43,238 nucleotides of DNA, from assembly GCA_021789895.1 (NCBI GenBank), contig JAJYIU010000005.1, positions 1-43,238 of the forward strand, in the 5' to 3' direction. The notes under the pieces are model-generated. The model did not search any database and was not told where the DNA came from. It saw only the letters and a program-made list of their open reading frames with translations. A program made the position numbers and the translations under genes. The stretch's first letter is position 1. Each line of letters starts with the position of its first letter. Shown here piece after piece: positions 1 to 43,238 of the stretch. Source of the DNA: Acidobacteriota bacterium. Lineage in GTDB: Bacteria > Acidobacteriota > Terriglobia > Terriglobales > SCQP01.

Positions 1-455
1 CAATGCCGCGAGGCGACCTGGTGTACATGGACGTACATGAGGATTGCCGAGCCAATAGCAAAACCGCAGGTTTTGCTTAAAGCATGACAAAACAACGAAG
101 CTCTGCGACGCTTATCGCTTCGCCCAGCATCTTGATCGCTGACAACTCGGGCCTAATATGAAGCCGGAGGGCGATGGGCCGGACCTTACCTTAAATGATT
201 GATGGACATAGAATAAAATTTTAATGAGAACTTGATGAGAAACCTGCATGAAATTGATGCAAAAATGTCACAAAAATAGATAAACTTTGCTGTAAATTGG
301 CCGCCGTTGGCGGCATATTCCTGTAAGTGGCTGTAGATAAATAAATTATTCAATCGCCTGCGAGTCAGTCGCGCTCCGGCGGCAAAAAACGGCTGTGTTA
401 TGCCTGGGCTGAGGCGCAAGCTCGTTCCGCAACGCGCTTGCCGGAAAACTGAACC
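1..455. other. Intergenic/unassigned left edge
   Basis: No convincing gene is visible. The only notable element in the first half is a perfect 9-bp inverted repeat with a GCA loop (AGCAAAACC / GGTTTTGCT, 57-77). It is not followed by a T-run, so I do not call it a terminator. The stretch from about 190 to 350 is much more AT-rich than the rest and carries several ATGA-type repeats. It is the most likely place for the promoter of the ATPase gene starting at 456. Short open frames on the minus strand here look like chance frames. Confidence 0.4.
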
Positions 456-2366
456 ATGAAAACTGCAAAGTCTGACTCACCCGGGAACCACCCTCATTCA
501 TCGAGCGCGCCCGCAGCGCGCATGCCCGCCAATGCATGCCCGCTGGTGAATGAATACGCGCCGTTCACGGCAGTACCGGCCGCGTCCGCCGCCGCGCCCG
601 TCGCCGCGCCCGCCAACCACTCCGCCTACGCCGCCAATCTGAAAATAGCCGAGGCGATGCTGGCGGAAATCAACCCCGCCGCGCCGCCCCCATCCGCGCG
701 CGAGGCGGCGGTGAATCACGCGCTGGAAACTTTCAAAAACGCGGTCTTTTTTCATACCGAGACCCAAGAGCCCTATGTGCTCTTCCGCAGCGCCGGCCGG
801 CGGCGGGTGCTGCCGCTCGCCGGGCGCGCCTTTGCGCGCCTGGTGGCGTGGATGTTTTACCAGGACGCCGGCGTGCCCATGCCGCCGGCGGCGCTGCAGC
901 AGGCGCTCGAGCTGTTCGCGGCGCGGGCGCAGGAGGAGCGCGCCCCCCTGCCCGTCTTCAACCGCTACGGCTGCGCCGACAACGCGCTCTGGCTCGACCT
1001 GGGCGACGCCAGCGGCCGGGCGCTGAAGCTGAAGCGCGATTGCTGGGAAACGGTGGAGGATCCGCCGCTGATTTTTCTGCGGCCGGCGCATCAGAAGCCG
1101 CTGATCACGCCCAGCGTGACCCCAACCCCGGCGAATACGGTCGAGTACGGCTACTGGCATCGGCCGCTGGAAGAATTGCGCGGCTGGCTGCCCTGCGAGC
1201 TGGCTTCCGACTGGCTGCTGCTCCGCGCCTGGATGCTGGCGGCGATGCATCCGCTGATCCCGGTGCCGATGCTCTGCTTGATCGGCCCGGAAGGCAGCGG
1301 CAAAACCACCGCCGCCCGCCTGATCCGGCAAATGCTTGATCCCAGCCATGCGGAAAGCTTTCCGCTGCAGACTGAAGAGCGGCTGGCGCTGACGCTGGAG
1401 CGTCATGCCGTGCCCATCTTCGACAACCTGGGGCGGCTGCGTCCGGCGCAGGCCAACCTGCTCTGCCGCGCCGTCAGTGGCGCCAGCGTGATCGGACGCC
1501 GTCGCGCCGCCGACGGCGAGGAGCGGATCTCGCGCTACCGCCGGGCGATGATTCTGACCTCGCTCGAGCTGCCCTCGACCGCGCCCGACTGGCTCGACCG
1601 CGCGCTGGTGATCCGCTTCCGCCGCCTGGCGCCGGCAGCGCGGCGGGAAGAAGTCCAGCTCTGGAGCGAAGCGCGCCAGCGCATGCCCGAATGGCTGGGC
1701 GCGCTGCTTTGCCTGCAGATTGCCACCTTCGCGCAATACGGCAGCCGGCCGCTGCCGCCGCTGCCGCGCATGGCCGACTACGCCGCCTGGGGCGCCGCCG
1801 CCTCGCTCGCCGATAGTGCCGCGCTCGAGGGCGCCGCTTCGCCGGAAAGCGGGCTGTCGCCGGAAAGCGGCGATTCGCCCGGGAACGCCAACTCGCCCGC
1901 AAGCGATAACGCACTCGAAAGCGGCAACTCGCCCGCAAGCGCCGGCTCGCCCGCAAGCGGCAACTCGCCCGCAAGCGCCGTCTCGCCCGCAAGCGCCGTC
2001 TCGCCCGCCGGCGGCGCTTCCTTTCAGCCTTTCTTCGACGCGCTCGAGGCCAACGCGCGGCGCTTGCAGGAAGAGCTGTTGGATGCCGATCCGCTGGCGA
2101 CGGCCTTGCAGGCGCTGCTCGCCGCCCGCCGCGCCCAAGGCGTGGACGCCCCCTGGCGCGGCTCCGCCCAGGAGCTTTTGCTCGAGCTGCGCCAACACGA
2201 CCCGGATTGCGATTTGAAGCGCATCAATGCTTCGCATCTGGGCCGCCGCCTGCGGACGTTCCAACCCTGGCTGCAAAAGCATCTCTCAATTCGTTTCGAG
2301 CGCGTTTACGAGAGCGGCAAGCGCGAGGTGATCCTGGAAAATAAGGAATCGGCTTTGTCGGTTTAA
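456..2366 (+). CDS. D5-like AAA+ ATPase (phage/plasmid primase-helicase type)
   Basis: The 636-residue protein has a P-loop ATPase core in the middle: a Walker A GPEGSGKTT near residue 275, a Walker B-like VPIFDN about 45 residues later, then a sensor-type MILTS segment followed by LDRALVIRF. This order is typical of the D5/SF3-like helicase domains of phage and plasmid primases, so a role in replication or maintenance of a mobile element is likely. No primase domain is recognisable in the N-terminal 250 residues. A Ser/Pro/Ala-rich low-complexity linker of SPASG/SPESG units (about residues 464-525) separates the ATPase core from a C-terminal, probably winged-helix, domain ending near SIRFERVYESGKREV. 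The start at 456 follows a GGAAAA stretch at modest spacing. A second, decayed copy of the same C-terminus lies at 3310-3414, so this gene family has been duplicated or rearranged locally. Exact function is unproven. Confidence 0.6.
   Translation: MKTAKSDSPGNHPHSSSAPAARMPANACPLVNEYAPFTAVPAASAAAPVAAPANHSAYAANLKIAEAMLAEINPAAPPPSAREAAVNHALETFKNAVFFHTETQEPYVLFRSAGRRRVLPLAGRAFARLVAWMFYQDAGVPMPPAALQQALELFAARAQEERAPLPVFNRYGCADNALWLDLGDASGRALKLKRDCWETVEDPPLIFLRPAHQKPLITPSVTPTPANTVEYGYWHRPLEELRGWLPCELASDWLLLRAWMLAAMHPLIPVPMLCLIGPEGSGKTTAARLIRQMLDPSHAESFPLQTEERLALTLERHAVPIFDNLGRLRPAQANLLCRAVSGASVIGRRRAADGEERISRYRRAMILTSLELPSTAPDWLDRALVIRFRRLAPAARREEVQLWSEARQRMPEWLGALLCLQIATFAQYGSRPLPPLPRMADYAAWGAAASLADSAALEGAASPESGLSPESGDSPGNANSPASDNALESGNSPASAGSPASGNSPASAVSPASAVSPAGGASFQPFFDALEANARRLQEELLDADPLATALQALLAARRAQGVDAPWRGSAQELLLELRQHDPDCDLKRINASHLGRRLRTFQPWLQKHLSIRFERVYESGKREVILENKESALSV
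1846..2019 (+). repeat. Tandem low-complexity repeat inside ATPase gene
   Basis: Repeated units such as tcgcccgcaagc and tcgccggaaagc encode serial SPASx/SPESG motifs. The units are nearly identical at the nucleotide level, which indicates expansion by slippage. The protein segment is expected to be a disordered linker between the ATPase core and the C-terminal domain. Confidence 0.7.
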
Positions 2367-2540
2367 AGGTGGTTTTGTGGCGAACTCGCCGTCATTGTTC
2401 AGTGATGATGGCCGGAATTCGCCGTTCTTTCGATCCAGTTCTGGTGGGATGCGCGTAAGTACAATGGGAAGCAAAACCGAAGTCTTTGCGCCCGCTTGAG
2501 CCTTTGCATTATCCTCCTTTCCGGACGCCTTAAGTCGGTG

Positions 2541-2570
2541 TTGAATTTGTCATAAAATTGGAACTATAAA
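2541..2570 (+). promoter_or_regulatory. Putative vapBC promoter
   Basis: TTGAAT at 2541-2546 and TATAAA at 2565-2570 are separated by 18 bases in an AT-rich stretch ending 33 bases before the vapB start. This is a reasonable sigma-70-type match. The -35 side (2543-2549) is identical to bases 2-8 of the psi-spacer of the mini-array at 3474-3605. The call is by eye only. Confidence 0.4.
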
Positions 2571-2603
2571 GAAATCTGGAATTTTTACAGAAAGCGGTAT
2601 TCC

Positions 2604-2867
2604 ATGCGTCGCGATGGCCAGAGCCTGAACATCAAAGCACCCGAAGCGCACCGGCTGGCACGGGCGATCGCGCACCAGACCGGCGAAACGCTCACCACGG
2701 CCGTTACCGAAGCGCTGCGTGAGCGTTATGAACGACTGCGCCGGCGCGGTGGACGGGCTTCAGTTGAAGAATTGCTGGCCATCGCTGACCGCATCGCCAG
2801 CCGCGTCAAACGCCCTTATGCCGATCACGCCGATTTGCTCTACGACGAGTATGGGGTACCGCGATGA
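2604..2867 (+). CDS. vapB: VapB-family antitoxin (PSK operon transcription-factor type)
   Basis: This 87-residue protein opens with [17 protein letters not shown] followed by [20 protein letters not shown]. That is the signature of the VapB antitoxins related to plasmid-stabilisation (PSK) operon transcription factors. The N-terminal half should form the DNA-binding, autoregulatory dimer. The C-terminal tail ([13 protein letters not shown]) is the usual toxin-neutralising extension that enters the PIN-domain active site. The stop overlaps the downstream vapC start by four bases (ATGA), the classical coupled arrangement. A promoter-like sequence sits just upstream. The antitoxin frame is intact although the toxin frame is broken. 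Confidence 0.85.
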
Positions 2868-3252
2868 TTCTAGATACCTTGGCACTGGTGGCAGTCCTTT
2901 TTCGCGAACCGGAAGCACCGCACTTCGCTCGCCTGATTCACGATGCCGACCGTTGCTTGATCAGCGCTGGTAATTTTCTCGAACCTCGCTGGTGTTGGAG
3001 CTGCAAGCCGCGACCGACGCCGACCGCTCCTGCGATACCTTTTTACGCCGGACTGGCATCATCATCGAGCCGGTGAGCGTCGAGCAGATCTATATCGCCC
3101 GCCAAGCTTTCCATGACTTCGGAAAGGGCCGCCATTCCGCCGGCCTCAATTTCGGCGATTGCTTCGCCTACGCCCTGGCCAAACTCACCGGTGAGCCCTT
3201 GCTCTTCAAGGGCGGAGACTTCGGCAAAACGGACATCCTTTCGGTGGTGTGA
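2864..3252 (+). pseudogene. vapC: Frameshifted VapC toxin (PIN-domain ribonuclease)
   Basis: The first frame reads [18 protein letters not shown]...SAGNFLE, a standard PIN-domain start with the first catalytic Asp at residue 4. At about 2981-2983 it leaves the family pattern. The -1 frame then continues with TSLVLELQAATD...IIIEPVSVEQ...GLNFGDCFAYALAKLTGEPLLFKGGDF, the rest of a VapC including the later acidic residues (NFGDC and GGDF). Restoring one A at the GAA-ACC junction (gaacctcg to gaaacctcg) gives one 129-residue frame, the usual VapC length. Either the toxin has been inactivated by a single-base loss in an A run, or this is a sequencing/assembly error. A programmed frameshift is possible but no slippery heptamer is visible. 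Confidence 0.85.
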
Positions 3253-3309
3253 TGGCCGTGGGCAGCGCCAATACCGCGTGCGTTTTTTCACCAGAGACGA
3301 TTCTGATTC

Positions 3310-3414
3310 TGCAACCTTCACCTGCCAATACCAGCCGGCGATGCAAACACTGTTGTCCATCCGTTTCCAGTGTGTCCTGGCCAGTGGCAAATGCGAGGTG
3401 CTCCTGGAAAATTA
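3310..3414 (+). pseudogene. Decayed second copy of ATPase C-terminus
   Basis: Translation from about 3310 gives a segment reading ATFTCQYQPAMQTLLSIRF followed by QCVLASGKCEVLLEN. This aligns with the C-terminus of the ATPase at 456-2366 (RTF-QPWLQKHLSIRF, ERVYESGKREVILEN). The nucleotide sequences also align (for example ggcaaatgcgaggtgctcctggaaaat against ggcaagcgcgaggtgatcctggaaaat). No start codon or upstream ATPase domain is attached, and the frame runs past the expected end. It therefore looks like the 3' end of a second ATPase gene left after deletion or insertion of the vapBC region. Confidence 0.7.
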
Positions 3415-3447
3415 TACTTGCATTAGGAATATGGATATGTTTATACG
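3413..3447 (+). promoter_or_regulatory. Candidate promoter of the CRISPR-like mini-array
   Basis: The AT-rich segment just ahead of the mini-array contains TATACT (3413-3418), TTGCAT (3418-3423) and TATACG (3442-3447). TTGCAT and TATACG are 18 bases apart, which could serve as -35 and -10 and would put a transcription start about 20 bases before psi-repeat 1. The matches are only moderate, so this is a suggestion. Confidence 0.25.
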
Positions 3448-3473
3448 ATTAATATGGCTTTTGATTCAGAAGC

Positions 3474-3605
3474 ATTTCCGGGCATCTCTGAGCCTTCCAA
3501 AAGCTCAGAGGTGCTCGGCTTCATTGAAGTAGAATTTGCATCTGTTTGGTTGTCTGCGAGTAACGCAATTTCCGCGATCATTTTTGATCGCGGCTTCGTT
3601 GATCG
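3474..3605 (+). CRISPR. CRISPR-like mini-array (psiR1 - psi-spacer - psiR2), candidate CreA/CreR-type guide RNA
   Basis: Two diverged copies of the local CRISPR repeat flank a 37-base spacer-like segment, in the same orientation as the main array. PsiR1 (3474-3530) keeps the 5' flank ATTTCC and the 3' tail GGCTTCATTGAAGT (array: GGCCTCATTGAAGC). Its stem is replaced by a 16-bp hairpin (3478-3493 with 3503-3518, two G-T wobbles, 9-base loop). PsiR2 (3568-3605) keeps ATTT and the exact array stem CCGCGATCA/TGATCGCGG, but with loop TTTT instead of TC and a degenerate tail. The psi-spacer length (37) equals the array spacer length. Known family behaviour: CreA antitoxin RNAs and CreR cas-regulating RNAs in other type I systems have this organisation next to cas genes and guide the effector to partially matching promoters. 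Regulatory function here is inference. A decayed array remnant is the main alternative. Confidence 0.75.
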
Positions 3606-3638
3606 GTATTAAACTGGCCGCATTCTGGAGAACTCACA

Positions 3639-3887
3639 ATGTCTACCCCACAAACTGCTCCTATTCCTTCGCTTTCATTAAACGATTTGCAAACGGCTGT
3701 TTCGGGTAATGCCGCTGCCTTTCGCTGCCGTCGGAAATTGCAGCCTGCCGGCGGTCCCGGCGATAAAATATTTCCTCCTACTTTTTTGGGTGGAATTTAT
3801 GCCGTCGAGCAGCAGCATATTCCGGAGCAATCCTCCCCGGTTACTTGTGTCTTGCTGGATAGCGTGCAAAGCCAGGCAGTATGCTAA
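3639..3887 (+). pseudogene. Truncated N-terminal fragment of a second csb1 (cas7, type I-G/I-U)
   Basis: The 82-residue frame begins with a good start (ctggaga upstream of ATG). It contains AAAFRCRRKLQPAGGPGDK, FPPTFLGGIYAVE and CVLLDSVQSQA, the conserved N-terminal pattern of Csb1/GSU0053 Cas7 proteins of type I-U/I-G systems. It stops right after the conserved SVQSQA block, about a quarter of the way into a normal Cas7. It is clearly different from the intact Csb1 at 8544-9557, which has the [22 protein letters not shown]-type N-terminus. It therefore appears to be left over from another lineage of the same subtype rather than a duplication of the resident gene. It lies between the mini-array and cas3. 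Whether the short peptide is still made is unknown. Confidence 0.75.
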
Positions 3888-3910
3888 CATATGTTCATTT
3901 GCATACAAAT
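3886..3910. promoter_or_regulatory. Palindromic elements upstream of cas3
   Basis: A perfect 10-bp palindrome AACATATGTT (3886-3895) is followed at once by the inverted repeat ATTTG-CATA-CAAAT (3897-3910), 54 bases before the preferred cas3 start. The second element contains the octamer ATTTGCAT, also present in the psi-spacer at 3534-3541. These are plausible operator or promoter sequences for the cas operon. No clear -35/-10 pair could be assigned. Confidence 0.35.
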
Positions 3911-3963
3911 TGTACTCGGGCGCAACTGCCAATTAGTTGATCGACGTTGCTTCGGTTCGAGAT

Positions 3964-6351
3964 ATGGATTACCAAACATTTTTCGTCTCAGCGTTTGTCG
4001 CGACCAATCGACCACTTACTCCGTTTGACTTCCAATGTCGTCTGGCCGAGCAAGCCTGGCCAGATCTGCTTGACGTGCCTACCGGAATGGGCAAGACCGC
4101 GGCGGTCGTGCTCGCGTGGTTATGGAAGCGCGGTTGGCGAAAGGATATTCGTAGCGGGGCCCTTGATCCCACTACTCCACGTCGTCTGGTCTGGTGCCTG
4201 CCGATGCGCGTGCTGGTTGAACAAACGATGGAGAACATCCGTGAATGGCTTAACAATTTGGGCATCTTGGGTGAGGCGCGCGAAAAAGGCAAGGTATCGG
4301 TTCATGTGCTCATGGGCGGAGTAGGCGATAATGAGTGGGCCAGTTTCCCCGAAGAGGACATGATCCTGATTGGCACGCAGGATATATTGCTCTCACGTGC
4401 TCTGATGCGCGGTTACGGAATGAGCCGCTATCAGTGGCCAGTTCACTTTGCACTGCTGCATAGCGATTGCCTGTGGGTGTTCGACGAAGTGCAATTGATG
4501 GGCGCGGGCCTTGCTACATCTGCGCAACTCGAAGCTTTTCGCCGGAGCTTTCCAACGTCAAAAAACAGCCGCTCGCTGTGGGTATCCGCCACGCTGAACC
4601 GAAGCTGGCTAGATACCGTTGATTTGAAGCCGTATCTGGACAGCCTGAAAACTCTGGGTATCGACACTGTCGACCGGCAGCAGGCGGGCGACAGGCTTTG
4701 CTCTGTCAAAGCGGTGGAGAAACTTCCCCTCGCGCTTGGGAAGGATGCCGGCAATAAGAAGGGTCTGGATGCCTACCTTCAGGCATTGTGCGAAGAAGTG
4801 CTGAAGGCGCACGCTGCAGACAGCCAGACCATCGTAATTCTGAACCGGGTGGACCGCGCGCAGGGCTTGTTCCGCCTGCTGCGCAAGACGCGGCCTGAGA
4901 GGGTGGATCTCCTGGTCCATGCGCGCTTTCGCGCCGCGGAACGCAGAGCGCAGAGTCAGCGTCTACGCGACAGCAACATTGCCGATCGCATTGTGGTTGC
5001 AACACAGGCCATTGAAGCCGGCGTGGATATTTCTTCCAGGGTGCTCATCAGCGAACTTGCTCCGTGGTCTTCGCTGGTGCAGCGTTTCGGACGCTGCAAT
5101 CGCTATGGCGAGCATAATGCCGAGGGAGCAAAAATTCTCTGGATAGACATTGACGACGACAAAGAGATGCTGAAGCCTTACGATAGCAGCCCAGTGGCCG
5201 CGGCGCGCAATCACTTGGCGAACCTGACCAGCGCCAGCCCGCAGCATCTGCCCGCAACCTGCGAAGCGCGGCCACTCGCCAACATTCTGCGCCGAAAGGA
5301 CTTTTTGGACCTCTTCAATACCGACCCCGACCTTTCCGGCTTCGATGTGGATGTGTCGGATTACATCCGCGATAGCGGCCAGCCCAGTGTACAGGTCTTC
5401 TGGCGCGAGTTCGAGGTCAATCCCAGCCAACCACAGTCGCAACTTGGTCCCGTCCGCGATGAGTTGTGCCCTATTTCTATGGGGCAGGTTAGAGATATCT
5501 ACAAACGCGCATGGCGCTGGGATGCGTTGCAGGACGAGTGGGTAAAACTGGAACGCCCGCCACGTCCCGGCATGACGCTGTTGTTAAAGGCGGCTGATGG
5601 CGGTTATGACGCAGAGATTGGCTTTGATGCCAGTTTGACGAAACAGTCTGTGCCTGTGGTGAATGCCGCGGAAGCTATCGTGTCAGACGCATTCGGAGAG
5701 GACTGGCGCTCACAGCAAAATTACCCTGTCGTGCTGGTAGATCATCTCGGCCACGCGGCCGATTGCATTATGCAAATGTGCAACGCGCTCGATGAGAATA
5801 TACACGTTGGCACGCTGCGCCGTGCGGCGCTCTGGCACGATGTTGGCAAGACGCATCCGGTCTTCGATGCTACCATGCACGCTTGTAATGCTTCTCCCGC
5901 AGGCTTTCTCGCCAAGTCACCCTGTAACGGAAAGCACGCACGAAAGTTCTTCCGGCATGAGCTGGCTTCCGCGCTCGCCTGGCTGGCGCAGCACAATGGC
6001 GAGTCGAACGCAGACCTCGTCGCCTATATCATCGCCGCGCATCATGGCAAGGTGCGTATGAGCCTGCGTGCCATGCCGACGGAAGAGCCGGCGCCAGATG
6101 GCAGACGTTTCGCGCGCGGCGTATGGGAGGGAGATGAGCTTCCGGCCCTGGACTTTCACGGCGAGCACAGTGACAAAACCACACTCAACCTTGCTTTGAT
6201 GGAGCTTGGTGAAGGCAAACAGGGGCCGTCGTGGGCAGCGCGCGCCTTGAATCTGCTCGAATGCTACGGCCCTTTCCAACTCGCCTGGCTGGAAACGCTG
6301 GTGCGCCTGGCCGACTGGCGAGCTTCTGGTGAAGAACAGGAGCGAGCATGA
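3964..6351 (+). CDS. cas3: Cas3 helicase-nuclease, type I-G (C-terminal HD)
   Basis: Cas3 is recruited by the target-bound Cascade-like complex, where it unwinds and degrades DNA. The SF2 helicase core comes first: PTGMGKT Walker A at residues 39-45, DEVQ Walker B box at 174-177, an SATL motif near 220, and QAIEAGVDIS...QRFGRCNR motifs V-VI. The HD nuclease domain is C-terminal (WHDVGK with His625-Asp626, then a conserved HE in FFRHELASALAW and AAHHGK), the order found in type I-G/I-U Cas3 rather than the N-terminal HD of most type I systems. The frame extends to a TTG at 3937, but ATG 3964 (MDYQTFF) matches the family N-terminus better. The stop overlaps the csx17 start (ATGA), indicating translational coupling. 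At 795 residues it has the expected length. Confidence 0.93.
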   Translation: MDYQTFFVSAFVATNRPLTPFDFQCRLAEQAWPDLLDVPTGMGKTAAVVLAWLWKRGWRKDIRSGALDPTTPRRLVWCLPMRVLVEQTMENIREWLNNLGILGEAREKGKVSVHVLMGGVGDNEWASFPEEDMILIGTQDILLSRALMRGYGMSRYQWPVHFALLHSDCLWVFDEVQLMGAGLATSAQLEAFRRSFPTSKNSRSLWVSATLNRSWLDTVDLKPYLDSLKTLGIDTVDRQQAGDRLCSVKAVEKLPLALGKDAGNKKGLDAYLQALCEEVLKAHAADSQTIVILNRVDRAQGLFRLLRKTRPERVDLLVHARFRAAERRAQSQRLRDSNIADRIVVATQAIEAGVDISSRVLISELAPWSSLVQRFGRCNRYGEHNAEGAKILWIDIDDDKEMLKPYDSSPVAAARNHLANLTSASPQHLPATCEARPLANILRRKDFLDLFNTDPDLSGFDVDVSDYIRDSGQPSVQVFWREFEVNPSQPQSQLGPVRDELCPISMGQVRDIYKRAWRWDALQDEWVKLERPPRPGMTLLLKAADGGYDAEIGFDASLTKQSVPVVNAAEAIVSDAFGEDWRSQQNYPVVLVDHLGHAADCIMQMCNALDENIHVGTLRRAALWHDVGKTHPVFDATMHACNASPAGFLAKSPCNGKHARKFFRHELASALAWLAQHNGESNADLVAYIIAAHHGKVRMSLRAMPTEEPAPDGRRFARGVWEGDELPALDFHGEHSDKTTLNLALMELGEGKQGPSWAARALNLLECYGPFQLAWLETLVRLADWRASGEEQERA

Positions 6352-8510
6352 ACGACATCACTCTTGTCGGTTGCTCGCCGACGCCGCTGGCCGGCTATCT
6401 TAAGGCGCTTGGAGTATTGCGCCTGCTCTCCGCTCGCCACCGCGAAACCAGGGCAGCATGGAGAAACGAATCGCTGCTGGTGCAAACACCGCTAACACGC
6501 GAGCAGATGGAGCAATTTTTCCTGCACGACTATCAGCCTACGCCAGTCATGGCACCGTGGAATGGCGGCAGCGGGTTCTATGAGAAAGATAATAAGGACG
6601 CGCTTGAGATCATCCTTGCCAGTAACCAGCCCAGGCTTGACCTGTACCGAAACTGCCTGCGCATGGTGGAAGATGCCCTTGCAGGTATGGACCGGAGCAC
6701 CAGCCCCAAGGGTGATGAAAAGGCTCTTCTCCTCATCCGTATGCGTGGGCTCCTGCCGGATGAAGTGATTGCATGGCTGGATGCAGCGGTCCTGCTTGCA
6801 GGCGACACGCCGCAATATCCGCCGCTGCTCGGTACAGGTGGCAATGACGGCCGGCTGGACTTCACCAACAATTTCATGCAGCGTCTTGTAGAGGTGCTTT
6901 GCCTGGATGGCAAGAGCGCCGAAACGGAATCGCGCGACTGGCTGCGCCTTACACTATTTGGCGACACCGCTCCGGGATTAACAAAAAAAGCGATCGGCCA
7001 ATTCTCTCCTGGACAGGCCGGTGGCCCCAATGGCACGACTGGTTTTGACGCGGATGCGGCCATGAACCCATGGGACTTCGTACTGATGATCGAAGGCGCG
7101 CTGCTCTTCGCCGCTGCCGCAGTTCGCCGCAATGCGGATGATCCTTACGGAGTGTTGAGCTATCCATTTACGGTAAGAACCGTGGGCGCGGGCTCTGGCA
7201 GCCTGGGTGAGGGAGATGCGGCCAATGCGCGGGGTGAGCTCTGGATGCCGTTATGGAATCAGCTTGCGAGTTATGTGGAGGTTCGTGCTCTGCTCTCCGA
7301 AGGCCGCGTGGCGCTCGGCAGGAAACCGGCGCGCGATGCGCTCGACTTTGTTCGCGCTATTCACCATCTGGGCGGTTATCGCGGCATTCGTAGCTTCCAA
7401 CGTTACGGCCTGCTGATGCGGTCGGGCAAGGCTTATCTGGCTACGCCGCTGGAGCGCATCGAAGTGACCGACAAGCCACGCACGAATCTATTAGATGAGC
7501 TTGATCAAGGTTGGCTGGAAAGATTTCGCAAGTTCGCGCAAGGCGAAACCGCCGCCAATCGCTTCCAGGCTTTGCGCCACCGCCTGGAGAATGCCTTCTT
7601 CGATTTCTCTGGCAAGGAGCTCTCACGCGAAGAAACCCAGGCCATACTCGTGCTGCTCGGAGAAATTCAATCTGCGCTGGCGGGCAGTAGCAAAGCGAGA
7701 GAGGTTGTCGATCCGCTGCCGAGGCTTTCGGAGCAATGGGTGCGACATGCAAATGACCATACACCGACTTTCCGCATTGCTCGTGCATTGGCCGGCCTGC
7801 GCGGTGGCGATACAATTCCATTGCCTCTGCGTGCCCAGCTTTTTCCGGTACATCCCCGCCACAACAAGTGGATTGAGGAGGCAGACACAGATGCCAAAGA
7901 TCCATATCGCGGCATCCGCATCTGTACCGGCACTGCCGGTAGCCTTCATCACATGCTGCAAGACCTGCTTGAACGAAGGCTCTGGCTGGCTGAGAAGTTC
8001 GAGTTGAAAGATAAGCCGCTGCAAAGCCCAGCAGGCGCTACGCTCGAAGATATTGCGGTCTTTTTGCAAAGCGACAGTATGGATCAGCGCATCGCCGTGT
8101 TATTGCCGGGGCTGAGCTTGTGTGCAGTTCCCAGAGAGGATGATCGCTCAAGCGGAGACGGCTCACTCCCATCCGCCTTTGCCTTGCTCAAGCTGTGTTT
8201 TACTCCGGATTCGATCCTGCGCAGCCTTTGCGCGTTCGGACAAGACGAACACCTTCCTGTGCCGGCGGGAATGCTCCCGCAACTTGCGTCCGGACAGTCT
8301 GAACGCGCTGTGCTCACGGCATGGCGACGGCTCCATGCTTCGGGCCTGAACCCGCTCTTCAGCCGGAATGATTTGCCTTCGATTGGCGGCATCCGTCCCG
8401 AACGTGCGGCGGCAGCGCTGTTAATTCCATTGCGTTACGGCGCATACGCCAAACTTGTGTGCAGTGTATTGAAGAAAACAGGTGTGGAAGTTGGTAGTCC
8501 AGTGGCATAA
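6348..8510 (+). CDS. csx17: Csx17 / Cas8g large subunit, type I-G
   Basis: The N-terminus MNDITLVGCSPTPLAGYLKALGVLRLLS is diagnostic of Csx17, the large (Cas8-like, formerly Cas8u2) subunit of type I-G interference complexes. It probably recognises the PAM and helps recruit Cas3. The AWRNESLLV and PWNGGSGFY segments that follow are further family hallmarks. It starts within the cas3 stop codon (4-base overlap) and is followed after 33 bases by csb1, so cas3, csx17, csb1 and csb2 form one transcription unit. Length (720 residues) is normal and no frame interruption is seen. Confidence 0.9.
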   Translation: MNDITLVGCSPTPLAGYLKALGVLRLLSARHRETRAAWRNESLLVQTPLTREQMEQFFLHDYQPTPVMAPWNGGSGFYEKDNKDALEIILASNQPRLDLYRNCLRMVEDALAGMDRSTSPKGDEKALLLIRMRGLLPDEVIAWLDAAVLLAGDTPQYPPLLGTGGNDGRLDFTNNFMQRLVEVLCLDGKSAETESRDWLRLTLFGDTAPGLTKKAIGQFSPGQAGGPNGTTGFDADAAMNPWDFVLMIEGALLFAAAAVRRNADDPYGVLSYPFTVRTVGAGSGSLGEGDAANARGELWMPLWNQLASYVEVRALLSEGRVALGRKPARDALDFVRAIHHLGGYRGIRSFQRYGLLMRSGKAYLATPLERIEVTDKPRTNLLDELDQGWLERFRKFAQGETAANRFQALRHRLENAFFDFSGKELSREETQAILVLLGEIQSALAGSSKAREVVDPLPRLSEQWVRHANDHTPTFRIARALAGLRGGDTIPLPLRAQLFPVHPRHNKWIEEADTDAKDPYRGIRICTGTAGSLHHMLQDLLERRLWLAEKFELKDKPLQSPAGATLEDIAVFLQSDSMDQRIAVLLPGLSLCAVPREDDRSSGDGSLPSAFALLKLCFTPDSILRSLCAFGQDEHLPVPAGMLPQLASGQSERAVLTAWRRLHASGLNPLFSRNDLPSIGGIRPERAAAALLIPLRYGAYAKLVCSVLKKTGVEVGSPVA

Positions 8511-8519
8511 CATCTTTGA

Positions 8520-9557
<1,038 letters not shown>

Positions 9558-9567
9558 GGAGTAATCC

Positions 9568-11109
9568 ATGCTGGCGCTCGCATTCACTTTTCCTTCCGGA
9601 CGTTATCACGCGACACCGTGGGATAGGCACGTCAACGAAGGCGCTGTGGTCTGGCCGCCGGAGCCGTGGCGCGTGCTGCGCGCCCTCATCGCTACTTGGC
9701 ATCATAAGGTTAAGCCTCTCGGCAGGCATGAAGAGTCCACGCTACGCGGGCTGATTGAAGAACTTTCGCGGGAACTTCCTGAATATTCGCTGCCCCATGC
9801 TAGTCATAGCCACACGCGCCATTACATGCCGCAACGGGAGACGGGCAAAACATCGCTGGTTTTCGACGCTTTCGCCGCCATCTCGCGCAATGAGCCGCTG
9901 GTTATGGCATGGCCGAAGCTAGATTTGCCCCAGGAGCAGCTTGCTCTTTTGGACGACCTGCTTGCCGTCATGGGATACTTGGGACGTGCCGAGTCGTGGG
10001 TCGAAGCTATCCGCTTTGATGGCACATTCCAGCCCAATTGTCGTCCCGGAAGCGAGCAATCCACAAGTGATCTATCCGCCGGCGAATCGCGGGAAGAGAT
10101 CGTCTCGCTGCTCGCTCCGCTGGCGTCGGATGCCTATGGCAGCTTTCGCAAGCGTTTTCTGGCTGACAAAAAAGCAGCGAAGATGCTCGCGGGAACCCTG
10201 CCGGAGAGTTTGTTGGATGCTCTATCGGTAGAAACCTCGAATTTGCGCGCTCTTGGTTGGAGTCAGCCACCGGCCTCGCGCAAAGAACTCTATCGTCGCC
10301 CTTCCGAGGCGCTTCGTCCACGGCGCAAGCCCCAACCGGCAGCAGCGCTCACTGCCACTACGGCCCGCTATATTTTGATTGGCAAGCCCTTGCCTCGCGT
10401 CGAAGACACCGTCCGCATCGGCGAACTGTTTCGTCGCACTGTAATGAGCGAAGCCAAAAAGCTATTTGGAGAAGATGTAATTCCAGCAGTCATCTCAGGG
10501 CACGGATTGCCAAAAGAGAATCGTCACCGCCATGCCTTTTATCTGCCATGGGATTCCCCAATTTCCGGCCGTAGAGACGGCGATGGACGCATCGACCGTC
10601 TCATCTTGCATTTTCCTGATGGCATGGATCAGGACACGCGGCAAATCGCTGAAAGGCTTAGTCGTGTCTGGAGCCGTGATGGCGGCGAGTGGCAAATCGT
10701 GCTCGAAAACATCGGAGAGTCGGAAGTCGGGGGAGATTTGTTGGCTAAAGTAAGTGAGTGGGAATCGGTTACGCCGTACCTGCATCCGTGGTATATGAAA
10801 CGCGGTTTCGATGTCGGTGCGCAGATCAGGCGGGAGTGCGCCATGCGAGGTATGCCAGAACTGGTCGAACTCACGCCACTTCCTGCCGTAAAGGTTGGCG
10901 CGCAATTGCGACAGTCGCTTCACTTTCGCCGTTTTCGAGAGAAACGCGATCTCAAACAACCGGACCGCCAAGGCAGCTTCTGGCGCATCCGCTTCGCACA
11001 ACCGATAGGTGGTCCCATATCGATCGGCTTCGGTTGCCATTTCGGTTTGGGCATGTTCCGGCCTGTTGTCGTGGCATGCTCCCTGAACCGTGCTTCTCCA
11101 TATGAATAG
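9568..11109 (+). CDS. csb2: Csb2 (Cas5-Cas6 fusion, GSU0054 family), type I-G
   Basis: Csb2 combines a Cas5-like N-terminal RAMP domain (LALAFTFPSGRYHATPWDRHVNEGAVVWPPEPWRVLRAL pattern, the family signature, in the first 45 residues) with a Cas6-like C-terminal domain. It is expected to cut pre-crRNA at the palindromic repeat and stay on the crRNA 5' handle. The HGLPKENRHRHAFYLP segment, about 310 residues in, is rich in histidines and is a candidate for the processing active site. Its start lies 10 bases after csb1, with AAGGAG overlapping the csb1 stop. The 513-residue length is as expected. The cognate hairpin repeat stem is also kept in psiR2 of the mini-array, consistent with processing of that RNA by the same enzyme. 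Confidence 0.9.
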   Translation: MLALAFTFPSGRYHATPWDRHVNEGAVVWPPEPWRVLRALIATWHHKVKPLGRHEESTLRGLIEELSRELPEYSLPHASHSHTRHYMPQRETGKTSLVFDAFAAISRNEPLVMAWPKLDLPQEQLALLDDLLAVMGYLGRAESWVEAIRFDGTFQPNCRPGSEQSTSDLSAGESREEIVSLLAPLASDAYGSFRKRFLADKKAAKMLAGTLPESLLDALSVETSNLRALGWSQPPASRKELYRRPSEALRPRRKPQPAAALTATTARYILIGKPLPRVEDTVRIGELFRRTVMSEAKKLFGEDVIPAVISGHGLPKENRHRHAFYLPWDSPISGRRDGDGRIDRLILHFPDGMDQDTRQIAERLSRVWSRDGGEWQIVLENIGESEVGGDLLAKVSEWESVTPYLHPWYMKRGFDVGAQIRRECAMRGMPELVELTPLPAVKVGAQLRQSLHFRRFREKRDLKQPDRQGSFWRIRFAQPIGGPISIGFGCHFGLGMFRPVVVACSLNRASPYE

Positions 11110-11114
11110 CTGGA

Positions 11115-11147
11115 ACTGTTGAAATCGACTGTTGAAAGTTTTAATTT
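11115..11147 (+). promoter_or_regulatory. Direct repeats and candidate promoter before cas2
   Basis: The 71-base gap between csb2 and cas2 is AT-rich. It holds a 10-base direct repeat ACTGTTGAAA (11115-11124 and 11128-11137). TTGAAA (11119-11124) followed after 17 bases by TAATTT (11142-11147) could act as a separate promoter for the adaptation genes, with the repeats as an operator. The match is weak. Confidence 0.3.
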
Positions 11148-11180
11148 TTTCCATCAGAAGTTATCGGTTGATCCTATTTC

Positions 11181-11474
11181 ATGCGCACCTCCTATCTGGT
11201 CTGCTACGACATCGCCGATGACAAGCGCCTGAAAAAAGTCTTCAAGGCCATGCGCGACTTTGGCGACCATCTGCAATATTCCGTTTTCGAGTGCCAATTC
11301 ACCCCTTCTGATCTGGTCCGTTGCCGCGAAGCCCTGCGCGGACTGATCAACCATGCCGAGGATCAGGTGCTGTTCGTCAGTCTCGGACCCGCCGAAGGCC
11401 GCGGCGAGCGCGTCATTGCCGCCTTGGGCAAACCCTATCTGATAAAGTTGGACGCTCCTTGCATCGTGGCTTAG
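11181..11474 (+). CDS. cas2: Cas2 adaptation protein
   Basis: This 97-residue protein starts MRTSYLVCYDIADDKRLKKVFKAMRDFGDHLQYSVFEC, the ferredoxin-like fold of Cas2 with the conserved YDI Asp after beta-strand 1 and the QYSVFEC strand. Cas2 dimers bridge two Cas1 dimers in the spacer-integration complex. It precedes the cas4-cas1 fusion by 10 bases and follows csb2 after a 71-base AT-rich gap that may hold its own promoter. No strong ribosome-binding site is seen ahead of the ATG. Confidence 0.95.
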   Translation: MRTSYLVCYDIADDKRLKKVFKAMRDFGDHLQYSVFECQFTPSDLVRCREALRGLINHAEDQVLFVSLGPAEGRGERVIAALGKPYLIKLDAPCIVA

Positions 11475-11484
11475 TAGTTGCTCC

Positions 11485-13347
11485 ATGAGTACGATGCCAC
11501 AATCCGCGCCTGATCGGAATGCTGGCGAACGCCATCTGGGCAAATCCCTGCCGGATCTGCTGCCGGCTCGCATGCTCAATGAGTTCGTCTATTGCCCTCG
11601 CCTTTTTTATTACGAATGGGTCGAGAAAGTTTTTCAATCCAGTGTGGATACCGCGGAAGGTCATGCCCGGCATCGCCGCGTGGAAGCGGATTTCGACTCC
11701 CTGCCGGCCCCGGACGAGGCGGAAGCGGAACAAATCCATTCCCGCTCCATTGAATTATCCAGCGAGCGCCTGGGCTTGATCGCCCGCCTCGATCTGATTG
11801 AAAGCTCGGCGGGGGAAACCAATGTCACGCCCGTGGATTATAAGAAAGGTCGGCCGCGGGATACCGAGGCCGGACCCGAACCCTGGCCCGCCGACCGCGC
11901 CCAAATCGCCGCCCAGGTCTTGATCGTTCGCGATAATGGCTATGCTTGCGCGGGCGGAGTGCTGTATTACGCCGCCTCCAGACAGCGCGTCCCCGTGGCC
12001 GTGGATGCCGCCTTGGAAGCTGAGGTCTTGCAAGCGCTGGCTCAGGCGCGCGCCGTCGCGGCGGATACTCGTATTCCGCCCCCCCTGGAGGATAGTCCTA
12101 AATGCCCGCGATGCTCGCTCGTGGGCATCTGTTTGCCTGATGAAACCAATGCCTTGCGTGCGCGCCTGACGCAATTGCAGGCGGCCGCGCCGCGTTCTCC
12201 CTTGCAGTTGCCCTTGTTTCCTGCTGTCGAATCGTCGCCCGCGCCCGTGCGTCCCTTGATCGTTCCGCGCGATGATCTGCGCCCCGTCTATTTGAATTCT
12301 CAGGGCTGGCGGGTGGGCAAATCTGGCGAAGTTCTGCAGGTGCGCGGCCCGGCCGAAGGCAAAGGCCGAAAACGGCAAGACGAATTGAAGTTGGAATTCC
12401 GCTTGGGCGAAATATCCCAGGTGAACGTCTTCGGCAATGTCCAGCTCTCGACCCAGGCGATTCAGTCCTTTTGTGAGGCCGAAGTGCCGGTCTGCTACTT
12501 TTCCCAGGGCGGATATTTTTATGGCATCACCAATGGACTGAACACCCGCAATGTCTTCTTGCGCCGTATGCAATTTTTAGCGGCTGAGAATCCCGCTCTG
12601 GCCTTGGCCCTGGCTAGGCGCCTGGTCGCCGGGAAAATTCGCAATCAGCGGACCCTGATGCAGCGCAATCATCTTACCCCGCCCGACGATGCGTTGCGCT
12701 TGTTGCGGGCGTTGCTGGAATCGGCCGAAGCGGCTGTCAATGCGGAAAGCTTGCTGGGCATCGAAGGCGCCGCCGCGCGCGCCTACTTCGGCGCCTTCTC
12801 GGGAATGTTGAAAGTGGAGGATCAGGCTGCGCAGGCTCTTTCGCAGGCGGCATCACAGAAGTCATCTGCGATTCTTAGTTTTGATTTTCAGGGCCGCAAT
12901 CGCCGCCCGCCGCGCGATCCCGTGAATGCTTTGCTCTCCTTGGCCTATAGCATTCTGGCTAAAGATGCCACCTTGGCCTGCTATGCCATCGGCTTTGACC
13001 CTTATTGGGGCTTTTATCATCAACCCCGTTTCGGCCGCCCCGCCCTGGCCTTGGATTTGATCGAGCCTTTCCGTCCCTTGATTGCCGATTCTGCCGTATT
13101 GACGGCTATCAATACCGGCATGGTGCGGGAATCCGATTTCGTCCGCGCCGGCAACGCCGTCGCCCTCAAGCCTGAGGGCCGCCGGGCATTTTTTCATGCC
13201 TATGAAATGCGCATGGATGCCCTTGCTACTCATCCCTTGTTCGATTATCGTGTGAGCTATCGCCGCATGCTCGAAATCCAGGCCCGCTTGTTGGCCCGCT
13301 TCCTTACCGGCGAAATTCAGGAATACCCGGTTTTTATCACCCGCTGA
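11485..13347 (+). CDS. cas4-cas1: Cas4-Cas1 fusion protein
   Basis: The 620-residue protein fuses a Cas4 nuclease (about residues 25-225) to a Cas1 integrase (about 255-620). Cas4 shows the four Fe-S cysteines (Cys37, then Cys207, Cys210 and Cys216 in KCPRCSLVGIC) and RecB-type catalytic residues (Asp103 in ARLD, VDYKK at 117-121, Gln140/144). Cas1 shows the metal-binding set: Glu427 in GIEGAAARAYF, His512 in FYHQP and Asp524/Glu527 in LDLIEPFR. The fused enzyme trims prespacers, defines PAM end and orientation, and integrates them with Cas2. Such fusions are characteristic of type I-G. The linker (about 226-255) is Ala/Pro-rich. It is the last cas gene, 233 bases before the first repeat. Confidence 0.95.
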   Translation: MSTMPQSAPDRNAGERHLGKSLPDLLPARMLNEFVYCPRLFYYEWVEKVFQSSVDTAEGHARHRRVEADFDSLPAPDEAEAEQIHSRSIELSSERLGLIARLDLIESSAGETNVTPVDYKKGRPRDTEAGPEPWPADRAQIAAQVLIVRDNGYACAGGVLYYAASRQRVPVAVDAALEAEVLQALAQARAVAADTRIPPPLEDSPKCPRCSLVGICLPDETNALRARLTQLQAAAPRSPLQLPLFPAVESSPAPVRPLIVPRDDLRPVYLNSQGWRVGKSGEVLQVRGPAEGKGRKRQDELKLEFRLGEISQVNVFGNVQLSTQAIQSFCEAEVPVCYFSQGGYFYGITNGLNTRNVFLRRMQFLAAENPALALALARRLVAGKIRNQRTLMQRNHLTPPDDALRLLRALLESAEAAVNAESLLGIEGAAARAYFGAFSGMLKVEDQAAQALSQAASQKSSAILSFDFQGRNRRPPRDPVNALLSLAYSILAKDATLACYAIGFDPYWGFYHQPRFGRPALALDLIEPFRPLIADSAVLTAINTGMVRESDFVRAGNAVALKPEGRRAFFHAYEMRMDALATHPLFDYRVSYRRMLEIQARLLARFLTGEIQEYPVFITR

Positions 13348-13580
13348 ATTTTTGTTTGATGCTCGGCTCATTTTTAATTCGATGATGCTGGTGAATCAGT
13401 TAACGCGAGCGGTGAGGCGGCGCAAAAAATCCAGGCGCCGCTCGCATTGTATAAGTGTTGGGATTATAATGCCTTCGTCACTGCAGCCCTGTTCTCATCG
13501 GCGAGTTTTGGGGTGGTCCCGGAAGGGCGCTCGCAAATTGCGCTGTGCAGTGTTGAAAATTAAGGATTTATTTGACCGCT
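13348..13580 (+). promoter_or_regulatory. CRISPR leader
   Basis: The gap between cas4-cas1 and the first repeat is more AT-rich than the flanking genes. It has a hairpin GCGGCGC/GCGCCGC (13417-13423 with 13435-13441, 11-base A-rich loop) and a perfect TATAAT at 13465-13470, about 110 bases before repeat 1, although no good -35 is seen. The final 40 bases (ttgaaaattaaggattta...) are AT-rich and abut the first repeat, as expected for the leader-anchoring sequence. Placing the leader here fits the array orientation and the position of the adaptation genes. Confidence 0.65.
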
Positions 13581-16500
13581 ATTTCCGCGATCATCTGATC
13601 GCGGCCTCATTGAAGCAGAATCCAGCCGCAGCTAAGAACCCAGCCGGCATAAATTTCCGCGATCATCTGATCGCGGCCTCATTGAAGCGAGCGATCACGC
13701 TCACAGCGCAACCACCAAACCAACTCATTTCCGCGATCATCTGATCGCGGCCTCATTGAAGCCGAACGCCACCGTCCAGCTGTTGCTCCTGGGGAGGGTA
13801 TTTCCGCGATCATCTGATCGCGGCCTCATTGAAGCTACGCCGGCGACGCCCTCCCAGACCTCGAAAGACAATATTTCCGCGATCATCTGATCGCGGCCTC
13901 ATTGAAGCGGAAAGCCAAGCCCACCTAGTTGATGCCTCCGCGCGAGATTTCCGCGATCATCTGATCGCGGCCTCATTGAAGCATTGATTAGCAATCGTTT
14001 TTCCACCGCGCGCCGTTTATTTCCGCGATCATCTGATCGCGGCCTCATTGAAGCTCCCGTTCCATCCGGTTTGGACCTCGACCTGCTTTTCATTTCCGCG
14101 ATCATCTGATCGCGGCCTCATTGAAGCGGTGGCAATGCGGGGCAGAAAAGCGATTTCGCAGGTGATTTCCGCGATCATCTGATCGCGGCCTCATTGAAGC
14201 CTCATTTTCGTATAGCGCATTGGCGTTATCCAGCAACATTTCCGCGATCATCTGATCGCGGCCTCATTGAAGCTTGTTGACATCATACAAGGCGCGGCGT
14301 AACGATTCATTTCCGCGATCATCTGATCGCGGCCTCATTGAAGCTTACCGATTTGGAATCGCTGCTGTAAGGTGATTCCGGCATTTCCGCGATCATCTGA
14401 TCGCGGCCTCATTGAAGCCAGAGCGCCGGCGCTATCATACTCCAATTCTGGCGCCCATTTCCGCGATCATCTGATCGCGGCCTCATTGAAGCTATCGTCC
14501 GTCCATCCCGAACGCTTGAGTTCGGCATATTTCCGCGATCATCTGATCGCGGCCTCATTGAAGCAAGTAATGCTGGAATGTCATTTACCGATCTATCTGC
14601 ATTTCCGCGATCATCTGATCGCGGCCTCATTGAAGCCCTTTGCCCCTCTTTCAGCCGCACCACCCGCAAGTGAATTTCCGCGATCATCTGATCGCGGCCT
14701 CATTGAAGCATTGGCTGTCAATAGGCAATCGCTCTTTCAATGACATTTCCGCGATCATCTGATCGCGGCCTCATTGAAGCATAAGGCGCTTGCAGTTTAC
14801 TATCCTTAGATGCAGTAATTTCCGCGATCATCTGATCGCGGCCTCATTGAAGCATAAAATAATCCAGATGGCCTGGCTGTCTTTTCAGCATATTTCCGCG
14901 ATCATCTGATCGCGGCCTCATTGAAGCGCAGCCGAATAACATTTCTCGGCGAATGAGTTAGCCTCATTTCCGCGATCATCTGATCGCGGCCTCATTGAAG
15001 CTACGATGGCGTGTGCGAGGGATACCAAGCCGCAATAGAATTTCCGCGATCATCTGATCGCGGCCTCATTGAAGCCGGGAAATAGGTGTTGCGAATGCGT
15101 CTCAACCTGCTTTATTTCCGCGATCATCTGATCGCGGCCTCATTGAAGCCTGCAACAGCCGGGCCGGGGCAGCCGTATCCAACCGATTTCCGCGATCATC
15201 TGATCGCGGCCTCATTGAAGCCGGTAGACTCCGCCGACACCCGGCTGGCCGGCTGAGATTTCCGCGATCATCTGATCGCGGCCTCATTGAAGCCCTATAT
15301 CTCATATATTGGAGCGTCACTTTATCCAAATTTCCGCGATCATCTGATCGCGGCCTCATTGAAGCGACGCGGCGAAGAAACTGCTGGACAGCGGATCGTT
15401 ATTTCCGCGATCATCTGATCGCGGCCTCATTGAAGCCGGGGCCTGCGCTGAGGCGCTGGACTGGGCCGAGATATTTCCGCGATCATCTGATCGCGGCCTC
15501 ATTGAAGCGATGGGCTTGGCCGAAACCGTCACTGTTTGCGGGGATTTCCGCGATCATCTGATCGCGGCCTCATTGAAGCCCCTCGCGCACTCGCACCATA
15601 GCCGGACTCCCGGCCAGATTTCCGCGATCATCTGATCGCGGCCTCATTGAAGCGGGCTCTCAGTTGGACGGATTCGACGGCATTGACGCATTTCCGCGAT
15701 CATCTGATCGCGGCCTCATTGAAGCAAATTGAATGCCCTCAGGCAATATGAGGGTTTGATCATTTCCGCGATCATCTGATCGCGGCCTCATTGAAGCTTG
15801 TATGGTAATTGCGCCATTTTCCAATGCCCATGCATTTCCGCGATCATCTGATCGCGGCCTCATTGAAGCAATGTATCCTGCAGCCCGGACAAAAACGATG
15901 TTATTCATTTCCGCGATCATCTGATCGCGGCCTCATTGAAGCAGCTCCGCCATCGGCTGAATTTGGGGCGGAGCCGGATTTCCGCGATCATCTGATCGCG
16001 GCCTCATTGAAGCGCAACGCCGGCATGGCGGCGCTGGAAGGCGGAAAGGCCATTTCCGCGATCATCTGATCGCGGCCTCATTGAAGCCATCGCGCTGCTG
16101 CTGGATTTGCTCCAGCTTCTGGATTTCCGCGATCATCTGATCGCGGCCTCATTGAAGCAGACAACGCTGCCCACGCTCCATCACCATGCATGTATTTCCG
16201 CGATCATCTGATCGCGGCCTCATTGAAGCGATACATATTACGCCTTGGGCGGCTGGCTCATCGTATTTCCGCGATCATCTGATCGCGGCCTCATTGAAGC
16301 GCGGCGCTGATTAACGTCGGCGGCATCATCTTTGCCGCATTTCCGCGATCATCTGATCGCGGCCTCATTGAAGCATCGCTTATGAAGCCGCCGAGACGGC
16401 GGCATCCGCGCTCGCCAGAGCCCGCATTTCCGCGATCATCTGATCGCGGCCTCATTGAAGCTGCGCGCGCCCTGGGCATTTATGCATTCAGGAGCCGCAT

Positions 16501-18191
16501 TTCCGCGATCATCTGATCGCGGCCTCATTGAAGCATGAGGTGCTGTCTGGACCCCTCGCCGGCTCTCCATTTCCGCGATCATCTGATCGCGGCCTCATTG
16601 AAGCCCCCCGGTGCCTGCCGGTCCAGCCGGCCCAGGCCCGATTTCCGCGATCATCTGATCGCGGCCTCATTGAAGCAGTGGAGGTTACTGGGCCACGTCG
16701 CCGCGCAATCTGATTTCCGCGATCATCTGATCGCGGCCTCATTGAAGCGCTGGCGCTGGTATCGGATCTGGTGTTGAATCAGTATTTCCGCGATCATCTG
16801 ATCGCGGCCTCATTGAAGCGTTTACGATTCCGGGGACGGCGAACCAGAGTTGCATATTTCCGCGATCATCTGATCGCGGCCTCATTGAAGCCTGTCTATT
16901 CCAGCGACAACACCGATTCGCCGCGTATTTCCGCGATCATCTGATCGCGGCCTCATTGAAGCCGACAAGTATTCTAGGGGGCACAGGTAATTTCGTGCAT
17001 TTCCGCGATCATCTGATCGCGGCCTCATTGAAGCGCGGCAACTCCGCCGGCGCCCGGCACGACAAGAGAATTTCCGCGATCATCTGATCGCGGCCTCATT
17101 GAAGCCCATTGCTGGCGTTCCTGATCCACGGTGGCAGCTTATTTCCGCGATCATCTGATCGCGGCCTCATTGAAGCTATGAAGCGCATTGCCTTGTTTTT
17201 CTTTTTATCGCTATTTCCGCGATCATCTGATCGCGGCCTCATTGAAGCGTTATCGCTGTCCAAGCGGTACCTCCGGCCCACGGATATTTCCGCGATCATC
17301 TGATCGCGGCCTCATTGAAGCTTTGTGACAAGTCTGTGGCGCGGTTGCCACTGCTGCATTTCCGCGATCATCTGATCGCGGCCTCATTGAAGCCCGAGAT
17401 ATTCTCGCGCTTCCACCTCAGTAAATACAATTTCCGCGATCATCTGATCGCGGCCTCATTGAAGCATGAGTCCAGCGAGGACGACGATCCCGAAATGCCG
17501 ACGGATTTCCGCGATCATCTGATCGCGGCCTCATTGAAGCATATGCTTTCACCTCCCATTCGGATTTGGCGTTCTGTATTTCCGCGATCATCTGATCGCG
17601 GCCTCATTGAAGCCCGCGCGCCGGGCGTGCTAACGCGGAAACTTGTGAATTTCCGCGATCATCTGATCGCGGCCTCATTGAAGCACCCGCCCAGTTCGCG
17701 ACTGGGCCCCAACCCCACGCCATTTCCGCGATCATCTGATCGCGGCCTCATTGAAGCGGCTTCGGCGGCGGCCGCAAGGTGATCTCCTCGGCATTTCCGC
17801 GATCATCTGATCGCGGCCTCATTGAAGCTGTTGCAAAATCCCGCTGAATTGCAGGCTGCGGTCGAATTTCCGCGATCATCTGATCGCGGCCTCATTGAAG
17901 CCAGCCAGCTCTTCTGCCCGATCTTCCAGTCGAAATGATTTCCGCGATCATCTGATCGCGGCCTCATTGAAGCCGGTCGGTGCATAGTCCGGCGTTCTTA
18001 TGCGGATCCATTTCCGCGATCATCTGATCGCGGCCTCATTGAAGCGGCACCGCGGCGGCCGCGACCGCGCAGCGGACGCGCGATTTCCGCGATCATCTGA
18101 TCGCGGCCTCATTGAAGCTAGGCTGCGCTCCCCTCGTAATCCCCTCCGACGTGGCATTTCCGCGATCATCTGATCGCGGCCTCATTGAAGC
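13581..18191 (+). CRISPR. CRISPR array, 64 repeats and 63 spacers (type I-G)
   Basis: The 36-base repeat consists of ATTT, then the 9-bp inverted repeat CCGCGATCA/TGATCGCGG around a TC loop, then the 3' tail CCTCATTGAAGC. I counted 64 copies and all look identical by eye, including the last one starting at 18156. Repeat-to-repeat distance is 70-75 bases (spacers 34-39 nt) except for one 87-base unit (spacer 39, 16375-16425). The hairpin repeat with an ATTGAAG(C) handle suits cleavage by the Cas6 part of Csb2. The orientation (same strand as cas genes, leader at 13.35-13.58 kb) is also supported by the mini-array, whose repeats point the same way. I saw no duplicated spacers, but did not test exhaustively. 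Confidence 0.98.
16375..16425 (+). other. Oversized spacer 39 with a repeat-tail-like insert
   Basis: This spacer is 51 nt, against 34-39 nt for all others. Its first 14 bases, atcgcttatgaagc, resemble the 3' part of the repeat (atcgcggcctcattgaagc), and removing them leaves 37 nt, a normal spacer. The remaining part begins with a GCCGCC-gagac-GGCGGC hairpin. Confidence 0.7.
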
Positions 18192-18603
18192 CAGCGGGTT
18201 GCGATATCGTTCCAATCTAGTTCTTATGGCAATTTGCAAATTTACTGTCAGTGTTTAATGTTATTGATATATAAAGAGTTATTATGATTTTGTATCTTTT
18301 TGTTCCGACAGCAATTTTAGCGTTGCTGTCAGTGTATTTTATTGATTTTAAATGGCTTAATGCCTCACTGACAGCACTGACAGCAAAATTGCCTGTTTTT
18401 GTATCTTTATAATTTTTTTTCATTCGTACGCGCCTAGATTTAATTTTTCCGCGATTTTTTCAGTGATTTTCGCCAGATTGCGTCGCCCGTGTAGATTGGG
18501 CGGCAGTTGGCCGGCATCGTTCATAATTTATACGCGCATGTGGCGCTGTTTCGTCATTGGCCTGTTGTCGAAATAATATGTGAAGTGCTGCGGCCAGAAA
18601 TAG
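18192..18603. other. AT-rich array trailer with clustered CTGTCAG/CTGACAG motifs
   Basis: No supported gene lies here. The segment is strikingly AT-rich compared with its surroundings. It holds CTGTCAG at 18245 and 18326, the tandem 9-mer CTGACAGCA at 18368 and 18377, an 8-bp inverted repeat GACAGCAA/TTGCTGTC (18307-18314 with 18323-18330) and a 12-base direct repeat TTTTGTATCTTT (18288 and 18397). A 68-codon minus-strand frame (18217-18423) crosses it but has no ribosome-binding site or recognised family. The arrangement could be an operator cluster, a small-RNA gene or remains of an older integration junction. Confidence 0.5.
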
Positions 18604-20691
18604 TTAATGCCCATCCTTCGGTGATCGTTCGCGCACTTTCGCCGGGGCGGCCAGACGGGCCAGGCGTTTCAGCCCGAATTCTTGATAGCAGCCGAAGCAG
18701 AACAGCTCGGGCGCATCCTCGAACTTCACCGGGCGTGTGAACACCGCCGCCAGTCGGGACAGGCCGGCGCGCACCGCGACCGCGGCAAACGTCCGCGGCT
18801 GCAGCGCCGCCGCCGCCAGCCCTACGAACTGGCTGCGCAGGCCCCGGGTGTCCAACTCTATCCGCGCCGGATGCCATTGCTTTCGCGCCCAGCGCGCTAC
18901 CGCCAGCAGTTGCGCCGCTTCCAGCCCGGCGGGACGCCGGCCGATGGCCTCCAGCAACTCTGCGAAATGCACACGGTTGGCGCGGCTGCCGGGCGCGGAG
19001 TTGCCGACAAACAGCAGATCGAGCAGCAGCACCTGCCGCCCCCGGTCAATCAGGTGCGCCGCCAGCGGTATCTGGTCCCAGCGCCGCGGGGCGTTGCCGG
19101 CCAGGCCGCGGTCGTCGAGCAGTATATCGAGCGGAGCGTCGGCGGGCGTGTTCACCGATTGCAGCCAAATGCCGGCCGCGCTCAGGCCGTTGCTCATCTG
19201 GAAGCGGTAGGAAAGCGATTCGAGCTGGTTGTGCCAGGTGTTGGCGACGCGCCAGGCGCGCGCCACCCGCGTCCGGCGATAGCGCAGCAGATGGCGCAAT
19301 TTGCCGCGCTCGACCGCAAGCCATTGCGCGCGGGCGGCGCCGGCCGGCGCCGGCGGACGATGGATCCGCCCCGCCAGCCGTTGCGCCAACGCCAGCATGG
19401 TCAGGTTGTCTTTGGGCAGGCCCGCGGCTAATTGGCGATAGGAAAGTATTTTCGGGCCCGCGGGAATTTCCGCATCCGAAGCGTGAATCCCGAAATAGCG
19501 GTCGAAGAAGGCGTAGGCCTGTTGGCGGTCTTCGCGGCCGTAGTTGTGGGCGGAAATCAGCGTGCTCTGATAAAAGCGGTAGCGCGCGGGCTTGCCGAAA
19601 AGCCGGAAAAACGGCAGCACCGGGGTGTAGATTTCCGGCTTGACCAGCGGCGCGCGGAAGCAGCAATCGTCTTCGGCATTGTCCACCACCAGCGTCGGCG
19701 CGGGCGCGCGCAGCGCGGCCAGGGTGGAATAATCGAGGCCCCCGGGCAGCCCGGGGGCGGGCGCAAGAAAATCGGACTCGTTCTGCTCGAAGTCGCCCGG
19801 CTCGCCCGGCTGGCGCTCGACCCGCCCGGCGAACGAGGTGAAGCCGGCCACCGGCACGGCGGCGCGGATTTCATTGGGCCCGGCCAGCGCGCTTAGCATG
19901 ATCGTCTGCCAGCCGCCGCCGGATACGCCGGTCATGCCGATGCGCCGGCGGTCCACGCCGCGATCGGATTCCAGAAAATCCAACCCCCGGCGCATGGCCA
20001 GGTAGAACAACCCCAAGCCGCTATAGCCGGCCAGATCGAGTTGGGCGCCGAAAAAATGCCCGTTGCCGTAGGCGCGTGACTCGCCCTGGTCTATCCATTC
20101 CGGGTTGAGCACGATCATGCCGCGCAGCACCAGATTGATGCACAGTTTCTGGTTGAACTCCTCGGCTTTGCCGTAAGGAAAGTGGCCCATCGCCACCAGC
20201 ACCGCCGGGGCTTGGGCCGGCAGCGGTGTTGGCTGGTAAAGCAGCGCGGTAGTGTAGAAGCCGGGAACGATCGGGTAGCGGAATTTCTCTATGTCGTAGC
20301 CCGGCATGTGGATCGTGCCGCGTGGGATGAATGCGCGCTCCGGCGCCAGCCAGCCGCGCGGCCAGCCGCGGTAGATAATATGAAACGCCCGTTGGCGCAG
20401 CTTCGCCGCCTCGGCGCGCCAGGCGGCGATGGACGCCGGCGCCGCCGGCAGCCGCGGCGCATGGCGCAGCAGGTATTGCTGCAACTGGAACTCAACCACC
20501 GCCGGCGATTCGAGCTTTTGCTTGACGATCGGCGTCAACTGTGCTGGCGTGCTCTGGGCGGCGGCGGCCAGGGCCAGCAGGACCGCCAGAGTGGGCGGCA
20601 GGAACGCCTGGCCTGGCGGCGCGTGTCTCCATTTGAGTTTTAACCGGGTTGGCGGAGGGATCGGGCGCGCGCCTGCAGGCGGCGGAGTCAT
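18604..20691 (-). CDS. Exported alpha/beta hydrolase (acetyl-xylan-esterase-like)
   Basis: This 695-residue protein has a basic N-terminus and a hydrophobic stretch LAVLLALAAAA (about 34-45), so it is probably exported. The hydrolase domain holds the nucleophile elbow GVSGGGW with Ser257, a candidate acid in LVVDNAEDD and a His in ISAHNYGRE, the usual Ser-Asp-His order. Substrate is unknown; a carbohydrate ester or peptide is typical for such proteins. The true start is ATG 20691, which overlaps the amidohydrolase stop (ATGA). The open frame continues upstream to 21486, but that part is only a shadow of the amidohydrolase gene. The C-terminal 300 residues are less conserved and may form a second hydrolase-like domain. 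Confidence 0.75.
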   Translation of the reverse strand: MTPPPAGARPIPPPTRLKLKWRHAPPGQAFLPPTLAVLLALAAAAQSTPAQLTPIVKQKLESPAVVEFQLQQYLLRHAPRLPAAPASIAAWRAEAAKLRQRAFHIIYRGWPRGWLAPERAFIPRGTIHMPGYDIEKFRYPIVPGFYTTALLYQPTPLPAQAPAVLVAMGHFPYGKAEEFNQKLCINLVLRGMIVLNPEWIDQGESRAYGNGHFFGAQLDLAGYSGLGLFYLAMRRGLDFLESDRGVDRRRIGMTGVSGGGWQTIMLSALAGPNEIRAAVPVAGFTSFAGRVERQPGEPGDFEQNESDFLAPAPGLPGGLDYSTLAALRAPAPTLVVDNAEDDCCFRAPLVKPEIYTPVLPFFRLFGKPARYRFYQSTLISAHNYGREDRQQAYAFFDRYFGIHASDAEIPAGPKILSYRQLAAGLPKDNLTMLALAQRLAGRIHRPPAPAGAARAQWLAVERGKLRHLLRYRRTRVARAWRVANTWHNQLESLSYRFQMSNGLSAAGIWLQSVNTPADAPLDILLDDRGLAGNAPRRWDQIPLAAHLIDRGRQVLLLDLLFVGNSAPGSRANRVHFAELLEAIGRRPAGLEAAQLLAVARWARKQWHPARIELDTRGLRSQFVGLAAAALQPRTFAAVAVRAGLSRLAAVFTRPVKFEDAPELFCFGCYQEFGLKRLARLAAPAKVRERSPKDGH

Positions 20692-21842
20692 TCGGCCTTC
20701 CCTTGGCCGCTCAAAATGCCGGGAAACCAGCGCACGGCGTTGTCGTGATAAATGCGCTGCAGTACCGAATGCGGCAGGCCGAGCCCGCGGTATTTTTTCC
20801 CCAGATAGATGACCCAGTCTTTGGTGGCCAGAAAGCGCCAGTCGCGCGCGTCGCTGCTTTCCCAATGGCGCGCCACCGCTTGGGGATGGGCGCCGGGCAT
20901 GAAATCGAGATCGGTGCCGTAGATCAGCCGGCGCTGGTATTTTTCGATGAAGGCGATGGCCTGGCGGCGCGGCAGCATCATCACGTAGGGCATGCGCGCC
21001 GCCATATCCACGGCAAAATTCGGATAGCGGTCGAGCCGGCGGCCGAGTTGGGGAAAGTTCGATTCCATGCTGCCCAGGTGCGCGCCCACTACCCGCAGCC
21101 GGGGATTTTCCGCCACCAGGCGGTCGCGGGCGCGCAGGATTTCCGCCTTGGTCGGCACGCCCTTGCGCCCGTACATGTACCACATCGGAAAATGCGTGTA
21201 ATACCAGTAATCGGGCGAAGCGGGCGTGATCGGCTGCCAGCAGGAATCGGGCTCGGCCAGGTGCGCCACCAGCGTCTTCCGCCGCCGGGCAATGTCGCGA
21301 TAAATCGGCGCGAAGGCGGCATCGTCGGGCATGACGTATTGCCCCTGCGCATTCTTCAGCTCCATGCCGATGTTTTTCCAGATCTTGACGGCGATGGCGC
21401 CCTGGGCAAAATTGCGGTTGATCTGGCGCACGGCGCGCGCCGCGAAGCCGGCATGGCCGTATTGGAAAGGATTGAAGCTGGTGCACCAGGCGGCGTGCCC
21501 GCGGCTGGCCGCCACGAACCGCCGCGCCTGGCGGATCTCGCGCGGCAGATTTTTGAGAAACGGGCTGCGGTCGTCGTCCAGGCAGATATCGAGCAGGTGC
21601 AGGTGCAGGCGGCCGAGCATGGCGATAAAGCCGCGGTTGACGGCAAAGACGTGCACATGGGTGTCAATCGGCTCCAGCGCGGCGAAGGCGCGCAGCTCGG
21701 CGGGAGTGAAGGGTCCGGCAACGGCGGCGGGGTTGGCGGCGGCGTGGCGGGCGCGCGGCGATGTCCGGCTGCAGGCGGCGCAGGCGGCCAGAAGGGCGGC
21801 CAGCAGGCTGGCGAAAAAATGCGGCGGGGTGGCTTTTTTCAT
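20688..21842 (-). CDS. Amidohydrolase_2-family metal-dependent hydrolase, probable lipoprotein
   Basis: The 384-residue protein carries the metal-binding signature DTHVHVF (Asp60, His62, His64), a Lys in IAVKIWKN (Lys153), His194 (VAHLAEP), His255 (GAHLGSME) and Asp311 (YGTDLDF). These are the conserved residues of the amidohydrolase superfamily, in the group that includes decarboxylases and lactonases. The N-terminus KKATPPHFFASLLAALLAAC ends in a lipobox-like LAAC (Cys21), so it is probably membrane-anchored in the envelope. The stop overlaps the start of the downstream hydrolase, so the two are translationally coupled and probably act in one extracytoplasmic degradative step. Substrate cannot be told from sequence. 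Confidence 0.8.
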   Translation of the reverse strand: MKKATPPHFFASLLAALLAACAACSRTSPRARHAAANPAAVAGPFTPAELRAFAALEPIDTHVHVFAVNRGFIAMLGRLHLHLLDICLDDDRSPFLKNLPREIRQARRFVAASRGHAAWCTSFNPFQYGHAGFAARAVRQINRNFAQGAIAVKIWKNIGMELKNAQGQYVMPDDAAFAPIYRDIARRRKTLVAHLAEPDSCWQPITPASPDYWYYTHFPMWYMYGRKGVPTKAEILRARDRLVAENPRLRVVGAHLGSMESNFPQLGRRLDRYPNFAVDMAARMPYVMMLPRRQAIAFIEKYQRRLIYGTDLDFMPGAHPQAVARHWESSDARDWRFLATKDWVIYLGKKYRGLGLPHSVLQRIYHDNAVRWFPGILSGQGKAE

Positions 21843-21965
21843 CGCAGGAAAGTTCCGGCGAAATTACGGTAATCCAACGCCGCCCTGGCGCGCAAGGGTG
21901 GATTGAGCGATCCGCCGCCGGCGCTTAGCCGCGGCCGTGATTGAAATTGTCCCTGAGTCCCGCCG

Positions 21966-22481
21966 TCAGATGAACAGCTCTTCGTCCTGATGGGTTTGCT
22001 GGGGAGGCGAAGTGCGGCGGCGGAAAAAGAAATCCAGGCCGGTGCGCAAGCCGGCCAGCACGGCGGTGAAATCGCGCACCGGGCGGGTGAAGTTTTGCGC
22101 AAGGTTAGCCGACAAATTTTCGATGCGGTTGAGAATCGAGCTGAAGGCCTCGTCCAGGCGTATGGTTTGCAGGCGCACGCGGTCGCTGATTTCGCCGGCG
22201 ACCTCGTCCGCGCGGGTCATCTGGCGGCGGGCCAGTTCGGAGATGGCGACCAGGTTATCGCCGGCCTGGAGCAGGCGCGAGCGGGTTTCGCTCACGGTGG
22301 CGCGGGCCTCGTCCAGCAGCGGCGGCAGGCGGTCGCCCACCTGCGCCAGCACGGCTTCAAGTTTTTGGCCGGAACGGGAAAGGCGCTTGAACGCGATGGC
22401 GAGAACGATCATCTGCACCACCGCGGCCACTCCGGTAATGATGACGAACAGCGTCAGAACGCCTAACTGAGTCACGTGCAT
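21966..22481 (-). CDS. DUF948-like membrane-anchored coiled-coil protein
   Basis: A 171-residue protein with one N-terminal transmembrane helix (LTLFVIITGVAAVVQMIVLAIA), followed by a long helical, charged region with the pattern of DUF948/methyl-accepting-like coiled coils (LEAVLAQVGDRLPPLLDEARATVSETRSRLLQAGDNL). It is probably a cytoplasmic-membrane structural or stress-related protein. It lies upstream of the amidohydrolase pair and downstream of the YtxH-like gene on the same strand. The YtxH neighbour suggests a shared envelope-stress role, although no specific function is known. Confidence 0.65.
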   Translation of the reverse strand: MHVTQLGVLTLFVIITGVAAVVQMIVLAIAFKRLSRSGQKLEAVLAQVGDRLPPLLDEARATVSETRSRLLQAGDNLVAISELARRQMTRADEVAGEISDRVRLQTIRLDEAFSSILNRIENLSANLAQNFTRPVRDFTAVLAGLRTGLDFFFRRRTSPPQQTHQDEELFI

Positions 22482-22596
22482 GGGTCTTTCCGGCGGCGGA
22501 AGCTGCAGCCGCTGCCGACATTATGCGGCATTTTGGCGTTTCCGGACGGGAAAATCCGGCCACCACCTGCCCGCCTCCCGCCGCCCGGAAATGCGC

Positions 22597-22890
22597 TCAA
22601 CTCCCCGATTCGGGGCTGCCGGATGCCTCGCGGTAGGCCTGTTTGCCGGCGTCCACCGCCGCCTGGAACTGGTCCACCTGGCGATTTACCGCCTGCCGGC
22701 CGCGGTCGGCGATATCGGTCACCTGCTGGCGCAATTCGTTGGATTTGCGGCTCACCAGATCGCGCCCTTCTCCCGCTTTGCGGCTGATCAGATCGCGTGT
22801 ATCTTCGCCGGAAAGCGGCGCATAAAGCAGGCCGACCGCCGCACCGATGCCCAATCCGGTCAAGAACCAAAGCGCTTTTGAACCTGCCAT
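22597..22890 (-). CDS. YtxH-domain small membrane protein
   Basis: This 97-residue protein begins MAGSKALWFLTGLGIGAAVGLLYAPLSGEDTRDLI, the N-terminal glycine-rich membrane helix followed by the LLYAPxSGxxTR motif of YtxH-family general-stress proteins. An amphipathic helical region follows. The open frame extends to 22947, but ATG 22890 is chosen because GAGGAG lies directly upstream and the protein then starts at the conserved helix. No enzymatic role is known for the family. Confidence 0.8.
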   Translation of the reverse strand: MAGSKALWFLTGLGIGAAVGLLYAPLSGEDTRDLISRKAGEGRDLVSRKSNELRQQVTDIADRGRQAVNRQVDQFQAAVDAGKQAYREASGSPESGS

Positions 22891-22943
22891 AAACTCCTCC
22901 TCAACTTGCGTTTCGACGCAGGGCGCGCACGCCGGGCATAAAC

Positions 22944-24899
22944 TCAATCTTTCGATTGCATCGTAGCATCCCGGCGGGGCGCTGGCAAACCGCCGCCCGC
23001 GTTCGGCCGGCGGCTGCCCTGCTCCTGGGTTAGATTAGATTCCGTTTCCGCGCCGGCGACTGCATCGGCCGCCGGCAGAAGATCGGGACGCAGCGCCTGC
23101 AACTGGCGCGAATTTAACAGCGGGCGCAGTTCCGCGGCGGTGGCGGCCTCGATGCCGGCCAGGCTGCCAAAGCGCCGCAGCAGCTTGCGCGCGGTGGCGG
23201 GGCCGATGCCGGGCACGAGGCGGAGCTGCGATTCCAGGCCGCGGCGCAGGCGGCGGCGGCGGTGATGTCGCAGCGCGAACCGATGCGCCTCGTCGCGGAT
23301 CTGTTGCACCAGGTGCAGCCCCGCTGCATGGCGCGGCAGCCGGATGGGCCGGTCTTCCCGCCCCGGCACATACAGCAGCTCCTCGCGCTTGGCCAGGCTG
23401 GCGATGGGCAAATCGGCCAGCCCCAGCTCGCGCAAGGCCTCGAGCGCGGCATGCAGTTGCCCTACCCCGCCGTCAATCAGCACCAGCCCGGGCAGTGGCG
23501 CGGCTTCGTCCCGCAGGCGGCGGTAGCGGCGGCCGACCACCTCGGCCATGGCGCGGAAATCGTCCACTTGCCCCGCCTCCAGGCTGCGCACGTTGTAGCT
23601 GCGGTATTCCGCTTTGCGCATCCGCCCGGCTTCCCAGACCACCATCGAGGCGGCGGTTTCGGCGCCCTGAAAATGCGAAATATCGAAACATTCGATGCGC
23701 TCCGGCGGGGCGGGCAGCCCCAGCACCCGCTGCAGCTCCGCCTGCGCCTGGCGGCTTTCCGGCTCGGGCTCGAAATGGCGCTCGAAGGAATGGCGGGCGT
23801 TGACCTGGGCCCACTCCACCAGGCGGCGGGAAGCGCCGCGGCGCGGCGTCTCAAACGCGATTTTCTGCCCGTAGGTGGCTTCGATCAGGGCTTCCAGCGA
23901 CGCCCGGTCTTCGAAATCCTCCGGCAGCAGCACCCGCGCCGGCGCCGGCGCCGGCGAAAGATAAAGCTGCTTGAGCACCGCCGCCAGCAGCGGATCGGGC
24001 TGCGGCGCGGCGTCCGGCTCCGCCGCCGGCGCTTCCGGCTCGGGCAACTGCTCCCAGAAATATTCCTCGCGCTCCTCGACCCGCCCCTGGCGGAGATGGA
24101 AACGGTTGAGCGCGGCGCGCTCGCCGCGACGATAGTAGCCGATCAGATCGCCGTCGCGCCCGGCGGCGGCGGCCATTTGCTGGCGCTCCTGCGCGCTTTC
24201 CACCACCGCCAGCAGCTCGTGCATCGCCGCGGCTTCCTCATAGCGCTCGGCCGCGGTGGCCCGATCGCGCCGCTGCGCCAGCTCGCGCGCCAGTTCCTGG
24301 GTCTTGCCGCCGAGAAACAGGCGGGCGTCGGCGGCGGCGCGGCTGTATTGCTCATCGCTGGTCAGCCCGGCCGCGCAGGGCCCCCAGCAGCGCCGTATGT
24401 GGTACTGCAGGCAGGGTTGCGGATGCGTGCGGGTAAGGTCCACGCGGCAGGAAGGAATGCGGAAAAATTTGTGTATGAAACGCAGCATGCGCCAGGCGCG
24501 GCTGGCGGGGCAGTAAGGCCCAAAGTACTCGGCATCGTCGCGGCCCAGACGGCGGGTGACGTAAACGCGCGGGTAACGCTCGCGCGTCATGCAGATATAG
24601 GGGTACGTTTTATCGTCGCGCAGCAGCACGTTGAAGCGCGGGCGATGCGCCTTGATCAGGTTGTTTTCCAGCGCCAGGGCCTCGCCTTCGTTGCCGGTGA
24701 GGATGGTTTCCACGCGCGCCGCCTCGCGCAGCAGCGATCCGGTCTTGGCTTCCGCCAGGCGGGCTTCGAGGAAGTAATTGCGCAGGCGGGCGCGCAGGCT
24801 TTTGGCCTTGCCGACGTAGAGCACGCGGTCTTCGGCGTCGCGAAACAGGTAAACGCCCGGAGCGGAAGGTAGCTGGCGAACCTGTTCCTGTAAATCCAT
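22944..24899 (-). CDS. uvrC: UvrABC system protein C
   Basis: UvrC makes the two incisions on either side of a DNA lesion in nucleotide excision repair. The 651-residue protein has the N-terminal GIY-YIG nuclease (PGVYLFRD at about 14-21, LYVGKAKS at 27-34), a UVR domain that contacts UvrB around residues 195-230, the RNase H-like endonuclease domain (FDISHFQGAETAASMVV, LVLIDGGVGQL) and C-terminal helix-hairpin-helix motifs (VPGIGPATARKLLRRFGS). ATG 24899 (MDLQEQVRQLPSAPGVY) fits the family start; the open frame runs further to 25133 but that extension is Arg/Ala-rich and not conserved. The N-terminal CxxC-like cluster near CLQYHIRRCWGPC is also typical. The C-terminal 50 residues are a low-complexity tail. 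Confidence 0.95.
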   Translation of the reverse strand: MDLQEQVRQLPSAPGVYLFRDAEDRVLYVGKAKSLRARLRNYFLEARLAEAKTGSLLREAARVETILTGNEGEALALENNLIKAHRPRFNVLLRDDKTYPYICMTRERYPRVYVTRRLGRDDAEYFGPYCPASRAWRMLRFIHKFFRIPSCRVDLTRTHPQPCLQYHIRRCWGPCAAGLTSDEQYSRAAADARLFLGGKTQELARELAQRRDRATAAERYEEAAAMHELLAVVESAQERQQMAAAAGRDGDLIGYYRRGERAALNRFHLRQGRVEEREEYFWEQLPEPEAPAAEPDAAPQPDPLLAAVLKQLYLSPAPAPARVLLPEDFEDRASLEALIEATYGQKIAFETPRRGASRRLVEWAQVNARHSFERHFEPEPESRQAQAELQRVLGLPAPPERIECFDISHFQGAETAASMVVWEAGRMRKAEYRSYNVRSLEAGQVDDFRAMAEVVGRRYRRLRDEAAPLPGLVLIDGGVGQLHAALEALRELGLADLPIASLAKREELLYVPGREDRPIRLPRHAAGLHLVQQIRDEAHRFALRHHRRRRLRRGLESQLRLVPGIGPATARKLLRRFGSLAGIEAATAAELRPLLNSRQLQALRPDLLPAADAVAGAETESNLTQEQGSRRPNAGGGLPAPRRDATMQSKD

Positions 24900-25221
24900 A
24901 GCTGCCCGGAAAAGGCGCTTGCGGCCGGCGGCAGGCGCAAAAAATCGGCTTCCACTAACTCTACACGAGCCGCGTTTGCGCCGCCTCGCAGCGGTAAAAA
25001 CCGGCCGCCGGCGGCCCTGGCGCCGGCCTCCGGCCCGCTTTTTTTTCCTAGCGGGCGTGAAACCTGCCGCCAGGTACATGCGCCGAAGGGTGCAACCTTC
25101 TCCCTGCCACCAAGGTATCTCTATTATAAACAACTAGATACGAACGTTCTAACCGCGCCGGCAACTGGCAACTGTCGTGCTGTGATTTTGCGCAGAGCCT
25201 ATTTTGAAGTACGAGGAGACC
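24900..25221. other. Divergent intergenic region uvrC / OmpA-like gene
   Basis: This 322-base region separates the divergent uvrC and OmpA-like lipoprotein genes and must hold both promoters. A TATAAT hexamer on the minus strand (plus-strand attata, 25123-25128) is the best -10 candidate for uvrC, but a convincing -35 is missing. The stretch 25115-25150 is the only AT-rich part. No small gene is supported. Confidence 0.4.
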
Positions 25222-25956
25222 ATGACAGTCAGAACTATTCCCAGTCTCATCGCCGGCGCCGCGCTCCTGGTGGCCGCGGCCGGATGCACCACCAAGAATT
25301 ACGTCCGCTCGCAGACCAATCCGCTGGTGGATCATATCAACCAGTTGGACCGGGCCACGGCCCGCAACACCAGCCAGATAAAGCAGGTCAACACCAATAT
25401 TCAAGGCGGCATTCAATCGGCGCAGGCCAGCGCGTCGCAGGCCATGCAGGCGGCCCAGCAGGCGCAGGGACAGGCCTCGCAGGTTTCCACTCAGCTTCAG
25501 CAAACCGGCAACCAGGTGCAGTCCATGGCCAACACCGTGGCCAACCTGGATAACTACACCGTCAACTCGCGCCAGGTGGTGCACTTCGCCTTCAATCGCT
25601 GGAACTTGACGCGGCATGCGCGGTCCACACTCGATCAGGTGGTCAGCAGCCTCGATCAGAACCCGCACGCCATTGCCACCGTCAAGGGCTACACCGATTG
25701 GACCGGGCCGGCCAGTTACAATTACCGGCTGAGCGAATGGCGTGCCAATTCCGTGGTCAGTTACCTCGAGCAGCATGGCGTGCAGCCCTACCGCATCTTC
25801 AAGATCGGCCTGGGAAAAAATCAATACGTCGCCAGCAACCATACCGTTTCCGGCCGCAAGGCCAACCGGCGCGTGCAGATCAGCTTGCTGGTCAACAGCC
25901 TGGGTAACAACGGCCAGGCGGCGGCCAATCCCGCCGGCGCTGCCGGCCAGCCCTGA
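25222..25956 (+). CDS. OmpA-family peptidoglycan-binding lipoprotein
   Basis: The 244-residue protein starts TVRTIPSLIAGAALLVAAAGC, a lipoprotein signal peptide with lipobox AAGC. A Gln/Ala-rich helical region (about 40-115) with heptad character follows, then a C-terminal OmpA domain: VHFAFNRWNLTRHARSTLD, VKGYTDWTGPASYNYRLSEWRA and SGRKANRRVQI. The OmpA domain binds peptidoglycan, so the protein should tether the outer membrane to the cell wall. ATG 25222 is preferred over TTG 25204 because GAGGAG lies just upstream. A strong terminator follows the gene. Confidence 0.85.
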   Translation: MTVRTIPSLIAGAALLVAAAGCTTKNYVRSQTNPLVDHINQLDRATARNTSQIKQVNTNIQGGIQSAQASASQAMQAAQQAQGQASQVSTQLQQTGNQVQSMANTVANLDNYTVNSRQVVHFAFNRWNLTRHARSTLDQVVSSLDQNPHAIATVKGYTDWTGPASYNYRLSEWRANSVVSYLEQHGVQPYRIFKIGLGKNQYVASNHTVSGRKANRRVQISLLVNSLGNNGQAAANPAGAAGQP

Positions 25957-25994
25957 GCCGATCAGCTTCTCCTCATTTCGATCCGCGGGCTCGC

Positions 25995-26029
25995 AACCCG
26001 TCCCGCTTTGCGGGACGGGTTTGTTTTTT
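25995..26029 (+). terminator. Rho-independent terminator after the OmpA-like gene
   Basis: The inverted repeat AACCCGTCCCGC/GCGGGACGGGTT around a TTT loop is followed by TGTTTTTT. This 12-bp perfect stem with a U-tract is a classic intrinsic terminator for the gene ending at 25956. Confidence 0.93.
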
Positions 26030-26101
26030 GCCGCCTCGCAACCTTCCACTACGCTCGTCCGTCTTAATAAATAGATATCGAAAAAAGCGAGGTTGAAGAA
26101 A

Positions 26102-26935
26102 ATGAAGTTGCATTCCACTCGCAATCTGAGTTCGCGCCGGATTTTTCCCGGCTGCCTGTCCGTTCCCATCCTGGTGTTGGGATTATGGCTGTCGTCGTCG
26201 CCCGCGCGCCTGGCCGCCGCGCCGGCCGCCTGGCGGGGACAATCCGGGCAGGTGCATGCGCTGGACGCCCAAATCGGCCGCTACTTGAAGCAGCAATTCG
26301 CCAGGCACAAGAGCCTGCGGAAGGTCTCGGTCGCGGTCAGCGATCGCGTGGTGACGCTGTCCGGCACGGTGCCGAGTTACCGCGATTATCTGAACGCCAA
26401 CCATATTGCGCGCCAGGTGCAGTCGGTCAGCGGCATCGTGGACCATCTGCAAGTCGCCGGGACGGTCGTTTCCGACGCCCATCTGCGCAACACCATCGCG
26501 CAGCGGCTGACTTACAGCCGCCTGGGCGAAGGCCAGATCTTCAACGGCCTGAGCGTCCAAGTGCGCAACGGCGTCGTGACGCTGTCGGGCCAGGTGGTGG
26601 ATTATCCCAGCCGGGACACCGCCTTGGATATCGTCGCCGATACGCCGGGTGTGCGCGGCGTGGTGGATCACATCGAGGTGGCGCCGCTTTCGGACTTCGA
26701 CAACAGCATACGGATGGCGGCGGCGCAGGCTATTTATGGCAATCCCAACCTGCAGCGCTACGCCATCAATCCAGCGCACCCGATTCGCATCCTGGTCAAG
26801 AACGGACACGTGACGCTGTGGGGCGTGGTGGATAGCCAGCTCGATAAACAGCTCGCCTACCAGGCCGTCATGGGGCTGCCCAACGTCATGGGAGTGACCA
26901 ACGACCTGGTGGTGAGCAACGGCGGCGGCAAATAA
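26102..26935 (+). CDS. Periplasmic protein with three BON domains
   Basis: A 277-residue exported protein. The N-terminus is basic and followed by LSVPILVLGLWLSSSPARLAAAPAA, a signal peptide. Three BON domains follow: HALDAQIGRYLKQQ...VVTLSGTVPSY (about 50-125), NTIAQRLTYSRLG...VVTLSGQVVDY (about 127-200) and AAAQAIYGNPNLQ...HVTLWGVVDSQ (about 205-275). Each has the central glycine of the family's [VL]TLxGxV turn. BON domains bind phospholipid and occur in osmotic-stress proteins such as OsmY. ATG 26102 is chosen over the in-frame TTG 26093 because of the GCGAGG sequence at proper spacing. Confidence 0.85.
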   Translation: MKLHSTRNLSSRRIFPGCLSVPILVLGLWLSSSPARLAAAPAAWRGQSGQVHALDAQIGRYLKQQFARHKSLRKVSVAVSDRVVTLSGTVPSYRDYLNANHIARQVQSVSGIVDHLQVAGTVVSDAHLRNTIAQRLTYSRLGEGQIFNGLSVQVRNGVVTLSGQVVDYPSRDTALDIVADTPGVRGVVDHIEVAPLSDFDNSIRMAAAQAIYGNPNLQRYAINPAHPIRILVKNGHVTLWGVVDSQLDKQLAYQAVMGLPNVMGVTNDLVVSNGGGK

Positions 26936-26989
26936 GGCCGGCGGGAGCCCCATACGGCGAGGCAACAGTCGGAAGCGCGCGTTGAACCG

Positions 26990-28150
26990 ATGTTGGTCGT
27001 GCCGGCAGAGGGAAGCGTTGCGCCGCCGGGCGCGCCCCCCCGCCCGCGGCTGCAGCCCTGGTTTGACGCGCATACCTTCCGCAGCCTGCTGACGATCCTG
27101 TTGGTGATGGTGGCGCTCGCCTTTCTCTACCTGGCGCGCGACACCCTGATCGCTTTCATCTTCGCCATCCTGTTCGCTTATGTGCTCGAACCCGTGGTGG
27201 ACCGCCTGGAGGCGCGAATGGGCGGCCGCCGCGGCCGCGCCATCGCCGCACTGTATGGCGCCTTGCTGCTGGCCTTCGGGCTGCTCTTGCTGTTTTTCGG
27301 CCCGCGCATGCTGCACCAGGCGGAAACCCTGACCCGCCAGGTGCCTCATTTCTCCGCCCAGATCAGTTCCGGCCAGATCGCCCATCAATTGGGACAGGAG
27401 CATGGCTGGAGCTATCACACGCAAAGCGTATTGCAGAACTTTTTGCGCGCGCACCAGGCGGATATCAAGGGCATGGAGAACTGGCTGGCGCACAGCGTGG
27501 CCCAACTGGCGCGCAAAAGCTGGTGGCTGGTGCTGATCCCGATCCTGGCGATTTTTTTCCTCAAAGACGGGCACGACATGGGGGCTATGGTGACGGAAAT
27601 CTACCAGCAGCGGCGGAAGCAGGAATTCCTGCGCGGCGTGCTGGAAGACCTGCACACCGTGCTGTCGCAGTTCATCCGCGCCCAGCTCATACTGACCGGG
27701 CTGGCGTTGGTGGTTTACAACCTGGGCTTCGCCCTGCTGCGCCTTCCCTACCCTTTCGCCCTGGGGACGATGGCGGGACTGCTGGAGTTCATTCCCATGC
27801 TGGGGCCGCTGACTTCGGCGGTGATCGTAATCGCGGTGGCGGTGCTGGCCGGCTACTCCCATCTCATCTGGGTGCTGGTTTTTCTCGGGCTCTGGCGGTT
27901 GATGCAGGATTATTACATCTCGCCCCGCATCATGGGCAATGAAGTGCAACTGCATCCGCTGGCGGTGATTTTCGGGGTGCTGGTGGGAGGCGAAATCGGC
28001 GGCGTGGTCGGCGTCTATTTGTCCATCCCGGTCATCGCCAGCCTGCGCATGCTGGTGCTCCGCTGGCGCAAATACGAAGCCGCTCACCTGCTGGACGTGT
28101 CGCTGCCGGAGACCGCTCCGGGCGAGATCTCCTTCGGCGATAGCGATTGA
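26990..28150 (+). CDS. AI-2E family (PerM-like) membrane transporter
   Basis: The 386-residue protein has the topology of the PF01594 family: two N-terminal transmembrane helices (LLTILLVMVALAFLYLA, LIAFIFAILFAYVLEP), an extracytoplasmic loop region (about 110-175), then five or so C-terminal helices with the family motif GLLEFIPMLGPLTSAV and the ISPRIMG segment. Members export small molecules or ions; AI-2 export is only one reported activity and should not be assumed. It lies 54 bases after the BON gene and may be co-transcribed with it. Confidence 0.85.
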   Translation: MLVVPAEGSVAPPGAPPRPRLQPWFDAHTFRSLLTILLVMVALAFLYLARDTLIAFIFAILFAYVLEPVVDRLEARMGGRRGRAIAALYGALLLAFGLLLLFFGPRMLHQAETLTRQVPHFSAQISSGQIAHQLGQEHGWSYHTQSVLQNFLRAHQADIKGMENWLAHSVAQLARKSWWLVLIPILAIFFLKDGHDMGAMVTEIYQQRRKQEFLRGVLEDLHTVLSQFIRAQLILTGLALVVYNLGFALLRLPYPFALGTMAGLLEFIPMLGPLTSAVIVIAVAVLAGYSHLIWVLVFLGLWRLMQDYYISPRIMGNEVQLHPLAVIFGVLVGGEIGGVVGVYLSIPVIASLRMLVLRWRKYEAAHLLDVSLPETAPGEISFGDSD

Positions 28151-28247
28151 ACCCGTCCTCGACGCCGCCGCCGGAGCCGGCGCGGCTTTCCTGTTACCAT
28201 TTTCTATTCTTCGATTCCGCCGCCGGCGGAGAGGATGGGAGCAGAAC

Positions 28248-29177
28248 GTGAGCGCACGAGTGCTGGACGGCGCGGCCATCGCCGCGCAAATTCGGGCGGA
28301 AGCCCGCCAGGAATGCGAGCGGCTGCGGCGGCTGGGCGCGCTGCCGCGCCTGGCGGTGGTGCTGGCGGGCAATAACCCGGCATCGGAAATTTACGTGCGC
28401 AGCAAGATCAAGGCCTGCGCCGAAGTCGGCATCGAGTCGGAAAAACTGACGCCGCCGGCAACCGCCACCACGGCCGAACTGATCGCCGCGGTGGAAGGCT
28501 TGAACGCGCGCGCGGACGTGGACGGTATTCTGGTGCAGTTGCCGCTGCCGGCGCAGGTGAACGCGCGCCAGGTGCTGGAGCAGCTCGCGCCGGAAAAAGA
28601 CGTGGACGGGCTGCATCCCGCGAATTTGGGCAAACTGCTGAGCGGACGCGAAGGGCTGGCGCCCTGTACGCCCGCCGGCATCCTGCAAATCCTGAAGCGC
28701 AGCGGGATCGAGCTGGCCGGGCGCGAGGCGGTGGTGGTGGGCCGCAGCGAGCTGGTGGGCAAGCCGGCGGCGCTGCTGCTGCTGGCGGAAAACGCCACCG
28801 TCACGCTCTGCCATTCGCGCACCCGCGACTTGGCCGCGGTCTGCCGCCGGGCCGAGATTCTGGTGGCGGCTATGGGCCGGCCGGCGCTGCTCGGCCGCGA
28901 CTACCTGCGGCCGGGCGTGGTCGTCATTGACGTCGGCACCAACCGGCTGAGCGAGAAATCCGCGGTTGAAACTTATTTCCCCGGCGACGGGAAACGGCAG
29001 GCGGAATTCGAGCGCCGCGGCTCGACCCTGATTGGCGACGTGGATCCGCGCGCGGCGCGCGCGCTGGCTTCGGCCTATACGCCGGTGCCGGGCGGAGTCG
29101 GCCCGCTGACGGTGGCGATGCTGATGTCCAACACCCTGGCCGCCGCGCGGCTCCGCCGCGGCCTGGCGCAGGAGTGA
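28248..29177 (+). CDS. folD: FolD bifunctional methylene-THF dehydrogenase/cyclohydrolase
   Basis: FolD interconverts 5,10-methylene-, methenyl- and 10-formyl-tetrahydrofolate using NADP. The 309-residue protein shows the substrate-binding YVRSKIKAC motif with the catalytic Lys (Lys53), VDGILVQLPLP, KDVDGLHP and the Rossmann segment VVVGRSELVGKPAALLL. The C-terminal TPVPGGVGPLTVAML is fully conserved. The start is GTG 28248, preceded by GGGAGCAGAAC. It is followed after 57 bases by coaE, a frequent pairing in Acidobacteriota-like genomes. Confidence 0.95.
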   Translation: MSARVLDGAAIAAQIRAEARQECERLRRLGALPRLAVVLAGNNPASEIYVRSKIKACAEVGIESEKLTPPATATTAELIAAVEGLNARADVDGILVQLPLPAQVNARQVLEQLAPEKDVDGLHPANLGKLLSGREGLAPCTPAGILQILKRSGIELAGREAVVVGRSELVGKPAALLLLAENATVTLCHSRTRDLAAVCRRAEILVAAMGRPALLGRDYLRPGVVVIDVGTNRLSEKSAVETYFPGDGKRQAEFERRGSTLIGDVDPRAARALASAYTPVPGGVGPLTVAMLMSNTLAAARLRRGLAQE

Positions 29178-29234
29178 GCTCTGGCGGCCGTGGCTGAAGC
29201 CCGGGCAAGGCCCCGGCTTGCAGTTTGAAATGAT

Positions 29235-29879
29235 ATGGCACCGCGGAAGATTTTGCGCATCGGCTTGACGGGTGGCCTGGCCGCCGGCAAAAGCACGGTC
29301 GCGGCGCATTTTCAGGCTGCCGGCATCCCCGTGATCGACGCCGACCATATCGGGCGGGAGCTGTTGGATAGCGACGATCGGCTGCGGGCGAAAGTGGCGG
29401 CGGCGTTTGGCCTGCCGCCGCCGCAGCCGGGCGAAGCCATGGACCGGCGCGAGCTGGCGCGGCGGGCCTTTTCCGCTCCCGGGGCGCAGAAGCGCATCCA
29501 CGCGCTTTTGCATCCGGCCATACGGGCGAAGGTGAACGAGCGGCTGGCGCAAATGGAGCAGGAGGGCGTCACCTGGGTGGTGGTGGAAGCGGCGCTGCTG
29601 CTGGAAGCCGGGTTGGCCGAAGATTTCGATGCCCTGGTGCTGGTGGAGGCCGAAGGCGGCGAGCAACTGGCGCGCTTTCAGGCGCGCACCGGGTTGAGCC
29701 GCGGCGAAGCGGAAGCGCGCCTGCGGCTGCAATTGAGCTACGAAGCCAAGCTGGCGCGGGCGCGGGATTCGGGCCGCGCGGTTTACGTCATCCCCAACCG
29801 GGGGAGCCGCGAAGAGCTGGCGGCCCAGGCGGAGGAGTGTCTGGCCTGGCTGCGGCAGATGAAGAGCGAGCATGACTGA
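29235..29879 (+). CDS. coaE: Dephospho-CoA kinase
   Basis: CoaE phosphorylates dephospho-CoA, the last step of coenzyme A synthesis. The 214-residue protein has the P-loop GLTGGLAAGKST, then VIDADHIGRELL with the conserved Asp, HPAIRAKVNERL and VVEAALLLEAG. The DALVLVEA-type beta strand follows, with RTGLSRGEAEAR near the LID region. It overlaps the next gene by 8 bases, so translation of the methyltransferase is coupled to coaE. Confidence 0.93.
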   Translation: MAPRKILRIGLTGGLAAGKSTVAAHFQAAGIPVIDADHIGRELLDSDDRLRAKVAAAFGLPPPQPGEAMDRRELARRAFSAPGAQKRIHALLHPAIRAKVNERLAQMEQEGVTWVVVEAALLLEAGLAEDFDALVLVEAEGGEQLARFQARTGLSRGEAEARLRLQLSYEAKLARARDSGRAVYVIPNRGSREELAAQAEECLAWLRQMKSEHD

Positions 29880-30576
29880 CGCGCCCTCGACCGCCGTGGC
29901 GCGGCTGCGGCAGGAATTCGACCGCTGGGCCGAGGACGGCCGCGGCGAGGAGATGGAAGCGCACCATCTGCCTATCGTGTTGCCGATGCTCGAACGCATG
30001 CAGTTGAGCGAGCGGGAGCGCTGGCTCGACCTGGGATGCGGCGCCGGCTGGCTTTGCCGCCTGCTCGCCCGGCGCTTTCCCCAAAGCGAATTTACCGGCG
30101 TGGATATTTCCGAGGCCATGGTCGAGCGCGCCCGCGGCGCGGCAGCCGGCCTCGCCAATGTGCAATTTCTGGCCGGCGGAGCGGAGCGCATTCCCGCCCC
30201 CGCCGGCGCCTTCAGCCGGGTGGTATCGGTCGAATCGGCCTACTACTGGCCCGAGCCGGAGCGGGCGCTGGAGGAAATCCGGCGCGTGCTGGAACCGGGC
30301 GGGACGGCCTGGATTCTGATCAATTACTACCGCGACAACCCGCACGCGCACCGCTGGAGCGAGCACCTGCCCATGCCGGTGCGCTGGCTCTATGCCGCCG
30401 AATGGATGCGCATGCTTTCCGCCGCCGGCCTGGCGGACGTCGAAGCGGAGCGCATTCCCGACCTTTCGCCCACGCCACCGGTCTATGCCGGGCGCTGGTT
30501 CGCCGGCGCGGAAGAATTGCGCCGCTTCAAGGCCGTGGGCGCGCTGTTGCTCCGCGGCCGCCGGACGCAAGAGTAG
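29872..30576 (+). CDS. Class I SAM-dependent methyltransferase
   Basis: The 234-residue protein has a standard class I methyltransferase fold: motif I LDLGCGAGWLCRLLARR (about residues 49-65), the acidic strand FTGVDIS, VQFLAGGAERIP and a post-motif SVESAYYWPEPERALEEIRRVLEPGG, the Methyltransf_11 pattern. The substrate is unknown. It overlaps coaE by 8 bases. The UbiE-like helix after motif IV suggests a small-molecule substrate, but that is a guess. Confidence 0.8.
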   Translation: MTDAPSTAVARLRQEFDRWAEDGRGEEMEAHHLPIVLPMLERMQLSERERWLDLGCGAGWLCRLLARRFPQSEFTGVDISEAMVERARGAAAGLANVQFLAGGAERIPAPAGAFSRVVSVESAYYWPEPERALEEIRRVLEPGGTAWILINYYRDNPHAHRWSEHLPMPVRWLYAAEWMRMLSAAGLADVEAERIPDLSPTPPVYAGRWFAGAEELRRFKAVGALLLRGRRTQE

Positions 30577-30630
30577 CCGCGCGCCCGCGGAGCGGGACAA
30601 CCCGGTCTCATTCCTGCTAAATTGAATCGC

Positions 30631-31776
30631 ATGAGACGTTCGCTGCGTCCCCTGGCCCTGGCCCTGATCTTTGCCGGCGGTTTTCTGCTCTACACCAGCC
30701 TGCGTTCCGGCTTTCATGCCATGCTGCGCGGGCCGGTGAAGGTGGTGGAAGCCGCCCCCCAGTCCCGCTTCGATGCGGGCGAACTGGATAACATCCGCAT
30801 CTACCGCAGCGTGCGCCCGGCGGTGGTGAACATCACCTCCCAGATCATCCAATGGAATTTCCTTTTTGGCCCGGAAACGGCGGCCGGGCAAGGCTCGGGT
30901 TTCATCATCAATCCCAACGGCTACATCCTGACCAACTATCACGTCATTCGCAATTCGAGCCGGCTGCGGGTGACCTGGACCCCGGCGCGCAACCAGTCGC
31001 GCACCTACGACGCAACCGTGGTGGGGACGGCGCCGGCGATGGACCTGGCGGTGGTGAAGATCGCGGCGTCGCATCTGCCCGCGGTGACGCTGGGCGATTC
31101 GTCCAACCTGCAGGTCGGGCAGAAGGTGCTCGCGATCGGCAATCCCTTCGGGCTTCCGGGAACGATGACGCGCGGCATCATCAGTTCCATCCGCACCGTG
31201 CGCGAGCCCGGCGGCCGGGTGAACATCGAAAACGCCATCCAAACCGACGCCGCGATCAATCCCGGCAACAGCGGCGGCCCGTTGTTGAACTCGCAAGGCC
31301 AGGTTATCGGTATCAACAGTGAAATCTACGCCGCCACCGGCGCCAATATCGGCATCGGCTTTGCCATTCCCATCAACGAAGCCAAGGCGGTGCTGCAGGA
31401 CCTGATCACCACCGGCCATGTGGAGCGCCCCAGCCTGGGCCTGGGCGAGTACATCAACCTTTCTCCCTCGCTGGCGAAGCAGTTGGGGCTGCCGGTCGAA
31501 CACGGCATCCTGCTGGTTCGTCCGCAGCCGGGCGGCGCGGCCGCCAACGCCGGCTTGCGCGGCGGCAACGAACCGGGCTACTACGGCGACACTCCGGTGA
31601 ATTTCGGCGGCGATATCATTACCGCGCTGAATGGCGCGAAGGTGGATAGCGGCTCCGACCTGGGGCGCATGCTGATTTCCCGGAAAGCCGGTGAGACGGT
31701 CACCTTGACGCTGTACCGCGGCCGGCGCCGGATGCAAATCCGAGTGCGCCTGGGCCGCAACGTGCAAGACGAATAA
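30631..31776 (+). CDS. HtrA/DegP-like trypsin-type serine protease with PDZ domain
   Basis: Membrane-anchored protease of the HtrA family, acting on misfolded envelope proteins. An N-terminal signal anchor (ALALIFAGGFLLYTSL) is followed by the trypsin-like domain with catalytic His104 (TNYHVI), Asp138 (AMDLAVVKI) and Ser214 (NPGNSGGPLL). A single C-terminal PDZ domain (about 265-375) holds GDIITALNGAKVDSGSDLGRML. ATG 30631 is preferred; a TTG nine bases upstream (30622) would add three residues. All catalytic residues are present, so it should be active. No strong Shine-Dalgarno sequence is seen. Confidence 0.9.
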   Translation: MRRSLRPLALALIFAGGFLLYTSLRSGFHAMLRGPVKVVEAAPQSRFDAGELDNIRIYRSVRPAVVNITSQIIQWNFLFGPETAAGQGSGFIINPNGYILTNYHVIRNSSRLRVTWTPARNQSRTYDATVVGTAPAMDLAVVKIAASHLPAVTLGDSSNLQVGQKVLAIGNPFGLPGTMTRGIISSIRTVREPGGRVNIENAIQTDAAINPGNSGGPLLNSQGQVIGINSEIYAATGANIGIGFAIPINEAKAVLQDLITTGHVERPSLGLGEYINLSPSLAKQLGLPVEHGILLVRPQPGGAAANAGLRGGNEPGYYGDTPVNFGGDIITALNGAKVDSGSDLGRMLISRKAGETVTLTLYRGRRRMQIRVRLGRNVQDE

Positions 31777-31824
31777 AGTCCGGCGCGGCCGGCGCGGCAT
31801 CACGCGTTCGGGTGAAATGAAACC

Positions 31825-31850
31825 GCGCCCGGCGGCGTGCCGCCGGGCGC
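31825..31850. terminator. Perfect 12-bp hairpin between convergent genes
   Basis: GCGCCCGGCGGC and GCCGCCGGGCGC flank a 2-base loop in the short gap between the plus-strand protease and the minus-strand nuclease-like gene. There is no T-run on either side, so it could be a bidirectional terminator or transcript-stabilising stem rather than a canonical intrinsic terminator. Confidence 0.5.
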
Positions 31851-32654
31851 TCAAATGCCGTATTTGGCGGCGAGAAAGCGGCGCAGGCGGGGCGGAAGCA
31901 CGGTGCTCAGTTCCTGCCAGGTCAGCAGCTTGCAGCGCGTTTTCAGTTCGGCATGCCGCACGCAGGCAAACAGCTCGCCCGCTTTGGCGATCAGGTCCGG
32001 CCGGCGCGCATCCAGCAGCACGCACAGGCTCGCGCCGCTAGCGTGCGCGGCGAGCACATTGCGGACGAGTTGATAGGAAACGATGCAGCCGCCGGCGCGC
32101 GGCAGGCGCTTGATTTCTAAAACCTCTTCCAAATCGCGATACCGCTCCACCAGGCCCGGAGGTTTCGCCTGAAAATCGGACTCGGTCAGCTTGGCCTCGA
32201 TGAACATGCCGCCCAGCTTCAAATCCACTTCCGTGCGGTCGGCGCGCCCGCCCGCCAGCGGCACGCGGGCCTTGAAGCCGAATTCGGGCAGCGCGCCGGC
32301 GCCCGGCATGCCCGCCGCTTCCCAGTTCACGCCGCCGGGGCAGCAAAACACGTTCATCAGCAGCGCATCGGAGCTCATGGCGGAATCCAATTCGCGCCAG
32401 CGGCGTCCCTCCGCATGCGCCGGCAGGTGCTTCCCTTTGCCGGTATGCGGCTTTTCCATCCGCGCCGACCAGGCCGGGCGCTTCAGGATGGCGCGGTAGC
32501 TGGCGTCGAGAAAGTTGCCATGGCGGCGCTCGCCGGCGAAGGGGAAAAAGATGGGCGTCCCGCCATAGCTTTCAAGATAAGGAATTTGCTCGCGCGCGGC
32601 ATAGTCGCGGCTGTATTCGGCCAATTCGCGGCGCAACTCAGCGGCGTAAAGCAA
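31851..32654 (-). CDS. PD-(D/E)XK nuclease-fold protein (possible N-terminal frameshift)
   Basis: The 267-residue frame contains TEVDLKLGGMFIEAKLTESDF: an Asp followed about 10 residues later by E-A-K, the catalytic core of the PD-(D/E)XK nuclease superfamily. A conserved-looking segment VLEIKRLPRAGGCIVSYQLVRN follows. The substrate is unknown; restriction, repair or mobile-element roles are possible. The only upstream start is a TTG (32654) without a ribosome-binding site. The next frame upstream reads MIDTISAFDPPG, and inserting one G in the GGG at about 32665-32667 joins it smoothly as AFDPPG-QFALLYAAELRREL, with TTG 32698 as start. The gene may therefore have a frameshift, real or sequencing-derived, at its 5' end. 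Confidence 0.6.
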   Translation of the reverse strand: MLYAAELRRELAEYSRDYAAREQIPYLESYGGTPIFFPFAGERRHGNFLDASYRAILKRPAWSARMEKPHTGKGKHLPAHAEGRRWRELDSAMSSDALLMNVFCCPGGVNWEAAGMPGAGALPEFGFKARVPLAGGRADRTEVDLKLGGMFIEAKLTESDFQAKPPGLVERYRDLEEVLEIKRLPRAGGCIVSYQLVRNVLAAHASGASLCVLLDARRPDLIAKAGELFACVRHAELKTRCKLLTWQELSTVLPPRLRRFLAAKYGI

Positions 32655-32759
32655 GGCAAATTGCCCGGAGGGTCAAAGGCGGAAATGGTATCAATCAACG
32701 GCTGTTATAGGCGTTCATAAATGCATCAGGCTGCGTCGCCACGTCGAAAGGCTTTTTAA

Positions 32760-32844
32760 TGGTGCGGAAGGCGGGACTCGAACCCGCATGCCTTGCGGCG
32801 CCACCCCCTCAAGATGGTGTGTCTGCCAATTTCACCACTTCCGC
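32760..32844 (-). tRNA. tRNA-Leu(GAG)
   Basis: The minus strand reads GCGGAAG at the 5' end and CTTCCGC plus ACCA at the 3' end (CCA encoded). It contains a D arm (TGGTGAAATTGGCAGACAC), an anticodon stem CCATC/GGTGG around loop TTGAGGG (anticodon GAG), a long variable arm and a T arm GCGGGTTCGAGTCCCGC. The extended variable arm is expected for tRNA-Leu. All stems pair, so it should be functional. Confidence 0.93.
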
Positions 32845-32967
32845 TTTCGTCGTCATTATAACCCGGCTGATCGCCGCCTGGCCCCCGCCTCGGCCTTGCC
32901 GGCGCCCATAACAAAATGCGGCGGGCATCCGCGCCCGCCGCCCTGGATTGGATTTTCGCCGCCCCTG

Positions 32968-33834
32968 TCAGGCTTCGATTTTTTCGTCGCCTTCGCCCAT
33001 TTCCGGCGCCTCGCCGCGGTTCTTGGAGGCAGGGGGCTGTACCGTTTCCTCGTCCAGCGGCTCGGCCAGGATTTCGCGGACACGCGGATGATCGCGGTTG
33101 ACGCGGATGGCGGTGGTCGGGAAGGGCGACTTGGGATTATCTACCTTGCTGGTCAGCACCAGCTCGGTCGCGGTGGCGTCGCGCAACACGCGATCGCGGA
33201 TTTCCGGAGCAAACGCCCAGCCAAAGCCTTCCCGCGGCAGTGCCACGTCGCGAAACCACTTGAGCGCGACAAACTGGAAGCCGGGGCTGGATTCGACCCG
33301 GTACAAGGCGCGGATCAGGTCCGACATGGCCCCCGGATCCGGCTCTTTATACATCACCGGGCGCGGACGCGGAAACGCAGAGCGCCGCGGCGGCTCAGAC
33401 GCGTATTCACGGTTGAAATCCCGCTCGCGGGGATACTCGCGTTCGCGGGGAATGTATTCCCGCTCGCGCGGAATGTATTCCCGCTCCCGCTGCAGGTATT
33501 CCCGCTCGCGGGCGATTTCTCGCCGCGCCTGCGTATGGAAATTGTGCACCGGCTGGCGATCGGCCTCTTCCACTTCTTCCGCCGCCGGCTCGGGATCGGG
33601 CGCGGTGGCCTCGCCGGCAGGCACAAAGCTGATCAGCACCTGATCGCCGTTTTCCGGGTCCCAATCTTTGGTGGCCAAGGCGGTGCGGGGCAATTGCCGT
33701 CCGGTGGGATAGAGCAGTTGTACCTTGGGACGTAGCTGGGCTGGAAGGAAGGGCTTCCCGTCCACCAGGAAATCGGTCAGGTAGCGTTCCAGTCCTTTTT
33801 CCAGTTCAACTTGCAGATCGCTGATCTTGAGCAC
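32968..33834 (-). CDS. Hypothetical protein with REREY tandem repeats
   Basis: The 288-residue protein starts with a GTG preceded by GGAGG at ideal spacing. Its N-terminal part (KISDLQVELEKGLERYLTDFLVDGK) may be a small folded domain. The centre (about residues 106-145) is a charged tandem repeat of EREYIPR-type heptads, likely helical. The C-terminal region (about 165-265) contains LRDATATELVLTSKVDNPKSPF and looks like another folded domain. I do not recognise a family. The heptads are encoded by near-identical 21-base units. Confidence 0.6.
   Translation of the reverse strand: MLKISDLQVELEKGLERYLTDFLVDGKPFLPAQLRPKVQLLYPTGRQLPRTALATKDWDPENGDQVLISFVPAGEATAPDPEPAAEEVEEADRQPVHNFHTQARREIAREREYLQREREYIPREREYIPREREYPRERDFNREYASEPPRRSAFPRPRPVMYKEPDPGAMSDLIRALYRVESSPGFQFVALKWFRDVALPREGFGWAFAPEIRDRVLRDATATELVLTSKVDNPKSPFPTTAIRVNRDHPRVREILAEPLDEETVQPPASKNRGEAPEMGEGDEKIEA
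33395..33525 (-). repeat. 21-base tandem repeats encoding REREYxxR
   Basis: Successive 21-base units (plus strand ggaatgtattcccgctcgcgc and variants) lie inside the hypothetical gene. The two central copies are identical, the outer ones diverged. They also contain the short palindrome ggaatgtattcc. Confidence 0.75.
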
Positions 33835-34022
33835 TTTATCCTCCAGGCTCTAGGGGAAAATGGAATTAAACTTAAGCGGTGCTTCCGGGAATCCATTCAA
33901 CCGCTGTAGGTCAAGACCAGTTTACTATATTTAGCCATTACGAAAGCTGTCCGCCCGCAGACAGCCCCAAAATGCGTCTTTAAGTGCGTACTCGGCCGGT
34001 TTGGATGAATCGCCGGCCGGCG

Positions 34023-34799
34023 CTAAAAATTCACCAGTGCGGCAAATGCCTGCGGATCGAGGCTGGCGCCGCCGACCAGGGCGCCGTCAATATCCGGCTG
34101 CGCCATCAGGCCGCGGATATTGTCGGGCTTGACGCTGCCGCCGTAAAGGATGCGCTGGGCGGCGGCCGCCGCTTCCCCATAAAGCAGCGCCAGTCGCCGG
34201 CGCAGGTAGCGATGCGCCTCGGCGGCGGTCTCGGGGGTCGCAGTCTTGCCGGTGCCGATCGCCCAGACCGGCTCATAAGCGATCACGCAGACCGCGGCCT
34301 GGGCCGGCGCCAAGCCGAGCATGCCGCGCTCCAACTGCTCGCGCAGCACGGCTTCGGTTTCGCCTGCTTCGCGCTGCGCCAGGGTCTCGCCCAGGCAAAA
34401 GATGGGCGTCAGCCCGGCGGCTAGGGCGGCATGCAGCTTGCGGTTGACGGTGGCGTCGGTTTCGCCGAAGTATTGCCGGCGTTCGGAGTGTCCCAAAATG
34501 ACGTAGCGGCAGCCGGCGGCCAGCAGCATCGCGGCCGAAACTTCGCCGGTGAAGGCGCCGTGGCTTTCCCAATGCATGTTTTGTCCGGCCAGCTCGATAC
34601 CTGTGCCGCGGGCGGCGGCAGCCGCTGCCGGCAGGCAGGGAAAGGGCGGAGCGACGACGATATCGCAGGGACGCGCCGCTTCGCGGTTGGCGGCCACCAG
34701 CGGCTGCAATCGTGCCAAAAACTCGGCGGTTTCCGCCGGAGTTTTGTGCATCTTCCAGTTGGCCGCCATCAGCGGCCGGCGCGGGGAGGAGTCTGTCAT
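34023..34799 (-). CDS. tpiA: Triosephosphate isomerase
   Basis: TIM interconverts dihydroxyacetone phosphate and glyceraldehyde-3-phosphate. The 258-residue protein has [14 protein letters not shown] (Asn and Lys of the active site), [13 protein letters not shown] with the catalytic His, [16 protein letters not shown] with the catalytic Glu, and [13 protein letters not shown] with the phosphate-binding loop. ATG 34799 is chosen; the frame continues upstream as a shadow of pgk. It starts 7 bases after the pgk stop, so gap-pgk-tpiA reads as one glycolytic operon. Confidence 0.95.
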
Positions 34800-34806
34800 A
34801 GGACGA

Positions 34807-36009
34807 TCAACCGGTGGTCGAGAGCGCGGCGACGCCGGGCAAGGCGAGGCCGCCGAGGAATTCCAGCGCCGCGCCGCCGCCGGTGGAGACGTGCGCCATG
34901 CGGGCAGCCAGTCCGGCGGCATTGACCGCGGCCGCCGAATCGCCGCCGCCGACGATGGATACCGCGCCGGCATCGGCGATCTTGTGGGCGATTTCGCGGG
35001 TGCCGCGGTCAAAGGGCGGAGTTTCAAAGACCCCCAGCGGGCCGTTCCAGAGAATCATTTTTGCGCCGGCGAGTTCCTGGCCGTACAACTCGACTGTCTG
35101 CGGGCCGATATCGAAAGCTTTGGCGCCGTCAGGAATGTCCGCAACCACGCGGCTGGGCGCATGGGCTTCCAGTTTTTGCGCCACCACGTGATCCACCGGC
35201 AGCAGCAGCCGGAATTCTCCCGCGGCCGCGCGCGTCAGCAGGCGGCGGGCGGTCTCGACTTGCTCGGGCTCGTAGAGCGAAGCGCCGATCCCCTTCCCCT
35301 GGGCGGAGAGAAACGTATAAGCCATGCCGCCGCCGATGAGGAAGGTATCGGCTTTGCCAGCCAAGGCCTCGACGATGGGAATTTTATCGGCGATTTTTGC
35401 GCCGCCGAAAATAACCACATAGGGATGGTCGGGCGACTGCAAAGCCCGGCCGAGGTATTCCAACTCGCGCGCCATCAGCAGGCCGGCGACGGCGGGTTGG
35501 AGAAAGCGAGTCACGCCGGCGGTGGAAGCATGGGCGCGATGCGCGCTGCCAAAGGCGTCGTTGACGTAAACTTCGCCCAGTTCCGCCAATTGCCGCGAAA
35601 AGGCCTCGTCATTGGCTTCTTCCTGCGGCTGAAAGCGCAGGTTTTCGAGCAGCAGGAACTGGCTGGTTTCCAGCGCGGCGGACATCTGCCGGGCTTCCAT
35701 GCCGACGGTGGCGGGACAAAAACCCACTTGCGTTCCGCGTCCCAGGCGCTGGTCGAGCAGCATGCGCAGGCGCTCGGCCACCGGATGCAGGCTGTAGCGC
35801 GGGTCGCGCTTGCCCTTGGGGCGGCCCAGGTGCGAACAGAGCACCACCCGGGCCTGGCGGGCATGCAGATACTCCAGCGTGGGCAGGGTTTCGCGGATGC
35901 GGGTGTCGTCGGCGACGCGATTGCCGTCGAGCGGCACGTTGAAATCCACTCGCACCAGCACGCGCTTGCGCTCGAGTGGTACGTCTTTTACGGTCAGGAT
36001 GCGGGACAT
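34807..36009 (-). CDS. pgk: Phosphoglycerate kinase
   Basis: PGK makes ATP from 1,3-bisphosphoglycerate. The 400-residue protein shows KRVLVRVDFNVPLDGN at the N-terminus, the substrate-binding HLGRPKG, the hinge NDAFGSAHRAHAS, the ATP-binding IFGGAKIADKI, and the C-terminal GGGDSAAAVNAAGL (the GGG and Asp of the nucleotide site). It starts 55 bases after gap, separated by a GC-rich hairpin-forming gap, and is followed closely by tpiA. Confidence 0.97.
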   Translation of the reverse strand: MSRILTVKDVPLERKRVLVRVDFNVPLDGNRVADDTRIRETLPTLEYLHARQARVVLCSHLGRPKGKRDPRYSLHPVAERLRMLLDQRLGRGTQVGFCPATVGMEARQMSAALETSQFLLLENLRFQPQEEANDEAFSRQLAELGEVYVNDAFGSAHRAHASTAGVTRFLQPAVAGLLMARELEYLGRALQSPDHPYVVIFGGAKIADKIPIVEALAGKADTFLIGGGMAYTFLSAQGKGIGASLYEPEQVETARRLLTRAAAGEFRLLLPVDHVVAQKLEAHAPSRVVADIPDGAKAFDIGPQTVELYGQELAGAKMILWNGPLGVFETPPFDRGTREIAHKIADAGAVSIVGGGDSAAAVNAAGLAARMAHVSTGGGAALEFLGGLALPGVAALSTTG

Positions 36010-36064
36010 GAGCCAATCTCCCCGGCGGCGCGCCAGCGCGCCGCCGGCAACTGGAGGAACGGGG

Positions 36065-37099
<1,035 letters not shown>

Positions 37100-37204
37100 C
37101 TAAATTTTTTTTCTCAAAAAGGGCTCGCTTCCAGTTTAGCGGAGAAGCGCGCCGGCGACGGCGCGGGAAAACCCGATGCCGGACAAAAACCGGTTTGCGC
37201 GGGA

Positions 37205-40200
37205 TCACACGGCGAGCGGAACCGTTGCCGGAGCGGCCGCGGCCAGCCAGGCGCCTTCTTCGGCCGGCTGCCAGCTTTGTTCGATGGGCTGCGGCAGCCG
37301 CAGTGGTTGGATCCGAACGAGCGGCAGGCGGCCGGCGGCGGCCAGCAGGCGCGCGGCGCGCGGGCTGGCGGTGCGCACGAAGTGCGCTTCCAGCAGCAGC
37401 CGCAATTGGCGCTCCTCGAACGGGGTGATATCGGCGGCGCGGACGTATTCGGGGTTCCAGCGGAATTCGGGCATCTGGTCGCGGGGAAGGTAGGCGAGCC
37501 CGCCGGTCATGCCGCTGCCGAAGTTTGCCCCGCAGGGGCCCAGAATCGCGACCAGGCCGGCGGTCATGTATTCGCAGCCGTGCAGGCCGACGCCTTCAAC
37601 TACCGCCAGCGCGCCGCTGTTGCGCACCGCAAAGCGCTCGCCCGCGCGCCCTGCCACGAACAGGCGGCCGGAGGTGGCGCCATAGAGGCAGGTATTGCCC
37701 ACCAGTACGTCGCCGCGGCGGGAGGCAGCCTCGCCCGCGGCGATCACCAGCTCGCCGCCGCTCAGGCATTTGCCCACGTAATCGTTGGCCTCGCCGTGGA
37801 GGTGCAATTGCAGCCCGGCGGCCAGAAACGCGCCAAAGCTTTGCCCGGCGGCTCCCTGGAAATGGAAAACCGGGGCGGGCGCGGAAGCGCCGCCGCGCAG
37901 CCAATGCCGGGTCAGGCCGGCGCCCACGGTGCGGTCGCCATTCGAGATGGCCAGCGGCATCAACTCCTCCGCCTCGCCGCGCTCCAGCGCCGCCAGCAGT
38001 CGCGCTTCCAGGCTCGATCCCGCCGGGCGATCGGGCGAAATGGCCGGCGGTTCGTCGGACAAATTGGCGTCGGGCGGGGCGGGCGCGGCCAGCAGCTCGC
38101 GCAGCGCGCCGGCAGCGAGCGCGCCGTCGGCGCGCGGGCGCAGGCGGGCGGCCGCGCCGATCACGTCTTCCAGCCGGCTGGCGCCCAGGCCCGCCAGCAG
38201 CGCGGCGGCCTCTTCCGCCACCGACTGCAGAAAGGCGATCAGCATTTCCGGCGTGCCGGTGAAGCGGCCGCGCAGTTTTTCCTCCTGGGTGGCGATGCCC
38301 ACCGGGCAGGTGTTCAGATGGCATTGCCGCGCCATCACGCAGCCGACGGCGATCAGGGCGGCGGTGCCAAACCCGAATTCGTCGGCGCCCAGCAGCGCCG
38401 CCAGCACGATATCGCGCCCCGATTTCAAGCCGCCATCCACCCGCAGCCGCACCCGCGAGCGGAAGCCGCTGCGCAGCAGCATGGCGTGCGCGTCGCGCAG
38501 CCCGATTTCCCACGGCAGGCCCGTATTCTTGATCGAAGTCAGCGGCGAGGCCCCGGTGCCGCCGTCGAAGCCGCTGATGGTGATGACGTGCGCCCCCGCC
38601 TTGGCCACCCCGGCGGCGATGATGCCCACCCCTGCGCCCGCCACCAGCTTGACTCCGATGCGCGCCGAGGGATTGATCGCCTTCAGGTCGTAAATAAGCT
38701 GCGCCAGGTCCTCAATCGAATAAATATCGTGATGCGGCGGCGGCGAGATCAGCGCCATGCCGGGAACTGCATGCCGCAGGCGGGCGATGTAGGTCGAAAC
38801 CTTCGCCGGCGGCAGTTGCCCGCCCTCGCCCGGCTTCGAGCCTTGCGCCATCTTGATTTCCAGCTCGTCGGCATGCAGCAGGTACGCCGCCGTCACGCCG
38901 AAGCGGGCGGAAGCCACCTGCTTGATGCGGTTGTTGGCTTCGGGCTGGTCGCGATAAATATCCGGATCTTCCCCGCCCTCGCCGGTGTTGCTGCGTGCTC
39001 CCAGCCGGTTCATGGCGATCGCCAGCACGCGATGCGCTTCCGGCGAGATGGCGCCGAGCGACATGGCCTGGGTGCTGAAGCGCGAGATCAGGTTGGCGAC
39101 AAGCTGCGGATCGGCGGCGGCGGGAGCCGCCAATCCCTCCAGCCAGTGGCGCACGCTCACCGGCTCGCGGCCGGCAACGTAATCGGCATAGGCGCGCCAG
39201 TTCGCCGCGCCGGGAGCGCGCACGAACGCGTGGAAACGGCGCACCAGCTCGGGCGAGCTGGAATGGTCTTCGCCGCCGTGGCGATAGCGGTAGAGCCCGG
39301 CATCGCGCAGCCCCGCCACCCAGCCTTCCATCTGCGAGCGCTCGCGGCCGGAACGCGGCTTGGCGGGCGGCTCGGGCGAAACCGTTACCGGCGCGCCGGC
39401 CTCGGCGCCGATGGCCGCCGCCGCACGCGGCTCCGCCGCGGCTGTGGCCGCAGCGGCAAAGGCGCCGGCATGCCGCTCGCAGCCTTCTTCCAATAGCGCC
39501 ATCAGGCTCTTGCCCGCCAGATGGGCGGATGCGGCGGGGAAAAATTCGGCCGCGACTTCGGGGTCCAGTCCCACCACTTCGAATAACTGGCTGTTGCGAT
39601 AGCTGGCGGCGGTGGAAATGCCCATCTTCGCCAGCACCTTGCGCAGGCCGCTTTCGATTCCCTGGCGGAACTTATGCTCGCCGTCGGGAAAATGCGCCGC
39701 CAGTTCCCAGGCCAGATAAGGCTCGATCGCGCTGGCGCCGACCGCGGCCAGCATCGCCAGGTGATGCGTGTCCCAGGCCTGGCCGGTTTCCACCAGCACC
39801 GGCAGATCGAAGCCATCCGCCTCGGCGACCGCCTGCACGGTCTGCGCGGTGGCGAGCAGCACCGGCAGCGGCGCGTGTTGAAAATCGGTCGAGCGGTCGG
39901 TCAGCAGCACGCAGCCGGGGCGGCGCCCCACCGCCGCCGCGGCTTCGCGGCGAAGCTGCTGCAGCCGTTCCCGCGCCGCGGCCACGCCCCCGGCGGCGGG
40001 AAAACAGATATCCAGGATCGCGGGCGGCAGCCGGCGGCACAGCTCGCGCCGCTGGCCGGCGTCGAGTAAAGGCGAGGGCAGCTTGCAAGTGGCGCGCGAA
40101 AAGTGCAGCGCCAGCGACATCACCTGCGTCTCGCGCAGCGAATCGATTGGCGGATTGGTGACCTGCGCGAAGCGTTGTTTGCAGTAATCCCAAAGCAGGC

Positions 40201-41770
40201 GCTGGCTGCGGGAGATGAAGGCGGGCGGGGCGTCGTCGCCCATGCTGAAAATCGCTTCGCGCCCGGAGTCGAGCAGCGGCAGCAGCAGCAGCTTGCATTG
40301 ATCCTGCGTCAAGCCGAAAGCGGCCGCATGGGCCGGCAGCGGCAGCGATGCGGGCGCGCGCGCTGCTTCGTTCTCCGCGGCTGCGGATTGGCCTGCGGTG
40401 TTGGCATGGCCATTGCGGCCGGCGTCCTGGCGGTGAACGAGGGCTGCCCCGGCGCCGGCGGCTTGGGCGGCGGCGGCTTCCGGCTGCCCGGAGGGCGCGG
40501 CGTGCATGGGCGTCACGACCGGCCAGGAGACGTAGGTCTGGCGCTCGCCGGAAAGGCCCAAATAGCGGGGCACGTCGTAGGGGCGGATCAGCAGGCCGGC
40601 GATCGGATCGGCGAGAATCATTTCGCCGGGGCCGAGCCGGTTGCGCTCCACCACGCGGGAGTCGGTGAAATCGGCGATTCCGGTTTCCGAGCCCACCACC
40701 AGCAGGCCGTCGGAAGCGAGGGTATAGCGCAGCGGGCGCAGGCCGTTGCGGTCCAGCCGCGCGCCGACCAGGCGCCCATCGCTAAAGATGATGGCGGCGG
40801 GACCGTCCCAGGGCTCCTGGCCGGCGGCTTCTTCCTGCAGATAATTGCGCAGCTCGCCCGGCAGGGCGGGATCGTTTTCCCAGGCGGGCGGAATCAGCCG
40901 GTAAAGCGCGGCGGCGGCGCTGGAACCCTGCTCGATCAGCAGCTCCAGCGCATTATCCAGGCTGGCGGAATCGCTGACGCCGGTTTCCAGCGGCTGAAAC
41001 CAATCGCCGGCGGAAAAACGCTGCCGCAGCCGCCATTGCCGCGCCTGCATCCAGCGGCGGTTGCCGCCGATGGTGTTGATTTCGCCGTTATGGCCGAGAA
41101 AGCGGAACGGCTGCGCCAGATGCCAGCTCGGCCGGGTATTGGTCGAGTAGCGCTGGTGGAAGACGGCGAAAGGGCTGGTGAATTCCTCGTTGGCAAGGTC
41201 GGGATAAAACAGCGCCAGTTGCCAGGGTGCAAGCAGCCCTTTATAGACCAGGGTGCGCTCGGAAAGCGAGCAGGCGTAAGTGCCCGCGGGCGCAAAGGCC
41301 TCGATGCGCTTGCGCGCCAGAAAAAGCCGGCGCGAAAACGAGCCGGCAGCGGGCGGTGCCACCCAGGCCTGGCGGATCGCAGGCAGCGTGGCCCGGGCGC
41401 GGGGACCAAGCACGCCGGGCTCGAGCGGCACCTCGCGCCAGCCCAGTACCCGCAGACCTTCGGCTTCAAGCTGTCCGGCGATGACCTCGGCCGCGCGGCT
41501 GGCCTCTCCCGGCGGCAGGAAAAACTGTCCCACCGCGAATCGCTCCGGCACGTCCACCCGGCATCGTTGGGCTTCGCGGCGAAAATACTCGCGCGGCAGC
41601 CGCACCAGCAGTCCGGCGCCATCGCCGCTCCAGCCGTCCGCATCCACGCCGCCGCGATGCGACAAGCGCTCCAGCGCGGTTAAGGCGCAATCCACCACCG
41701 CGCGCGGGTTGCCCGCGCCGAGTTGAGCGATGAAGCCGACGCCGCAGGCGTCATGGTCGGAGGCAAACAT
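37205..41770 (-). CDS. gltB: Glutamate synthase large subunit
   Basis: GltB transfers the glutamine amide to 2-oxoglutarate. The 1521-residue protein has the class II glutamine amidotransferase domain at its start (ASDHDACGVGF; Cys9 is the expected N-terminal nucleophile after processing), a central domain (about 480-770), the FMN-binding synthase domain (about 860-1200) with GARSNTGEGGEDP, SGFDGGTGASPL and the 3Fe-4S cluster motif CVMARQCHLNTCPVG, and the C-terminal GXGXG region (about 1270-1480). Two Ala-rich stretches, near residues 420-480 and 790-840, sit between domains and look like disordered linkers. No small subunit gene (gltD) is seen in this window. A long inverted repeat lies just upstream of the start. 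Confidence 0.93.
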   Translation of the reverse strand: MFASDHDACGVGFIAQLGAGNPRAVVDCALTALERLSHRGGVDADGWSGDGAGLLVRLPREYFRREAQRCRVDVPERFAVGQFFLPPGEASRAAEVIAGQLEAEGLRVLGWREVPLEPGVLGPRARATLPAIRQAWVAPPAAGSFSRRLFLARKRIEAFAPAGTYACSLSERTLVYKGLLAPWQLALFYPDLANEEFTSPFAVFHQRYSTNTRPSWHLAQPFRFLGHNGEINTIGGNRRWMQARQWRLRQRFSAGDWFQPLETGVSDSASLDNALELLIEQGSSAAAALYRLIPPAWENDPALPGELRNYLQEEAAGQEPWDGPAAIIFSDGRLVGARLDRNGLRPLRYTLASDGLLVVGSETGIADFTDSRVVERNRLGPGEMILADPIAGLLIRPYDVPRYLGLSGERQTYVSWPVVTPMHAAPSGQPEAAAAQAAGAGAALVHRQDAGRNGHANTAGQSAAAENEAARAPASLPLPAHAAAFGLTQDQCKLLLLPLLDSGREAIFSMGDDAPPAFISRSQRLLWDYCKQRFAQVTNPPIDSLRETQVMSLALHFSRATCKLPSPLLDAGQRRELCRRLPPAILDICFPAAGGVAAARERLQQLRREAAAAVGRRPGCVLLTDRSTDFQHAPLPVLLATAQTVQAVAEADGFDLPVLVETGQAWDTHHLAMLAAVGASAIEPYLAWELAAHFPDGEHKFRQGIESGLRKVLAKMGISTAASYRNSQLFEVVGLDPEVAAEFFPAASAHLAGKSLMALLEEGCERHAGAFAAAATAAAEPRAAAAIGAEAGAPVTVSPEPPAKPRSGRERSQMEGWVAGLRDAGLYRYRHGGEDHSSSPELVRRFHAFVRAPGAANWRAYADYVAGREPVSVRHWLEGLAAPAAADPQLVANLISRFSTQAMSLGAISPEAHRVLAIAMNRLGARSNTGEGGEDPDIYRDQPEANNRIKQVASARFGVTAAYLLHADELEIKMAQGSKPGEGGQLPPAKVSTYIARLRHAVPGMALISPPPHHDIYSIEDLAQLIYDLKAINPSARIGVKLVAGAGVGIIAAGVAKAGAHVITISGFDGGTGASPLTSIKNTGLPWEIGLRDAHAMLLRSGFRSRVRLRVDGGLKSGRDIVLAALLGADEFGFGTAALIAVGCVMARQCHLNTCPVGIATQEEKLRGRFTGTPEMLIAFLQSVAEEAAALLAGLGASRLEDVIGAAARLRPRADGALAAGALRELLAAPAPPDANLSDEPPAISPDRPAGSSLEARLLAALERGEAEELMPLAISNGDRTVGAGLTRHWLRGGASAPAPVFHFQGAAGQSFGAFLAAGLQLHLHGEANDYVGKCLSGGELVIAAGEAASRRGDVLVGNTCLYGATSGRLFVAGRAGERFAVRNSGALAVVEGVGLHGCEYMTAGLVAILGPCGANFGSGMTGGLAYLPRDQMPEFRWNPEYVRAADITPFEERQLRLLLEAHFVRTASPRAARLLAAAGRLPLVRIQPLRLPQPIEQSWQPAEEGAWLAAAAPATVPLAV

Positions 41771-41807
41771 TCCCTGGGCCAGTGCCGTTTCAAGCCGGGT
41801 TGAGAAT

Positions 41808-41859
41808 CAGGCCGGACGGTACACGCCGATGGAGAGGGTGCAGCGTGCCGTCCGGCCTG
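41808..41859. promoter_or_regulatory. Long inverted repeat upstream of gltB
   Basis: CAGGCCGGACGGTACACG (41808-41825) and CGTGCCGTCCGGCCTG (41844-41859) pair over 16 bp with a 2-base bulge and an 18-base loop. The element is 38 bases from the gltB start on its transcribed strand, where it could be an attenuator or regulatory RNA structure. It is also downstream of the GH15 stop, so it may end that transcript; the only T-run (TTTT) is on the plus-strand side, which has no gene. Confidence 0.55.
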
Positions 41860-42005
41860 TTTTCGATCACCTTATGGGATACCAAGCCGGGAGCGGAAAG
41901 TACAATCGAACCTTTGAATGCTAGCTATTGAATAAAGTTAGGCAGCGTGAAGGCGCTGTTTTTGCAAAATTGCCGCGGCTTTGATTTCCGATGCCGCGGG
42001 CCTGC

Positions 42006-43238
42006 TTAGGCTTGCGCCTTGCGACGGCGCCGGGTCGTGAGCGGGCGGTGCTTTTCCGGCACGCCGGCGGGGTACAGTTCCAGGTTGTGGGCGGTGTTGA
42101 TCAGCGCCATATGGGTAAACGCCTGGGGAAAATTGCCCAGCATGCGCGCCGTTCCCTGGCCAGGTTCGAACTGCATCTCCTCGCTGAACAATCCCAGCGG
42201 GCTGCCCAGCGCCAGCATTTGTTCAAAGAGCCGGCGCGACTCGCCGCTTGCGCCCAGCAGGGTGAGGCAATCCATCAGCCAGAAGCTGCAAATGGCAAAG
42301 GCGCCCTCGGGGCCGCCGACGCCGTCGGCGTGAGGGTTTTCATAGCGCCATACCATCGGGCCTTGCGTCAGCCGCCGGCGGATGGCATGGATGGTGGAGC
42401 GCATGCGCGGATCGCGCGGGCGCAAAAACCGCACCAGCGGCAACAGCAGCAGGCTGGAATCGAGCACGTCGTTGTCGAACGATTGCACGAAGGCATGCGC
42501 CTTGCGCCGGTAGCCGCGGCGCCAGACTTCGCGCTTCAGCTCGGCGGCGCCTGCCCGCCATTGCGCGACCGGCGCCGGCAGCCGGAAACGCGTTGCCAGC
42601 TTGATGCCGCGGTCGAGCGCCACCCAGCACATTACCTTCGAGTACACGAAGTGCCGCGGCCCGCCGCGGACCTCCCAAATGCTCTCGTCCTTTTCCCGCC
42701 AGTGGGCGGCGGCGTAGTTCACCAGCTTGCGCAGCACCTGCCAGAGATCGTCCTCCAGGCCGTTGCGCCATTTGGCGTAAGTATAGGCGGCGTCCAGCAC
42801 CTCACCATAGATATCTAATTGCGACTGTCCGGCGGCTGCATTGCCGATGCGCACCGGCCGGGAGCCGCCGTAGCCGGCGAATTGCGGCAACTCGCGTTCG
42901 GGCAACTCGCCGGCCCCATCCACCCGGTAGCACACCTGCAGCGGCAGGGGATGCCGGCGGCAGAGATCGGCGATGAAACGAAGAAAGCGCCCGGCTTCTT
43001 CGTGAAATCCGAGCAGGGAGAGGCCATAGAGAGCGAAGGTGGAATCGCGCGGCCAGCAAAAGCGATAATCCCAGTTCCGCGGCCCGCCCAGGCACTCCGG
43101 CAGACTGGTGGTCGGCGACGCCACGATCGCGCCGGTCGGTTCGTAAATCAGCGCCTTCAACACCAGCGCGCTGCGCAGCACTTCTTCCCGGTAGGGCCCT
43201 TCATAGCGCGCAGGGGAAACCCACTTGCGCCAGCAGCG
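42006..43238 (-). CDS. Glycoside hydrolase family 15 (glucoamylase/trehalase-like), cut by window end
   Basis: The frame is open to the window edge, so the N-terminal part lies beyond 43238; about 410 residues are visible. It contains SLPECLGGPRNWDYRFCWPRDSTFALYGL, the GH15 catalytic-domain signature (RNWDYRYCWPRD-type), then QLDIYGEVLDAAY, a WEVRGGPRHFVYSKVMCWVALDRG block with the general-acid Glu region, and a C-terminal FCSEEM-like motif here LFSEEMQ containing the second catalytic Glu. It should hydrolyse alpha-glucosides such as starch-derived oligomers or trehalose. Transcription is in the same direction as gltB. Confidence 0.9.
   Translation of the reverse strand, partial: RCWRKWVSPARYEGPYREEVLRSALVLKALIYEPTGAIVASPTTSLPECLGGPRNWDYRFCWPRDSTFALYGLSLLGFHEEAGRFLRFIADLCRRHPLPLQVCYRVDGAGELPERELPQFAGYGGSRPVRIGNAAAGQSQLDIYGEVLDAAYTYAKWRNGLEDDLWQVLRKLVNYAAAHWREKDESIWEVRGGPRHFVYSKVMCWVALDRGIKLATRFRLPAPVAQWRAGAAELKREVWRRGYRRKAHAFVQSFDNDVLDSSLLLLPLVRFLRPRDPRMRSTIHAIRRRLTQGPMVWRYENPHADGVGGPEGAFAICSFWLMDCLTLLGASGESRRLFEQMLALGSPLGLFSEEMQFEPGQGTARMLGNFPQAFTHMALINTAHNLELYPAGVPEKHRPLTTRRRRKAQA

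Follow-up and report, generated by a model that had tools for sequence, protein, structure and literature searches.

A putative Cre-type guide in the 5' leader of a csb1-led operon at a type I-G CRISPR-Cas locus of an Acidobacteriota bacterium

Two diverged CRISPR repeats around a single spacer lie ahead of the type I-G cas genes in a 43,238-nt stretch of DNA from an Acidobacteriota bacterium (contig JAJYIU010000005.1; "the window" below), raising the question of whether this pair is the remainder of a CRISPR array or encodes a guide RNA with a role of its own. RNA-guided self-repression of cas genes by CreR, the cas-regulating mini-CRISPR RNAs, has so far been reported for types I-B, I-E and V-A (PMC13131331, PMC12737573), and CreTA toxin guards are known from types I-B and I-F (PMC8501985, PMC9458426, PMC10097628). 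In CrePA, the CreA-repressed toxin is a protein with a KilA-N domain (PMC12737573). No literature joining CreR, CreTA or CrePA to type I-G was found, CreR being judged from reviews; Cre guides as such are known, but the type I-G instance appears to be new. As set out below, the element at positions 3474-3605 is probably a Cre-type mini-array within the 5' leader of an operon that began with csb1, and it is best read as a CreR equivalent of type I-G.

The cas genes of the window were assigned to type I-G by NCBIfam (Table 1). The repeat of the main array, ATTTCCGCGATCATCTGATCGCGGCCTCATTGAAGC, is present in 64 copies on the strand shared with the mini-array; this array is found ~10 kb from the mini-array, at the opposite end of the operon.

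Table 1. Coordinates of the mini-array, its target and the type I-G locus in the window
Feature	Position	Strand	Remarks
AT-rich stretch, presumed to contain the promoter for mini-array and downstream genes	3410-3465	+	From AT content
PAM TTA	3423-3425	+	Fits TTN, the type I-G PAM (PMC9638904)
Partial protospacer of the psi-spacer	3426-3462	+	13/15 non-flipped positions in nt 1-17; best genomic site
psiR1	3474-3530	+	Diverged repeat with 16-bp stem; fold z -6.2; cleavage geometry of type I-G repeats
psi-spacer (guide)	3531-3567	+	37 nt, from sequence; length inside the range of array spacers
psiR2	3568-3605	+	Array stem, longer loop, degenerate 3' end; fold z -3.8
csb1', N-terminal fragment of a second cas7/csb1	3639-3887	+	Pfam Cas_GSU0053, 1.8e-11, profile 2-52/168
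cas3 (cas3g)	3937-6351	+	TIGR02621, 786 bits; likely ATG 3964, mechanical ORF start TTG 3937
csx17/cas8g	6348-8510	+	NCBIfam
csb1/cas7g	8526-9557	+	NCBIfam
csb2	9568-11109	+	NCBIfam
cas2	11181-11474	+	NCBIfam; 79% identical to G006
cas4-cas1 fusion (cas4g-cas1g)	11485-13347	+	NCBIfam; 74% identical to G006
Main CRISPR array	~13581-18191	+	64 repeats

The preliminary description of this DNA, made from the sequence alone, had reported two diverged repeats in array orientation around a 37-nt psi-spacer, 359 nt ahead of cas3, and these coordinates proved exact, the distance running from the end of psiR2 to the likely cas3 ATG. The psi-spacer, AGAATTTGCATCTGTTTGG, compares with main-array spacers of 34-39 nt. 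psiR1 has the layout ATTTCCGGGCATCTCTGAGC-CTTCCAAAA-GCTCAGAGGTGCTCGG-CTTC-ATTGAAGT, in which ATTGAAGT (3523-3530) is the terminal handle. Folding bore out the further claim that the structure of psiR1 was kept, with a 16-bp hairpin that contains two G-T wobbles (-30.5 kcal/mol, z -6.2) and that was equalled in none of 200 shuffles, and it agreed as well with the description of psiR2 as a repeat with the array stem, another loop and a degenerate tail (stem CCGCGATCA/TGATCGCGG, loop TTTT, end GTTGATCG; -15.6 kcal/mol, z -3.8). In type I-G, for which the PAM is TTN, the cut by Csb2 falls 4 nt downstream of the hairpin base and gives the guide a handle of 8 nt (PMC9638904), and this geometry is unchanged in psiR1 (...GCTCGG/CTTC/ATTGAAGT). 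In its repeat ends, stem, spacing and handle, the mini-array resembles ordinary type I-G arrays, from which it differs in having two diverged repeats only, in its distance from the leader and main array and in its seed-limited self-target. psiR1 is more diverged than psiR2, since the array stem is present in psiR2 and absent from psiR1; the same has been described for creA (PMC9458426). At this cas locus we thus find an ectopic two-repeat mini-array of degenerate repeats, as expected of CreR. A search of the genome found no further copies of the element outside the main array, and none of the close relatives carried the mini-array.

CreA pairs through psi-spacer nt 1-5 and 7-11 with a PAM-flanked promoter site (PMC8501985), and a PAM-flanked partial match to the psi-spacer was found just upstream of psiR1. 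It reads TTA followed by GGAATATGGATATGTTTATACG (from 3423 and 3426, respectively), lies on the same strand as the guide and ends 11 nt before psiR1. Apart from mismatches at nt 1 and nt 9, the psi-spacer matches it at all non-flipped positions of nt 1-17; beyond nt 17, matching is at background level. Within the region 2501-4200, a PAM-flanked match of this quality (13/15) was obtained with none of 2000 shuffled psi-spacers and with none of 62 main-array spacers, the best of which reached 11. In the 43-kb window, the protospacer is the only match of at least 12 apart from the spacer itself, and, the guide itself excepted, no other site in the 3.75-Mb genome fits the PAM-plus-seed pattern as well (2 mismatches as compared to 3 for all others). 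A PAM-flanked, seed-limited match of the psi-spacer therefore adjoins the cas operon. Two other candidate pairings were rejected: the best local match of the spacer that would follow psiR2, as the source of a second guide, was no better than those of shuffles, and an 8-nt stretch, ATTTGCAT, common to the psi-spacer and the DNA just before cas3 (~3896), was considered a chance similarity because seed nt 1-3 are unmatched and there is no in-register TTN PAM.

These matches bear on the reading that the two repeats are a functionless remnant of an array end in decay. In favour of it are the divergence of the two repeats, their array-like spacing and the occurrence of decayed repeats ahead of cas genes at another locus (L129). 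However, the spacer of the mini-array is related to its neighbouring DNA, the seed match with its PAM, a short way ahead of psiR1, is unique in the genome, the same arrangement is found at other I-G loci, and the main array is 10 kb off at the other operon end. Because a random spacer would not give a PAM-flanked 13/15 match before psiR1, decay was rejected as the main reading and is considered extremely improbable; the preliminary description had argued against random decay from preserved structure and spacing, to which the match and its recurrence are now added.

The target stretch is AT-rich (72% AT in the protospacer vs 47% in the surrounding 2 kb) and both csb1' and cas3 lie downstream of it, with no terminator-like site recognised anywhere in 3250-3960. 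Scanning of 3410-3470 (+ strand) for the sigma-70 consensus gave no promoter, so that the promoter activity of the AT-rich stretch can only be presumed.

A guide of this kind could also be an antitoxin to a toxin RNA or protein expressed from the targeted promoter, as in CreTA and CrePA. Such modules adjoin type I cas operons (PMC8501985), mini-arrays related to that of the window lie beside PIN-type genes at other I-G loci (L029, L169, L170, L173), and a vapBC pair is encoded upstream in the window. With CreA of CreTA, the window shares the order psiR1-psiS-psiR2, the stronger divergence of psiR1 and a PAM-adjacent match in the seed (nt 1-5 and 7-11). However, the 11 nt between the protospacer and psiR1 leave no space for a creT toxin RNA; the ORF that follows the target is a Cas7 (csb1) fragment and not a toxin protein; and vapBC was rejected as the regulated toxin, given that its promoter is >800 nt from the target and that vapC is frameshifted. 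A toxin guard at this site is therefore very unlikely. The proposal of a CreA- or CreR-like guide in the preliminary description stands in that a PAM-flanked match was found nearby and recurs at I-G loci, but its CreA variant does not fit and CreR is favoured, because a toxin gene cannot fit between the target and the mini-array. The vapBC-like pair itself (2604-3252) consists of a gene for a VapB-like antitoxin (PSK_trans_fac) followed by that for a PIN toxin, which is split by a frameshift at ~2990.

The 82 codons of csb1', between the mini-array and cas3, provide an indication of the history of the locus. Only one full-length csb1 is found in the genome. csb1' is 65-73% identical to the N-termini of the full-length csb1 that three same-family genomes (G009, G012 and G006) carry, up to ...VQSQA, where the similarity ends and the proteins of G006, G009 and G012 continue; the gene is thus truncated at ~codon 81 while its frame is still open. 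In G006, a csb1-csb2-cas3 operon is followed by cas2 (79% identity to that of the window) and cas4-cas1 (74%) and then by an array with a near-identical repeat, whereas the csb2 and cas3 of G006 are just 24-27% identical to those of the window. The effector module of the window was instead found, at 76-86% amino-acid identity, in a congener, G001, in which neither csb1' nor a mini-array is present upstream of it. The csx17-csb1-csb2 module of the window (6348-11109) hence belongs to another I-G lineage than csb1'. Taking into consideration the truncation of csb1' and the likeness of cas2 and cas4-cas1 to G006 and of the effector to G001, the interference module was most likely exchanged in the lineage of the window, between ~codon 81 of csb1 and cas2, and csb1' would mark the junction. 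The mini-array was, by the same sequence comparisons, most likely part of the 5' end of an older csb1-led operon and did not belong to cas3 as such.

Recurrence of the arrangement was assessed in ~160 I-G loci, of which 80 came from a csb1-alignment scan and the rest from whole-genome searches, by counting ectopic handles for which a TTN-flanked target scoring 13/15 or better lay no more than 800 nt away. There were 26 such handle sites as compared to 1.0 in shuffles, a count that also takes in L168, a duplicate of L027, and a few entries that are weak or lie in coding regions; with a target of at least 14/15, there were 14 vs 0. In an unbiased test, positions 1-17 were weighted equally and the PAM was ignored, so that the flipped-base pattern (nt 6 and 12) played no part in the selection of matches. 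TTN preceded the upstream matches of exact-handle sites in 15 of 25 cases (p=1.6e-12 vs uniform 1/16) and the downstream matches in none of 8. Among 23 upstream cases with TTN, the frequency of matching dropped to 0.35 at nt 6 and 0.30 at nt 12, was 0.70-1.00 elsewhere in nt 1-17 and was at background beyond nt 17, whereas 264 non-TTN matches showed no dip (0.77 at nt 6 and 0.76 at nt 12). The two dips together with the stop after nt 17 read as the flipped-base signature of a type I seed. AT content exceeded that of the surrounding 2 kb in all 24 protospacers listed. Such guides were found in at least eight phyla, as assigned from the records and the group searched (Acidobacteriota, Verrucomicrobiota, Planctomycetota, Pseudomonadota, Deinococcota, Chloroflexota, Myxococcota and Binatota).

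Three architectures could be distinguished. In the first, the csb1 leader contains a mini-array in sense orientation, its psiR2 being separated from csb1 by ~25-90 nt and its target lying further upstream; this group comprises the window, L027, L036, L051, L151 and L039 and, in a looser form, L032, L057 and L069. The 5'-leader layout of the window is thereby also found ahead of an intact csb1 (in L027, L036, L051 and L151). In the second, the guide is antisense and its target is at the csb1 or cas3 start, adjoining a consensus-like promoter that faces the cas genes (L042, with 15/15, L030, L160, L063 and L140). At L042:9751-9977, an antisense two-repeat mini-array encodes a guide that matches 15/15 at the csb1 start beside a TTGACA/TATGCT promoter, making this the clearest putative CreR-like case observed in type I-G. 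In the third, the mini-arrays lie beside PIN-type genes (L169, L170, L173 and L029), and a DUF433 gene follows L030. At L169, L170 and L173, a DUF3368 PIN-type gene is located between the TTN-flanked target and the ectopic I-G mini-array and is followed by UPF0175, and its product is a candidate for a CRISPR-repressed toxin of the PIN class. At L029:9060-9644, an ectopic I-G repeat has a 15/15, TTC-flanked target 63 nt upstream and a PIN_3 gene directly after it. The two-repeat element that the preliminary description had suggested looking for upstream of cas3 does recur at other I-G loci, upstream of csb1.

Two loci of one genus, L035 and L037, showed 96% identity over guide nt 1-23, compared to 79% in psiR1 and 44% in the following stretch (44-79% for the segments neighbouring the guide). 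No target of at least 11/15 was found for L037 locally, nor any target in its genome, so this pair supports conservation of the guide and not its coupling to a target. The local target of L035 (12/15) was no better than other sites in its genome and was counted as weak. In another genus of the family of the window, a single ectopic repeat lies ~330 nt upstream of cas3 (L225:5354-5386, genome G002), for which no target was found. An I-G operon that begins with cas3 is preceded, at a distance of ~800 nt, by four diverged repeats (L129:4550-4820, G412) that have the appearance of a truly decayed array and for which no PAM-flanked target was found.

Since the element of the window belongs to the first architecture and its guide is aimed at its own AT-rich upstream stretch, CreR-like autoregulation is favoured. 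Transcription would start in the AT-rich ~3410-3465 and run through psiR1-psiS-psiR2 into the downstream genes, possibly as far as cas3. Csb2 would cleave psiR1 four nt past the hairpin, giving a guide composed of the handle ATTGAAGT, the psi-spacer and the psiR2 hairpin, and the guide-loaded I-G effector could then bind 3426-3462 next to the TTA PAM, with seed pairing confined to nt 1-17. Such seed-limited pairing would be sufficient for binding, presumably without triggering Cas3, and the bound effector would for this reason block the promoter region that serves the mini-array together with the downstream genes. A shortage of free effector, due to many crRNAs or to an anti-CRISPR, would be expected to relieve the repression. 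The guide probably holds defence genes in check in this way.

With CreR, the window shares the degenerate-repeat mini-array at a cas locus, the limited PAM-flanked complementarity of the psi-spacer beside the cas operon and a target without a toxin gene. It differs from known CreR in the type I-G setting with a TTN PAM, in the placement of the mini-array within the 5' leader, after the target and ahead of the first gene, and in a neighbouring csb1 that is only a fragment and is followed by an effector of another lineage; in addition, the repression is putative, and no consensus promoter was recognised at the target. In resemblance to CrePA, a toxin-like gene adjoins some of the related I-G mini-arrays or their targets, but these genes encode PIN/DUF3368 proteins with UPF0175 rather than KilA-N proteins.

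As the element is older than the present effector module, its present activity is less certain than its past activity: the guide of the window may still act on the new operon or may be a recent relic. As a relic, it would have been a true Cre guide while the older csb1-led operon was in place, would have become functionless upon the effector exchange and would have been drifting since. Besides the truncation of csb1' and the foreign lineage of the effector genes, the absence of the mini-array from the congener with the same effector and a seed match that lacks nt 1 and 9 are consistent with a relic. The present Csb2, coming from another lineage, may moreover not process psiR1, and psiR1 specificity of haloarchaeal CreTA was found to depend on the cognate Cas6 (PMC9458426). 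However, the PAM, the handle, both hairpins, the spacer length and the 13/15 pairing are all intact, csb1' retains an open frame, psiR2 has the same stem as the present array, and no terminator-like site separates the element from cas3. Loss of function is thus possible but rather unlikely, and the intact PAM, handle, hairpins and seed would speak for recent or present use of the mini-array as a CreR-like guide, even though nt 1 and 9 are unmatched.

The type I pairing signature of guide-target pairs is herewith extended to the least studied type I subtype and to at least eight phyla, and some of the I-G pairs adjoin PIN-type toxin genes. We tentatively suggest, as a proposal that falls somewhat short of being probable, that type I-G broadly uses Cre guides, with a CreR-like set that is located in the leader of csb1-led operons or aimed at the csb1 or cas3 start and a second set that lies beside or is aimed at genes for PIN-domain toxins (PIN_3, or DUF3368 with UPF0175), and that the guide of the window outlived the replacement of its effector and now governs a heterologous I-G operon. 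If this is true, PIN-domain toxins would represent a new class of CRISPR-repressed toxins. The guide-target pairs offer cheap and direct tests of how type I-G reads seed and PAM, their seed-limited targets provide a way to ask about escape from Cas3, and with the element of the window it can be asked if ectopic guides follow or resist the exchange of effector modules.

The DNA upstream of the mini-array also contains a P-loop ATPase-like ORF (456-2366) with 18-bp tandem repeats (1802-2013), and a remnant that resembles the C-terminal end of this ORF is located at ~3330-3420, just before the mini-array.
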